A stretch of 64,000 nt of DNA, taken from positions 1 through 64,000 of the forward strand of contig CACHTQ010000003.1 of the NCBI GenBank assembly GCA_902582845.1. Reading direction: 5' to 3'. Within the stretch, counting starts at the first letter, position 1; each line of letters opens with the position of its first letter. The notes beneath the pieces are model-generated. The model saw only the letters and a program-made list of their open reading frames with translations, was not told where the DNA came from and searched no databases. Source of the stretch: an uncultured Pelagibacteraceae bacterium. GTDB lineage: Bacteria > Pseudomonadota > Alphaproteobacteria > Pelagibacterales > Pelagibacteraceae. This document shows positions 1 through 64,000 of the stretch, piece by piece. Position numbers and translations under genes: made by a program.

Positions 1-320
1 TCTTCCGAACCTTCTTTTTTTCTATCTTTTTTTGGAATTGCTTTTTGTGGGTTATTTCCATTAGCAGGCATAGGCATCAATTCATTCTCACCTAAAATTC
101 TAGCTACTCTTGTCGTAGGTTGTGCACCTTGACCCAACCAATATTTTATTCTCTCAGCCTCTAATCCAATTCTTTCTTTTTTTTCTTTTGGTAACAATGG
201 ATTAAAAAAACCTACTTTCTCTATAAATCTACCATCTCTTGCAAATCGACTGTCGGCTACAACAACTTTATAAACAGGCCTCTTTTTTGTGCCACCTCTT
301 GATAATCTTAATTTTAACAT
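1..320 (-). CDS. rpsP: 30S ribosomal protein S16 (3' end cut by window edge)
   Basis: Reverse strand from ATG at 318-320 reads [42 protein letters not shown]..., canonical S16 N-terminus, with a Lys/Asp-rich tail running off the window. Confidence 0.95.
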
Positions 321-332
321 TTACTCTCCTTT

Positions 333-1691
333 TTATTTTAATTGATTAAATAATTCTGGAGGTATTCCTTTATCAGACATACCTTTCAGATTTCCTTTTG
401 ACATCTTCTTCATCATTTCAGACATCATTTTAAATTGTTTCAACAATTTATTGATAGTGGCTGGATCGGTTCCTGAACCATTAGCAATTCTTTTTTTTCT
501 AGAGCCATCAATTATCTTTGGGTTCTCTCTTTCTTTTTTAGTCATTGATAAAATTATTGCCTCATTTTTTGTAATAACACTCTCATCAATACCTGCAGCA
601 TCCATTTGAGATTTAACCTTTGAAACTCCTGGCATGAAAGACATGATGCCTTCAATCCCTCCCATTTTTTTCATTTGTCTCAGTTGAGTTAAATAATCTT
701 GCATTGAGAATTGTCCTTTTTTTAAATTTTCCTCAGTTTTTTTTATATTTTCTTCCCCAAGATCTTGAGCTGCTTTTTCGACAAGAGAAACAATATCTCC
801 CATCCCAAGAATTCTATTTGCAATTCTATCTGGGTGAAAAACTTCAAGATTTTCGATCTTTTCGCCAATACCTAAAAATTTAATTGGAACCTGTGAAACA
901 AATTTCATACTTACAGCAGCCCCGCCTCTCGCATCACCATCTGCTCTTGTTAAAATTATTCCAGATAAATTTACTGTATTATTAAATTCTTTTGCTACTG
1001 ATGCAGCTACTTGTCCAGTAAGAGAGTCAGCAACTAAAAACGTCTCTGCAGGTTTAATGGCATTTTCAATTTGTTTAATTTCACTCATCATCTGCAAATC
1101 TATTTGTGTTCTACCAGCAGTATCGAATAAGATAATATCTGCGCCATTCAAGTTTGCTGCACTAATTGCTCTTTGACATATATCATTGGGTTGTTGACCT
1201 TCAATTATTGGAAGAGTTAATATATTATTTTGTTCACCTAAAAATTTTAACTGCTCTTGAGCGGCTGGTCTGTAAATATCTAAACTGACCATCATTACTT
1301 TCTTTTTTTTTGTATTCTCTAAATATCTCGCAAGTTTAGCAGTTGTTGTTGTTTTACCAGAACCTTGTAGCCCGACAAGCATCATTGGCACTGGTGGAAC
1401 TGCATTTAAATTTACATCATTATTTTTTTCACCTAAAAGATTAACTAATTCATCATAAACAATTTTTACCACCATATCGCCAGGTGATGTTGATCTAATA
1501 ATTTCTTGACCTAATGCTTTTGGTTTAACCTTTTCAATAAAATCTTTAGCAACTTCAAGAGATACGTCAGCTTCTAATAAAGCTTGTCTTATTCCTCTCA
1601 ATCCTTCATCAACCTGATTTTCATCAAGTGATGGGGCTTTTTTTAGAGAGGAAAAAACTTCCTCAAATTTATTTGTTAAATTTTCAAACAT
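333..1691 (-). CDS. ffh: Signal recognition particle protein Ffh
   Basis: GLQGSGKTTTTAKLA, DTAGRTQID and C-terminal Met-rich M domain; likely start is MFENLTNKF at 1691 rather than 1718. Confidence 0.95.
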   Translation of the reverse strand: MFENLTNKFEEVFSSLKKAPSLDENQVDEGLRGIRQALLEADVSLEVAKDFIEKVKPKALGQEIIRSTSPGDMVVKIVYDELVNLLGEKNNDVNLNAVPPVPMMLVGLQGSGKTTTTAKLARYLENTKKKKVMMVSLDIYRPAAQEQLKFLGEQNNILTLPIIEGQQPNDICQRAISAANLNGADIILFDTAGRTQIDLQMMSEIKQIENAIKPAETFLVADSLTGQVAASVAKEFNNTVNLSGIILTRADGDARGGAAVSMKFVSQVPIKFLGIGEKIENLEVFHPDRIANRILGMGDIVSLVEKAAQDLGEENIKKTEENLKKGQFSMQDYLTQLRQMKKMGGIEGIMSFMPGVSKVKSQMDAAGIDESVITKNEAIILSMTKKERENPKIIDGSRKKRIANGSGTDPATINKLLKQFKMMSEMMKKMSKGNLKGMSDKGIPPELFNQLK

Positions 1692-1830
1692 ATTTATTAC
1701 ACACAGCAGTAATCGCACTAGTGGGCGAACCCTCGCTGACTAGTGTCGATCTCTTTGTTTCCAAAGACACCGCAAATTTAATGTTTTTGCGGAAACCGCC
1801 ACAAACTATAATAGAGGTTCAAAAAGTCAA
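1692..1830 (-). promoter_or_regulatory. Candidate structured 5' leader of ffh (unidentified RNA element)
   Basis: Hairpins on the minus strand: CCGCAAA/TTTGCGG (1770-1776/1786-1792), UCUUUG-GAAA-CAAAGA (GNRA loop), CACUAGU...GGG-UUCG-CCC-ACUAGUG (1716-1722/1739-1745). My count is 48 G+C in 1701-1800. Confidence 0.5.
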
Positions 1831-1852
1831 TAAATAAGTTAAATAACTATAT

Positions 1853-2677
1853 ATGGACATCAAAGCATTTAAAATGGACGGATTAGGTAATGATTTTGTG
1901 ATAATTGATAATAGAGAAAAAATTACCAATTTGACGAAAGATCAAATAGTTAAAATTTGTGACAGAAATTTTATTGGCTGTGATCAACTAATATTTATTG
2001 AGTCAGATAGTTCTGCAGATGCAAATTTAAGATTTTTTAATTCAGATGGAGGAGAGTCTGGAGCATGTGGAAATGGAACTAGATGTGTTGCAAATTTGCT
2101 TTCAAATGAAAAAAATAACAAGTCAATAATTCTAAATACGCTATCTGGAAAATTAAAATCTGAAATTTTAGAGAAAAAAATTGTTACAACAGAAATTGGT
2201 AAAGCAAAGTTAAAATGGGATGAAATACCTTTATCAAAAGAAATGGATACAAAAAACTTAAATATCAAAATTATTGATACAAATAATAATGAGCATTTAG
2301 GTGGTACTGCAATTAGTGTGGGTAATCCACATATTGTTTTTTTTGTTAAAAGGATTGAGGATTTCAATATAGAGATAATTGGCCCCGAAATAGAAAATCA
2401 CGAAATCTTCCCAGAGAAATGTAACGTATCAATTGCACAAGTTTTTAATAAAAATTTGATCAAATTAAAAGTTTGGGAAAGAGGAGCCGGTCTTACTAAA
2501 GCTTGTGGTACTGCAGCGTGTGCTACAGCATATGCAGGTAAATTAAATAATCTTACAGAAAATAAAACTGATATAGAGTTTGCAACTGGAAAATTATCAA
2601 TTTCTATAGATGAAAATGATTCTATTCACATGAAAGGACCTGTTTCAAATATTAAAGAAATAAATATAAAATTATAA
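1853..2677 (+). CDS. dapF: Diaminopimelate epimerase
   Basis: MDGLGNDFVIID, GACGNGTRCVA and CGTAACAT motifs. Confidence 0.95.
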   Translation: MDIKAFKMDGLGNDFVIIDNREKITNLTKDQIVKICDRNFIGCDQLIFIESDSSADANLRFFNSDGGESGACGNGTRCVANLLSNEKNNKSIILNTLSGKLKSEILEKKIVTTEIGKAKLKWDEIPLSKEMDTKNLNIKIIDTNNNEHLGGTAISVGNPHIVFFVKRIEDFNIEIIGPEIENHEIFPEKCNVSIAQVFNKNLIKLKVWERGAGLTKACGTAACATAYAGKLNNLTENKTDIEFATGKLSISIDENDSIHMKGPVSNIKEINIKL

Positions 2678-3594
2678 TGGGAATCTTTGATAAATTTAAA
2701 ATCGGATTTAAGAAAAGTGCATCAGCGTTTACATCAGGACTTAAAGAAATAATTGTCAAAAAAGAAATTAATGACCAAAATTTAAATAAGATTGAGGAAT
2801 TTTTAATTCAATCAGATGTGGGGGTTGAAGCTGCCTCTGAAATAAAAGAAATAATTTCTAGAAAAAAAATTGATCCAAATAAAGATCTTTCTAAAGAGAT
2901 AAACTCTATTTTAAAAGAATACATAATTTCTTTGATGAAACCTTTAGAAAATAAATCCTTTTTCGAAAAAAAAGAAAAGCTTAATGCAACATTAATTTCT
3001 GGGGTAAACGGCGTTGGGAAAACAACAACTATCGGTAAAATAGGAAAGATATTAAGGAACAACGGCAATAAAGTCATATTTGCAGCTTCAGATACATTTC
3101 GTGCCGCTGCAATTGAACAACTAGAAAATTGGGCAAGTAAAGTAGATGTTCAAATAGTAAAATCATCTCAAGGAGCTGATCCCGCCTCAGTTGCTTTTAA
3201 AGCATTAGATGAAGCTATTAAAAATAATTTTGATCAAGTTTTAATAGATACTGCGGGGAGACTCCAAAATAAAAAAAATTTAATGGAAGAATATAAAAAG
3301 ATAGCGAATGTCACAAAAAAAATAGATCCCAACGCACCTCATAATGTTATCTTAATTTTAGATGCAACCTCAGGACAAAATGTATTAAATCAAGTCGAAG
3401 AATTTAATAAAATCATCCCAATAACAGGTATCGTGATGACAAAATTAGATGGCACAGCCAAGGGAGGAATTTTATTAGCGCTAGCAAAAAAATATAAAAT
3501 TCCAATTATTGCACTAGGTTTGGGTGAAAAAGAAGACGACTTACAGTTGTTCGAAGCAGAAAAATTTGCCGAGGCTTTTACTCAAATTAATTGA
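2677..3594 (+). CDS. ftsY: Signal recognition particle receptor FtsY
   Basis: GVNGVGKTTTIGKI, DTFRAAAIEQL, DTAGRLQNK, TKLDGTAKGG; TAATG overlap with dapF. Confidence 0.95.
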   Translation: MGIFDKFKIGFKKSASAFTSGLKEIIVKKEINDQNLNKIEEFLIQSDVGVEAASEIKEIISRKKIDPNKDLSKEINSILKEYIISLMKPLENKSFFEKKEKLNATLISGVNGVGKTTTIGKIGKILRNNGNKVIFAASDTFRAAAIEQLENWASKVDVQIVKSSQGADPASVAFKALDEAIKNNFDQVLIDTAGRLQNKKNLMEEYKKIANVTKKIDPNAPHNVILILDATSGQNVLNQVEEFNKIIPITGIVMTKLDGTAKGGILLALAKKYKIPIIALGLGEKEDDLQLFEAEKFAEAFTQIN

Positions 3595-4150
3595 TTAAAT
3601 TGCTAGAGATCAAAGGTTTGTAGATATTACATTTATAATTATCATCAAATTTATAATGACCACAATCTTTAGAAAATGAGGAGATTATAAAGTCAAATTT
3701 ACCGGTGGTTGGGTAAAGCTCTAGTTTTTTACTGGCAATGTCATATTTAAAATTAGCATTTAAGCTTTTCACGGCGCTAATCAATACTAATGTTTTATCG
3801 TCTTTTAATAAATAATATGCAAAATCATCTGGAAACACTGGAAAATCATATTCTTGTAAAAGATATTTAGCTTGTGATGGAAACCACTCATAAGAAATTA
3901 GAGGTGAAGAGGACTTTGTTAAATGATTATAAATATAAAGATCCTTTGGATAATCATTTATATAATTTTCATTTTCACCTCTTGCTAAAATAGATTTTTC
4001 TCTACCTTTAAAATATAAGCTAAATTCTTTGTTATGTGAATCCATGTGATCTATGTGAAATAAATCGTCTGGTTGAAAAAATTCATCTTGTGAATAAACG
4101 TTGGTAGTAAAAACAAAGAAAGCAATAAACAAAACAGATAATCTTTTCAT
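3587..4150 (-). CDS. Hypothetical exported protein
   Basis: Intact ORF with N-terminal signal peptide (MKRLSVLFIAFFVFTTNVYSQ). Confidence 0.6.
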   Translation of the reverse strand: MKRLSVLFIAFFVFTTNVYSQDEFFQPDDLFHIDHMDSHNKEFSLYFKGREKSILARGENENYINDYPKDLYIYNHLTKSSSPLISYEWFPSQAKYLLQEYDFPVFPDDFAYYLLKDDKTLVLISAVKSLNANFKYDIASKKLELYPTTGKFDFIISSFSKDCGHYKFDDNYKCNIYKPLISSNLIN

Positions 4151-4199
4151 TATCTTTTAATAAAATCAAATTCTGAAGTATATTTGTTGATATTGTGGC

Positions 4200-5018
4200 T
4201 TAATTTAAACTTTTTAAAAATGAGTTAAGGGCTTTAACAAGATTTTCATCATACTCCATCATATGATTGTCATGTTTTGTAAAATAAGAATATTTCGGTT
4301 CATTAGCTTTTTCATACATTTTTTTTCCCATAAAAAATGGAACAATTTGATCAGCCTCACCATGCATTATTAAAATTGGAACATTTATATTATTAATTTT
4401 GCTTTTATTATCAAATTTATCTTTCAATAATAAACTTACAGGTACATACGGATAAAAGGTTTTGGCTGCATCAATCATAGAAGTAAAAGGAGTTTCCAAT
4501 ACAACGCCAGCAAAATTTTTATTTTGTGACAAATGAGTTGCAACACCAGTTCCTAATGACTCGCCATAAATAACAATATTTTCTTCTTTTACACCTTTTC
4601 TAACTAGCCAATTTATTCCACTTCTTCCATCTTTATAAAGGCCTTCCTCAGATGGTTTACCTTTATTGCCACTAAAGCCTCTCCAGGCAATTATTAAAAA
4701 ATTAACATTCATTTTATGGAAATGGTTTAATTTATGAATTCTATTTTCAAGGGAACCAGCGTTTCCGTGAAAAAATAAAACTGTTTTATATTTTTCTAAG
4801 TCTTTTTCATGAAACCAGCCCAATAAATCAATGTTATCCTCCGTCTTAATTTTTACTTTTTCAATAGGGACTGATATTTGATCACCAGAATAATTATTTT
4901 CATTAGGATGATATAATAAATTTCTCTGATAAAAATATAAAAAAACTAAGATTAAAAAATAGACAAAAATAACTATTTGAAAAAATAAAAACAAAATATT
5001 CCTAAACTTTTTTAACAT
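4200..5018 (-). CDS. Alpha/beta hydrolase, membrane-anchored
   Basis: FFHGNAGSLENR, GESLGTGVA nucleophile elbow, PILIMHGEADQIVP. Confidence 0.85.
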   Translation of the reverse strand: MLKKFRNILFLFFQIVIFVYFLILVFLYFYQRNLLYHPNENNYSGDQISVPIEKVKIKTEDNIDLLGWFHEKDLEKYKTVLFFHGNAGSLENRIHKLNHFHKMNVNFLIIAWRGFSGNKGKPSEEGLYKDGRSGINWLVRKGVKEENIVIYGESLGTGVATHLSQNKNFAGVVLETPFTSMIDAAKTFYPYVPVSLLLKDKFDNKSKINNINVPILIMHGEADQIVPFFMGKKMYEKANEPKYSYFTKHDNHMMEYDENLVKALNSFLKSLN

Positions 5019-5907
5019 TTTTTTTCTTTGCTAAGTATATGCCAAAAAACACCAGGATTGTTCCGATGAAATGATAATTTTCAAATTTTTCATCAAATAA
5101 AAAATAACCATAAATTGCTCCATAGACTGTAAAAACGTAAAGAGTGAAGCCTGTTAAAGACGCACCTAATTTTTTTTGGGCAACAGTGTAAAGTGTAAAA
5201 GCAATTATTCCTGGCGAAATAGCAGCAAAGATTACCCAAAAATAAAATTCAGGCATAAAAACTGTCTGTTTATAAAATATTTCCTCACCTATATAGAATG
5301 GTAATAAACTTAAAGCTCCAAAAAATGATATTAAGGTAAATCTTTCAAATATTTTTAGTTCTGAATTCCAGTAAAACAAATAAATTGAATATAATGCCCA
5401 TCCAATAGCGGCAGCTAACATCCATAAATCACCAATTGTGAATTGTAAATTTATTAATAAATTTAAATCTCCTTTTATAATGATTGTAAAGACTCCTATT
5501 AAACATGCGATTAATCCAATTATTTTTGTAAAATTTATTTTTTCATGAAAAAAAAAGTATGAAATCAAAATTATGAACACGGGTGAAGATGTATAAATAA
5601 TTCCCATATTAGTCACAGTTGTAGTCTCGCCTGCTAAAAATGGAAAGGCTCCACATACTCCACATCCCATTAAGCCTAAAAAAAATAATTTTTTATATTC
5701 TTTTTTAATAATCTTAAAATTTTTTTTTAATGTTATGTATGTGAAGGGTAATAATATCAAAAAAACTATTGTCCATCTCCAAAAAGCTAATGATATTGGA
5801 GGTACAAACTCGACACCACCCCTAGCTACAACAAGATTACTAGCCATAAAAATTGGCTGAATAAATAATAAGGAAAATGAAAAAAAATTTTTTTTCGAAT
5901 TATTCAA
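5002..5907 (-). CDS. EamA/DMT-family transporter
   Basis: About ten hydrophobic segments, EamA-like repeat. Confidence 0.85.
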   Translation of the reverse strand: MNNSKKNFFSFSLLFIQPIFMASNLVVARGGVEFVPPISLAFWRWTIVFLILLPFTYITLKKNFKIIKKEYKKLFFLGLMGCGVCGAFPFLAGETTTVTNMGIIYTSSPVFIILISYFFFHEKINFTKIIGLIACLIGVFTIIIKGDLNLLINLQFTIGDLWMLAAAIGWALYSIYLFYWNSELKIFERFTLISFFGALSLLPFYIGEEIFYKQTVFMPEFYFWVIFAAISPGIIAFTLYTVAQKKLGASLTGFTLYVFTVYGAIYGYFLFDEKFENYHFIGTILVFFGIYLAKKKNVKKV

Positions 5908-5918
5908 TTTACGATAGA

Positions 5919-6095
5919 TTAACTTTTATCAAAGAAGGCTTCGTAAATCATCATTATGATGGCAGCACCCATTAATAAATAAACCGGTACTACATCTAAA
6001 AAACCAATCATCATTGATCTAGTAAGAGTAGTCGCCAGACCAATTAAAAAGAAAACAGCAAATGACAAACCTATTATTGTTGTTATTTTATTCAT
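5919..6095 (-). CDS. Small membrane protein, hypothetical
   Basis: Start taken as the internal Met (MNKITTIIGLSFAVFF); two hydrophobic helices. Confidence 0.5.
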   Translation of the reverse strand: MNKITTIIGLSFAVFFLIGLATTLTRSMMIGFLDVVPVYLLMGAAIIMMIYEAFFDKS

Positions 6096-6099
6096 ACAA

Positions 6100-7428
6100 T
6101 TAATCCTGACACTCCTTTTCAAGCCAATTAGCAACACCTAAAAATCTATGATCATCATATTTGTTGCCAATTAATTGAACTCCTAATGGTAGATTATTTT
6201 CACCCTCAAGTAAAGGCAGTGATACGCAAGGGGTACCTAGATAAGACCAGACTTTGTTAAATTCTGCTGTTCCAGTGCTCTTTAATCCTTTAGGTGCAAC
6301 ACCAGGACTAGATGGCGATAATACTCCATGATAATCTTCAAATACTTCTTCATAAGACTCATAACTTCTTTTCATGAAATCGATTGCCTCAGCATATTCT
6401 TTTGCGGTGTATTTATTTCCATTTGAAATAGCATCCTGCATATACTTTGAAAGTTTCTTTTTAAATTTTTGATAATAGATAGAAAAATTATTGGCTAAGT
6501 CTGTTTCATGAATAATTTGGTGATATTTGTGGATATCCTTAAAATATGACGGAGTATCAAATATCTCAATATTTTTGTTAAAAGATTTTATAAAATATTC
6601 AAAAGACTCTCTTGATTTTTTATCAATTATTTTCCAATGATCAGTTTTATAAAAAATAAACTTAGGCTCAAAAATTGGACCTTTCTTAGTTTCAGTTAAA
6701 ATATTTTCTGTAGAGTAATGGATTGTAGCTGGATCATATTTGTCTTTCTTTATTAATACTTTTGCTAGCATAGCTACGTCTTCAACTTTACGACCAAACA
6801 TACCAATTTGATCTAGGCTGTATGAGGTTCTTAGAACCCCGTTTCTTGAAATTAGTCCATAACTTGGTTTATAACCAACTACACCACAATAAGACGCTGG
6901 TCTTATTACAGATCCTCCTGTTTGAGAGCCAATAGAAGCTGGTGCCATAAAGGAAGCAACCGAAGCTGCTGATCCACTAGATGAACCACCTGGTGTTCTA
7001 TCTTTGTCGTGAGGATTAGTTGTAGCTGGAGGTCCTAAGTAGGCAAGTTCTGAAGTTGCTGTTTTGCCCATAACAATTGCTCCTGATGCATGAAGCAAAT
7101 CAATTATTTCAGCATTTTGAGAATATGATTTTCCTTTCCTGATTACAGTTCCACACTCAGTGGGCATATCAACAGTTCCTATGATATCTTTCACTGCTAT
7201 AGGTACTCCATGCAGTGGTCCTACTGGTTTTCCTGATCTTCTATGATCATCAGCCTCAGATGCTTTTTCTAATAAAACTTTTTTATCAAAATGTGCCCAA
7301 GCTTTTACATCTTTTTCAAACTTATCTATTCGTTCAATATATTTTTCACAAACCTCGATTGATGTAAGTTGAGCATCTTTTATTTTTTTTGCTAGTTCCT
7401 CGAGACTTAAAGAAAATATATCTGTCAT
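6100..7428 (-). CDS. Amidase (amidase signature family)
   Basis: GGSSSGSAASVASFMAPASIGSQTGGSVIRPASYCGVVGYKPSYG signature. Confidence 0.92.
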   Translation of the reverse strand: MTDIFSLSLEELAKKIKDAQLTSIEVCEKYIERIDKFEKDVKAWAHFDKKVLLEKASEADDHRRSGKPVGPLHGVPIAVKDIIGTVDMPTECGTVIRKGKSYSQNAEIIDLLHASGAIVMGKTATSELAYLGPPATTNPHDKDRTPGGSSSGSAASVASFMAPASIGSQTGGSVIRPASYCGVVGYKPSYGLISRNGVLRTSYSLDQIGMFGRKVEDVAMLAKVLIKKDKYDPATIHYSTENILTETKKGPIFEPKFIFYKTDHWKIIDKKSRESFEYFIKSFNKNIEIFDTPSYFKDIHKYHQIIHETDLANNFSIYYQKFKKKLSKYMQDAISNGNKYTAKEYAEAIDFMKRSYESYEEVFEDYHGVLSPSSPGVAPKGLKSTGTAEFNKVWSYLGTPCVSLPLLEGENNLPLGVQLIGNKYDDHRFLGVANWLEKECQD

Positions 7429-7434
7429 TTAAAA

Positions 7435-8796
7435 TTAATTTGCAAATAATGTCTCTGGCAACCAAAGTGCTATTCCTGGGAATAAGTACATTAAAACCAT
7501 CGCTAAAATTACAATTCCTAAGAAAGGCATTATTCCTCCAAAAATTTGCATAAGTTCAACATTCTTTGATTGAACTCCTTTCAAATAATATGCTGACATT
7601 GCCATGGGGGGTGTCAAAAATGAAGTTTGTAAGTTTAAAGCGATTAGCATTGCAAAAAAATATGGGTTAACACCAAAAAATTCAACTAATGGTAAAAATA
7701 TTGGCACAAATATAATTAATATCTCTGTCCATTCTAGAGGCCAGCCTAATAAAAATATAATTAATTGGGTAATAACTAAAAACTGCCAAGGTTGTAAATT
7801 TAAAGATTTAAAAAAATGCTCAAAAACTTCATGACCACCTAAATATGAAAATACTGAGGCAAAAGTCCAAGATCCAATAAATAACCACATGATCATAGCT
7901 GTTGTTTTTGCTGTAAGAAAAACTGACTCTTTAAAATTTTTCCATTTAAGGGTTTTATAAAAATATGACAGCACTAATGAACCAAATGCACCAACAGCGG
8001 CTGCCTCTGCCGGAGTTGCTATACCTGCAAGTATTGTTCCTAAAACTAGGATTATTAGAGAAAATAACGGTAAGAAAGAGACCAAAACCTCTTTCAAAAT
8101 TACTGCGGTAGGAGGTATCTCTTCTGCTGCAGGTTTTGGAGCTATCGAAGGATTCATCCAAGCTCTGAATATTGCATAACCAATATAAAGTCCTGCTAAC
8201 ATTAATCCTGGGAAAATTGCAGCTGCAAATAATCGTAAAGGCGACAATTGAGCAATAACAGAATAGACAATCAACATAATACTAGGTGGAATTAAAATTC
8301 CTAAGCAACCACCTGAACAAATAATTCCAGATGCAAATTTTTTATCATAACCAGCTTTAATCATTGCTGGCCAAGCAAGAAGACCCATCAATGTTACTAC
8401 TGCTCCTATGATACCTGTTGCGGTTGAAAATAGTGCACAAGTAATTAATGCAGCAACTGCCATTGAAGCTGGAAGTTTGTGAGATGCTAATCTTATTGCG
8501 AAAAATAATTTTGCAACAATTCCAGCTCTTTCAACTAAATATCCCATAAATAAAAAGAGGGGGACTGCGGTCAACACATTGTTATCCATAACAGTATAAG
8601 TATTTTGAACAAAGAGTTGAAATATTCTGTTATCGAATAGATGTTCCATCTTGGTTGGATCAAAATAAGCGTAGTATCCAAAACCTAAACCCATTGCCAT
8701 TAGAGTGAACGCAATAGGAAAACCTAATAAGACGGCAAATAGAAATATCCCCATCATCATGATTGCTACTTCTGGATTTGTTAAACTAAATAACAT
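7435..8796 (-). CDS. dctM: TRAP transporter large permease (DctM)
   Basis: Multi-TM DctM-type protein, LGILIPPSIMLIVY motif; adjacent to DctQ and DctP. Confidence 0.92.
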   Translation of the reverse strand: MLFSLTNPEVAIMMMGIFLFAVLLGFPIAFTLMAMGLGFGYYAYFDPTKMEHLFDNRIFQLFVQNTYTVMDNNVLTAVPLFLFMGYLVERAGIVAKLFFAIRLASHKLPASMAVAALITCALFSTATGIIGAVVTLMGLLAWPAMIKAGYDKKFASGIICSGGCLGILIPPSIMLIVYSVIAQLSPLRLFAAAIFPGLMLAGLYIGYAIFRAWMNPSIAPKPAAEEIPPTAVILKEVLVSFLPLFSLIILVLGTILAGIATPAEAAAVGAFGSLVLSYFYKTLKWKNFKESVFLTAKTTAMIMWLFIGSWTFASVFSYLGGHEVFEHFFKSLNLQPWQFLVITQLIIFLLGWPLEWTEILIIFVPIFLPLVEFFGVNPYFFAMLIALNLQTSFLTPPMAMSAYYLKGVQSKNVELMQIFGGIMPFLGIVILAMVLMYLFPGIALWLPETLFAN

Positions 8797-9379
8797 CTTC
8801 TTTGTTTCCTTGTTGTGAAGTTCTCATTAATACTTTTTCAGTTTCCTCAGCATCACGCTCTGTTCCTCTTTCAGGCCAACTACCTGTTTGAATACAGATG
8901 ATACATCTAAATACCTCACCAATTCCTTGAAGTGTTAAAAGTGTTCCAGATAATGGTATTAAAGATTTTGCCATATAAATTTGAATTTGTGCAGGACTAT
9001 TCCAACTTGTTTCTTTAATTTTCCATGCTAATGCTGCATATTCGTAACCATAAAAAGCTAAAGCAATAACGCCAGGGAAGAAGAAAATAAAATATAAAAC
9101 AACATCTATCCAAGCTTGTGTTCTCTGAGAAAATAATCTGTATATAACATCTCCTCTGACATGTGCTTCAGTACATAAAGTATAAGCTCCTGCCATCATA
9201 AAAATTGCACCATACATCTGAAGACTAAAATCGAAATTCCATAAGGTTGGGGCGTTCAAAGCATACGCCATAAAAACTTCATAGCATGTTCCGCCCATCA
9301 AAATTACTATACACCACGAGAATGCTTTACCCATTGAGACACTCAAACGATCAGCGAATTTTATGTAAGATCTCATCAT
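8786..9379 (-). CDS. dctQ: TRAP transporter small permease (DctQ)
   Basis: Four-TM protein overlapping dctM; AHVRGDVIYRLFS motif typical of DctQ. Confidence 0.88.
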   Translation of the reverse strand: MMRSYIKFADRLSVSMGKAFSWCIVILMGGTCYEVFMAYALNAPTLWNFDFSLQMYGAIFMMAGAYTLCTEAHVRGDVIYRLFSQRTQAWIDVVLYFIFFFPGVIALAFYGYEYAALAWKIKETSWNSPAQIQIYMAKSLIPLSGTLLTLQGIGEVFRCIICIQTGSWPERGTERDAEETEKVLMRTSQQGNKEDVI

Positions 9380-9419
9380 AGATATAGACTCTTATTGAAT
9401 TGTTCTAAATTAATCAAAT

Positions 9420-9446
9420 AAAAAAGGGGGCCGAAGCCCCCTCCTT
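9420..9446 (-). terminator. Rho-independent terminator downstream of dctP
   Basis: Minus strand GGGGGC-TTCG-GCCCCC-TTTTTTA (stems 9426-9431/9436-9441). Confidence 0.85.
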
Positions 9447-9464
9447 AAAATTTGTAAAAGTTAA

Positions 9465-10622
9465 TTATATCTTAACTTTTGCAATTGGACCAAACTCATT
9501 TTCATATGCAAGTTTGTAATTAGGCTGATTCATCAGCAAGTACTTCATTACTCTCTTCGCATAAGATTTTTGAGAATCAACAACTTTCTTAAAGAAAGGA
9601 TCTTTCTTATTAAAGTCACCAATTACTTTGTCCCAACCTTTTAATTGTTGAGCTAAAATCTCATCTGAAGTTTGGTAAACATTTACTTTATGCTCATTCA
9701 TCAACTTAGCTAAGTCAGCTGAGTATCTTACTAAAGCTTTAAAGTAGTTATCACTGTTTGCAGCATAAGCAGCATTTTTCAATATCGCTTGGTGCGCAGG
9801 TGATAAACTATTATATGTTTTTTTGTTAACTGGAATCTCAAACATCTCTTGAGATTGGTGGAAGCTTCCTAAGTGATAGTGCTTAGAAACGTCTTGCATA
9901 CCAAATTGAGAGTCTGAAGTTGGGTTGTTAAACTCAGCAGCTTCAATCAAACCAGTTTTCATAGCTGGCTGAATTTCACCACCTGGTAATTGTCTAACTA
10001 CCATTCCCATTGCAGTCAACACGTTAGTCGCTAGACCAACTGTTCTGTACTTCATACCTTTAACGTCAGATACTTTTGTTACGTTCTTTTTGAACCAACC
10101 AAAAGGCTGTGCTGGCATAGGCATATGGAAAAAACCAATGTAATCAAAACCTACTTTTGCAAGAGTTTCGTCATACAGTTTTCTTCCTCCACCATACTCC
10201 ATCCATCCCATAACTTCTTGAGATGACATACCGTATGAAGGACCAGTTCCAAATAATGATGCAGCTGGATTTTTACCATACCAATATGCAGTCACCCAGT
10301 GACCCATATCTACTACACCAGAACTTACTGCTTGTCCGATTTCTGAAGTCTTTACGACTGCTCCAACTGGTTGAAGATCAATCTTAAGTGTACCTCCAGA
10401 CATCTCATCTACCATTTTGCAGTAGTCTCCGGCCATTTCAAAAAAGATGTTTGCTCCACTTGGCCATGCAGCTTGCATCTTTAAAGTTTTATGACCGCCC
10501 GCAGTTGCTATGTTTGGCATTGCAACAGCAGCTGCAGCTACAGCACCTGCTTTAGCGGCAGTTTTAAAGAACTTACGTCTTGAAGATGTTTTCACCTTCA
10601 ATGATTTATTTTCTTTTGTCAT
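9465..10622 (-). CDS. dctP: TRAP transporter substrate-binding protein (DctP, TakP-like), Tat-type signal
   Basis: SSRRKFFKTAAKAGAVAAAAVA twin-arginine leader; periplasmic DctP fold. Confidence 0.9.
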   Translation of the reverse strand: MTKENKSLKVKTSSRRKFFKTAAKAGAVAAAAVAMPNIATAGGHKTLKMQAAWPSGANIFFEMAGDYCKMVDEMSGGTLKIDLQPVGAVVKTSEIGQAVSSGVVDMGHWVTAYWYGKNPAASLFGTGPSYGMSSQEVMGWMEYGGGRKLYDETLAKVGFDYIGFFHMPMPAQPFGWFKKNVTKVSDVKGMKYRTVGLATNVLTAMGMVVRQLPGGEIQPAMKTGLIEAAEFNNPTSDSQFGMQDVSKHYHLGSFHQSQEMFEIPVNKKTYNSLSPAHQAILKNAAYAANSDNYFKALVRYSADLAKLMNEHKVNVYQTSDEILAQQLKGWDKVIGDFNKKDPFFKKVVDSQKSYAKRVMKYLLMNQPNYKLAYENEFGPIAKVKI

Positions 10623-10740
10623 TATTACTCCTATTAAAGTTAATTAACTCGATCAATTTAAGCACAGATTCAATTTAGAGTCTTTCCAAAAAATGGGGTA
10701 GATGTCGCAGAATTTAAATTAATTTCAATCTGAAGTAGAA

Positions 10741-11694
10741 TTAATTTACTTTATTTGTGCAATTTCCCGTCTTAAAGAATTCATCAATATTATCTATCGC
10801 AAGGTTTGCCATAGCTATTCTAGTGTCTTTAGTTGCACTACCTAAGTGAGGTAAAATAAAAGCTGATTTGATTTTTAAGTATCCTGGATTTAAATTTGGC
10901 TCATTCTTATAAACATCAAGTCCTGCAGCATAAATTTTTCTTCTATTAAGTGCATCTATCAAAGCATCATCATCAACTATATCACCTCTTGCAACATTAG
11001 TGATTACTGCTCCTTTAGGGAAATACTCAACTGTCTCTTTGTTTATCATATTTTCAGTCTCTTTTGTTGCTGGACAACAAATAGATAAAACATCAGACAC
11101 TGAAAAAAGACTTTTTAAATTATCGTGATAAATGGCACCTTGCTCTTTCTCCTCACTCAGTTTTGACCGGTTATGATAGTGAATAATCATTCCTAATGAT
11201 TTAGCAATCCTAGCAATTTTTTGTCCAATTCTACCCATTCCTAAAACTCCAAGCCTTGTTCCAGTTAATTGTTTACCAATCAAATAATCTGCAGACCATT
11301 TCCATCCACCCTCTCTGGCAGACTCAATTCCTTCTGCGGCCCTTCTACAAGCTCCTAATATTAAAAGAATACCAATCTCAGCTGTTGCATCTGATAAAAC
11401 TTCTGGTGTATTAGTAACTGCAATTCCTCTTTCTTTTGCTGCTTTCAAATCTATATTTCCAAAACCAACTGCAAAATTTGAAATAATTTTTATTGTATCT
11501 GGTAACTTATCAATAGTCTCTTTATCCATCTTTTCGGTTAAAGAGGATAGTATACCGTCACAACCTTGGCTCATCTCTATAACTTTTGATTGTGAGTATA
11601 ACTCATCATTAGAATTGAATATTGGATCAAATGTTTTTGAAGCTTTATCTTCACTTTCTTTGATTAATTTTCTTGTAATCAAAATTTTTTTCAT
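10741..11694 (-). CDS. D-isomer-specific 2-hydroxyacid dehydrogenase (glyoxylate/hydroxypyruvate reductase-like)
   Basis: GMGRIGQKIARIAKSLGM Rossmann motif, NVARGDIVDDDALI, LPHLGSAT. Confidence 0.9.
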   Translation of the reverse strand: MKKILITRKLIKESEDKASKTFDPIFNSNDELYSQSKVIEMSQGCDGILSSLTEKMDKETIDKLPDTIKIISNFAVGFGNIDLKAAKERGIAVTNTPEVLSDATAEIGILLILGACRRAAEGIESAREGGWKWSADYLIGKQLTGTRLGVLGMGRIGQKIARIAKSLGMIIHYHNRSKLSEEKEQGAIYHDNLKSLFSVSDVLSICCPATKETENMINKETVEYFPKGAVITNVARGDIVDDDALIDALNRRKIYAAGLDVYKNEPNLNPGYLKIKSAFILPHLGSATKDTRIAMANLAIDNIDEFFKTGNCTNKVN

Positions 11695-11706
11695 AAAATA
11701 TTTTTG

Positions 11707-13080
11707 TTAATTAAGATCAAATATCTTGCCTGGATTCATTATATTGTTTTGATCAATGCTTCTTTTAATTAATTTCATAACAGGAATGTTGTCTCCATGC
11801 TCCTTTAAAAGATATTCTTTTTTATGAAGGCCTACACCATGTTCTCCTGTGATCGTTCCTTTTAGATCTAAGGCCTTTTTTATTAATAAGTCATTAAATT
11901 CTCTTATTTTTTTATACATTTCTTTTTTTTCAGGATCAAAAGGTAATAATACATGAAAATTTCCATCTCCTAAGTGGCCAACCATTGGAGCTCTAAGTCC
12001 GAACTTTTTAGCTTGTTCCTCTGCATAATTTACACATTCTGTTATATTTGAGATAGGTAAACACACATCTGTTGAATAAACTCTTCCATTATTTATCAAA
12101 GCTTTTACAGAATAGTAAACGTCCCATCTTGCTTGCCAGAGTTTATTTCTTTCCTCTAAATCTTTTGCCCATTTAAAAGAGCTCCCATTATTATCTTTAG
12201 ATATTTCCTCTACTATTTTGATATTTTCATTATTAGATAATTCTGATCCATGAAATTCAAAAAATAATGTCGGCGTTTCCTCAATATCTTTTAATTTTGA
12301 ATAATTTATACTTATTCCCATTTGGTCTTTATTTAACATTTCAATTCTTGCGATTGGGACCCCATATTGAATAACTTGTTGCGCGGTTTGAACTGCTTTT
12401 TCTAAAGTCGGGAAGTGACAGACAGCTGACATTATACTCTCTGGAATGGGAGAAAGTCTTAATTGAACTTCCGTTATAACTCCTAAAGTTCCCTCAGAAC
12501 CAATAAATAAATTAGTTAGATTATAACCCGCTGAGGTTTTTTTCGTTCTTCCTCCTGTGTTAATAATATCTCCATTAGGCAAAACAACAGTCAGACCAGT
12601 AATTACAGTTTTCATAGTACCATATTTAACCGCCATTGTTCCCGAAGCCGATGTGGAAGCCATACCTCCGATCGCTGCATTAGCACCTGGATCAATTGGA
12701 AAAAAGACACCATCCTCTCTAAGATATTCATTTAATTGTTCTTTTGTAACACAGGCTTGAACCCTACAATCAAAGTCCTCAGCATTAACACTTAAAATTT
12801 TATTCATTTTTTCGAGGCTTATGGTTATCCCTTTTTCATTTCCAACCACATTACCCTCTAAAGAGGTACCTGTACCAAATGGCACCACAGGAATTTTATG
12901 TTCATTACATAGTCTTAATATTTGTGAAACCTCCTGATTAGTTTCTGGGAATACTACAGCTTTTGATAAAATTGGATCATAAGTGTCTTCACCTCTTGCA
13001 TAATTTGTTCTCGTGGATACAGAAGTTGAAAATCTTCCATTAAAAATTTTTTTTAGCTCAGCTTGCACTTGATCATTCAT
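11707..13080 (-). CDS. FAD-linked oxidase, D-lactate/glycolate dehydrogenase (GlcD/Dld-like)
   Basis: VPFGTGTSLEGNVV, GSEGTLGVITE, GHLGDGNFH, GEHGVGLHKKEY. Confidence 0.9.
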   Translation of the reverse strand: MNDQVQAELKKIFNGRFSTSVSTRTNYARGEDTYDPILSKAVVFPETNQEVSQILRLCNEHKIPVVPFGTGTSLEGNVVGNEKGITISLEKMNKILSVNAEDFDCRVQACVTKEQLNEYLREDGVFFPIDPGANAAIGGMASTSASGTMAVKYGTMKTVITGLTVVLPNGDIINTGGRTKKTSAGYNLTNLFIGSEGTLGVITEVQLRLSPIPESIMSAVCHFPTLEKAVQTAQQVIQYGVPIARIEMLNKDQMGISINYSKLKDIEETPTLFFEFHGSELSNNENIKIVEEISKDNNGSSFKWAKDLEERNKLWQARWDVYYSVKALINNGRVYSTDVCLPISNITECVNYAEEQAKKFGLRAPMVGHLGDGNFHVLLPFDPEKKEMYKKIREFNDLLIKKALDLKGTITGEHGVGLHKKEYLLKEHGDNIPVMKLIKRSIDQNNIMNPGKIFDLN

Positions 13081-13119
13081 AAGAAGTGATATTAATAAAT
13101 AATGCTAAAAAAATATACC

Positions 13120-14286
13120 TTATTTAGATAGCATTTTCTTTATGTTTTCCAATGCTTGTGAAATATTATCTCTTGATGCAGCAAAACTAAATCTAACATA
13201 ATTTTGGCAAGTTTCACCAAAAGCTGATCCAGGAACTATTGCTACTCCTGCTTCATGCATAGCCTTTCTTGCAAACTCTGCACCATTCATACCTGTGCCG
13301 ATTACTTTAGGAAATGCATAAAAAGCTCCTCCAGGTAGACTACATTCTACACCTGGTAAATCATTTAAACCTTTATAAATTAGGTCTCTTCTTTGAGTAA
13401 ATTTTTCCATCATCGCATCAATTGAATCATCTGGTCCATCCAATGCTGCAATACCAGCAAATTGAGCTGCAGCATTAACACATGAAACACTATTAATTAA
13501 TAATTTATTAACATGTTCAACTAAATGCTCTGGCCAAAAACTCCAACCAAGTCTCCACCCAGTCATTGAGTAAGCTTTGCTCCATCCCTCCAATACAATT
13601 AATCTTTCTCTCAATTCAGGATAATTAAAAAATGTTGGCATTTCTTTTCCATCAAAAATTTGTCTGCTATAAATTTCGTCGCTTAATATTGTTACATGAG
13701 GGTGCTTTTTCAGACCATCAGCCAAAACATCTACGTCTTTTTTATCAACAAAGCTCCCTGTTGGATTATTAGGATTTATCAAAATTAACAAACGAGTTTT
13801 ATCTGTTATCATAGATAATATTTTGTCAGGATCGAATTTCAAATCTTTATTTTCTGTTAAGTCATATGGGACTGAAGTTGAGCCTGTATAATTAATCATT
13901 GATTCATAAATTGGAAAAGCAGGTGTTGGGTGTATAATCTCTGCTCCAGGTTCACCAAAGCATTGAATAGCATAACTCATTGTTGGCTTACCACCTGGCA
14001 TGATTAAAATTCTTTCAAAATTGATGTCAACATTGTAACGTTTTTTTATCCACCTCGTAACAGCTTGTCGACATTCAGGAATTCCATTCGACATTACATA
14101 TCCATGATGTCCGTCATCAAGTGCTTTCTTGGCTGCCTCAACAACATGTTTTGGAGTTTTAAAGTCTGGTTGCCCCAATCCTAAATGGATCATTGGTTTA
14201 CCTTGAGCTTCCAATTTTTTCGCCTCTGCAAGGACTGTAAATGCAGACTCTGTTCCTAATCTTTCTAAACTTTTAGCTAGTTTCAT
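13120..14286 (-). CDS. Class I/II pyridoxal-phosphate aminotransferase
   Basis: INPNNPTGS, SDEIYSR, GWSKAYSMTGWRLGW (PLP lysine). Confidence 0.92.
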   Translation of the reverse strand: MKLAKSLERLGTESAFTVLAEAKKLEAQGKPMIHLGLGQPDFKTPKHVVEAAKKALDDGHHGYVMSNGIPECRQAVTRWIKKRYNVDINFERILIMPGGKPTMSYAIQCFGEPGAEIIHPTPAFPIYESMINYTGSTSVPYDLTENKDLKFDPDKILSMITDKTRLLILINPNNPTGSFVDKKDVDVLADGLKKHPHVTILSDEIYSRQIFDGKEMPTFFNYPELRERLIVLEGWSKAYSMTGWRLGWSFWPEHLVEHVNKLLINSVSCVNAAAQFAGIAALDGPDDSIDAMMEKFTQRRDLIYKGLNDLPGVECSLPGGAFYAFPKVIGTGMNGAEFARKAMHEAGVAIVPGSAFGETCQNYVRFSFAASRDNISQALENIKKMLSK

Positions 14287-14303
14287 AATTTTTATTTTTA
14301 AAC

Positions 14304-15455
14304 CTAATTTCTATAAATTAATTTTGAACTATTCAACTCTTTTAAATTTTTACACCCCATTAATACCATATTTCTGTTTATCTCATCGTGCATGTTTCTC
14401 AATAAATGCTCAACTCCTTGCTGTCCACCTGCGGCTAAAGAGAACAAGAATATTTTTCCAAAACTACAGGCTTTTGCTCCAGCTGCTAAGGCTTTTAAGA
14501 CGTGTGTCCCTCTCCTTACTCCACCGTCTAGGATTATTTCCAGCTTATCTCCAACTGCATCTGAAATTGCTTTAATTTGATCAAAAGGTGATCGAGATCC
14601 ATCCAGCTGACGACCTCCATGATTTGAAATCATAATTGCAGTGCAACCAATATCAATTGCTCTTTTTGCGTCATCAACACTCATGACTCCTTTTAATGCA
14701 AAAGGACCATTCCATTTTTTAATGCAATACTCTGCATCTTTCCAATTCATTAAAGGATCATATTGCTCATTAATATATTCTATAACAGATTTAGCTATGT
14801 TAGTCCCTTTATCAGTCTTTGATGCCACATTAGCTAGTTTAAATTTTCCATGTGTTAAATAATTAAAAACCCAACTAGGATGTGATGCAAAACTCATTAA
14901 ACTTTGCAAAGTCAATTTAGGTGGTGTTGTAAATCCGGTTCTATGATCTCTTTCTCTATTTCCTGCAACTAATGTATCAACAGTTAAACACATTCCATTA
15001 AATCCTGATCTTTTACATCTATCTATTAAATCATCGGTTATTGATTGATCCTTGTGCACATACAATTGGAACAATTTTGGCCCACCAGAAATATTTGAAA
15101 TCTCTTCTATAGTATTGTTTGCCATTGTTGACATACTATAAAAAGTTCCAAATTTTTCAGCTGCTCTAGCTGAAGCTTTGTCTCCGTCATGGTGATATAA
15201 TCTTTGCATTGCACAAGGAGATAAAAAAATTGGCATATCAATTTTTTTGCCAAATATGGTGGTTGATAAATCTGGCTTGCCAACACTTGCCAAGATATTT
15301 GGAACTAAATCACATTGGTTAAAAGCTTCAGTGTTTCTTTTTAAGGTCGTCTCATCATCGGCACCGCCATCAATATAATGAAAAATCGGTGAAGGAAGTT
15401 TTTTTTTTGCTAGATTTCTAAAATCATTAAAATTATAGCAATCTTTTAAAGCCAC
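14304..15455 (-). CDS. FMN-dependent alpha-hydroxyacid dehydrogenase (LldD family), copy 1
   Basis: SNHGGRQLDGSRSPFDQI active-site motif; FMN barrel. Confidence 0.92.
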   Translation of the reverse strand: MALKDCYNFNDFRNLAKKKLPSPIFHYIDGGADDETTLKRNTEAFNQCDLVPNILASVGKPDLSTTIFGKKIDMPIFLSPCAMQRLYHHDGDKASARAAEKFGTFYSMSTMANNTIEEISNISGGPKLFQLYVHKDQSITDDLIDRCKRSGFNGMCLTVDTLVAGNRERDHRTGFTTPPKLTLQSLMSFASHPSWVFNYLTHGKFKLANVASKTDKGTNIAKSVIEYINEQYDPLMNWKDAEYCIKKWNGPFALKGVMSVDDAKRAIDIGCTAIMISNHGGRQLDGSRSPFDQIKAISDAVGDKLEIILDGGVRRGTHVLKALAAGAKACSFGKIFLFSLAAGGQQGVEHLLRNMHDEINRNMVLMGCKNLKELNSSKLIYRN

Positions 15456-16606
15456 TATTTTCTGAATCTTAAATTACTTCTATTTAGATCACTAATCTTG
15501 GTGCACCCCATAAGTTTCATATCACGCACTAGTTCAGCTTTATATTTTTCTAAAGCTCTTTCGACACCTGCTTGACCTCCAGCTGCTAAAGCATAAAGAT
15601 ATAATCTTCCACCTGAACAAGCCTTAGCACCTAATGATAATGCTTTAAGCATATGAGTACCTCTATGAATTCCACCTTCACAAATGACATCTAATTTATC
15701 ACCAACTGCATCAACAATTTCTGCAAGTTGATCAAAAGGCGCTCTAGATCCATCTAACTGTCTTCCGCCATGATTTGATACCATTATACCTGTACATCCT
15801 ATGTCTACTGCTCTTTTTGCATCTTCAACACTCATAATTCCTTTGAGAGCGAAATGACCTCCCCATTTAGAACAAAGATTTTCAGCATCTTTCCAATTCA
15901 TAGATTGATCCAGCATAGTTGAAAAATAATTTCCAATTGATGAGTTAACATCGGTACCTTCTTTCACAAAATCTTGTAAATGAGGTAATTCAAACTTACC
16001 TTTGGTTAGATAGTTAATTCCCCACATCGGTTTAGTAGCAAAACTATATAAACTTGCTAAAGTTAACTTTGGTGGAGAGGTAAATCCTGTTCTTAAGTCT
16101 CTCTCTCTATTTCCTCCAGTAATAGTATCAACTGTTAATGCCATCACATCAAAATTTGCTGCTTTAGCTCTTTCTAAACAAGAGTCGTTTAGACCTCTAT
16201 CTTTATGAAAATAAAACTGAAACATTTTAGGTGTATCAATCATTGAAGAAATTTCCTCAACGCTTACTGTAGCTAAAGCAGAAACACCAAACATTGTATT
16301 AAATTTTTTTGCAGCTTTTCCAACCGCTCTTTCTCCATCGTAATGAAAAAGTCTCTGCAAAGCTGTTGGTGATAAATAAAAAGGTAAATCTAATTTTTTT
16401 CCAAATATTGTAGTAGACAGGTCGACTTCTTCAACTCCTCTCAAAACATTAGGAACTAAATCCACATCGTCGAATGCACTAGTATTCCTAGCATATGTAA
16501 CTTCATCATCTGCTGCACCATCAATATAATGAAAGATTGGTGATGGTAGTCTTTTTTGAGCTAATTTTCTAAAGTCACTAAAATTATGGCAATCTTTTAA
16601 ATTCAT
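15455..16606 (-). CDS. FMN-dependent alpha-hydroxyacid dehydrogenase (LldD family), copy 2
   Basis: SNHGGRQLDGSRAPFDQL; same length (383 aa) and clear paralog of the adjacent ORF. Confidence 0.92.
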   Translation of the reverse strand: MNLKDCHNFSDFRKLAQKRLPSPIFHYIDGAADDEVTYARNTSAFDDVDLVPNVLRGVEEVDLSTTIFGKKLDLPFYLSPTALQRLFHYDGERAVGKAAKKFNTMFGVSALATVSVEEISSMIDTPKMFQFYFHKDRGLNDSCLERAKAANFDVMALTVDTITGGNRERDLRTGFTSPPKLTLASLYSFATKPMWGINYLTKGKFELPHLQDFVKEGTDVNSSIGNYFSTMLDQSMNWKDAENLCSKWGGHFALKGIMSVEDAKRAVDIGCTGIMVSNHGGRQLDGSRAPFDQLAEIVDAVGDKLDVICEGGIHRGTHMLKALSLGAKACSGGRLYLYALAAGGQAGVERALEKYKAELVRDMKLMGCTKISDLNRSNLRFRK

Positions 16607-16615
16607 AAATTTTAT

Positions 16616-17125
16616 TTAGAACTTTTTGAGGAAGTTAAACATATAACTATTTGCCCCAGGATTTTTGTCCCCTAAACTAGCATTAGATACATGATTATAT
16701 GATACAGCAAAATTTGTCGTATCTGTAGTTTTATAAGAAAGCTGTAATTCTGACTTAAATTCAAGAACATGTCCAAGATCCTTTCCATCGCCTTCATGGT
16801 AAAGTCCAGGAGTAAAGCTTGGAGTGAAAAAAAATGGTCCCATGTCCATATTCCATTCCACACCTGTGTAAATGTATGCAGCAGAATTTTCTGTAACGAA
16901 TCCTCCAGTAACTGGCGAAACATTTCCTAAAAATGTATTTCTATTTAAATTTTCATTTTGATGCTGGAAACCAAGCAATGTTGCTTTTTGCTTATCATCA
17001 CTAAAATCAAAATTTCCAAGATATAAATTAAATTGATGGTTGTTATCATCAATATCAGTGTCCCCAAATAATTTTGTGGGCAAAGTCAAAATTAAAAGAA
17101 CTAAAAAGAATTTTTTTAAAATCAT
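16616..17125 (-). CDS. Acyloxyacyl hydrolase / PagL-like lipid A 3-O-deacylase
   Basis: Signal peptide; C-terminal YNHVSNASLGDKNPGANSYMF resembles the PagL His-Ser region. Confidence 0.7.
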   Translation of the reverse strand: MILKKFFLVLLILTLPTKLFGDTDIDDNNHQFNLYLGNFDFSDDKQKATLLGFQHQNENLNRNTFLGNVSPVTGGFVTENSAAYIYTGVEWNMDMGPFFFTPSFTPGLYHEGDGKDLGHVLEFKSELQLSYKTTDTTNFAVSYNHVSNASLGDKNPGANSYMFNFLKKF

Positions 17126-17140
17126 AATATTTAATTAAAA

Positions 17141-17503
17141 TTATTTTTTATAATAAAACCTTTTAATGATTATGGCACCACCCACTAAGAATATCAAGAT
17201 AGGCAATAACCATAAAAAGTAGGTATTTTGATTAAAAACTGGATCATACAATATCCACTCTCCGTATTTCATTTTTAAGAAACTATATATTTCTTCCTCA
17301 CTCATTCCTTGTTGGATTTTATCTTTAATTACCAACTTAAGACTTATCGCGAATTCTGAGTCAGAGTCATGTACTGATTGACCTTGACAAATTAAACATC
17401 TCAAATTTTTTGCTATCTCATTTTCAGACTTAATTTCACCTGCCATTAATAAATTAAAATTTAAAATATTAATTACAATCAAGAATATATTGATAAATTT
17501 CAT
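17141..17503 (-). CDS. ccmH: Cytochrome c-type biogenesis protein CcmH
   Basis: LRCLICQGQSVHDSDSEFA (LRCxxCQ motif). Confidence 0.95.
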   Translation of the reverse strand: MKFINIFLIVINILNFNLLMAGEIKSENEIAKNLRCLICQGQSVHDSDSEFAISLKLVIKDKIQQGMSEEEIYSFLKMKYGEWILYDPVFNQNTYFLWLLPILIFLVGGAIIIKRFYYKK

Positions 17504-18018
17504 CTAATTAATTTCTGGATTTCTAATAAATCTTCGTTGTTAATTGGTCCAATAAATCTTTTTATAATTTTACTTTGATATATTAAAAAACTTTCTGGAA
17601 CCCCATAAGCACCCCATTCTATTGACGCTGTACCATCCTTATCTGAAACAATTAAATCATAAGGGTTTCCCAAATCATTTAAAAAACTTGAGGCATTTTT
17701 AAAGTTATCTTTATAATTTAATCCTATTAATTTAATTTTTTCATTATTTTTTAATTTCATCAAAAATTCATGTTCCGCTTTACAAGGGATACACCATGAT
17801 GCCCAAATATTCATAAGATGATAATCATTATTTTTAAAAATTTTTTCTGAGATAATAATCGAGCCGTTCTCAAAAGATTTTAATTTAAATGATGGAACTT
17901 CTTTTTCTAGATTGGTGTTCGGAGTATAAATATTTGGATTTTTTAAACCTTTAAAAAAAATTACAAAAGTTATTATAAAAATTAAAATTAAAATTAGTGG
18001 AATAAATTTAGATTTCAT
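17500..18018 (-). CDS. ccmG: Thiol:disulfide interchange protein CcmG/DsbE
   Basis: NIWASWCIPCKAEH thioredoxin motif, GVPESFLI. Confidence 0.92.
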   Translation of the reverse strand: MKSKFIPLILILIFIITFVIFFKGLKNPNIYTPNTNLEKEVPSFKLKSFENGSIIISEKIFKNNDYHLMNIWASWCIPCKAEHEFLMKLKNNEKIKLIGLNYKDNFKNASSFLNDLGNPYDLIVSDKDGTASIEWGAYGVPESFLIYQSKIIKRFIGPINNEDLLEIQKLIR

Positions 18019-19885
18019 ATCTTTTGTTGAAAAAACTTAAAGAACCTCCAAAAGTTATCAATAATACTGAAATCCATATCCAGATCATAAAAGGTTTAAC
18101 TTGATATCTGATATTAAAATATTCCTGATTCTGAACATAATTCATTGTCATAAATTTATCTGTGAATAGGTTCGTTTTAATGTCAGCTTCACTAGTGATT
18201 ATATTTGGTTGATTATATATTCTCAACTCAGGATTGAGGATATCTGATGATCCATCCAAGTATTGGATATTAAATTTGCCTATAATTGCCTTAAAATTTT
18301 TTTCATCCTCTTGATCAATATTTTCAAAATTAATTGTAAACTTTTCAGCCTTAAATGTTTCACCAATTTTTAAATTGGTAATTACCTCATTAGAAAAAAT
18401 GTTATTAAATAAAATGCTTAAAATTAATAAGCTGAAACCAAAATGAGCAATGTTCTGAGATAAATTTTTAAATCTTTTGACAAAAAATTCTCTCGAAGTA
18501 GAAAAAAATAAAAAAAAAGCAGATGTAACTAAAATGGTATTAACTAGAAAGTTTATATCAAATTGTTTAATTATTAATGCTGATAATAAAAATGATATTA
18601 TTAAAAATATCATCATATAAAACTTATCTTTAAAATCTGATTTAACCCAATTAAGATTTGGCCCAATTGCCATAGCTATTAAAAATGGAATTAAGAAAGG
18701 CAATATGAGTTTGTTATAAAAAGGTGGTCCAACAGATATTTTATTTGCAGTTATAACTTCTAAAAATATTGGATAAATCGTTCCTATTAAAACTACTGAT
18801 AAAAAGTACATCATAAACCAATTATTAATCAAAATAGATGTCTCTTTACTTAGCCAAAAAAAATTACTTTCTATTTTTTCTTTCCCTGAATGAAAAAAAA
18901 TGAAAATAAAAATAGATAAAAAAATAAGTGTAAAAAGAAAAATTAGAATAAACAATCCCCTCTCTGGATCATTGGCAAATGTGTGAACTGAATTCAAAAT
19001 TCCAGATCTTACCAAAAAAGTACCACTCATACTCAAGGCAAAAGTTGCAATTGACAGTATCATGGCCCATGAAGTTAAAATTTTCTTCTTCTCTAAGACT
19101 AAAATACAGTGAAGTAGAGTTGTTAGTGCAAACCATGGCATTAAAGATACATTTTCAACTGGATCCCAAAACCAAAAACCTCCCCAGCCTAATTCATAAT
19201 ATGCCCAAATAGATCCAAGTAAAATTCCTAGTGTAAGAAAAACCCAAGATGCTAAAACCCATTGTTTAATATGCTTTGCCCACTCTTTTGATACATGTGA
19301 TGTAACCATGGCAGCAAGAGCAGATGAGAAAATTATCGAAGAACCCACATAACCCAAATATAAAATTGGTGGATGTATTGCTAAAGCAGGATCTTGCAAA
19401 ATTGGGTTCAGACCTAAGCCTTCATTTGGTGTTGGAACAATATAATTAAATGGACTTGAGGTTTTAATTAAAAAAATAAAAAACCCTATGATTATTATTT
19501 GTTGAAATAATAAAGTAAAAATTCTGTAATTTTTTGGCTGTTGACTAGATTTAATTAAAAAAATTGAAATAAACAAAGTTAATACTAGCAACCATAACAA
19601 TAAACTACCCTCATGATTGCCCCAAGTTCCTGAGATTTTATAAAATAATGGTTTGGTCGTATGAGAGTGATTAAATACAGTTTCATTACTAAAATCTGAG
19701 TTAACAAAAGAAATAATTAATCCAAAGAAACTTGTGACTACAAAAAAAAATTGGGTAAATGTAAAAGATATTATTTTTTTATCTAAAATTTCAGTATCCC
19801 TTAAATTTCTAACTGAAAAAAAAATAATAAAAACTGATAAAAAAAGTCCAAAACTTAATGAATAAGAACCTATTAAACTCGCCAA
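18008..19885 (-). CDS. ccmF: Heme lyase CcmF
   Basis: WGNHEGSLLLW, ELGWGGFWFWDPVENVSLMPW WWD-type motif. Confidence 0.95.
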   Translation of the reverse strand: MASLIGSYSLSFGLFLSVFIIFFSVRNLRDTEILDKKIISFTFTQFFFVVTSFFGLIISFVNSDFSNETVFNHSHTTKPLFYKISGTWGNHEGSLLLWLLVLTLFISIFLIKSSQQPKNYRIFTLLFQQIIIIGFFIFLIKTSSPFNYIVPTPNEGLGLNPILQDPALAIHPPILYLGYVGSSIIFSSALAAMVTSHVSKEWAKHIKQWVLASWVFLTLGILLGSIWAYYELGWGGFWFWDPVENVSLMPWFALTTLLHCILVLEKKKILTSWAMILSIATFALSMSGTFLVRSGILNSVHTFANDPERGLFILIFLFTLIFLSIFIFIFFHSGKEKIESNFFWLSKETSILINNWFMMYFLSVVLIGTIYPIFLEVITANKISVGPPFYNKLILPFLIPFLIAMAIGPNLNWVKSDFKDKFYMMIFLIISFLLSALIIKQFDINFLVNTILVTSAFFLFFSTSREFFVKRFKNLSQNIAHFGFSLLILSILFNNIFSNEVITNLKIGETFKAEKFTINFENIDQEDEKNFKAIIGKFNIQYLDGSSDILNPELRIYNQPNIITSEADIKTNLFTDKFMTMNYVQNQEYFNIRYQVKPFMIWIWISVLLITFGGSLSFFNKRYEI

Positions 19886-19887
19886 AT

Positions 19888-20307
19888 TTATTTCTCCTCT
19901 AATGCAGCCTTAACTTCTGGCGGCATATAATTTTCATCATGTTTAGCTAAAATTTTTGTTGCTAAAAAAAAATTTTTATCTTTTAAATATCCCTCAGCAA
20001 CAACACCCTTTTCCTCGGCAAAAAGATTTGGCACAACCCCAGAATAAACAACATTTATCTCGTTTTTAAAATCTGTAACAATAAATTTTATTTCTTTTGA
20101 AATTATAGTTATAGAGTCTTTTTTAACCATCCCACCTATTCTAATTTTTTTTTTACCAATTTCACTTAAAGTTTTAATTTCAGTTGGAGACTTAAAAAAA
20201 ATAACATTCTCCTCTAGAGACTTAATTAATAAAAAAACTGATAACGCTAATGTTATTAATATTAATAATACGAAAAAAAATCTTAATTTAACTTTTCGCC
20301 CATACAT
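19888..20307 (-). CDS. ccmE: Heme chaperone CcmE
   Basis: [13 protein letters not shown] (HxxxY heme-binding motif). Confidence 0.95.
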
Positions 20308-20317
20308 GTTTCAAAAG

Positions 20318-20545
20318 TTAAATGTTTGAAGTATTTGACAAAATTTCTTTATTTATACTTTGAGATTTTGCAAAAGCTGCTCTCTCAGAATTTAAAGATC
20401 CAAATTTTGCTATAAATTTATTTTTTTCTTTGTTGTATTGAATTTTGATGACCAAAAAAAGCGTCAAAAAACTTACTAGAGTAAACGCAAATGCTGACCA
20501 AACATACAGTCCAAATCCATTCATAAAAAATAAATTTTCAATCAT
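20318..20545 (-). CDS. ccmD: CcmD-like small heme exporter protein
   Basis: Position between ccmC and ccmE; single N-terminal TM helix, FGLYVWSAFAFT. Confidence 0.7.
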   Translation of the reverse strand: MIENLFFMNGFGLYVWSAFAFTLVSFLTLFLVIKIQYNKEKNKFIAKFGSLNSERAAFAKSQSINKEILSNTSNI

Positions 20546-21249
20546 AATCTATCTAACCCTTTGTTCTTAATTTTTATCAGTTCTGTATTATATTTCATTA
20601 AAAAAATTAGTAGAGAAAATAGGGCAAATGCCGCAGTCATTGTCAATAAAGGAAAGAGCATTGATATGTGAATTGACGACTTCGAAAGAATATTGATTGA
20701 AGCTGGTTGATGCAATGTATTCCACCAATCTACTGAATACTTAATTATAGGAACATTAATTATTCCCAAAATTGTTATAATTGATGTGACTTTAAATACT
20801 TTGTCATTATCTTCAAAAATTCTCCATGCAATAAGATACATTATATAAAACAGTGCTAGTATTAACATTGAAGTTATTCTTGCGTCCCAAGCCCACCATG
20901 TTCCCCATGTAGGTTTACCCCATATCGAACCAGTCACCAGAGCTATTATATTAAATACTAGTCCAGAAGGTGCCAAACTTTTTGCAATTAAAAAAAAATT
21001 TCTTATTTTAAAAATGTACCCAACTATAGACAAAAAAGTAATAGCGGAAAAAATTCCGAGTGAAATCCAAGCTGCTGGAACATGAACATACATAATTCTT
21101 ACAGAGTGACTCTGCTTATAATCCTCAGGAGATAATATTAATGCTTCTGTTAATCCTATAGAGAGAATGACGATAAATAAAAATAATACATATTTAGGAG
21201 CTTTCGAGGTTATTGAAAAAATTTTATTCGGTTCAAAATATTTAAACAT
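20542..21249 (-). CDS. ccmC: Heme exporter protein CcmC
   Basis: VHVPAAWIS, WGKPTWGTWWAWDARITSMLIL. Confidence 0.95.
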   Translation of the reverse strand: MFKYFEPNKIFSITSKAPKYVLFLFIVILSIGLTEALILSPEDYKQSHSVRIMYVHVPAAWISLGIFSAITFLSIVGYIFKIRNFFLIAKSLAPSGLVFNIIALVTGSIWGKPTWGTWWAWDARITSMLILALFYIMYLIAWRIFEDNDKVFKVTSIITILGIINVPIIKYSVDWWNTLHQPASINILSKSSIHISMLFPLLTMTAAFALFSLLIFLMKYNTELIKIKNKGLDRL

Positions 21250-21274
21250 ATATGGGATTATATTTATTATGAAA

Positions 21275-21400
21275 AAGTTGCCTGATCAAGAATGCCAGAG
21301 GGAGATAATAACGAAGGGTAAATAAGTAGCACCCTTGACCAGAATTGACTTCATTAGAGCAAATAGCTGTGTCAAAGGTTTGAACTAAATGTGTTAAAAA
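21275..21400. ncRNA. Candidate structured intergenic RNA between hspQ and ccmC (unassigned)
   Basis: My count is 41 G+C in 21281-21380; pairing AAGGGT/ACCCTT (21314-21319/21331-21336) and CTGATCAAG/CTTGACCAG (8 of 9); no convincing ORF. Confidence 0.3.
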
Positions 21401-21410
21401 AGTGATTTAT

Positions 21411-21731
21411 TTAATTTGATAGCTTGAAATAGCTAGATCCCTTTTTCCCAGAAAAAATTTCTTCAATTAAAGGATGTTTTATTGGCTCATCTGAATCATC
21501 AACTAAAAGATTTTGCTCTGAAACGTATGCCTCATAAGTTATTTCATCATTTTCTGCTAACAGATGATAAAAAGGCTGATCTTTTCTAGGTCTCACATTT
21601 TTTGGAATAGATTGATACCATTCTTCTGAATTATTAAATTCAAAATCAACATCATAAATCACACCTCTAAAGTCGAAGTGTTTATGCTTCACTATATCAC
21701 CAATTGAAAATTTAGCTTTCTGAATTGCCAT
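21411..21731 (-). CDS. hspQ: Heat shock protein HspQ (hemimethylated-DNA-binding YccV-like)
   Basis: FSIGDIVKHKHFDFRGVIYDVDF, QPFYHLLAEN. Confidence 0.9.
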   Translation of the reverse strand: MAIQKAKFSIGDIVKHKHFDFRGVIYDVDFEFNNSEEWYQSIPKNVRPRKDQPFYHLLAENDEITYEAYVSEQNLLVDDSDEPIKHPLIEEIFSGKKGSSYFKLSN

Positions 21732-21813
21732 TGAGTTTAGTATGGGTATTTAAAAATAAAAATCAATAAGAAAAATTAAAAGTTTTTATGAAAATATTAT
21801 TTATGTTAATATC

Positions 21814-22371
21814 TTGCTTGTGAACAAATCTTTTTTAAAGTTTCTAACAGATTTTGGACCTTTAGTAATTTTTTTTTACTACTATTACGATAGTGGTAAA
21901 GACTTAAAAATTGCCATTCCCCCATTTATTGTTGCGACAATAATTGCATTGGCAATTGTTTGGTTCTTAGAAAAAAAAATACCAAAAGTTCCTTTGTTAA
22001 GTGGAGTTTTAATTACTTTCTTTGGTGGCTTAACAATTTACTTTGATAATCCAGTTTTTATTTATATTAAACCAACAATCATAAATATCCTATTTGCATT
22101 CGCTTTAATATTTGGAAGATACTTCACAAATGAACCTGTTTTAAAAAAATTAATGGGTAAGTCTGTTTCGCTTACTGATGAAGGATGGGAAGTCTTAAAT
22201 AAAAGATGGATATATTTCTTCTTTGGCCTTGCAATACTAAACGAAATAGTTTGGAGAACTCAATCTGAAGAATTTTGGGTTAACTTTAAAGTATGGGGAC
22301 TATTACCAATTACATTTATATTTACCGCTTTTCAAATAAGTTTAATAAATAAGTATAAGACAAATGAATAA
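21814..22371 (+). CDS. Inner membrane septation protein (YciB/IspZ family)
   Basis: FLTDFGPLVIFF start, multi-TM, GRYFTNEPVLKKLMG. Confidence 0.88.
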   Translation: MLVNKSFLKFLTDFGPLVIFFYYYYDSGKDLKIAIPPFIVATIIALAIVWFLEKKIPKVPLLSGVLITFFGGLTIYFDNPVFIYIKPTIINILFAFALIFGRYFTNEPVLKKLMGKSVSLTDEGWEVLNKRWIYFFFGLAILNEIVWRTQSEEFWVNFKVWGLLPITFIFTAFQISLINKYKTNE

Positions 22372-22705
22372 TAATTTACGTCTAATAATTGATAATGTTA
22401 ATAAAAAGAATATTGAGGAAAAACATTTTTTTGAGAAAGATGAATTAAAGATTATTTTAGACCTATACGCCAAAATGGTATCTGAGGGATCATGGAAAGA
22501 TTACGGTCTTAATATTTCAACTAAACAAGTTGGTTTTAGTGTTTTTAAAAATACAACAGAAAATGCTTTATATAAAATTTGCAAAAATTTTAATCCAAAA
22601 AATAAAAACCTTAAATATCTAATTACCGATGCTAATGGTAAAATATTTAGAAATTCTTATGATTTAAATGTTTTGTTGAAAAATATTAATTGGAAAAAAC
22701 TTTAA
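22364..22705 (+). CDS. DUF2794 family protein
   Basis: ELKIILDLYAKMVSEGSWKDYGLN typical of the family. Confidence 0.75.
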   Translation: MNNNLRLIIDNVNKKNIEEKHFFEKDELKIILDLYAKMVSEGSWKDYGLNISTKQVGFSVFKNTTENALYKICKNFNPKNKNLKYLITDANGKIFRNSYDLNVLLKNINWKKL

Positions 22706-22706
22706 A

Positions 22707-23471
22707 TTATCTTCTTTGGCCAAAAAGTCTAAGCAACATAATAAACAAATTAATAAAGTCTAAATAAAGCGTTAATGCACCCATTACAGCTTTTTTACCC
22801 ATTAATTCACCAGTGTCGCTAGCAGCATACATGTTTTTAATTTTTTGAGTGTCGTAAGCGGTCAGTCCTACAAAAATTAAAACTCCTAAAATAGAAATCA
22901 CGAAATACATCATTGAAGATTTCATAAATATATTAACTATTGATGCAATTATAATTCCAATTAAACCCATCATTAAAAAAGATCCTAATTTTGTTAAGTC
23001 TCTCTTAGTAGTGTATCCATATATACTCATCGCTCCAAATGTAGCAGAACAGATGAAAAATACTCTTGTGATACTCATTCCAGTATAAACTAATAAAATC
23101 GATGAAAGAGACAGACCCATTAATGCAGCAAAAATCCAAAAAGTTGTTTGCGCTTTAGCTGCACTCATTTTATTTATCCCAAAGCTCATGTAAAACACGA
23201 TTCCAAGTGGAGCTAGCATTACTAACCACTTTAAACCTGACATATAGATTGCGTTACCCACTTGAGTTAATCCAACTATAGATCCTGAGCTATCAGTCAC
23301 AACTGACATTTTGAAAGTTATAAGAGCAATTATCCCAGTCATAAGGATCCCTGTTGCCATATAATTATATACTTTCAACATGTAGGCTCTTAACCCCTCA
23401 TCCGTTACTGTCGTTGATTGTTGGGCAGCTTCTTTTGCTCTACCTAAAATACCTTTTTTATCAAATTCCAT
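22707..23471 (-). CDS. Bax inhibitor-1/YccA family membrane protein
   Basis: Seven-TM; GLTAYDTQKIKNMY, LYLDFINLFIMLLRLFG. Confidence 0.93.
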   Translation of the reverse strand: MEFDKKGILGRAKEAAQQSTTVTDEGLRAYMLKVYNYMATGILMTGIIALITFKMSVVTDSSGSIVGLTQVGNAIYMSGLKWLVMLAPLGIVFYMSFGINKMSAAKAQTTFWIFAALMGLSLSSILLVYTGMSITRVFFICSATFGAMSIYGYTTKRDLTKLGSFLMMGLIGIIIASIVNIFMKSSMMYFVISILGVLIFVGLTAYDTQKIKNMYAASDTGELMGKKAVMGALTLYLDFINLFIMLLRLFGQRR

Positions 23472-23549
23472 ATTGTAACATATATAATCTTTTATTAATT
23501 ATTCAAGTTATCAAAAAAAACAATAAATGACTAATGTTGTGAAATACTA

Positions 23550-24587
23550 ATGAATTACAAAAAATTGGGAAATACTGATCTAGATGTAAGTACAATTTGT
23601 CTCGGTACAATGACCTGGGGTGAACAAAATTCAGAAAAAGAAGGTTTCGAACAAATGGATTTTGCTTTGAGCCAAGGAGTAAATTTTTGGGATACAGCAG
23701 AAATTTATTCTATTCCTCCTAAAGAAAAAACTTTTGGGAGCACAGAGGAAATAATTGGAAATTGGTTCAAAAAAACAAACAAAAGAAATGATGTGATTCT
23801 AGCATCAAAGGTTTGTGGACCTATGAGAGAATACGTTAGAGGTGGTGGAAACCAGTTTGGAAAAAAAAATATTACTGAAGCATTGGAGGGTAGTTTAAAA
23901 AGATTAAAAACAGATTACATTGACTTATATCAACTGCACTGGCCAGAGAGAAATACAAACTTTTTCGGTAAATTAGGCTATGAACACGATGATGATGGTT
24001 CATGGACTAGATTTGAAGACATCTTAGAAAACCTTCAAAAATTTATTGAGCAAGGAAAAATTAGGCATATTGGTTTATCCAATGAGACTCCATGGGGTTT
24101 ATTTAAATTTTTAGAAATATCTAAAAATAAAAATCTTCCGAGAGTACTTTCAATTCAAAATCCCTATAATCTCCTTAATAGAACTTACGAAGTAGGTCTG
24201 GCAGAAATCTCTGTCAGGGAAAAATCAGGGTTGTTAGCTTATTCCCCATTGGCATGTGGATATCTTTCTGGAAAATATAGAAATAATCAAATGCCTAAAA
24301 ATTCTAGAATTGAACGTGATGGAGATTTTTGGACAAGATACCAAAAGCCTAACTCAAATAAAGCAATTGATGCTTATTATGAAATAGCAAAAAAATATAA
24401 ACTAGACTTGGCGCAAATGTCTTTAAAATTTTTAGAAATTCAACCTTTTGTAACTTCTGTAATTATTGGTGCAACGACAATGGAGCAGTTGAAAAGTAAT
24501 ATAGAAAGTGTAAATATAATTTTAACTGATGAAATTATTCATGAAATTAATGAAATTCAAAAATATTATCCAAATCCATGTCCATAA
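23550..24587 (+). CDS. Aldo/keto reductase (Tas-like)
   Basis: GTMTWGEQNSEKEGFEQMD, YIDLYQLHWPER, IGLSNETPWG. Confidence 0.92.
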   Translation: MNYKKLGNTDLDVSTICLGTMTWGEQNSEKEGFEQMDFALSQGVNFWDTAEIYSIPPKEKTFGSTEEIIGNWFKKTNKRNDVILASKVCGPMREYVRGGGNQFGKKNITEALEGSLKRLKTDYIDLYQLHWPERNTNFFGKLGYEHDDDGSWTRFEDILENLQKFIEQGKIRHIGLSNETPWGLFKFLEISKNKNLPRVLSIQNPYNLLNRTYEVGLAEISVREKSGLLAYSPLACGYLSGKYRNNQMPKNSRIERDGDFWTRYQKPNSNKAIDAYYEIAKKYKLDLAQMSLKFLEIQPFVTSVIIGATTMEQLKSNIESVNIILTDEIIHEINEIQKYYPNPCP

Positions 24588-25087
24588 TTAAAAAGATTAT
24601 AATTTGCTCTTTTGTTTTATGGACTGTATCAATTACAAATATTTTTGCTGATATTAAAAAAGTTGGGAAATTTAAAGACTGGGAAACAATTGTTTTAAAT
24701 GAAAGTTCCGGTAAGGTCTGCTTTGCTCAATCTTACCCGGTTTTACAGGCGCCAAAAACAAATAAGAGAGAAGCTAGATTATTTGTTACTTTCAGACCGA
24801 ACGAAAAAATTTCTAATGAGATAAGTGCAACTGCTGGATATGAATTTAATAAGAATAATACTGTTTTAGCAACTTCAGGAAATAATAAATTTAAGTTTGA
24901 TATCAAACAACAGGGTTTTGCCTGGATGACGAGTAATAAAAAAGAAAATATAATGGTTAAAGTTATGAAAAAAGGATCAAGAATTATGGTTACTGGCTAT
25001 AATGAAAAAGGTTCACAAACCATAGATCATTATTCATTATTAGGTTTCACAAAAGCTTATAATTCTGCAAAAAAAGCTTGCAGTTAA
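24578..25087 (+). CDS. Invasion-associated locus B (IalB) family protein
   Basis: Signal peptide plus FKDWETIVLNESSGKVCFAQS and GSRIMVTGYNEKGSQTIDHYSLLGFTKA. Confidence 0.8.
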   Translation: MSIIKKIIICSFVLWTVSITNIFADIKKVGKFKDWETIVLNESSGKVCFAQSYPVLQAPKTNKREARLFVTFRPNEKISNEISATAGYEFNKNNTVLATSGNNKFKFDIKQQGFAWMTSNKKENIMVKVMKKGSRIMVTGYNEKGSQTIDHYSLLGFTKAYNSAKKACS

Positions 25088-25090
25088 TTA

Positions 25091-26272
25091 ATGAAATCAA
25101 AAAAAAGAATTGTTTTAGCTTATTCGGGTGGATTAGATACATCTATAATTCTAAAATGGCTTCAAGAAAATTATAATGCAGAAGTCATTTGTTACACTGC
25201 TGACATAGGGCAAGAGATTAATCGAAAAAAAATAATCAATAATGCTAAAAAATTTGGTGTTAAAAAGATTATAATTAAAGATTTAAAAAATCTTTTTGTA
25301 AAAGATTATGTTTTTCCGATGATACGAGGTAATGCGATTTATGAGGGAGTTTATTTATTAGGAACTTCTATAGCAAGACCATTAATTGCAAAAGACCAAA
25401 TAAGAATAGCGAAAAAATTCAAAGCATATGCAGTATCTCATGGAGCGACTGGAAAAGGTAATGATCAGGTAAGATTTGAATTAGGCTATCATTATTTTGG
25501 CCCAAAGATAAAAATTGTTGCTCCTTGGAGAATTTGGAAATTAAAATCCAGAAGAGATTTAATAAATTATGCAAAAAAACATGGAATACCTATTCCAAAA
25601 GATAAGAAAGGTGCACCACCTTTTTCTGTTGATGATAATTTATTTCATACCTCAACTGAAGGTAAAATTTTAGAAAATCCAAAAAATTCAGCTCCAGAAT
25701 TTATTTTCCAAAGAACAACTTCTCCTGAAAAAGCACCCAATAAACCAACTTTTATTTCAATCAATTTTAAAAATGGTGACCCTGTTGGAATAAATGGAAA
25801 AAAATTAAATCCTGAAAAAATTCTTACTAAATTAAATTTAATTGCTGGAAAAAATGGTATAGGGAGAGTTGACCTAGTTGAAAACAGATTTCTTGGAATT
25901 AAATCTAGAGGAGTTTATGAAACACCAGGCGGAACACTTTTAATCCACGCCCATAGAGCTATTGAGTCAGTAACTTTAGATAAAGACACAATGCACAAAA
26001 AAGACTCGATCATGCCTAGATATGCTGAATTAATTTACAATGGTTATTGGTATTCTAAAGAAAGATTTAAATTGCAAAAAATAATTGACCAAAAAAGAAA
26101 TAAAGTAAATGGATCAATAAAACTTAAACTATACAAAGGGAATATTACTATTCAATCTAGAATTACAAAAAGTAATGCATACTCAATGAAAAAAGTTTCT
26201 TTTGAAGAAAATAAAACATTTAATAAATCTAATGTTGAAAGATTTATTAATTATCATAAGAAAAAACTGTAA
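25091..26272 (+). CDS. argG: Argininosuccinate synthase
   Basis: VLAYSGGLDTSIILKWL, SHGATGKGNDQVRFE. Confidence 0.96.
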   Translation: MKSKKRIVLAYSGGLDTSIILKWLQENYNAEVICYTADIGQEINRKKIINNAKKFGVKKIIIKDLKNLFVKDYVFPMIRGNAIYEGVYLLGTSIARPLIAKDQIRIAKKFKAYAVSHGATGKGNDQVRFELGYHYFGPKIKIVAPWRIWKLKSRRDLINYAKKHGIPIPKDKKGAPPFSVDDNLFHTSTEGKILENPKNSAPEFIFQRTTSPEKAPNKPTFISINFKNGDPVGINGKKLNPEKILTKLNLIAGKNGIGRVDLVENRFLGIKSRGVYETPGGTLLIHAHRAIESVTLDKDTMHKKDSIMPRYAELIYNGYWYSKERFKLQKIIDQKRNKVNGSIKLKLYKGNITIQSRITKSNAYSMKKVSFEENKTFNKSNVERFINYHKKKL

Positions 26273-26335
26273 TATTGATAAGTTTTAGGACAATTTATAG
26301 TTTGTTAAAATTATTTTTAGTTATATCTTAGAATC

Positions 26336-26794
26336 ATGGAATCACTTAAAAATTGGATGAGAGACACCGCAAATATTTTGTTTGATGATAGCAAAAACGA
26401 TCTACGTTCTCTTCCTAAAACTGTAAGGTTACAAATCTTATTAGTTTTAAGCTTTATATGGACCACAGTTTTTAGTTTATATGTTTTTTCATACACAACT
26501 TTTGTTTTTGGTTGGACTGGTCTTTTTTTAGCTCACATTGGTTTAATCTTTGCCGTGTATATGACATTTAAACATTTTCATAGAGCAGAAGAAAATTCAG
26601 CTAGTGTTTTTAAAACAAAAAATTTTGACCCTTTTAAAATAATGGTGCTTGTTTTTGTGATTGTATTTATATTTGTTTTTTCAAAAGGTATTGAAGTATT
26701 AACAAGTCCGAATCCATATTCTTATTCAATTCCTTATGAGGGTTCTTCAAAATCAGTGTTTGAAAAATGGTTGCCTTTTAGTAAAGATAAATAA
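26336..26794 (+). CDS. 2TM-domain hypothetical membrane protein
   Basis: Three hydrophobic segments; overlaps the following ORF by one base. Confidence 0.6.
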   Translation: MESLKNWMRDTANILFDDSKNDLRSLPKTVRLQILLVLSFIWTTVFSLYVFSYTTFVFGWTGLFLAHIGLIFAVYMTFKHFHRAEENSASVFKTKNFDPFKIMVLVFVIVFIFVFSKGIEVLTSPNPYSYSIPYEGSSKSVFEKWLPFSKDK

Positions 26795-27174
26795 TGGAAA
26801 AAATAGCAAAAAATTTACAGCTTATTTTAATGGTTATCATTTTAATAAGCACAGTTATTGCAGTCGGTATAGAAATGTACAAAATGTTTGAGAATAGATC
26901 GGTAACTTTAGCTGATTTATTATTAATGTTTCTTTACCTAGAAGTGCTCGCAATGGTAAGAGTTTTTTGGAACCAGCAATCAATTAGTATTACCCTTCCA
27001 TTGTTAATTGCAATTACTGCTTTAGCACGATTTATTATTCTTCAAGGTAAGGAAATGGATCCAACAGCATTAGTTTATGAAGCTATTGCCATTGTTCTAA
27101 TTGCTGGTGCAATTGTTATTTTAAGATTAAGACATAGCGACAAGCTTGGTTTAAAGAAAAAAAAATCAAAATAA
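26794..27174 (+). CDS. PsiE-like (phosphate-starvation-inducible) membrane protein
   Basis: Four-TM; LLLMFLYLEVLAMVRVFW. Confidence 0.75.
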   Translation: MEKIAKNLQLILMVIILISTVIAVGIEMYKMFENRSVTLADLLLMFLYLEVLAMVRVFWNQQSISITLPLLIAITALARFIILQGKEMDPTALVYEAIAIVLIAGAIVILRLRHSDKLGLKKKKSK

Positions 27175-27180
27175 ATCAAA

Positions 27181-28320
27181 ATGAAATTTGAAGCCTCAAA
27201 GGCTGCGGCCTTAAATAGATTAAGTAATTTTGTAGAACAAAATCTTTCTGAATATTCTAAACTAAGAAATTTTGACTTTGGTCCAGAAAACAGAACAAAT
27301 ATATCTGGTTTATCTCCATATATTACTCATGGAGTTATCAACGAGAAAGAAGTTATTGAAAAATCACTTAGCAAGTTTTCTTTTTCAAAAATGGAAAAAT
27401 TTATTCAAGAAGTTTTGTGGCGAACATATTGGAAGGGTTGGTTAGAATTACGACCAAACGTTTGGACAGATTACGTAGCAGAGTTAAATAAAATTCGAGA
27501 AGAATATAAAGATAACCAAAATTACAAAAATGCAATAGAAGGAAAAACCAATATTGAATGTTTTAATTACTGGGTAACAGAACTTAAAGAAAATAATTAT
27601 TTACATAATCATACTAGAATGTGGTTTGCTAGTATTTGGATTTTTACATTAGAATTACCCTGGCAATTAGGAGCAGAATTTTTTATGCAACATCTTTATG
27701 ATGGCGACTCTGCATCTAATACTCTTGGTTGGAGATGGGTAGCTGGAATTCAAACACAGGGAAAACACTATTTAGCAAGTGAGTGGAATATCAAAAAATT
27801 CACTAATAATAGATTTAATAATATTAAATTAAATGAAAATGCTCCTCCAAAAGTTTCTGAAAAAACTTACACAATAGTTAAACAAGATTTTAGCAATAAA
27901 AATATAGATGATGAAAATCTTTTTATTTTTGAAAATAGTTTATCATTTGAAACTACAGATTTTCAAAATCATAAATTTAAAAAAATTTATATAATTTTAA
28001 ATAAAAATGAAAATAGATCTATAAAGCTGAGTGAAAAAGTTATTAAATTTAAATCTCTTTTAATTAGTGATCAAAAACAAAGATTAGAAAATAATTCTAT
28101 CAATTGTGAAGTAGTAGATATAAGTGAAGTTAAAAATATAAGCGAAAAAGTTATTGCGTTATATCCAACAGTTGGTGAAAACCTGGATTATTTAATTTCA
28201 AATAATTTAAAAATTGATTTTTTATATAGAAAACTTGATCAATATTCATGGCAATATTGTAATAAAGGTTTTTTTAATTTTAAAAATTATATTCCTAAAA
28301 TAATATCATCTTTAAATTAA
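27181..28320 (+). CDS. Photolyase/cryptochrome-family FAD-binding protein with apparently permuted domain order
   Basis: N-terminal FAD_binding_7-like region (RTYWKGWLE, NHTRMWFASIWIFTL, GDSASNTLGWRWVAGIQTQGKHYLA); C-terminal region ends WQYCNKGFFNFKNYIPKI. Confidence 0.8.
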   Translation: MKFEASKAAALNRLSNFVEQNLSEYSKLRNFDFGPENRTNISGLSPYITHGVINEKEVIEKSLSKFSFSKMEKFIQEVLWRTYWKGWLELRPNVWTDYVAELNKIREEYKDNQNYKNAIEGKTNIECFNYWVTELKENNYLHNHTRMWFASIWIFTLELPWQLGAEFFMQHLYDGDSASNTLGWRWVAGIQTQGKHYLASEWNIKKFTNNRFNNIKLNENAPPKVSEKTYTIVKQDFSNKNIDDENLFIFENSLSFETTDFQNHKFKKIYIILNKNENRSIKLSEKVIKFKSLLISDQKQRLENNSINCEVVDISEVKNISEKVIALYPTVGENLDYLISNNLKIDFLYRKLDQYSWQYCNKGFFNFKNYIPKIISSLN

Positions 28321-28538
28321 AACCACCTGAACATCCCGATAATTGCTGCAGTAGCATAAAAGAATTGTAAAAATAATATTCCTCTGTGACCGCCCCTATA
28401 AGCCCAAATTCCAATTAGGATTGCAGATATAAGTAATAAACAAAAACCAAAAAACTCTATGCCAATATTCATAGCTACAAATAATGAGTATAATATAGCA
28501 GTTATAACTCCTGCCCATTCAAAAATTTTATTATTCAT
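28317..28538 (-). CDS. Small membrane protein, hypothetical
   Basis: Hydrophobic ORF, start overlaps the upstream sORF stop (ATGAATAA). Confidence 0.6.
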   Translation of the reverse strand: MNNKIFEWAGVITAILYSLFVAMNIGIEFFGFCLLLISAILIGIWAYRGGHRGILFLQFFYATAAIIGMFRWF

Positions 28539-28668
28539 TTTCTAATTTGAATTTTTTTCTATTATAAATTTTTTTTTTATTTTTTACTATTTTATTTCTG
28601 AGCATTGGTGAGCTCAATAATTTGGCCATTGGATTTTTCTTGTTAATTTTTTTTCTTTTTTTGCTCAT
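28531..28668 (-). CDS. 45-aa basic protein, ArfA-like (possible alternative ribosome-rescue factor); not in ORF track
   Basis: Hand translation MSKKRKKINKKNPMAKLLSSPMLRNKIVKNKKKIYNRKKFKLENE*. ATGA overlap with upstream GATase stop and 8-bp overlap with downstream ATG. Confidence 0.72.
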   Translation of the reverse strand: MSKKRKKINKKNPMAKLLSSPMLRNKIVKNKKKIYNRKKFKLENE

Positions 28669-29384
28669 AAGAGACTCTTAAAATTATCATATAAAATTTT
28701 TGAATAATTATTCATATCTTTCATATTTTTTTTTACAGATTGATCAAATTTTTCTAATGCGCCATCACCAAGTTGATCCTCGAGTGCCTTTTTATATTCT
28801 GGTACACAACCCCACTCATTAACTGTTGTATCTTTAATCTCTATATGGAATTGGATACCATATGCATGATCTTGATATTTAAAAATCTGATACTTAGTTA
28901 TTGGCGATGATGCTATTAAAGTAATATCGGGATTTTTATCAACCCCCTGAACCTCATAAGAATGCCACTGTAAACTTTTAATATTATCTGGAAATTTTGA
29001 GAACAAAATGTCTTTTTTTTTATTGTCAGTAAAATTTATATCCATCATGCCAATCTCTGCTGGATTTGATTTTACGACTTTACCACCAACTACTTCACCT
29101 AATAACTGACAGCCTAAACAAAAACCTAAATAAGGTTTTTTAAGATTTACTACAAATTCTTTTATTCTTTTTTTTTCTTCAACTAACCAGGGATACTCTT
29201 TTTCCATATAGGTATCCATCGGTCCACCCATACATAACATTCCATCATATTTTGTTAGGTCATTTGGGATTTTCTCACCTTCATCAAGTTCGATTGTTGT
29301 AAGATTTAAACCATCAGCCAACATTAGATCCTTTATGTAACCTGGATCTTCAATTTTAATATGTTGTAAAATAAGTATGTTCAA
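28665..29384 (-). CDS. Class I glutamine amidotransferase (GMP synthase-like)
   Basis: MGGPMDTY, LGFCLGCQLLGEVVGG (nucleophile Cys), YGIQFHIEI. Confidence 0.9.
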   Translation of the reverse strand: MNILILQHIKIEDPGYIKDLMLADGLNLTTIELDEGEKIPNDLTKYDGMLCMGGPMDTYMEKEYPWLVEEKKRIKEFVVNLKKPYLGFCLGCQLLGEVVGGKVVKSNPAEIGMMDINFTDNKKKDILFSKFPDNIKSLQWHSYEVQGVDKNPDITLIASSPITKYQIFKYQDHAYGIQFHIEIKDTTVNEWGCVPEYKKALEDQLGDGALEKFDQSVKKNMKDMNNYSKILYDNFKSLL

Positions 29385-29458
29385 TACTTAATATTTTAAC
29401 CGAGTTAAATTTTATTAACAATAATTTACTGGTTAATAAAAATAAAAATTTTTTTAAA

Positions 29459-30148
29459 TTATCTCGCCAGTTTAATGAATATATCTCCCATACCAGCATC
29501 TAAATTCTCTAAAGGTGTATTGTTTCTTAGCTCACAATACCTACCAGTAACTTGATGGCTTTTAACAAAATCTATTTCATCTTTTTCACAACTTTTTCCA
29601 TTATGTAGCAAACCTATAACTATTCGATCGTCAAGACTATACACCTCTGATTTATTAATTTTTTTACCATCACAAAAATAATCTTTATTTACTCTGTTTG
29701 GAAAATCTTGTTTACCGCAAGGATTTTTGATTGTTAAAACATAAAATTCCTTCAAGCCATCTTTAAATTCATATTTCATTTTTTGAGTTTCAGAGTACTT
29801 CATAAGATCACATGAACATGGAACACAACATCTATAATAATTTCCACAAATTTTTTTTTTTGTTTTAGTCTCTTCAACAAATAAAAATTCTGAGTCGCTA
29901 TTTGGATCTATCAAAGATCCAGAAACTGCACAGTATAATTTATTAAATTCAATAAAATCCTTATAAGTAATTTTTTTATCTATAATATATTTAAAAAACT
30001 TAGGTCCTGCCGCATTTCTATTTTTATCAGGAAATATTCTTGACCAATCAGTAATAAGCTCCTTGTGATAGTTTTTTTCTTCAGCAAACGATTTAAGCTG
30101 AAATAATATTAGAAATATAATCAAAGAAAGATTTAAAAATTTTTTCAT
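29459..30148 (-). CDS. Cys-rich exported protein, hypothetical
   Basis: Signal peptide; CGNYYRCCVPCSCD cluster; ATGA overlap with upstream gene. Confidence 0.65.
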   Translation of the reverse strand: MKKFLNLSLIIFLILFQLKSFAEEKNYHKELITDWSRIFPDKNRNAAGPKFFKYIIDKKITYKDFIEFNKLYCAVSGSLIDPNSDSEFLFVEETKTKKKICGNYYRCCVPCSCDLMKYSETQKMKYEFKDGLKEFYVLTIKNPCGKQDFPNRVNKDYFCDGKKINKSEVYSLDDRIVIGLLHNGKSCEKDEIDFVKSHQVTGRYCELRNNTPLENLDAGMGDIFIKLAR

Positions 30149-31590
30149 TTTTGCTTTATGGTAATTGTTTGATTTAACTCACTTACATTGAATAATTTTT
30201 TTGTTCCATTGGTCCATTTAATCTCTACTTTAAAATTTTTTTCATTTTTTCTAATTCCATAATGTGCCACAGGCTCCATTTGACATAAGTAACCAGATCC
30301 AGCATCAATGGTTTTTGAATGCTTTCTTTTATTAGTTATTAATGTTACCGTAGCTCCTCTCGCTGGGGCACCATATTTATTTAACGGTTTAATTCTTAGG
30401 TATTTATTTTCTTTGTTAACTTTGGCTTTATACAAAGTTAATGGTTGTTCTTTACTTTCACCTCGAGCAACTAACAATTCTAAAACTCCGTCATTATCAA
30501 TATCTGCGACTGCTGCCCCAGTTCCATACCCATTAGCTTCGAGACCAACTTCAAAATTTATCTGTTCAAATTTTCCATCATCTTTGATACGAAATAATTT
30601 ATTTGGTTCTGCTATATTGTTCATAAAAACTTCATCAAAACCATCGTTATCAAAATCTGCAGAAATAATTGTTCTTATTCTGGAGGGTTTATCAAAATCT
30701 TTATTTCCAATGTCCTTAAATTCATTATTTTCTAAAACCCAAGCTCTATGATACCCAAGCCAATTACCACTCAAAATATCTAATCTACCTCGATAATATA
30801 TGTCTGATAAAGCTGTACCTCTCCCATTTTGGATTTCATCATCTACTCTGTAATCAAATGCTACATCTTGAAAAATTCCATTATTATTCTCATAAAGAAA
30901 ATTTGCTCCTCTCTCATTAGCAGCAAACACATCAATCTTATCAGAAATAATATGTCCAGCTACGACTGCTCGACCACCAGTGATATTATCAAGATTTAAA
31001 CTCTGAGCCTTATCTTTAATCAATTCATCTTCAATCTCATAAAATCTGGTCGGGCCTCCGTAATTTGCTACATAAACACCATAATTTCCATCACCCTTTC
31101 TGTCGACACAAACAACTGATCTGCCTGCTGTTAAATTAAGGTCTCTCTGGTTTTTTTCAATTTCAAATAAATCTATATAATTATTATTTTTTTCTAAATC
31201 TATAAGTCTATCTGAATATTTTTTTGTACCACTATAAGTATCAGTGTTAAGAAAATATATTTCTTCGTATCCATCTTTATCTATATCACATGCAGCTACA
31301 CCAATTGTTCTTCTAAACTCATCTGTAAATTTTTTTTGTTTTACAATATTAATTAATTTTCCATCTTCGTAGGATAAAGCTAAATTAAGATAACCAAAAC
31401 CTGTGACTACAAAATCAAAATTTCCATCTTGATTTACGTCCGTTACAGAAACTCCATAACTAAGTCTTTTGGGATTATCAACAATTTGGTTTGTAATATC
31501 CTCAAAGAAATCAGCATACAGACCGTTTGGGGTAAGTAGTAAAAATAAAACTACTATTTTTTTTAAATATTTATTTATTTTAATTTTCAT
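30145..31590 (-). CDS. FG-GAP/VCBS repeat protein with C-terminal ASPIC/UnbV domain
   Basis: Signal peptide; repeated DxDxDGxxE motifs (DVNQDGNFD, DIDKDGYEE, DFDNDGFDE, DIDNDGVLE); ASPIC-like C-terminus. Confidence 0.85.
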   Translation of the reverse strand: MKIKINKYLKKIVVLFLLLTPNGLYADFFEDITNQIVDNPKRLSYGVSVTDVNQDGNFDFVVTGFGYLNLALSYEDGKLINIVKQKKFTDEFRRTIGVAACDIDKDGYEEIYFLNTDTYSGTKKYSDRLIDLEKNNNYIDLFEIEKNQRDLNLTAGRSVVCVDRKGDGNYGVYVANYGGPTRFYEIEDELIKDKAQSLNLDNITGGRAVVAGHIISDKIDVFAANERGANFLYENNNGIFQDVAFDYRVDDEIQNGRGTALSDIYYRGRLDILSGNWLGYHRAWVLENNEFKDIGNKDFDKPSRIRTIISADFDNDGFDEVFMNNIAEPNKLFRIKDDGKFEQINFEVGLEANGYGTGAAVADIDNDGVLELLVARGESKEQPLTLYKAKVNKENKYLRIKPLNKYGAPARGATVTLITNKRKHSKTIDAGSGYLCQMEPVAHYGIRKNEKNFKVEIKWTNGTKKLFNVSELNQTITIKQK

Positions 31591-32113
31591 TTTTTTTACT
31601 TTTATATTTTTTCATCCAACTACTAAAAATTTTTATAGCATCCTCCATATCCACAGTTTTATTAGGATGGTTCTTTGCTCTACCTAGCATTGTTGCGATT
31701 ACATTCACCTGATACTTAATTGGACGATTTTTAATAGTTTTAATTGTGTAAAGAGCTTTTTCCTTATTTTTAAAACCCAAACCTTGAGTAGTGGTTTTAG
31801 GATTGTAATCTGAATAAAGCGATAAATTTATAGGTTTAGTTTTTTTACTTAATGGCATTTTATCTATAATTTTAAAAATTGTTTTATAATTAAGTTTATT
31901 CATCTTCTTTTTGGATTTGCCATCAAAACCAATTAAATCAATTGATGATTTTTCCTGCTTATTAATTTTACAAATTAATTTTACAAATCTTCTATGAAAA
32001 TCTTTTATTTTATCTTGATATATTTTTTTGGCTTCTAGATAAGTTCTATCCTTATAGCTCGTAGTAGAAACAAGTAAAATTCTACTTTTCCATTTGTACT
32101 TTCCTAGGTTCAT
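31580..32113 (-). CDS. DUF4174-like protein with C-terminal extension
   Basis: [20 protein letters not shown]...[13 protein letters not shown]...IDKMPLSK pattern. Confidence 0.65.
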
Positions 32114-32241
32114 ATTTTTTTACTAGAACATCTTTTTGAGCAATATTTAACTTTTTCCCAATTCAATTTCCATTTTTTGCGCCAAATAAAAGGTCTTTTA
32201 CAAACAATACAGATTTTAGAGGGAAGATTTTCTTTTTTCAC
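32110..32241 (-). CDS. DUF2256 family small zinc-ribbon-like protein; not in ORF track
   Basis: GTG start; hand translation [43 protein letters not shown]. CxxC...CxxxC; TAGTG overlap upstream, ATGA overlap downstream. Confidence 0.88.
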
Positions 32242-33731
32242 TAAATTGTATTTTGTTTAATAAATTTATCAGCTGCAGATAAAATCATTTTTTTTCTATC
32301 TACTTTCATTTTATCAAAAATTCTAACCATCATTGAAAGTCTTGGATTTTTTAAAAAAAACTTTCTATTACGATCAATAAATCTCCAGTAAAGTCCATCC
32401 ATCGTGTTACACCACTCTCCTTTTTTAAAATCCATCATTTTCATAAAATAACTTGATCCACAAATGTAAGGTTTGGTTGCAAAAATTCCCCCATCACTAA
32501 ATAACCCCATACCATAAACATTAGGTACCATTACCCAATCTGAGGAATCTACAAACATCTCCATGAACCATTTGTAAACAATATTAGGTTTTATTTCACA
32601 AAGGTTCATTATGTTTGATAAGATCATTAATCTTTCAATGTGATGAGACCATCCAAAATTTAATGCATTTTTAATTGCGTAATCTAATGGAGGTAAACCT
32701 GTAGTTCCATTATACCATGACTTTTTCATTTTACGATTTTGCTTGAAAAAATTTCCAGTTTCCATTTCGTTTGAGTAACTTTGATAAATTCCCCTCATAA
32801 ATTCTCTCCATCCTATAACCTGACGAACATAACCTTCTAAAGAATTTAATCTGATTTTTTTACTTTTATGGAAATCTAGAACTTTTTTGATAATAAATTC
32901 AGGTGTGATTAAACCAAGGTTAATATAAGGACTTAAAGCGCTGTGAAATAAAATATTATCTTTTTGATCAACTGCGTCCTCATAATCACCAAATAAATTA
33001 GATTTTTCTTTAATGAAAAAATTCAATAATTTGACAACATCATTATGCTCTGTAGCAAACCAAAAATTTTTGGTTGTGCCTGGATGATCTTTAAATAGTT
33101 TTTCAATAATAGGTTTTAATTTTTTAGTATGATTTGTTTCGTTAATTTTAGGAAACTTTGGAATAGAAATATTTTTTGGTAACTTATTTCTGTTATCTTC
33201 ATCAAAACTCCATTTACCTCCAATAGGATTTCCATCAGAACCCATTAATATTCCAGATTTCTTTCTCACTTCCTTATAAAAAGTTGCCATGAAGGGTTTT
33301 TTTGATTTAGAAAGATATTGTTTAAATTCATCTCTTGAATTCAAAAACATTGGAGTTTGAATAATATTCCATTTGATCTTTTCTTTTTTACAGAATTGAT
33401 TTATTTTTTTCTCAAAAAATTTATCCTCGACTTCAAAACTTGAAATCTCTTTTATTTTTTTTGAATTAATTATTTTTTTTAATTTTTTTAAATAGTCGTC
33501 TTTAAATTCTTTATCCTCAATTTTAAAATATTCTAATTTAAACTTATCTTTTTTGAGGTTTTCCGCATGTGAACGCATCGATGACAAAAAGAGAAGTATC
33601 TTATTTTTATGATGTTTTTCATAAGTGCATAATTGATAATCCTCTGCCATAAAAATTAGGTGGTCTTTTTTGAAGCGATCCAAGTATTTTGATGGAAATA
33701 ATTGATTACCCAGTATAAAAAATAACTTCAT
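32241..33731 (-). CDS. Deoxyribodipyrimidine photolyase-related protein (FeS-BCP/PhrB type)
   Basis: ILGNQLFP start; [63 protein letters not shown]. Confidence 0.9.
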
Positions 33732-33758
33732 AATTAAATATAACTAATAAAATTTTTT

Positions 33759-34469
33759 ATGTCAGAAAAATATCTTATTCTTGGTGCGACAGGTTCAATC
33801 GGATCTAATTTAGCTGAACAATTAGTAAATTCAGGAAATTCAGTTCATTTAGTCGGCAGAAATGAAAACGAAACAAAAAATATTTCTGAGAAATTAGGTA
33901 GTAGTTTTACAATAGCCGATGTTTTGCAGGATGGATTTGTGGAAAAGATTAAAAATGATATTTCTGATGTAAAAGGAATTGCCTACTGTGTTGGTTCAAT
34001 TGATTTAAAACCTTTGAGAATTGTCAATGAGCAGGATTTTAATAAGTGTATGAAATTAAATTTATATTCAGCAGTTGAAGTGATAAAAGGCTACCAGGAT
34101 AGTTTAAAAAAAAATAAAGGTTCGGTAGTTTTATTTTCCACAGTTGCAGCTCAAAGAGGTTTTACAAATCACGCTATAATTGCCTCTACTAAAGCTGCTG
34201 TAGAGGGTTTAACTGTTTCTTTAGCAGCGGAATTTGCACCTAATATAAGGGTGAACTGTATTGCACCTAGTTTGACTAACTCGAAAATTGCTGAGCCAAT
34301 GTTAAAAAATAAAGCATTAGCGGATGGTATAGCTAAAGCTCATCCTTTAAAAAGATTAGGTGAAGGTAAGGACTCCGCCTCTCTTGCAAAATTTCTTATC
34401 ACTGACGACAGTTCTTGGGTTACAGGTCAAATCATTGCTGTTGATGGTGGTAGATCAAAACTTTCTTAA
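33759..34469 (+). CDS. Short-chain dehydrogenase/reductase
   Basis: ILGATGSIGSNLAEQL, ASTKAAVEGL, VTGQIIAVDGG. Confidence 0.92.
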   Translation: MSEKYLILGATGSIGSNLAEQLVNSGNSVHLVGRNENETKNISEKLGSSFTIADVLQDGFVEKIKNDISDVKGIAYCVGSIDLKPLRIVNEQDFNKCMKLNLYSAVEVIKGYQDSLKKNKGSVVLFSTVAAQRGFTNHAIIASTKAAVEGLTVSLAAEFAPNIRVNCIAPSLTNSKIAEPMLKNKALADGIAKAHPLKRLGEGKDSASLAKFLITDDSSWVTGQIIAVDGGRSKLS

Positions 34470-34470
34470 A

Positions 34471-35535
34471 GTGAAAAGAACGCTTGTTACAATTTTTTTA
34501 TTTACACTTTTTATAAATTATTCATTCGCTGATAATTTAAAATTTCAGAAGATTGTAAATTTAAAAGGTCCATGGGGATCTACTTTTGTTAATGATACAG
34601 AATTATTAATTACCGAAAAAAGTGGAGACATTAAATTAATAGACCTTAATACTAAAAAAATTTCTTCATTAAATCACAATCTTAATTATTTAGAGCATGG
34701 ACAGGGTGGTTTATTAGATATTCTTTATAAAGATGATTTTGTCTATGTTTCTTATACCGAAAATAGAGGAAATTGGAAAACTAGTACTTCAATAGCAAAA
34801 TCGAAATTTAATGAAAAAGATTTAATATTTAAAAATATTTTTCAAGCTAATCCACCTATAGACTCAGGATATCACTTTGGATCAAGGTTGGCGATCAAAG
34901 ATAGTTATCTTTTCGCGTCTGCTGGTGAAAGAGGTCAAGGTATGATTGCACAAGATCCTACAAAGCATCCTGGTAGTATCATTAGAATAAATATTGATGG
35001 AAGTATTCCAAAAGATAATCCAAAATTTCAGGGTAAATCAGACTGGTTACCTGAAATTTATCAAATAGGTATTAGAAATCCTCAAGGTCTAACTTTATCA
35101 CCATTTGATGAAAAAATTTATATGAGTAATCATGGGGCAAGAGGTGGGGATTGGTTTGGCGAAGCAAAAAAAGGTGAAAATTATGGATGGAAAATTTTAG
35201 GTTGGGGAGGGACAAACTATTCAGGCATTCCTATCGGTCCAAAATGGAAACCAGGTTTTACAAAAGCGATACAATATTGGGTACCATCTATAGCAACAAG
35301 TGCGATCACAATTTATAAAGGGAAAGAGTTTAATGAATGGAATGGACATGCTTTAATTACTTCACTTAAAGACAAATCATTGAGAAAATTAATATTTGAC
35401 GACTTATCTAATGTAAAAGAGGAAATCATATTTAAAAATAAAATTGGAAGAATAAGAGATATACAAGTACATCCTAATAACGGAAAAGTTTACTTTTTAG
35501 GAGAAGACGCTCTCTGGCTGATGGAGAAAATCTAA
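34471..35535 (+). CDS. PQQ-dependent sugar dehydrogenase (glucose/sorbosone dehydrogenase family)
   Basis: GTG start at 34471 (VKRTLVTIFLFTLFINYSFA signal peptide) two bases after SDR stop; GIRNPQGL, NHGARGGDWFGEAKKGENYGW. Confidence 0.88.
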   Translation: MKRTLVTIFLFTLFINYSFADNLKFQKIVNLKGPWGSTFVNDTELLITEKSGDIKLIDLNTKKISSLNHNLNYLEHGQGGLLDILYKDDFVYVSYTENRGNWKTSTSIAKSKFNEKDLIFKNIFQANPPIDSGYHFGSRLAIKDSYLFASAGERGQGMIAQDPTKHPGSIIRINIDGSIPKDNPKFQGKSDWLPEIYQIGIRNPQGLTLSPFDEKIYMSNHGARGGDWFGEAKKGENYGWKILGWGGTNYSGIPIGPKWKPGFTKAIQYWVPSIATSAITIYKGKEFNEWNGHALITSLKDKSLRKLIFDDLSNVKEEIIFKNKIGRIRDIQVHPNNGKVYFLGEDALWLMEKI

Positions 35536-35592
35536 TTTTTTAGATATAAGTAACCACTTAATTCGATTAAAAGATTGTATCAAAATAAATTT

Positions 35593-36492
35593 ATGAATTG
35601 GGTAATTTTTACAATTTTAGCAGCTTTTTTTCAAAATCTAAGAACTTCATTACAAAAGAAATTAAATAAAGATTTATCATTGGTTGCCTCTGCATATGTA
35701 AGATTTGCCTTTGCATTACCATTTGCATTTGTATTATTTTTTTTTTTTCATGATTTTGGTATCATTTCAGATATTCTAGATCAAAATAACTTCATTTTTT
35801 TTACTTTTTTAGGATCTATTTTACAAGTTACTTTTACAATAACACTATTATACCTTTTTAGATTTTCGAATTTTGTTGTCGGTACATCACTAAGTAAAAC
35901 AGAAGTTATTCAAATTGCGATTTTTGAATATATCATATTAAAAGATAAACTTAATTTGCTTGGTGTTTTTGGAATAATAATTGCAACGCTTGGGGTTATT
36001 ATTATCTCAATCAAAGATTATAAATTGTTTTTTAAAAATTTTTTTTCAAAGGTAACACTTATTGGATTGGGAGCAGGACTTTTACTGGGTCTCAGTGTTG
36101 TCTACTTTAGAGCAGCAGCACTAACACTTGAAAATTTTTCCTCTAATTTCGATAAAGCGCTTACAACAGTTTTTTTTGCTTTAGTAGTTCAAACTATAAT
36201 CATTAGTGCATATCTGATAATTTTTGAAAAATCGGAATTCAAAAAATTTTTTGATAATAAATTTGAAATATGCTTGACTGGATTAGCTGGTTTTTTAGCG
36301 ACACTATCATGGTTTTTTGCTTTCACTTTAATTCAAGCATCTTTCGTAAGAGCTGTTGGTCAAATTGAAATATTTTTTAGTTACATCTCATCAAAATATC
36401 TTTTTAAAGAAAAAATTACTTTTATTGAAATTTTAGGTATTTTAATATTTATAGCTGGTGCAACTTTATTGCTTTTAACAAGAACAACTTAA
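35593..36492 (+). CDS. EamA/DMT-family transporter
   Basis: Ten-TM protein; start chosen at MNWVIF. Confidence 0.82.
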   Translation: MNWVIFTILAAFFQNLRTSLQKKLNKDLSLVASAYVRFAFALPFAFVLFFFFHDFGIISDILDQNNFIFFTFLGSILQVTFTITLLYLFRFSNFVVGTSLSKTEVIQIAIFEYIILKDKLNLLGVFGIIIATLGVIIISIKDYKLFFKNFFSKVTLIGLGAGLLLGLSVVYFRAAALTLENFSSNFDKALTTVFFALVVQTIIISAYLIIFEKSEFKKFFDNKFEICLTGLAGFLATLSWFFAFTLIQASFVRAVGQIEIFFSYISSKYLFKEKITFIEILGILIFIAGATLLLLTRTT

Positions 36493-36495
36493 TCT

Positions 36496-36762
36496 TTAAT
36501 TATTTAATAATTTATTTTTTGCCTTTTCAAACTCTTCTTGAGTTAATACACCGCTCTCTCTCAGCTCATTCAATTTTTCTAATTCATTACTCAAAGATTT
36601 GTCAGTGCTTGATTCCTCATTATTTTCATCTATTTCATTTTCATCTTTGTTAGCTTGGTTAGCCTGTTTCGCACTAACACCGCTCATGATAGCTCTCGTC
36701 CCTAAGTATAAAACAAAGAATAAAATAGGAATTACCAGTCCAAAAAAAATTATTTTTTCCAT
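36496..36762 (-). CDS. SHOCT-domain small membrane protein
   Basis: C-terminal LEKLNELRESGVLTQEEFEKAKNKLL. Confidence 0.8.
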   Translation of the reverse strand: MEKIIFFGLVIPILFFVLYLGTRAIMSGVSAKQANQANKDENEIDENNEESSTDKSLSNELEKLNELRESGVLTQEEFEKAKNKLLNN

Positions 36763-36765
36763 TAC

Positions 36766-36969
36766 CTAATCATCATCCTCTTCTCTCCAATTTTTTTCAT
36801 ACATTAGCCAAGCTGCATATATAACTGAAAATGTTCCGACAATCATACCATAATCAAAACCTGTTTGTTGATCATATAGGTACCAGCCCAATTGGGTCGC
36901 TCCAATGGTAGGAACTGTTAAAATTAAGAATACAATTGCAATTCTATATGGATATTTAGGTTTCTTCAC
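36766..36969 (-). CDS. Small membrane protein, hypothetical
   Basis: Two hydrophobic helices, compact placement. Confidence 0.5.
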   Translation of the reverse strand: MKKPKYPYRIAIVFLILTVPTIGATQLGWYLYDQQTGFDYGMIVGTFSVIYAAWLMYEKNWREEDDD

Positions 36970-37005
36970 ACCTTAAAATATCAAAAAATTTAATAGGTTG
37001 TAACT

Positions 37006-37851
37006 TTAAAGTTGCGATCTTTTGAAACACTCTACAGTATTTTTTAATAAACAAGCAATAGTCATTGGTCCAACTCCACCTGGAACTGGTGTTAAAGCTT
37101 TAGCATTTTTTGAAACTTCATCAAATGCAACATCACCAACAATACCTTTATCGGTTTTATTAATTCCAACATCAATTACGATTGTGTCTTTTTTAACCCA
37201 ATCTCCTTTTACAAGTTCAGGGATACCGACAGCAGCAATAATAATATCTGCTTCTAAACATTCGGCCTTGAGATCTTTTGTTTTTGAGTGGGTAATTGTT
37301 ACGGTGCAATTTTCTTTTAAAAGAAGTTGTGTCATTGGTTTTCCATTTAGATTAGATCTTCCGACTACAACTGCTTTTTTTCCACTTAAGTTTGGCTCAA
37401 TTTTTTTAATTAATAAATAACAGCCTAGTGGAGTACAGGGCACAGAACTCTCGTAACCTGAAGAAAGATTACCAACATTCATAGGATGAAATCCATCAAC
37501 GTCTTTAGATGGATGAATAGCCTCAATGATTTTTTGTTTATCGATATGTTTTGGCAAAGGTAACTGAACTAAAATACCTGAAACGCTCTTATCTTTATTT
37601 AGATCATTAATCTTGTTCAAAATAACTTTTTCCTCTACAGAGTCTGGATATTTAATTACATCAGACTTTAAACCAACCTCTTTTGCTGATTTCTCTTTGT
37701 TCCTTACATATATTTGACTAGGGGTAAGATCTCCAATCAATATAACCGTTAAACCCGGTACTTTATTATACTTATTTTTTAATTCAGCTACTTCTTGTTT
37801 AAGCTCTTCTCTTAACTCAGCTGCTGCTTTTTTTCCGTCAATTAGAATCAT
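37006..37851 (-). CDS. folD: Methylenetetrahydrofolate dehydrogenase/cyclohydrolase
   Basis: VQLPLPKHID, VVVGRSNLNGKPM, TPVPGGVGPMT; start at MILIDGK. Confidence 0.95.
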   Translation of the reverse strand: MILIDGKKAAAELREELKQEVAELKNKYNKVPGLTVILIGDLTPSQIYVRNKEKSAKEVGLKSDVIKYPDSVEEKVILNKINDLNKDKSVSGILVQLPLPKHIDKQKIIEAIHPSKDVDGFHPMNVGNLSSGYESSVPCTPLGCYLLIKKIEPNLSGKKAVVVGRSNLNGKPMTQLLLKENCTVTITHSKTKDLKAECLEADIIIAAVGIPELVKGDWVKKDTIVIDVGINKTDKGIVGDVAFDEVSKNAKALTPVPGGVGPMTIACLLKNTVECFKRSQL

Positions 37852-37856
37852 AAGTT

Positions 37857-38147
37857 TTAAAAAATTAAAGGTGCAATGTAGAGCTTCATACACATTTCTA
37901 TAAACCAAATCAATAGAAGTAATATAATGGGTGAGATATCTAAGGATCCTAAATTAGGTAAAAATCGTCTTATTTTATTTAGTATAGGATCTGTTAAACG
38001 ATATGTTAATTCCAAAATTGAATAAACAAATCTATTTTGTGTATTTAAAACATTAAAAGCTACCAACCAGCTTACAATTACATTCGCTATTACTACGTAG
38101 GAATAAAGCTTTAATATTTGTAAAGCTAAATAAAAAATGGCTATCAT
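37857..38147 (-). CDS. YggT family membrane protein
   Basis: LTDPILNKIRRFLPNLGSLDISPIILLLLI. Confidence 0.9.
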   Translation of the reverse strand: MIAIFYLALQILKLYSYVVIANVIVSWLVAFNVLNTQNRFVYSILELTYRLTDPILNKIRRFLPNLGSLDISPIILLLLIWFIEMCMKLYIAPLIF

Positions 38148-39229
38148 TTTTTTTCTATATAAATAGAAGAACTAGGGAACGCAAAAGATGCCTTATTTTT
38201 TTCAACAATCTTTTTTATTTCAATTGCCAATTTCTCTTTTACTGATAACCACTCATTCCAACTATCTGATTTAGTAAAACAACGAACATACATATCAATT
38301 GAACTATCTGAAAATTTATCAACTCTCACAGCAATTCCTATACTTGTGTTAAAGTCTTCACTTTTTTGAATGTGATCCTCGATTTCATTTCTTATAGTTT
38401 TTAATTGATCGACCGTTGTGTCATATTGAAGAGTTATAATCCAACTTATTAACCAATTTGAAGTTTCGCTTACATTTACAACTGCATTTTCAGCAAATTG
38501 AAAGTTAGGAATAATTGCTAGTGATTTATCAAACTTTCTGATTGTTGTTGATCTAAACCCAATTTTTTCAACAATGCCCTCTATAATCCCTTCTACTAGT
38601 ATCCAATCACCGATTTTAAATCTTTTTTCAACTAAAACTAAAATACCTGAAATCAAATTTTTAAATAAATCTTGAGCACCTAAAGCTACTGCAACACCAA
38701 ATAAGCCAAGACCTGCAATAATTGGTCCTATTTTTATTCCCCACAATTCTAAAACCGCAGCTAGACCTAAAATAAAAATAAGTATTTTTAAGGATTTTAT
38801 GATCCATCCAATCAACTCTCTTGTTAAAAGCTTATCAAGTCCACTTAATATATAAGACACAGGTTCGATAATTTGATGTATAACCCAAAAAATTAAAATT
38901 GTTATCAAAGTTCTATTTATTGTATCGACAACTTCTCTACCTTCTATTGAAAAAGTCATATAATAACTTGCTATAAAAAACCCCAAAACAATTGGTAAAA
39001 ATCTTGCAGGTCCTATTAATGCAGAAACAAAAGTGTCGTCTAATTTATTAGTTGTTCTTTTAGAAATTATCTCTAATTTTTTAATAATAAGTTTACTAAT
39101 CAATCCTCTAAATATTAAAAATATCAAAAATATTCCAATACCAATTAGTATTTGAAAAATATCTACACCTAATATCCCTCTATTCCAGACTGATAAAAAG
39201 ACTTCAGAAAAATTATTTATTATTTCCAT
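38144..39229 (-). CDS. MscS-family mechanosensitive channel
   Basis: GLGLFGVAVALGAQDLFKNLISGILVLVEKRFKIGDWI. Confidence 0.93.
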   Translation of the reverse strand: MEIINNFSEVFLSVWNRGILGVDIFQILIGIGIFLIFLIFRGLISKLIIKKLEIISKRTTNKLDDTFVSALIGPARFLPIVLGFFIASYYMTFSIEGREVVDTINRTLITILIFWVIHQIIEPVSYILSGLDKLLTRELIGWIIKSLKILIFILGLAAVLELWGIKIGPIIAGLGLFGVAVALGAQDLFKNLISGILVLVEKRFKIGDWILVEGIIEGIVEKIGFRSTTIRKFDKSLAIIPNFQFAENAVVNVSETSNWLISWIITLQYDTTVDQLKTIRNEIEDHIQKSEDFNTSIGIAVRVDKFSDSSIDMYVRCFTKSDSWNEWLSVKEKLAIEIKKIVEKNKASFAFPSSSIYIEKK

Positions 39230-39231
39230 AG

Positions 39232-39930
39232 TTAAATTTTATATAACAAAAATTCTTCTTCTCCAGGATTAAAAAGAAATATCTTTTTCCACTTAATTTC
39301 ATTTAATTTAGCTGATGTTTTTTCACCTATACACATCAAATTAGTACTCATCCAAAGACCCTCAAGTTGATTAAGTTTTATAAACTTTAAAAGACTAGAT
39401 GCACTATTTTGAGAATAAACATAAACCATATCAGGCATATCAAGTTTTAACCTATCGATAAAATCATCATCAAATTTTTCATTATGTACAGTTTCATAAT
39501 TTATTAATCTTTTAATATCATATCCCTCATTTTGAAGTTGATTATCAAGATCCACTGAAATGTTTTCTCCACTTACATAAATTAATTTACCTTCTGTCTT
39601 ATCAAAATTCTGTAATATTAATTCTTTTAAATTAAGAACATTTCCTTCTGCAGCAATTGTATTAGAGAAACCTTGGGCTCTTGCTTCTTTTTCAGTTGCA
39701 TTTCCTACACAAAAACATTTTATGTTTTTATCTAACCCATTTAAATTTAAAAATCTTACTGCATTAGAGCTTGTAAAAATAATACCTTTAAATTCTGAAA
39801 GATTTATTTTTTCATGAAGAATTTTTTTAATAGATAATAAAGGTAAATGTGAAACTTTATGACCAAGAGACTGAAATTTAATGATCATTTCAGAACAATC
39901 TTCTAGAGGTCTAGTTAATAAAATATGCAT
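39232..39930 (-). CDS. hemD: Uroporphyrinogen-III synthase
   Basis: ILLTRPLEDC, FTSSNAVRFL, adjacent to hemC. Confidence 0.85.
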   Translation of the reverse strand: MHILLTRPLEDCSEMIIKFQSLGHKVSHLPLLSIKKILHEKINLSEFKGIIFTSSNAVRFLNLNGLDKNIKCFCVGNATEKEARAQGFSNTIAAEGNVLNLKELILQNFDKTEGKLIYVSGENISVDLDNQLQNEGYDIKRLINYETVHNEKFDDDFIDRLKLDMPDMVYVYSQNSASSLLKFIKLNQLEGLWMSTNLMCIGEKTSAKLNEIKWKKIFLFNPGEEEFLLYKI

Positions 39931-39931
39931 T

Positions 39932-40849
39932 CTATTTTTTATAAGAGTTATTTGATTTTATTTTTAAAATTTGACCTATTTCGTTTCCAAGCTTTTTAAA
40001 ATTTTCTGAACTGTCAGATTTTTTTTCATAAAATCTTTGTGACCCATCTAATGAAAAAAGCTCTGCTTCCACTGTAATTTTATTTTTCTCTATTTTAGAA
40101 TAAATACCAATGGCCGTTTCGCAATCTCCTTCTAAAATTTTTAGAATATTTCTCTCAGCATGAGCTCTTTTATAAGTCTCTTGATGATTAATTTTTTTTA
40201 ACATTGAAATTATATCTTTATCATTTTCTCTACACTGTATAGCAATTATACCTTGACCTGCACTTGGAATCATTTCCTCAACAGAAAAGATTTCAGAAAT
40301 TTTATCTTCTAATTTTAAATATTTTACTCCAGCATAAGATAAAATTATTGCATCGTATTCACCATCCATTAATTTTTTTATTCTAGTATCAACGTTCCCT
40401 CTTATAAGTTTACAGGAAACATCTGGTCTAATTTTTTTAATTTGAAATTGACGTCTATAAGAAGATGTTCCAATAACAGCATTTTGTTTTAAGTCTTTAA
40501 ATTTTTTCTTCCCATTAATTATTATAATTTCTCTTGCATCGGTTCTTTCAAGAAATGTATCTGTTAAAAGACCCTTGGTCTCAATTGCTGGCATATCTTT
40601 AAGCGCGTGAACGGCGATATCAATATTATTGTTTTGAAGTTCCTGTTCAATGCTACTTGAAAACAACCCTTTGCCACCAACATCAGATAATCTTGTATCT
40701 TGTAGCTCATCACCTTTAGTAGAAATTTTTTCAATATTTATATCCTGATCAATAAAATCAGTTATCTCAATAATTTTCTCTTTTACTTTTTGAGCATATA
40801 ACAATGCTAGTTTACTTCCTCGAGATCCAATTTTTATTTTCTTTTTCAT
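39932..40849 (-). CDS. hemC: Porphobilinogen deaminase
   Basis: IGSRGSKLALLYA, HALKDMPA, GDCETAIG. Confidence 0.95.
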   Translation of the reverse strand: MKKKIKIGSRGSKLALLYAQKVKEKIIEITDFIDQDINIEKISTKGDELQDTRLSDVGGKGLFSSSIEQELQNNNIDIAVHALKDMPAIETKGLLTDTFLERTDAREIIIINGKKKFKDLKQNAVIGTSSYRRQFQIKKIRPDVSCKLIRGNVDTRIKKLMDGEYDAIILSYAGVKYLKLEDKISEIFSVEEMIPSAGQGIIAIQCRENDKDIISMLKKINHQETYKRAHAERNILKILEGDCETAIGIYSKIEKNKITVEAELFSLDGSQRFYEKKSDSSENFKKLGNEIGQILKIKSNNSYKK

Positions 40850-40904
40850 AAAAAAATCATTTCTTACTTGTATTGGGATTGTACAATTATTAAAAACTAT
40901 TTGA

Positions 40905-41978
40905 ATGAATAAAAAACCCCTAATTCTTGGAATAGAAACCAGCTGCGATGAAACTGCAGCATCTTTAATTTCGCAAAATGACCAAGGAATACCAGTAATT
41001 CTCTCTAATGTTGTTTCTAGCCAAACGGAAGTGCATAAAAAATTTGGTGGAGTAGTTCCTGAACTTGCTGCAAGATCCCATTTAGAAAAAATTGATTGGA
41101 TCGTTCAAAAGGCTTTAGATGAAAGTGGAAAAAAAATAGATGAAATAGATGCAGTTGCTGCAACAGCCGGACCGGGACTAGTTGTTTGTTTATCAGTTGG
41201 ATTAAGTTTTGGTAAAACTTTCGCAAATTTAATTAAAAAACCATTTATTGCCGTAAATCATTTAGAAGGTCATGCTTTAAGTCCTAGATTAAATTCAGGA
41301 TTAGATTATCCATATTTATTTTTGTTAATTTCAGGTGGGCATTCACAATTTTTGAATGTTCAAGGACTTGGAAGTTACAAAAGATTAGGCACAACCATAG
41401 ATGATGCTTTAGGAGAAGCATTTGATAAAACTGCAAAATTATTAGGAATAGAATTTCCAGGAGGACCCAAAATTGAGGTTTTTGCTAATAAAGGAAATCC
41501 TGAAAGATATGAGCTTCCAAAACCAATTATTAATAGAGGGGGGTGTAATTTGTCCTTTGCCGGCTTGAAGACAGCTGTCTTAAAAAAATCAAAAAAAATC
41601 AAAACAGAACAAGATAAATTTGATTTAGCAGCTTCTTTTCAAAAAACTATAATAGAAATCCTCTATAAGAAAACAAAAATTGCTTTTTTAGAGTTCGAAA
41701 AGCAAAATGATTTGAAAAAAAAAATTTTTGTTGTCGCTGGTGGTGTTGCAGCTAACAAAAAAATTAGATCAATGTTAATTAATCTATGTAAAGAAAAAAA
41801 TTATGAAAGCATATTTCCTCCAATAGAACTCTGTGGTGATAATGCTGCAATGATAGGACTGGTAGGTTTAGAAAAATTTAAATTAAAACAATTCAATCAT
41901 TTAAATTATCCAGCAAAACCAAGATGGCCATTAGATGAAAATGCTAATTTTTTAAAGGGATCAGGAGTAAAATTATAA
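40905..41978 (+). CDS. tsaD: tRNA threonylcarbamoyladenosine biosynthesis protein TsaD
   Basis: LGIETSCDETAASL, NHLEGHAL, ISGGHSQF, FAGLKTA. Confidence 0.95.
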   Translation: MNKKPLILGIETSCDETAASLISQNDQGIPVILSNVVSSQTEVHKKFGGVVPELAARSHLEKIDWIVQKALDESGKKIDEIDAVAATAGPGLVVCLSVGLSFGKTFANLIKKPFIAVNHLEGHALSPRLNSGLDYPYLFLLISGGHSQFLNVQGLGSYKRLGTTIDDALGEAFDKTAKLLGIEFPGGPKIEVFANKGNPERYELPKPIINRGGCNLSFAGLKTAVLKKSKKIKTEQDKFDLAASFQKTIIEILYKKTKIAFLEFEKQNDLKKKIFVVAGGVAANKKIRSMLINLCKEKNYESIFPPIELCGDNAAMIGLVGLEKFKLKQFNHLNYPAKPRWPLDENANFLKGSGVKL

Positions 41979-42391
41979 TGCAATATTGGTTACTTAAATC
42001 AGAACCTGATGTTTGGTCAATTGATCAGCAAAAAAAAGCTGGTGTAAAAGGTGCGCCTTGGGATGGTGTAAGAAACTATCAGGCAGCTAAGAATTTAAAA
42101 ACTATGAAAAAGGGTGATCAATGTTTTTTTTATCACTCAAATATTGGAAAAGAAATTGTAGGAATTGTAGAAGTTGTTAAAGAACATTACATTGATAAAA
42201 CAGATAAATCAGGAAGATTTGTTGCGGTGACTGTTAAATTTTTGAAAAAACTTGATAATCCTGTATCTTTAGATGAGATTAAAAAAAACAAGGATTTAAG
42301 CCATTTATCTTTAATTAAACAAAGTAGATTATCTGTAATGCCTATTGACTCTAAAAGCTGGAAGCTTTTAAATAAAATGAGTAAATATTAA
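41978..42391 (+). CDS. EVE-domain protein
   Basis: [41 protein letters not shown]. Confidence 0.92.
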
Positions 42392-42399
42392 AAAAAAAT

Positions 42400-44487
42400 A
42401 TGCCAAAAAAAAAGAAATCAAAAAAGAATAAGGCTAAAAAAATAAAGAAAAAAAAAACTTCTAAAAAAAGAGGAAAAATAAAAAGAGTTTCAAAAACTAA
42501 AAGAACTTCTGTCAAAAGATCTAAAAAGAAAAATATTGATAAAATATCATCTAATGAGCAAATTATTAAAACTAAACCTGAATGGGTGAAAAGAAGTTTA
42601 GCGAATAAAGCTCAGTATCAAAAAAAATATTCTGATTCTATTAAAAATAATAATTCATTTTGGAAAAAGGAAGGAAAGAGGATTACTTGGATAAAACCTT
42701 ACAAAAAAATTAAAGATGTTAAATATAGTAAAGACGAAGTTAGAATTAAATGGTTTGAAGACGGTACTTTAAACGCATCTGCTAATTGCATTGATCGTCA
42801 TTTAAAAGATAAAAAAGACAAAACTGCAATTATTTGGGTAGGAGATGATCCTAAAGACACTCAAAAAATTTCTTATAAACAATTACATCAAAAGGTTTCA
42901 AAGGCTGCAAATGGTCTTAAAAAACTTGGAATACAAAAAGGTGATCGCGTTACTATTTATCTGACTATGATACCTGAATTAGCGATCTTGATGTTAGCTT
43001 GTGCAAGAATAGGTGCCGTGCACTCAATAATTTTTGGTGGTTTCTCTGCAGAATCAATTTCAGGAAGAGTTAATGATTGTAAATCCGAATACATAATTAC
43101 AGCTGATGAAGGAATAAGAGGAGGTAAAACTATTCCTTTAAAAGCGACAACAGATGAAGCTTTATCTAATTGTCCAGATGTTAAAAAATGTATTGTAGTA
43201 AAGAGAACTGGTAATTACGTGTACTGGGAACAAGGTCGAGATGTTTGGTATCACGACTTAATTAAAGACGTGCCAAGTCATTGTGAACCTGAGGAAATGA
43301 ATGCGGAAGATCCTTTGTTTATTCTTTATACATCTGGATCAACAGGAAAACCGAAAGGAGTTTTGCATACCACTGGGGGATATATGGTTTATGCTTCCAT
43401 GACTCATCAATATATTTTTAATTACAAACCAAATGATATTTATTGGTGCACAGCAGATATTGGGTGGGTCACAGGTCATAGTTATATAATTTATGGGCCG
43501 TTAGCAAATGGTGCTACTACTATTATGTTTGAAGGTGTTCCAAATTATCCAGATAGCTCGAGATGGTGGCAGATAGTAGATAAATACAAAGTAAATACTT
43601 TTTATACGGCACCAACAGCCATAAGGGCCTTAATGAGAGAGGGTGATGGCCCAGTTAATAAAACTTCAAGAAAATCTTTAAAACTACTAGGAACTGTTGG
43701 TGAACCCATAAATCCAGAGGCATGGATGTGGTATTACAAAACTGTTGGTAATTCAAAATGTCCAATAGTTGATACATGGTGGCAAACAGAGACGGGAGGA
43801 ATTCTTATATCACCACAAACTGGAGCTATTCCACTTAAACCTGGATCAGCAACAAAACCTTTTTATGGAATAAAACCAGTATTAGTTAATAAGGATGGCA
43901 AAGAAATAAAAGGTGAAGGTGAAGGTAGACTTTGTATAGCTCAATCTTGGCCTGGTCAAATGAGAACAGTATACGGTGATCATCAAAGATTTATTGATAC
44001 ATATTTTTCTCAATTTGATGGAAAATATTTCACTGGAGATGGATGTAAAAGAGATAAAGATGGTTACTATTGGATAACTGGTAGAGTTGATGATGTGATT
44101 ATTGTTTCTGGTCATAATCTTGGTACTGCTGAAATTGAAAGCGCATTTGTAGCACATCCCAAAGTAGCCGAAGCGGCAGTGGTTGGATATCCTCATGATA
44201 TCAAAGGAAATGGGTTGTACTGTTATGTTACTTTAAATGCTGGAGAGAGCGAGACAGGCGATTTGGATAGAGAACTAAAACTTTGGGTAAGAAAACAAAT
44301 AGGACCTTTAGCAACACCAGATCTAATTCATTTTACCCCAGGACTTCCAAAAACAAGATCTGGAAAAATTATGAGAAGAATTTTAAGAAAGATCGCAGCA
44401 AACGAGCATGGTCAACTAGGTGATACAACTACTCTTGCTGATCCAGGTGTAGTCGATAGCTTAGTTGAAAATAGAAAAAATATCTAA
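42400..44487 (+). CDS. acs: Acetyl-CoA synthetase with lysine-rich N-terminal extension
   Basis: [62 protein letters not shown]. Confidence 0.95.
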
Positions 44488-45128
44488 AATTTTATTCTTT
44501 CATTAAATTCTTTTTTTACGACATCCCATTTTAAAATCACAGAGTTTAAAACTATTTTGCGATCTAAGGTTTTTAAATCTTCTGCAATTGGTGCCCACTT
44601 ATATAAAGATAAAGCGCTAGGATTAAATGGTAAATCATTGTGATGATCATCCCAATTAATATTTTGTATTCTTTCATCAAAACTTTTTTTTGCATTTTCG
44701 ATGATATCAATTGGCATCTTATTTGAAGTTTCATCATCTAAAATTTTTAAAAAAATTTCTTTTGCTTTCTCGGTGTCTTGGTAATTAAAATTCACTTTCA
44801 ATTTTGAAAACGTAAACAATGTAAGATCTTGAAGAGCAACTGCATAAATGTTCCACTTGGCCAAATTTACTGAGTCCATAAAAGTATCGTTCTCAAAATG
44901 AAGAACATACCTGGTCCCCATCCTCGTTTTGAGGTAGCCGTATAAAGTAACCTGACTCACCCAGGCAGATTTTGTTTGAATAAAAGTTTCAAGTTCATCT
45001 AAATTGCTAATTTTCCCTTTGGGAACAAAGGCTTTAAACATAGCGAAGAGATAAGTCTTAAAATCATGCCAAGTTAAGTCTCTCCAAGTTAATTTGTATT
45101 TTCCCATAAAAAGCCCTATTTTTGACAC
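44484..45128 (-). CDS. Conserved hypothetical protein
   Basis: Intact ORF in convergent orientation to acs; no confident family. Confidence 0.6.
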
Positions 45129-45232
45129 TTATAGCTAGAAAAGGCTAGTAAATTTACCAATTTTAACACTTTAAATCTATTTTATAATCGTTATGGTTTT
45201 CGCCAGTTATAACTAAAAAGAGAGAGGTATAA

Positions 45233-45493
45233 ATGTCAAAACAAGAACAACACTGGGAAAAGTCCAAGGGTTTGCTAATGATGACGTTAGCTATTTGGTT
45301 TGTTTTCTCAATTGGCATCTTCCTATTCGGGGCTGAAATGAACGAAGTTACGGGACCCTTTGGTTATCCGTTAACTTATTGGTTCACATGTCAAGGTTCT
45401 CTTGGAATTTTCGTAATACTAATTTTCTGGTTTGCGAATAGACAAGAAAAAATTGATGAAGAGTTCGGCTTTAGTGAAAGAGGAGATGACTAA
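45233..45493 (+). CDS. DUF4212 sodium/solute symporter small subunit
   Basis: Two-TM protein immediately upstream of symporter; FGYPLTYWFTCQGSLGIFVILIFWFANRQEKID. Confidence 0.88.
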   Translation: MSKQEQHWEKSKGLLMMTLAIWFVFSIGIFLFGAEMNEVTGPFGYPLTYWFTCQGSLGIFVILIFWFANRQEKIDEEFGFSERGDD

Positions 45494-47307
45494 TGATTAA
45501 AGGTAATTTTATAGACAATTTACCTAAAGTTTATGGAATCTATACGGGTGGTTTTTTAGGTTTCATAATCATTATGTCGATTGCCGAGCAGATGGGTATG
45601 ACAGCGAAAACAATTGGTATTTGTTTCGTTGCCTTCACAGTAGCCATCTATGCTATAATTGGTTATCTATCACGTACAGCTCAAGCTGATGCGTATTACG
45701 TAGCTGGAAGACAAGTACCAACCGTGTTCAACGGAATGGCGACAGCAGCAGACTGGATGTCTGGTGCATCATTCGTTGCAATGGCAGGTGGTATTTACTT
45801 TAAAGGTTACGGTTATATGGCACTACTTGTAGGTTGGACTGGTGGATATGTATTAGTTGCATCACTATTAGCACCTTACTTAAGAAAATTCGGCTGTTAC
45901 ACAGTTCCAGATTTTATTGGTACAAGATACGGTGGTAATTTAAGTAGATTTATGGCGGTAGTAGTTTTAACTGTTGCTTCATTTACTTACGTGACTGCAC
46001 AAATCAACGCCACAGGTACAATTGCATCTGTTGCACTTGATATTCCATTCCAATACGCTGTATACGTTGGACTTATAAGTATTTTACTTTGTTCAATGCT
46101 TGGTGGTATGAGAGGGGTAACTTGGACACAGGTAGCTCAATATATCGTACTAATCATAGCTTACTTATTACCAGTATTCTGGATCAGTAACAAAATGGGT
46201 GCGGGCTTCTTCCCTCACTTCATGTTAGCTGATGAAGTTTCTAGAATAGCTGAATTAGAGGCTCAGTTTGGTTTTGTTAAAAACTCAGCTGAAAATCTAA
46301 AAGAAGTGCCAAAAGGTTTGGCTGGAATAACTAAAGCTCACTCAGCGGTGAACGCAACACCTTGGGCATTTATTTCATTAGCGTTAGCGATGATGATGGG
46401 AACAGCTTCATTGCCTCACGTTATGATGAGATATTTTACTACTCCAAGTGTAAAAGCTGCTAGAAAATCAGTAGGTTGGTCATTATTCTTTATCTTCCTA
46501 CTTTATTCTTCTGCTCCAATGTTAGCGACACTATCTAAGTTGTCATTGATTGATCCGTCACTACCAACAGGTATTATCGGTAAATCAATAGCTGAAGTTC
46601 AATCGATAGATTGGTATCAAAACTGGAACCAAGCAAACTTAATGTTTGTAAGCGACTTTAACGGAAATGGAACTCTTGAGTTAAATGAGTTTTTCATGGG
46701 TGGTAAAGCCGTTGTGTTAGCAACTCCAGAAATAGCTGGATTACCATATGTAATCTCAGGTCTGGTTGCTGCTGGAGGTATGGCTGCTGCCATGTCAACA
46801 GCCGATGGTTTGATTTTAGCAATTGCAAACGCAATCTCACACGATGTTTACTATAAGATCATCGATCCAAAAGCTGAGACTGCTAAAAGACTAGTTGTTG
46901 CAAGGGTATTACTTGTAGTAATTGGTTTTGCAGGAGCAACAATCGCAGCTCTTGAGATTCAAGGTATCTTAGGTTCAGTAATCTGGGCTTTTGACTTTGC
47001 GATGTCAGGACTATTCTTCCCACTTGTACTTGGTGTATGGTGGAAGAGAGCTAACAAAGAAGGTGCTATTGCTGGTATGTTCTTAGGATTAGTTTCTGGT
47101 GCTGCTTACCTAGTTTGGGTAAGAACAGGCGGAAGTGGATTCTTAGGAATTACACAGTTAACGTTTGGTATCTTTGGTTCAGCTGTCAGCTTAGTAGCAA
47201 TGGTTGTGGTGAGTTTAATGACTCAAGCACCAAACGCTGCAACGCAGAAAATGGTTGATGAGGTTCGTGTACCAGCTGGTAAATCGATCCTTGGCAAACA
47301 ACACTAA
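45493..47307 (+). CDS. Sodium:solute symporter (ActP/VC_2705-like)
   Basis: YYVAGRQVPTVFNGMATAADWMSGASF, SLPHVMMRYFTTP. Confidence 0.92.
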   Translation: MIKGNFIDNLPKVYGIYTGGFLGFIIIMSIAEQMGMTAKTIGICFVAFTVAIYAIIGYLSRTAQADAYYVAGRQVPTVFNGMATAADWMSGASFVAMAGGIYFKGYGYMALLVGWTGGYVLVASLLAPYLRKFGCYTVPDFIGTRYGGNLSRFMAVVVLTVASFTYVTAQINATGTIASVALDIPFQYAVYVGLISILLCSMLGGMRGVTWTQVAQYIVLIIAYLLPVFWISNKMGAGFFPHFMLADEVSRIAELEAQFGFVKNSAENLKEVPKGLAGITKAHSAVNATPWAFISLALAMMMGTASLPHVMMRYFTTPSVKAARKSVGWSLFFIFLLYSSAPMLATLSKLSLIDPSLPTGIIGKSIAEVQSIDWYQNWNQANLMFVSDFNGNGTLELNEFFMGGKAVVLATPEIAGLPYVISGLVAAGGMAAAMSTADGLILAIANAISHDVYYKIIDPKAETAKRLVVARVLLVVIGFAGATIAALEIQGILGSVIWAFDFAMSGLFFPLVLGVWWKRANKEGAIAGMFLGLVSGAAYLVWVRTGGSGFLGITQLTFGIFGSAVSLVAMVVVSLMTQAPNAATQKMVDEVRVPAGKSILGKQH

Positions 47308-47316
47308 ATAATCTTT

Positions 47317-47344
47317 TTAAGGGGCGATTAATTTCGCCCCTTTT
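47317..47344 (+). terminator. Rho-independent terminator after symporter
   Basis: AAGGGGCGA-ttaatt-TCGCCCCTTTT. Confidence 0.85.
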
Positions 47345-47376
47345 AATTTCGATCTTTTTCCAATATAAATTTCTCA

Positions 47377-47721
47377 ATGTCAGCTAACTTTCATCCTTTA
47401 GTATATATAATTGACTATATTCTTGGGGTAATCATGTGGACTTTAATTGGAAGGGTTGCAATGAATATTTTTCAAAGAGAAGATTCTCAATTTTTTTTTA
47501 TGAGAGTCTTTGTTAAATTTACTAATCCTTTGATCAACTTATTTAAACCTATAACTCCATCTTTTATCATACAACCAATCGTACCTCTTTACGTTGCTTG
47601 GTTTTTTTTCATGATAAGGTTTTACTTTATGCCTTGGGTTCTAGGATACTCAGTGATGGGCATGTTGTCATTTCCATTAGAAAGTGAGATTTCAAGACAA
47701 ATTTATCAATTTTTTAATTAA
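47377..47721 (+). CDS. Membrane protein (YggT-like), hypothetical
   Basis: TNPLINLFKPITPSFIIQPIVPLYVAWFFF. Confidence 0.6.
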   Translation: MSANFHPLVYIIDYILGVIMWTLIGRVAMNIFQREDSQFFFMRVFVKFTNPLINLFKPITPSFIIQPIVPLYVAWFFFMIRFYFMPWVLGYSVMGMLSFPLESEISRQIYQFFN

Positions 47722-47761
47722 ATTAGATTTTAAAATTTGGTACTAGTTAATTTAATAATCT

Positions 47762-48421
47762 ATGAAAAAAATACAAATTTCCCCCTCAATATTATCTGCT
47801 GACTTTAGTCAACTAGGAAATGAAATTAAAAGACTCGAGGATGCAGGGGCAGATATGATACATGTTGATGTAATGGATGGTCACTTCGTTCCCAATTTAA
47901 CTATTGGACCTCCAGTCATTAAAACTCTTAGAAAGCATTCAGAATTAACTTTTGATGTGCACTTGATGATTTCACCTGTCCATAAATATATAAAAGATTT
48001 TGCAGATGCAGGAGCTGATATAATTACTATACACCCTGAAGCTACTGATAATTTAGCAGAATCAATTAAACATATTAAAAGTTTTAAAAAGAAGGTTGGT
48101 ATTTCTCTAAATCCAAATACCGAGATCAACATAATCGAAAATGAGTTAAAAAACGTGGATTTGATTTTAGTTATGAGTGTTTATCCAGGTTTTGGAGGTC
48201 AGAAATTTATTCCTGACGTCATTAAAAAAATTGAATTATTAAAAAAAATAAAAGATGATAAAAATTATAAGTACGACATTGAAGTAGATGGAGGAATAAA
48301 TTTTTCAAATTCAAAAGATGTAATAAACGCAGGCGCAAATATTCTTGTATCAGGAACTACAATATTTAAAGAAAACAACGGAAACATTAAAAAGAATATA
48401 GAAACACTTAAAGAAGTGTAG
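47762..48421 (+). CDS. rpe: Ribulose-phosphate 3-epimerase
   Basis: ISPSILSADFSQLG, HVDVMDGHFVPNLT, VMSVYPGFGGQKF. Confidence 0.95.
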   Translation: MKKIQISPSILSADFSQLGNEIKRLEDAGADMIHVDVMDGHFVPNLTIGPPVIKTLRKHSELTFDVHLMISPVHKYIKDFADAGADIITIHPEATDNLAESIKHIKSFKKKVGISLNPNTEINIIENELKNVDLILVMSVYPGFGGQKFIPDVIKKIELLKKIKDDKNYKYDIEVDGGINFSNSKDVINAGANILVSGTTIFKENNGNIKKNIETLKEV

Positions 48422-48422
48422 A

Positions 48423-50048
48423 ATGCTGTTAGATGGATTTTTTGAAACTTTAAATGATTTTAAAGAAATAATAAAAAAAAAATTCAGAGCTATTTATCAA
48501 AATTCAAGTTTATACGAAAAAAAGATTTCTAAAACTTTTGATAATGAATTCATATACAAACCAAGTCCTCACTTACTTTCATCGATAATCAAATACCAAA
48601 ATAAGAAATATAAGATTGAAGATTTTGAACTAGAGAAGGTTTGGAATACACAAATGAAATCAAAAGATTTTGAAAAATTAAATAATTTTTTTTGGTTTTT
48701 TAGTCTTGATTTAAAATCTTCAAAAAAATCAGTTCAAGAAGTTATCTTAAATTGGATTAATAAAAACAATAAATTTAAAAAAAAGAGTTGGGAATTTAAT
48801 ATTACTGCAAAAAGAATAATTTCGTGGTTATCTAACCACCAACTTTCTTATAACGAAAGTGATAAAGAATATAGATCAATTTTTGATCACATGATTCAAA
48901 AACAAACAAATCATTTATTAAATGAAATAAAAAACTCTAAAGATTTAGAAAACAAAATAATTGGTTGCTCAGCAATAATTTTAACTGGATTATGTTACAA
49001 AATTGAGAAAAACTATTTAAATATAGGTTTAAGTTATCTAAAAAAAATTATCAAGTCCTCAATAGATAACCAAGGTTTTACTAACTCACGGAATATAAAA
49101 CAGTTAATATTTTTTTTAAAATATTTCATAATTATTAGAGAATGGTTTAAAGAGTCACAAGTTGAAGTTCCAGAGCATATAGAAGAAAATATTTATTATT
49201 TTGGACAAAGTTATGCTTTGATAAGACAAAACCTAGACGTAGATCTTTTATTTAATGGTAATAATAAGTCTAATACTCATGATTTCGATCATTATTTAAG
49301 AAGACTTGGTTATAAATTTAAAAATGAAAATAAAGAGTGTGGTGGTTACATAATTTTAAAGAATAAAAAAATTTGTCTAGCAATGGATGTGGGATCTTCA
49401 CCAAATCCTAAGTATACTCAGGATTACCAGTCGGGCACCCTTTCATTTGAAATAATTTCAAACGGAAAGAAACTTATTACAAATTGTGGTTATTATAAAA
49501 AAAATAATCAAAAACTTAATGAGATATCAAAATCTTCAGCTGCGCACAGCACATTAACTATTGATGACAACTCCTCATGTAAATTTACAAAGAGAAAAGA
49601 TAAATTAATTTTAAAAACAGGTTTAAAAGTTGGTCAAAAAAATTCTATATTTGAGAGTAATTATTGGAAAATCAATGCTGCTCATGATGGATATTTTAAA
49701 AAATTTAAATCAATTCATGAGAGAAATATTGAATTTTTTCCTGAGCAAATGAAATTTGTTGGAAATGATAAGATTATTACGAAAAAAAATAATTTTAATT
49801 TCAAGTTTGACATTCGATTTCATTTAGAACCAAATATTAAATTAATGAAGACCCAAGATAATAAATCTATATTAATAGAATTAGAGGATGAGGGTTGGAA
49901 ATTTACTTGTGATAATTATGAAATTAATATTGATAATGGATTATACTTCGGTAATAAAAATACATATATTGAGAACCAAAATATTTTTATATCTGGCATA
50001 TTGAGTAATAATGAAGAGAACATTAAATGGGAAATTAAAAAGATATAA
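48423..50048 (+). CDS. Heparinase II/III family protein
   Basis: C-terminal beta-rich region with SSAAHSTLTIDDNSS and HDGYFKKFKSIHERNIEF. Confidence 0.85.
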   Translation: MLLDGFFETLNDFKEIIKKKFRAIYQNSSLYEKKISKTFDNEFIYKPSPHLLSSIIKYQNKKYKIEDFELEKVWNTQMKSKDFEKLNNFFWFFSLDLKSSKKSVQEVILNWINKNNKFKKKSWEFNITAKRIISWLSNHQLSYNESDKEYRSIFDHMIQKQTNHLLNEIKNSKDLENKIIGCSAIILTGLCYKIEKNYLNIGLSYLKKIIKSSIDNQGFTNSRNIKQLIFFLKYFIIIREWFKESQVEVPEHIEENIYYFGQSYALIRQNLDVDLLFNGNNKSNTHDFDHYLRRLGYKFKNENKECGGYIILKNKKICLAMDVGSSPNPKYTQDYQSGTLSFEIISNGKKLITNCGYYKKNNQKLNEISKSSAAHSTLTIDDNSSCKFTKRKDKLILKTGLKVGQKNSIFESNYWKINAAHDGYFKKFKSIHERNIEFFPEQMKFVGNDKIITKKNNFNFKFDIRFHLEPNIKLMKTQDNKSILIELEDEGWKFTCDNYEINIDNGLYFGNKNTYIENQNIFISGILSNNEENIKWEIKKI

Positions 50049-51583
50049 TGGGAAAAATTAGATCAGCTTTAATATCATTGTCTGATAAGTCTAATCTTAA
50101 GCCTTTATTACAAGAATTAAGGAGAAATAATATCAAAATAATTAGTTCTGGTGGAACATTTAGAGTAATTAAGAAACTTAAATTCAAATGCTTAGATGTT
50201 TCAGATTTTACAGGATTTAAGGAAATACTCAGCGGGAGAGTCAAAACCTTACACCCGAAAATACATGCTGGAATTTTAAACAAAAGAAATAATAAATCTC
50301 ACTCTAATGATATTAAAAAAAATAATTTTGAGAATATTGATTTAATAATAGTGAATTTCTATCCATTTGAAAATACGATCAAGCAAACAAAAAACCATTC
50401 AAAAATAATAGAAAAAATTGATGTTGGTGGACCAGCTATGGTCAGAGCTGCTGCCAAAAATTATAATGATGTGACTGTGATAACTTCTGTGGATCATTAT
50501 TCAGAACTTATAAATGAGTTAAAAAAAAATAAAGGTAGCACTTCTCTAAAATTTAGAGAAAAAATGTCTAGGTTGGCATTTAGTGAGACCGCCTATTACG
50601 ATGCTGTAATTTCAAACTATTTCAATAGATTTAACAATATCAATTTCCCTAAAAGAAAAATTCTTTACACTAATTTAATACAAAATCTTAGATATGGAGA
50701 AAATCCTCAACAAATGGGTGCTTTCTATTCTCAAAGTAAAGAAAATAGATTAGAGCAAATACATGGGAAAACTTTGAGTTATAATAATTACAATGATATT
50801 TTTGCAGCAATTACTATTTCAAAATCGCTACCGAAAAATACTGGTACAGTTATTGTCAAACATGGAAATCCTTGTGGTGTCTCAGCTTTAAAAAATAATT
50901 TAGATAGCTATAAATCAGCATTAGAGAGCGATCCAATAAGTGCATTTGGTGGTATTGTTTCATGTAACTATAAGGTTACTCAAAAAATCGCAGTAATGTT
51001 AAATAAAATTTTTCTTGAAGTAATTGTGGCTAATGGTTTTGATAAAAAAGCTTTAAAAATATTAAAATCGAAAAAAAATCTGAGGCTTATAGACTCATCA
51101 AAAATTTCTTTCAATCAAGTATGGAAATTTAACTCTTTTGATAATTTTACACTTATCCAATCAGAGGATAAAAAGATTTTTTCAAAGAAGGATTTTAGAG
51201 TTGTTTCAAAAAGAAAACCTAGTAAATCACAGCTTAATAATTTAATGTTTGCATTTAACGTCTGTCGTTACACAAAATCTAATGCTATTATTCTTGCTAG
51301 TAATAAATCTACTATCGGCATTGGATCTGGACAACCTAGTAGATTAGATAGTTGTGAGATTGCAATAAATAAAATGAATAAGTTTTCAAAAATCAAAAAT
51401 GAAATAGTAGCTGCATCAGATGCTTTTTTCCCATTTGTTGACGGAATAGAAAAATTAGTTCAGTCAGGAGCTAGTGCAATAGTTCAGCCAGCTGGATCAA
51501 TAAGAGATAAAGAAATTATAAAATTTGCAAACGAGACGAATACTGTTTTGGTTTTTTCAAAAACTCGTCATTTTAGACATTAG
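50048..51583 (+). CDS. purH: Bifunctional AICAR transformylase/IMP cyclohydrolase
   Basis: ALISLSDKSNLKPL, GGTFRVIKK, GRVKTLHPKIHAGIL, LRYGENPQQ, KHGNPCGVS. Confidence 0.95.
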   Translation: MGKIRSALISLSDKSNLKPLLQELRRNNIKIISSGGTFRVIKKLKFKCLDVSDFTGFKEILSGRVKTLHPKIHAGILNKRNNKSHSNDIKKNNFENIDLIIVNFYPFENTIKQTKNHSKIIEKIDVGGPAMVRAAAKNYNDVTVITSVDHYSELINELKKNKGSTSLKFREKMSRLAFSETAYYDAVISNYFNRFNNINFPKRKILYTNLIQNLRYGENPQQMGAFYSQSKENRLEQIHGKTLSYNNYNDIFAAITISKSLPKNTGTVIVKHGNPCGVSALKNNLDSYKSALESDPISAFGGIVSCNYKVTQKIAVMLNKIFLEVIVANGFDKKALKILKSKKNLRLIDSSKISFNQVWKFNSFDNFTLIQSEDKKIFSKKDFRVVSKRKPSKSQLNNLMFAFNVCRYTKSNAIILASNKSTIGIGSGQPSRLDSCEIAINKMNKFSKIKNEIVAASDAFFPFVDGIEKLVQSGASAIVQPAGSIRDKEIIKFANETNTVLVFSKTRHFRH

Positions 51584-51917
51584 TTATGTTATCAATTTTA
51601 GCAGCTAATATAAAATCGTTTTCGGATAAACCTTCTATGGCATGAGTTGTGATATTAATCTTAGCATAACCCCATCCAAAAATAATATCTGGATGATGAC
51701 CTTCTTCCTCAGAGACTTTTCCAACCTCATTAACAAATTTTTGACTTTCCAAAAAATTTTTAAATTCAAATTTTTTTTCTAAAAGATAAACTTTTTTGTC
51801 ATTTTGAATGATCTCCCAACCATCAACTTTTTTTTGATACTTATGAATTTCAGAAACGTCAAAAGCTTTAACTCCTCCCTCGCAAGGAACACATTTTTTT
51901 TCTAATAAATCATTCAT
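51573..51917 (-). CDS. phhB: Pterin-4-alpha-carbinolamine dehydratase
   Basis: EEEGHHPDIIFGWGYAKINITTHAIEGLSENDFILA. Confidence 0.93.
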   Translation of the reverse strand: MNDLLEKKCVPCEGGVKAFDVSEIHKYQKKVDGWEIIQNDKKVYLLEKKFEFKNFLESQKFVNEVGKVSEEEGHHPDIIFGWGYAKINITTHAIEGLSENDFILAAKIDNITNV

Positions 51918-51924
51918 AGTATAA

Positions 51925-51999
51925 TGGAGCGGGCAAAGGGGGTCGAACCCTCGACCTTCTCGTTGGCAACGAGACGCTCTACCACTGAGCTATGCCCGC
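51925..51999 (-). tRNA. tRNA-Gly (anticodon GCC), CCA encoded
   Basis: Minus strand GCGGGCATAGCTCAGTGGTAGAGCGTCTCGTTGCCAACGAGAAGGTCGAGGGTTCGACCCCCTTTGCCCGCTCCA; full cloverleaf. Confidence 0.97.
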
Positions 52000-52126
52000 T
52001 TATTCTTTAAGTGTTGAAAGTATTAGCTTTTTAAAAATTAAGCAATAGTACTTTTTGTGAAATTTTAACTGAACTATGCCCAGAGTGTGCCAAAAAATTA
52101 ACACAACGTTTAAAATTCTGGCATAC

Positions 52127-52975
52127 TTAATAATTTAATTCTTTCAAATTTTTTTCAAAAATATTATTTAATTTTTCAGTAAACTCTTGATCAAAGTTTT
52201 TTTGCCAATCATTCTTTGGTCCTAGATGGAAAAAAGGTATCTTTTTTTTTTCTTCTCGTGAGATAATGGTCTCACTAAACCCGTTTGTTTCCTCTATTTT
52301 TTTTAAGTTTTTAAAAGAAGTAGTGTTAACAGCGTTTTTAGCTTTTTCCCTACTAAATCCACTTTTATTATTTGTTAGTTTATTTATGAATTCTATTATC
52401 TCTTTAAATACAAAAAAAGTTTCTGACAATAAATCTTCATATCTTAAAAATTTTATTGGTATTAATTTATTATTTTTCCAAGATTGATAATTTAATTCCC
52501 AAGAACTAATAAATTGATAATCGCTATAATCCTTTTTCTTTTTAAAGTCATAAGTAAAGTTTTTTTTATCTTGCATCACCACTAAAGCTTTATCGTGATT
52601 GATTTGAAAATGTCTGGACATGGAGTCTAAAACATTTCTAGGATCTCTTACTATGTAAATTCCGCCAAGTGAATTAGCTCGATTTGTAAAATCATAATTT
52701 CCCAATTTCACTAAAGCATTATGTGTCTTGAAAAATTTTATCTTTCGGTCTTCATTAATTTTTTCTTGCGCTAAGACCCATAATCTCGAAGTATCTCCTG
52801 GTATTGATAAATCATAATCAAAACTTTCTAAATATTTTTTTACAGGAAACTGTTGAATATTTTTTAAATGATTATCACCAAGAAAAATGCCGTCTTTTGT
52901 ATAATAATAAGCACTTATCAAAGATCTTAACCATGTGTTGCCATTTTTAGGATAAGAAGCGAGCCAAATTATCAT
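52127..52975 (-). CDS. Sulfotransferase domain protein
   Basis: ASYPKNGNTWLRSLISAYY (PAPS 5'-PSB loop), IYIVRDPRNVLDSMSRH. Confidence 0.9.
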   Translation of the reverse strand: MIIWLASYPKNGNTWLRSLISAYYYTKDGIFLGDNHLKNIQQFPVKKYLESFDYDLSIPGDTSRLWVLAQEKINEDRKIKFFKTHNALVKLGNYDFTNRANSLGGIYIVRDPRNVLDSMSRHFQINHDKALVVMQDKKNFTYDFKKKKDYSDYQFISSWELNYQSWKNNKLIPIKFLRYEDLLSETFFVFKEIIEFINKLTNNKSGFSREKAKNAVNTTSFKNLKKIEETNGFSETIISREEKKKIPFFHLGPKNDWQKNFDQEFTEKLNNIFEKNLKELNY

Positions 52976-53022
52976 ATTTTTATCTTTAAATTATTTTTAT
53001 ATTATTAGTATATTTATTAAAT

Positions 53023-53664
53023 ATGAAACTTCCAAAAACTATACCTGTTTTTCCACTCAGTAATTTTATAATTTTTCCTAAAACTACAGTGCCCTTAAAC
53101 ATTTTTGAACCAAGATATATAGATATGGTCAATGATAGTATGAAAGCAGATAAGTTTATAGGCATGGTTCAACCAAAAGTCACAAAGAATTTTGATGATA
53201 ATAAATTACCTTCACTTCATAAAGTTGGTTGTTTAGGTAAAATTACAAGCTTCAAAGAAGCTGATGATGGAAGATATTTAATTGACCTTAAGGGTGTAAT
53301 TAGATTTGAAATAAAAAAAGAAATAGATTCAAATAAGAAGTATAGAGAATTTGAGATAAATTTTGAGAATTTTTTAGATGATTTAGAAGAAAAAAAAGAA
53401 AACTTAAAATTTTCTGATTTGGAACTTATTTTCAAAGATTTAAAAACTTTATTTGAAAAAAGAGGATTTATCATTAATTGGAAAGCTCTAGAAAAACAAA
53501 GTTTAGACGAAACAATAAACGCTCTAGCGATGACATCACCATTTAGTCTGGAGGAAAAACAAGTTTTATTAGAGGCTAAAAATCTGGAAATTAGAAAAAC
53601 GAAAATTTCTGAAATTTTAAATACTTATACTTACGATCAATTTGATAATACCACTCTTCAATAA
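53023..53664 (+). CDS. LON substrate-binding domain protein
   Basis: IPVFPLSNFIIFPKTTVPLNIFEPRYIDM, GCLGKI. Confidence 0.9.
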   Translation: MKLPKTIPVFPLSNFIIFPKTTVPLNIFEPRYIDMVNDSMKADKFIGMVQPKVTKNFDDNKLPSLHKVGCLGKITSFKEADDGRYLIDLKGVIRFEIKKEIDSNKKYREFEINFENFLDDLEEKKENLKFSDLELIFKDLKTLFEKRGFIINWKALEKQSLDETINALAMTSPFSLEEKQVLLEAKNLEIRKTKISEILNTYTYDQFDNTTLQ

Positions 53665-53665
53665 A

Positions 53666-54748
53666 TTAATTTTGTAAACCCATATCAGCGATATTTTTAA
53701 AATATTTGTTTAATATTTTATTCTGTCCAAATAACCTGGCTGTTGAGTCAATTAAATCCTCTCCGATCTTATTTTCAAAATTAAAATATTCATAGATAAA
53801 ATTAATTCCTTCCGAAAAAACAAAATTTTTACTTTTTACATTATTCTGAAATTCAACACACACACTTTGATCTATTGGTAAACCAAGTTTTATTTTGTAA
53901 TCAATTATTTTTATAAATTCTTTTATATCTCTAATTGACATATTGAAACCCTGACCAGCTAAAGGATGAAGTTTATGCAACAAATCACCAAAGGCTAAAA
54001 TATTATCTTTATAATATTCTCTTAAATTTATTGATTTTAAATCAAATTCTGAAATCTTGTAGATTTTCTTTATTTCATATTTAGGGTTGAACTTATTAAT
54101 AATTTTGTTGATCTCTGATTCAGTTTTATATTTTTTCATTCTTGCAGAATAAACAATTGAAGTTTTTTCATTTGATATTGGCAAAAATGCTATCGGGCCG
54201 TCATTTGTAAAAATTTGTATTGCTTCGTTGTTAGATGATAATTTTATGTGATCTATAATTGTTGTAAATGCAATGCTATTATATTTCTTTTCAAATTTTT
54301 TTGAAAAATATTTTTTCGTTATTTCATTTCTTATGTCACAATTAATTATCAGATCATAACTTAAATAATTGGATTTTCTATATTTTATATATTTTTTGAA
54401 TTTTAAAAATTTACTCCTTTTAAGTTCGGTAATTAACTGATTAAATAATTTTTGATTCTGTAAGATTGAAAATAGATTGTCCTTTTGATCCTCAAATTTT
54501 AAAATTTCTTTTTCATTAGAGTTTTCTGTAAAAATTTTTATTTTTTTAATTGGCCACAACATTTTTTTAATATTTGTTATTTCTCTATTAAAAAAATCAA
54601 TATTTGATTTTGAAATTCCAATTGTACGAGTAGTATCTATTTTACTGTTTTTTTTCTTATAAAATAGATCGACAATTATCTCTTTTTTAACTAAAGCTGT
54701 TGCCAGAGCTAAGCTTGTAAGGTTATCACCCAATATACAGACTTTCAT
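53666..54748 (-). CDS. FAD-dependent hydroxylase, UbiH/UbiF/Coq6-like
   Basis: ILAFGDLLHKLHPLAGQGFNMSIRDIKEF; diverged N-terminal GxGxxG. Confidence 0.8.
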   Translation of the reverse strand: MKVCILGDNLTSLALATALVKKEIIVDLFYKKKNSKIDTTRTIGISKSNIDFFNREITNIKKMLWPIKKIKIFTENSNEKEILKFEDQKDNLFSILQNQKLFNQLITELKRSKFLKFKKYIKYRKSNYLSYDLIINCDIRNEITKKYFSKKFEKKYNSIAFTTIIDHIKLSSNNEAIQIFTNDGPIAFLPISNEKTSIVYSARMKKYKTESEINKIINKFNPKYEIKKIYKISEFDLKSINLREYYKDNILAFGDLLHKLHPLAGQGFNMSIRDIKEFIKIIDYKIKLGLPIDQSVCVEFQNNVKSKNFVFSEGINFIYEYFNFENKIGEDLIDSTARLFGQNKILNKYFKNIADMGLQN

Positions 54749-54778
54749 AATAAATTTAATTTTAACAAGAAAAATTAG

Positions 54779-56896
54779 ATGATACAAAGTGATAAATTTG
54801 ATTCACTTGATATGAACATAAAAAAAATTGTTAATATTACTCTTCTTTTTATTGCTAAAAGGTTAACAGAAATATTTGGTTTTCTAATATTGTCTGCTGG
54901 TATCTTTTTGTTTGTCTCATTAGTTTCATATTCTCCGGAGGATCCTAATTTTATATTTCCTGATAATACAGAGATCAGAAATCTTTTGGGTTTTAGGGGA
55001 AGTTATATTTCTGATATTTTTTTTCAATCAATCGGTTTAATCTCTTATTTAGTTTCATTTACTCTAATTTTTACTGGTATAAATATTATTAAAAGAAAAG
55101 ATTTCTTTTTAATAATTGAAAATATTTTTTATTCAATTTTATATTCAATTATTGGATCAGTATTTTTAAACCATTTTTATAATACCACTTTTGCCCTTTT
55201 TATTAATGGTAACGGAGGTTTTATTGGAAACTATTTAAATGAAAATTTTTTCAAAAGTTTATTAAGTTTAAGCGAAAATATATCCTATTATTTTTTAATC
55301 ATCTTAATAATCGTACTTTTTTTACTTAGTGTAAATTTTAGTCTTAAATTTTTTAATTTTTTTAGAAAAATCAATTTCCTTAATCCTAAAAAAAGTAAAA
55401 ATTATACAGACAAGAGTGAGGTTATTAATGAATATATTCCACAAGAAGAAATTAAAAATTTGATCCAAGAAGACTTACCTTTTATAAAAGCTGACGAAAT
55501 AAAAAAAACTGAAGTACAAAAATTTAAACTACCTAGCCTAGATTTACTTAAAATTCCGTCTAAAAAGGAAAGAGAAAATTCTGAAAAAAACCAATCAAGC
55601 GATCCTGAATTTTTAGAAAAAATATTATTAGATTTTGGTGTTAATGGAAAAATCAAAAAAATAAGTCACGGACCAGTTGTTACATTAAATGAATTTGAAC
55701 CTGCTGCTGGTGTAAAGGTTTCGAAAATTATAAATCTATCTGACGATATCGCGAGAAATACTAGTTCTGAGTCAGCCAGAATTTCAACCATTCCAGGAAG
55801 TAACACTGTTGGAATTGAATTACCTAATTCATCAAGAGAAAATGTTTATTTGAGTGAGATTTTAAATAACTCCGACTTTAAGAAAAAAGAAATTAAATTA
55901 CCGATCGCTTTAGGTAAAAGTATTTCTGGAAATCCAATAGTTGGAGATTTATCCTCGATGCCTCATTTATTAATAGCTGGAACAACTGGATCTGGAAAGT
56001 CAGTTTGCATAAACACAATAATATTGTCACTCCTCTACCGTCATACTCCTGAGAGATGTAAATTTATTTTGATTGATCCTAAAATGCTTGAGCTATCAAC
56101 ATATGAAGGTGTGCCTCATCTTTTGTGTCCAGTGATAACTGAAGCTAAAAAAGCAGCCTCAGTTTTAGGCTGGGTGGTTAAAGAGATGGAAAGTAGATAC
56201 AGACTTATGACTAAAGAAGGAGTTAGAAATATAGATGGTTACAACTCAAAACATAAACTTCCAATGCCTTATATAGTCGTAGTGGTCGATGAAATGTCAG
56301 ATTTAATGCTAGTGGCAGGAAAAGAAATTGAAAACTATATTCAAAAATTATCTCAAATGGCAAGGGCAGCTGGCATACACATTATCATGGCTACTCAAAG
56401 ACCAAGTGTTGATGTAATTACAGGAACAATTAAAGCAAACTTTCCTACACGAATATCTTTTCAAGTTACATCTAAAATAGATAGTAGAACCATATTAGGA
56501 GAACAAGGTGCTGAACAACTATTGGGTAAAGGTGATATGTTGTATATGTCATCTGCTAACAGAGTTATAAGAATACATGCACCATTTGTATCTGACAAAG
56601 AGATTGAAAATATAAACAATTCTTTAAGATCCCAAGCAGAACCAGATTATGTGGACGAAATTCTAAATTTTGCAGATGAAAAAGAAATGGGTGATGGTTC
56701 CAAAAATATGGGTGATAAAGATGAACTTTATCAAACAGCTGTAGAAATAATAAAATCTGAAGGGAAAGCATCCACGTCTTTTTTACAAAGAAAACTACAA
56801 ATTGGATATAATCGAGCAGCAAGAATAATTGATATGATGGAAGAAGAGGGAATTGTGAGTAAGGCCAATCATGTAGGAAAACGTGATGTTCTTTGA
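54779..56896 (+). CDS. ftsK: DNA translocase FtsK
   Basis: LIAGTTGSGKSVCINTII, IDPKMLELSTYEGVPHLLCPV, gamma domain at C-terminus. Confidence 0.95.
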   Translation: MIQSDKFDSLDMNIKKIVNITLLFIAKRLTEIFGFLILSAGIFLFVSLVSYSPEDPNFIFPDNTEIRNLLGFRGSYISDIFFQSIGLISYLVSFTLIFTGINIIKRKDFFLIIENIFYSILYSIIGSVFLNHFYNTTFALFINGNGGFIGNYLNENFFKSLLSLSENISYYFLIILIIVLFLLSVNFSLKFFNFFRKINFLNPKKSKNYTDKSEVINEYIPQEEIKNLIQEDLPFIKADEIKKTEVQKFKLPSLDLLKIPSKKERENSEKNQSSDPEFLEKILLDFGVNGKIKKISHGPVVTLNEFEPAAGVKVSKIINLSDDIARNTSSESARISTIPGSNTVGIELPNSSRENVYLSEILNNSDFKKKEIKLPIALGKSISGNPIVGDLSSMPHLLIAGTTGSGKSVCINTIILSLLYRHTPERCKFILIDPKMLELSTYEGVPHLLCPVITEAKKAASVLGWVVKEMESRYRLMTKEGVRNIDGYNSKHKLPMPYIVVVVDEMSDLMLVAGKEIENYIQKLSQMARAAGIHIIMATQRPSVDVITGTIKANFPTRISFQVTSKIDSRTILGEQGAEQLLGKGDMLYMSSANRVIRIHAPFVSDKEIENINNSLRSQAEPDYVDEILNFADEKEMGDGSKNMGDKDELYQTAVEIIKSEGKASTSFLQRKLQIGYNRAARIIDMMEEEGIVSKANHVGKRDVL

Positions 56897-57444
56897 TGAT
56901 TAATAAATTAATTTTTTTATTTCTTTTATTTTCGATTGTTGAGGCTTCAGCAAACATTAAAGAAAAAATTATTAAAAATTTAGAAACCACTAATAACTTG
57001 ACATTTAACTTTGAGCAAAACGTTAATGGTAAAACAGAAAATGGTCATTGTGCTCTTTCATACCCTCAAAAAATATTTTGCAAATATAATTTAAAAAATA
57101 ACAAAATTTTAGTTTCCAATGGAAAATCCATAGTCGTAAAAACTAATAGTAGCTATTACCTATATCCCCTTGAACGAACACCATTAAATCTAATATTAAA
57201 TAAGAAATTTTTAATTAATAAAATCAAAAATTTAGATCAAAGAATTTTAGATAATAAATTTGTTAATTTTAAATTTTTTGAAGAAGATTTTGAGGTGAAT
57301 ATTTTCTTTGATTATAACACTCTTGATTTGATTGGTTGGCAAACTACAGATATTTATCAAAATCTTAGTATCACTTTTTTAGATTCGGTTAAAAGAAATC
57401 AAAAATTAAATGGTAATTTATTTGATTTACCTCAACAAAATTAA
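56893..57444 (+). CDS. lolA: Outer-membrane lipoprotein carrier protein LolA
   Basis: Signal peptide, NLTFNFEQNVNGKTENGHCALSYPQKIFCKY; follows ftsK. Confidence 0.85.
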   Translation: MMINKLIFLFLLFSIVEASANIKEKIIKNLETTNNLTFNFEQNVNGKTENGHCALSYPQKIFCKYNLKNNKILVSNGKSIVVKTNSSYYLYPLERTPLNLILNKKFLINKIKNLDQRILDNKFVNFKFFEEDFEVNIFFDYNTLDLIGWQTTDIYQNLSITFLDSVKRNQKLNGNLFDLPQQN

Positions 57445-57944
57445 ATTGAAATAGACTCCGTTTTATAAATTCTCATACCTCTTGAAATATAATTATTTAA
57501 TGCATTTTTATGATCTAATGAGCAAGTATGTACCCAAACTCTATTAGTATTTTCAGAAAAAGAATTTTTTATAGCTGATGTTAAAAGGAAAGAGCCTAAT
57601 TTTCTATTCTGATATTCTTTAAGCAAACCAAGATAAGCAATTTCTGTCTCCTTTTTTTCTTTATGGAAAATAAGTTCAAAATATCCAGCCATATCATCAG
57701 CTTTTTTAAGAATGTAAGTTTTTACCTTCTGGTCAGAAATATATTCCATCCACTGTTTATCTGTCCAAATTAATCGATCTGTCCATTGATGTTCTTTACC
57801 GATATTTTTATAAAAAAATTTATTTATTTGAAAATCTGTTGGATCACTAAGATCAATTAAGCAATCGTCTGGAGAATATTTTGATTTTTTTAAGTCTTTA
57901 AGTGAATTAATTTCTAAATAATTTCTTTCAACTTTTGTGCTCAC
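57441..57944 (-). CDS. GNAT family N-acetyltransferase
   Basis: IAYLGLLKEYQNRKLGSFLLTSAI. Confidence 0.85.
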   Translation of the reverse strand: MSTKVERNYLEINSLKDLKKSKYSPDDCLIDLSDPTDFQINKFFYKNIGKEHQWTDRLIWTDKQWMEYISDQKVKTYILKKADDMAGYFELIFHKEKKETEIAYLGLLKEYQNRKLGSFLLTSAIKNSFSENTNRVWVHTCSLDHKNALNNYISRGMRIYKTESISI

Positions 57945-58306
57945 TCCACCATCTTTCCAACTTTTTCACCTCCAAAAAGATGAAAATGTAAATGAGGTAC
58001 CTCTTGACCGCCATGTTCAGAAATATTAGCTAAAGCACGATAACCTTTACCGCCGTCTACTGATATACCAAGTTTTTTTGCAACTAAATTTATACCCTTT
58101 AATAAACCCACCATTTCCTCTGCAGAGGCGTTTTGACTAAAATCATCAAGGTCAGTATATTTTCCTTTAGGTATTACCAGTGCATGAATTTTTTTTTGTG
58201 GGTTAATATCATAAAAAGATAAAACAAATTTATCCTCATAAATCTTTTTACAAGGTATCTCTCCTTTTAAAATTTTTGCAAAAATATTATTATCATCATA
58301 AATCAT
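57941..58306 (-). CDS. HIT family hydrolase
   Basis: FAKILKGEIPCKKIYED, GGQEVPHLHFHLFGG (HxHxHxx). Confidence 0.95.
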   Translation of the reverse strand: MIYDDNNIFAKILKGEIPCKKIYEDKFVLSFYDINPQKKIHALVIPKGKYTDLDDFSQNASAEEMVGLLKGINLVAKKLGISVDGGKGYRALANISEHGGQEVPHLHFHLFGGEKVGKMVE

Positions 58307-58375
58307 TTCTATTAATATAAATTGATTATTATTTTTTATCTATAAAAATTATTTCAGCTATTGTAAGTTAAAAGT

Positions 58376-59797
58376 ATGTTTGCTAACAAAAAAATATTTA
58401 AGGATAAAATTATTTTTTTTTTGATTATAATATCCATAGCCTTTATATTAAGGATTTATAATTTAAATTTTGAAGACTATTGGTTTGATGAGCAAGCAAG
58501 TTTCTGGGTTGCCGATCCCTCTTTAACATTTAGTGAAACTCTTGAAAGAGGAAAAAAATTAGATCAAGGAACTGGTATTGTATTTAACTTATTATTAAAA
58601 ACTTTTTTTTCACTTTTTGATTACAATCCGCAAATTGGAAGATATTTTCCATTTACTTTTGGTTTATTATCAATTCCTGCTTTATGTTATTTAACCTTAC
58701 AATTAAAACAAGACAAAAGTTATCTGCTAGTCGGTATTTTAAGCTCAATTAATTTCTATTTAATAAGTTACTCTCAAGAAGTAAGGGTTTACTCATTAGT
58801 TTTATTGATAAGTATATTAAGTCTAATTTTATTCTTTAAGTTAATTGAGAAAGAAAACGAATATAAAAAAAAAAAATATTTTTATTCTTTTTTTTACATC
58901 ATTATTAGTTTGTTTGGGGTTTGTTTACACATATTTTTTTTCATAATAATTTTTTCCCAATTTATATTCCTTTGTTTAAATTTTTTATTTAAAGAAAAAA
59001 AAATAATTTTTAATATATTATGTGTTCTAGTTATCCCTATTTTATATCTCTTATTAATGTACGAAAATTTGTTAGCACAAATGGGGATAAAAGACTTTTG
59101 GATACAACAAGTGAATTTAGATTTTTTTTACAACTTCTTTTTTTCAAGATTTTTTGGATCCAAAATAATGGGGGCTATTTATTTACTGGTCTTGATATAC
59201 CTTGTTTATATCAACAGAGAGAAAATATTTAATTTAGGTGACAAAAATTTTTTATTAATACTTATTATATTTTTTTCATATGCCTTGCCACTTTTATATA
59301 GCTTATATAAACAACCTATTCTCACTGATCGTTATATAATTTTTATCCTTGTTCCTATTTTTATTTTAATTTCAGTTTTTATTTTAGAAATTAAAAATTC
59401 TAAAACAAAATACATTATTTTAACAATTATTTTAGCTTCATCTTTTGCAAATAATTATATTGAAATTTTTAATAGAAAAAAAACAAAACCCGAATTTAAT
59501 AAAGTAATTGAATATATTTCTAAGACAAAGGTAAAAGACATCGTGATTAAAACAAATTTAGATATGATTGAAAAAATGACAATTAATTATTCTAAAAACA
59601 TTTTAAATAGTAAGAAAAATAATATTACCTTTTTAAACTCTAAATTTGATTATTCGGAATTAGAAAACATATGGCTCCTTTGTTATAAACCAATTAATAA
59701 TTTTGACTGCTCACCAAAACCTTATGCATTTTCAAATTGGGAAAAAGTGGATAATGTAGAATATAAGCTTATAAACGCATCACTTTATAAAAAATAA
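58376..59797 (+). CDS. Glycosyltransferase family 39/ArnT-like membrane protein
   Basis: LNFEDYWFDEQASFWVA N-terminal acidic motif and multiple TM helices. Confidence 0.8.
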   Translation: MFANKKIFKDKIIFFLIIISIAFILRIYNLNFEDYWFDEQASFWVADPSLTFSETLERGKKLDQGTGIVFNLLLKTFFSLFDYNPQIGRYFPFTFGLLSIPALCYLTLQLKQDKSYLLVGILSSINFYLISYSQEVRVYSLVLLISILSLILFFKLIEKENEYKKKKYFYSFFYIIISLFGVCLHIFFFIIIFSQFIFLCLNFLFKEKKIIFNILCVLVIPILYLLLMYENLLAQMGIKDFWIQQVNLDFFYNFFFSRFFGSKIMGAIYLLVLIYLVYINREKIFNLGDKNFLLILIIFFSYALPLLYSLYKQPILTDRYIIFILVPIFILISVFILEIKNSKTKYIILTIILASSFANNYIEIFNRKKTKPEFNKVIEYISKTKVKDIVIKTNLDMIEKMTINYSKNILNSKKNNITFLNSKFDYSELENIWLLCYKPINNFDCSPKPYAFSNWEKVDNVEYKLINASLYKK

Positions 59798-59879
59798 AAT
59801 ATCTCGCTTAATACCCCGAATTAATGAGGTAAAAAAAAATTAAAATTAAAAAAAAATTTTATTTAAATATTTATTTATT

Positions 59880-60155
59880 TTACTGGTTTCTTCTTTTTTC
59901 TAGCTCAATCATTACGTCCTCAATTCTGATATTGCTTGCTTCCAAATATACCACCAAATGATAAAGTACGTCTGCAGTCTCATGAATTGTGTTAGTCTTG
60001 TTCTCTACTGCTTCAATTAGCTCGTTAACTTCCTCAATAACTTTTGCCTTGCTTAGTGACTTGTCTGCAATAAGTTTATTGGTATATGAACCTTTGACTG
60101 GATTTTTTTTTCTTTCTCTTACAAGATTAAATAAACTTTCTAAAGTATTAAACAT
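59880..60155 (-). CDS. hisE: Phosphoribosyl-ATP pyrophosphatase
   Basis: KVIEEVNELIEAV, ETADVLYHLVVYLE; his cluster. Confidence 0.93.
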   Translation of the reverse strand: MFNTLESLFNLVRERKKNPVKGSYTNKLIADKSLSKAKVIEEVNELIEAVENKTNTIHETADVLYHLVVYLEASNIRIEDVMIELEKRRNQ

Positions 60156-60156
60156 T

Positions 60157-60912
60157 TTAAATTCTAACAGGTATTCCCTTTGAGTCCAAATATTCCTTAG
60201 CTTCTTTTATAGAATGTTTTCCATAGTGAAATATAGAGGCTGCTAAAACTGCACTTGCATTTCCCAATTTAATTCCATCTACAAGATGATCTAAATTACC
60301 TACACCACCAGATGCAATAACTGGAATATTTACCTCCGATGAAATTTTTGACATTAAATTAATATCATAACCAACTTGTGTTCCATCTCTATCCATTGAC
60401 GTCACTAACAATTCTCCTGCACCATTTTCTTCCATTTGTTTTGCATACTCTAGCGCGTCGATGCCACTGTTGTTTCTTCCTCCGTGGGTAAACACTTCCC
60501 ATTTATCTCCTTTCTTTTTAGCATCAATTGCAACTACAACGCACTGAGATCCAAATTTCTTTGAACTATCGATAACAACTTTTGGGTTTTCAACTGCTGC
60601 AGTGTTTATTGAAACTTTATCAGCCCCACATTTAAGTAATCTATTTATATCCTCAACACTTCGAACACCACCTCCAACAGTTAAAGGAACAAAACATTTT
60701 TTTGAAGTTTTCTCGACAATATCATAAATAGTATCTCTATTTTCATTTGAGGCAGTAATATCTAAAAAACAAATTTCATCTGCTCCACCATCACTATAAA
60801 TTTTAGCTTGCTCTACCGGATCACCTGCATCTTTAAGATCAACGAAATTAATGCCCTTTACCACTCGACCATTCTTTACATCTAAGCAAGGAATTATTCT
60901 ATTTTTAAGCAT
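60157..60912 (-). CDS. hisF: Imidazole glycerol phosphate synthase subunit HisF
   Basis: [35 protein letters not shown]. Confidence 0.96.
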
Positions 60913-61621
60913 CTTCTTTCACCAACTCTTCTAACTTTATATCACCATCATAAATAGCTTTACCAACTATTATTCCTTCAACATTTTTTAAATTTTTTGC
61001 TTTCTTAACATCATCTATTGATGAAACTCCACCAGATATAATCACAGGACAATTTGATATTTCAGCAACTTTAATGGTTTCATCAAAATTTGGGCTTTGT
61101 TTCATGCCATCTCTGCTAATATCTGTATAAATTAATCTACTTACACCATAATCATTAACCTCTTTTAAATAGTCTAAGGTCAATTGATTAGAGCTCTCCT
61201 TCCATCCTGATACTGACAGAAATCCATCTTTGGCATCTAAACCTAAAGCAATTTTATTTGGGAATTTTTCACACGCTTGTTTTAAAAAATCTTTATCTTT
61301 AATGGCAGCACTTCCTAGGATTACCTTTTCAACACCGATAGCAACATATTTTTTGATACTATCAATATTTCTAATACCACCCCCTATTTCAACTTTTAGA
61401 TCAAATTTACTAATTATAGACTTGATAATATCTAAATTTATTATTTCACCAGTTAAAGCTCCGTCTAGGTCAACAATATGTATATTTTTAAAACCGTAAT
61501 TTTTATATTTTGCTGCTTGTTCCTCTGGAGACATTTCATACTCAGTTTTATTATCAAAGTCTCCTTTAACCAATCTCACACATTTTTTATCTTTGATATC
61601 TATCGCTGGAAAAATCTTCAT
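60905..61621 (-). CDS. hisA: Phosphoribosylformimino-AICAR ribotide isomerase
   Basis: [35 protein letters not shown]. Confidence 0.96.
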
Positions 61622-61624
61622 TTA

Positions 61625-62479
61625 TCAAAGTTTAAAATACTCATTGTTATAAAATATTTCATCTTGTCCAATCCTATCTAGATAAGTAAAGTTTACTTCT
61701 TCAAAGAAATTTTTGAAATTTTGCTCTTTTGGTATATTATTTTCTACAGAAATTACCTTGATGTTATTGATTTTAAAGTCTATTGATTTTAATAAATTCA
61801 TTTCTCCTCCCTCTATATCTATAGATAAATAATCTATATTTTTATTTTGAGGAACAATTTCATCAAAAGTGATGGTTTTGAGGCTTATGGATTTAGTTTT
61901 ACTAGGTTGATTGTTTGAAATTATATCAATATTTCTTTGAAACGAAATATCATTAATTCCGCTCATTTGAGTGAGACCCTCTGTAACTTCGATAAATTCA
62001 ACTTCTTTTACCTTATCACTAATTGCATTATTTAAAACTTTGCACTTTCTATTTTTTTTTAACTTCTCAAATTGGACTTTCGAGGGCTCAATAGCAATTC
62101 CGTCCCAGTTTAAAAATCTCTCAAAATGATAACAATTGCTTCCACTAATTCCATCATAAGCACCTATTTCAATAAAAAATCCATTTTTTTTTTTATCAAA
62201 AAATTTTTTTTTAATTATTTTATCTTGCCCAGCTTGAGAAGTATATTTTTCATTCCAAAAGAAAGATCTTTCACAATTCCAGATTTTTTGTCTTAACATG
62301 CCTCTAAAGCCATGTTCATTAGTGCTCGCATAAATATTTGGTACTTGTTCTAATAATTCTGAGTAAATCTTATGAGCATGTATTTTACCTTCAAGATTAC
62401 TATTAAAAAGTTGATCACCTTTTTTTAATAAATCATTCACATTTTTGCCCACAAAAGAGCTTAGGTCTATGTTTTTCAT
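61625..62479 (-). CDS. FkbM family methyltransferase
   Basis: FIEIGAYDGISGSNCYHFE, GIAIEPSKVQFEKL, LSIDIEGGEMNLLKSI. Confidence 0.9.
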   Translation of the reverse strand: MKNIDLSSFVGKNVNDLLKKGDQLFNSNLEGKIHAHKIYSELLEQVPNIYASTNEHGFRGMLRQKIWNCERSFFWNEKYTSQAGQDKIIKKKFFDKKKNGFFIEIGAYDGISGSNCYHFERFLNWDGIAIEPSKVQFEKLKKNRKCKVLNNAISDKVKEVEFIEVTEGLTQMSGINDISFQRNIDIISNNQPSKTKSISLKTITFDEIVPQNKNIDYLSIDIEGGEMNLLKSIDFKINNIKVISVENNIPKEQNFKNFFEEVNFTYLDRIGQDEIFYNNEYFKL

Positions 62480-62480
62480 T

Positions 62481-63107
62481 CTATAACTTCAAAAAATTTT
62501 CTATTATTTTTAATCCTAATTTATCACTTTTCTCAGGGTGAAATTGAGTCCCATAAATATTTCCTTTTTCAACAGAACAGACAATTTTTGACGAATATTC
62601 TATTGTTGCAGAAATTACATCTTTATCTTTAGGAATAAATTCATAACTATGCACAAAGTACATGTGAGATTTACTTTCTATATCTTTGAAAATTTTACTA
62701 TTCTTGACAATCTCAATTTGATTCCAACCGATATGAGGAAGTTTGTATTTTCCATTTTGATTATCTATTTTTGAAACATTTCCTGATATCCATCCCAAAC
62801 CTTCTGTTTTGGTTTCCTCGTAACCAATATCAGCAAACATTTGTAGGCCAACACAAATTCCTAAAACTGGTTTTTTTTTATTTATTACAAATTCATTTAG
62901 GGTATCCGTAATACCATTAATCTTCTTTAAAGCCTCTATGCAGTTTTTGAATGATCCTTGTCCTGGTAAAACTATTTTATCGCTAGATTTAATCTTATTT
63001 AGATCTGATGTAACCTCGATATTTACTTTATTTTTAGCAACTTCTTTAAAAGAGTTTATTACCGAGCTTATATTGCCCGATTTATAATCAACAATTGTAA
63101 CATTCAT
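62481..63107 (-). CDS. hisH: Imidazole glycerol phosphate synthase subunit HisH
   Basis: VDYKSGNISSV, LPGQGSF, GICVGLQMF, GTQFHPEKS. Confidence 0.95.
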   Translation of the reverse strand: MNVTIVDYKSGNISSVINSFKEVAKNKVNIEVTSDLNKIKSSDKIVLPGQGSFKNCIEALKKINGITDTLNEFVINKKKPVLGICVGLQMFADIGYEETKTEGLGWISGNVSKIDNQNGKYKLPHIGWNQIEIVKNSKIFKDIESKSHMYFVHSYEFIPKDKDVISATIEYSSKIVCSVEKGNIYGTQFHPEKSDKLGLKIIENFLKL

Positions 63108-63112
63108 TAAAC

Positions 63113-63703
63113 TTATAAAGAGCCCTTTGTAGAAGGAATTGTTTTTTTATTCCTTGGGTCTATTTCTAATGCGGTTCTTAATGATCTAGCTAATCCTTTA
63201 TAACAAGATTCGATAATATGATGACTATTGTCCCCATAAATATTTTCAACATGCAAAGTAATTCCAGCTGCTTGTGAAAATGCTTGGAACCATTCTTTAA
63301 AAAGTTCTGTATCCATTTCTCCAAGTTTTTCTACTTTAAGATTAACTTTCCAAATTAAATATGGTCTATTAGAAATATCAATTGCTACACGTGATAAAGT
63401 TTCGTCCATTGGGATCATCGCATGAGCATATCTTTTAATTCCAACTGATTTTTTCAAAGCTTTTTTTAAAGCTTCACCAATTGCAATACCAGTATCCTCA
63501 GTTGTGTGATGTAAATCTATATGAGTATCACCTTTGGCTTTTATGCTCATATCAATCGAAGAATGCTTAGATAATTGTTCAAGCATGTGGTTTAAAAAAC
63601 CTATTCCTGTGTCAATTTTGTATTTACCTTTACCGTCAATATTTAAATCAACACTAATGCTTGTTTCTTTTGTTTTTCTGTTTATTTTGCCTTTACGCTT
63701 CAT
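63113..63703 (-). CDS. hisB: Imidazoleglycerol-phosphate dehydratase
   Basis: [31 protein letters not shown]. Confidence 0.96.
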
Positions 63704-63794
63704 AATTTAAAACAGGTATACATATATTATTCAATTATGGCAATAATACTAAACCTGGGCTTGAACTATCAAATTTAGTATCCATTTATAAGCT

Positions 63795-64000
63795 ATGACA
63801 ACGATTGTGTTAGTTAGAAAAAACAACGAAGTGGTAGTAGCTGGTGATGGTCAAGTAAGTATGGGAAATACTGTCGTAAAAAGTACTGCCTCAAAAGTAA
63901 GAAAAATTGAAAAGAGAGATGTGGTAGCTGGTTTTGCTGGATCAACAGCTGATGCATTAACTTTATTTGAAAGATTAGAGGGAAAATTAGAGAAACATGC
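63795..64000 (+). CDS. hslV: ATP-dependent protease subunit HslV (3' end outside window)
   Basis: [68 protein letters not shown]. Confidence 0.95.

Follow-up and report, generated by a model that had tools for sequence, protein, structure and literature searches.

The closest described relative of the gene reported here is ArfA (YhdL, PF03889), a ribosome-rescue factor of E. coli. In structures, ArfA residues 15-31 lie against RF2, and P23 is positioned against the decoding bases (PMC5378476, PMC8012679, PMC6299226). ArfA makes use of the Trp in the switch loop of RF2. Its basic tail occupies the mRNA channel (PMC6299226, PMC5378476). No single residue of the KGKGS motif is essential in E. 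coli ArfA, though single changes reduce activity (PMC6299226). A core of 47 aa is sufficient for function in E. coli (PMC5378476), a size that the protein described below shares.

BrfA of Bacillus and ArfT of Francisella are also small, basic, release factor-dependent rescue factors, as is predicted for the product described here. ArfT is reported to be independent of ArfA (PMC6299226), and BrfA is probably so (PMC8012679). A published survey covering over 15,000 genomes reported arfA in 0 of 2,376 Alphaproteobacteria (PMC11633108). Earlier papers describe phage-encoded ArfA, one in pelagiphage HTVC027P (PMC12753301) and one in Citromicrobium phage RXM (PMC8953757). Within the open-access literature on ArfA and Pelagibacter, the pelagiphage paper alone was relevant. 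Its gp30, annotated as ArfA, likewise belongs to a SAR11 virus-host system; it is reported as a PF03889 member and, by its description only, is presumably of the KGKGS type, unlike the gene studied here (PMC12753301).

Here we analyze a 45-aa open reading frame (ORF) from an uncultured Pelagibacteraceae bacterium, located in a 64,000-nucleotide stretch of DNA that we refer to as the window. Our reading, to which we give a probability of roughly 0.8, is that it encodes a KGKGS-less, ArfA-related ribosome-rescue factor that would act with RF2 and replace canonical ArfA in its clade.

The ArfA-like gene and its neighbors

The original prediction reported a 45-aa ORF, and the ORF is real, with a translation exactly as given there; the strand (minus) is added here. 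The features of the locus are as follows.

28531..28668, minus strand: ArfA-like ORF of 45 aa, MSKKRKKINKKNPMAKLLSSPMLRNKIVKNKKKIYNRKKFKLENE, based on translation, distribution, PDB matches, dN/dS and shuffles
28579..28635, minus strand: residues 12-30 of the ArfA-like ORF, NPMAKLLSSPMLRNKIVKN, aligning with E. coli ArfA 14-32
28552..28584, minus strand: basic tail of the ArfA-like ORF, residues 29-39, KNKKKIYNRKK, without KGKGS
28665..29384, minus strand: upstream class-I glutamine amidotransferase of 239 aa (PF00117, 2.4e-21), with an ATGA overlap
28317..28538, minus strand: downstream 73-aa membrane ORF, with an 8-nt overlap with the ArfA-like ORF

In the window sequence, the amidotransferase stop and the start of the 45-aa ORF have an ATGA in common, and the 45-aa ORF in turn runs into the first bases of the 73-aa ORF over ATGAATAA, both as originally described. 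The proposed coupling of the three genes thus stands in the window but is not universal, as several carriers lack the amidotransferase. In such carriers (e.g. G033/L002 and G398/L045), the ORF lies downstream of a different gene with a gap between them, and the 73-aa ORF begins a few bases after its end. The ArfA-like gene therefore does not depend on being coupled to the amidotransferase. The 73-aa ORF is its constant downstream neighbor in the carriers inspected. In genomes G383 and G408, the amidotransferase and the 73-aa ORF are directly joined by ATGA and the ArfA-like ORF is absent from the junction, while in genome G106 the junction is filled by an unrelated 63-aa ORF (L242:1317-1508). 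This junction seems to accept small genes. Its occupied, empty and differently filled states indicate that the ArfA-like gene was inserted as a discrete unit where the content of the junction varies.

The 73-aa membrane ORF is strongly conserved where present and has a marginal match, below the cut-off, to PF04973 (nicotinamide mononucleotide transporter family; E 0.005). Elsewhere in the window, positions 27181-28320 on the plus strand hold an ORF of 379 aa, of which residues 74-198 alone give a photolyase FAD-binding match, the remainder being unmatched.

E. coli ArfA and the window ORF have the same order of N, LL, P, R and KNKK, followed by Y and RK in the basic tail. The E. coli core aligns with NPMAKLLSSPMLRNKIVKNKK--KIYNRK of the ORF, with 12 of 27 aligned residues identical. 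P23, R26 and N32-K34 of E. coli ArfA are kept, and its RF2 patch of L19, L24 and F25 corresponds to L, M and L. In the E. coli protein, residues 14-32 form the segment in contact with RF2 and with the decoding center (PMC5378476, PMC8012679). KGKGS is lost, and the alignment of the tail shows a net loss of two residues; by sequence, the basic residues of the tail are K29, K31, K32, K33, R37, K38 and K39. Because the KGKGS residues are individually non-essential in E. coli, the KNKKKIYNRKK tail could take the place of the KGKGS tail.

Unlike E. coli ArfA, the window ORF is alphaproteobacterial, is 45 aa long, lacks KGKGS, has no Pfam match and ends in its own stop codon. An RNase III-type hairpin or terminator, as in E. 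coli arfA, was not found at the ORF (z -0.95). With its own stop codon and an overlapping downstream gene, the ORF does not have the arrangement for expression from a non-stop mRNA under tmRNA repression; this arrangement belongs to the regulation of arfA in E. coli and does not define ArfA. The 45-aa product contains no RF-1/GGQ peptidyl-hydrolase domain, which sets it apart from ArfB. The KKGGSTNKK motif of ArfT is absent from the ORF, and ArfT is not among its PDB matches.

Distribution of ArfA types in SAR11 genomes and phages

A protein search recovered copies in three genus genomes, with identities of 87-96%, and these three together with the window ORF make up a four-sequence profile, A1. 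Of 399 genomes of the genus (SAR11/Pelagibacteraceae), 36 contain the ArfA-like ORF by an A1 match at E < 1e-15.

An ArfA-like factor had been expected to be notable in this lineage. A search of 61 genus genomes with the Pfam ArfA model gave matches above cut-off in 18 of them, with ORFs such as MKKKNLIAKDLLTPKYKTRIVKPKKGKGSFKRKKNNFKA. This canonical KGKGS ArfA adjoins pfkB in the loci read and is present in most genus genomes; ArfA in itself is therefore common in the genus. Most SAR11 genomes carry an ArfA-type gene, in KGKGS or KGKGS-less form, in contrast to the published survey (PMC11633108). Canonical SAR11 ArfA (KPKKGKGSFKRKK) comes from the same order as the window ORF, is similar to it in length, has the same NxxAK...K..KK...RKK frame and is recovered by the KGKGS-less profile A5. 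It differs in having KGKGS, in its genomic site at pfkB and in being absent from carriers of the window type.

The two types have complementary distributions. Canonical matches at E < 1e-5 occur in 267 of 399 genus genomes and the window type in 36 of 399, with no genome having both (Fisher p about 1e-19); the carriers cluster on a pfkB tree, so this p overstates the number of independent events. The tree shows at least three label changes, with canonical and ArfA-less genomes within the clade. Among 14 carriers that have pfkB, 13 show the canonical site intact and empty, with pfkB abutting the next regulator; the window genome is one of these 13 (pfkB on contig C3 near 89 kb). The missing canonical ArfA is therefore not an assembly gap. 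The best explanation for the origin of the window-type gene is that it was relocated or horizontally acquired.

In the complete genomes tested, RF1 and RF2 are the only RF-1-domain proteins encoded; there is no third such protein and no ArfB. An alpha-type tmRNA is found in 14 of 15 genomes, missing only in the incomplete window genome, in which RF1 alone of the two release factors was found. In G321 and G033, both carriers, the RF2 sequence contains SPF and IGWG (IGWGHQIRSYVL), with the Trp in the switch loop. Since ArfB is absent from the complete genomes tested, an ArfA-type gene would be the only recognized protein backup to tmRNA. In G408 (1 contig, 99% complete), neither type of ArfA nor ArfB was detected, leaving only tmRNA, RF1 and RF2, which counts against our reading.

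Intermediates join the window ORF to canonical ArfA. Across 247 genomes of the order, A5 gave one match in each of 173 genomes. Its matches below the window type include canonical loci that canonical searches had found independently (G012, G004, G063 and G131), and it also finds KGKGS-less ORFs in other genera and in the sister family. One bridging form in G426 (MKRNPIAKALRTPKFKKKVIKDKKKYNRKK; MKRNPIAKALRTPKFKKKVIKDKKKYNRKKVKKYF) combines a canonical-like front half with a window-like tail. At the hisG locus (L082, L088), KGKGS ArfA is present in G163 and a KGKGS-less form in G086; the latter scores 12.4 bits against Pfam ArfA, where the cut-off is 25.5. These intermediates connect the window ORF to ORFs above the Pfam ArfA cut-off. 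The hisG locus is a second genomic ArfA site in the genus, used by both types in different genomes.

The ArfA-like ORF of G426 (L367) matches Pfam DUF7230 exactly at the cut-off (27.0 bits, 4.8e-6), and that of G443 (L370) matches below it. By this sequence match, DUF7230, which is annotated without function, may be an ArfA-type family. Among 329 genomes from across the phylum, just 1 contained DUF7230.

Relatives also occur in phages. The phage family phrog_20887 matches residues 11-39 of the window ORF (E=1.1e-5) and canonical SAR11 ArfA (9.4e-6), as well as the G086 and G426 forms. The phage relatives are KGKGS-less with a K.KK.Y.RK tail, like the window ORF, and the related viral proteins found in this analysis differ in having NKVAKELKDRRYHQRVV in the core; the family is annotated without a function. 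Viral contigs were scanned with degenerate patterns, for which the mixed alignment was too diverse. The KGKGS-less type NKVAKELKDRRYHQRVVKSKKxYDRKK is found in 99 viral contigs. At least 193 viral contigs encode the canonical type, and three that are nearly identical to each other have a window-type copy. A tblastn search of the phage collection with three queries gave no match, probably due to short length and the low-complexity filter.

The window-type viral frame (L237:2962-3117, also in L238 and L239) is 76% identical over 29 residues (60/84 bases). It lies out of frame within a 588-aa phage ORF (L237:1650-3416), a possible case of overprinting, and related phages have a free-standing ArfA-like gene in the equivalent neighborhood. 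A phage-like contig in a SAR11 genome (L085, contig C20 of G190) carries a phage-type ArfA-like gene, and the same genome has a host window-type gene on another contig.

The abundance of the KGKGS-less type in marine viral contigs, where it forms phrog_20887, the window-type copy in phage and the loss of the mRNA-channel motif KGKGS together allow another reading. The product could be an ArfA homolog, derived from or modified by phages, that no longer carries out rescue with RF2 and whose binding to the ribosome serves a different end, for example the modulation of translation in infection or resistance. We consider this unlikely, because the ORF fills the ArfA niche in carriers that lack the canonical gene, the product retains a basic tail as well as the hydrophobic positions of the RF2 patch, and KGKGS can tolerate the loss of any one residue in E. 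coli (PMC6299226). An ArfA-type rescue factor remains the preferred reading.

Evidence for homology to ArfA

Scans of the window ORF against Pfam and NCBIfam gave zero matches, even at E=10, and the ORF does not reach the curated score cut-off of Pfam ArfA (PF03889). The HMM search suggested with the original prediction is thus negative for the Pfam model, but profiles built here do reach ArfA in the PDB (177,635 sequences). The window ORF alone has two matches at E<=10, both ArfA and weak (E 0.62). The top six matches of A1 are the six ArfA entries (E 0.05-0.13), followed by GroEL at 0.8. With A5, the matches are the six ArfA entries exclusively (E 0.003-0.007); because some of its members had first been picked up in ArfA-like searches, A5 is not a fully independent profile, a dependence from which the single-ORF and A1 searches are free. 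ArfA also ranks first for profile A6 and is not found by the phage-only profile A4. Three of four profiles built without canonical sequences therefore rank ArfA at the top, A4 being the exception. Canonical SAR11 ArfA likewise matches ArfA (1.7e-5). No BrfA chain is among the matches at E<=10 for A1, A5 or the single ORF, in a library that presumably includes a BrfA structure.

Among composition-preserving shuffles, 0 of 5000 reached the score of A1 against E. coli ArfA, and 0 of 5000 that of A5. Against the window ORF, the score was reached by 1 of 5000 shuffles for the canonical SAR11 profile and by 0 of 5000 for the phage profile. When the canonical profile is cut down to its N-terminal half, the window ORF is not separable from shuffles. 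Direct sequence links between the window ORF and canonical SAR11 ArfA are weak, as A1 matches two canonical SAR11 genes at E 0.016-0.08, on par with lysine-rich noise ORFs. By the PDB profiles and shuffles, the homology spans the core that contacts RF2 in E. coli ArfA (residues about 14-32). The resemblance to ArfA first noticed in the core is borne out as a real homology signal by the PDB matches, the shuffle controls and the order-wide intermediates. Without KGKGS and without a Pfam match, the product is a divergent ArfA-type protein, not a standard ArfA. An AlphaFold model of the isolated product (window-type alignment) has two helices at high confidence; it tells little, because ArfA adopts its ordered form on the ribosome.

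A short lysine-rich peptide that associates with ribosomes or binds nucleic acid could match ArfA by composition alone, and the ORF is indeed highly lysine-rich, is unmatched by curated ArfA models and shares the A1 search with other lysine-rich ORFs as noise. Such an origin of the match is improbable, since shuffles of the same composition stay below the scores, the top PDB matches of A1, A5 and the single ORF are ArfA only, and graded intermediates lead to canonical ArfA.

The ORF also proved to be conserved within its SAR11 genus, with dN/dS of about 0.07 among its copies in the 36 of 399 genus genomes. Over the core of 31 distinct DNA copies, dN is 0.045 and dS 0.663 (ratio 0.068), with 3850 third-position differences versus 1499 at first and second positions. 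The ArfA-like ORF is under strong purifying selection, and all 21 distinct core proteins carry KNKKKIYNRKK or a near variant. A spurious, untranslated ORF in AT-rich DNA, as its short length, A-richness and place outside curated family libraries might suggest, is very hard to reconcile with this dN/dS, the third-position bias and retention of the ORF in two different upstream contexts.

Proposed role in ribosome rescue

By homology with E. coli ArfA, the product as a KGKGS-less rescue factor would bind a ribosome that has run to the end of a broken mRNA and stalled there, with the basic tail KNKKKIYNRKK entering the empty mRNA channel. The middle segment NPMAKLLSSPMLRNKIV would sit in the A site, forming a short helix and strand. 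A hydrophobic patch of L17, M22 and L23 (E. coli L19, L24 and F25) would face the Trp-bearing switch loop of RF2, and RF2 would then open and, with no need of a stop codon, cut the peptidyl-tRNA. The product would substitute in this SAR11 clade for the pfkB-linked canonical ArfA as a backup to tmRNA. Its relatives occur in marine phages as well as in SAR11 hosts.

More broadly, we lean towards the view that Pelagibacterales and their phages have in common a KGKGS-less class of ArfA-type rescue factors, including phrog_20887 and possibly DUF7230. This class would be functional without KGKGS, a motif regarded as typical of the family, and would have replaced canonical ArfA in some host clades through relocation or phage exchange. 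The KGKGS-less type offers a testable function for phrog_20887. Its occurrence in both host and phage raises the question of whether phages bring their own rescue factor, keeping host ribosomes free. The KGKGS-less type also shows what part of ArfA is dispensable in evolution.
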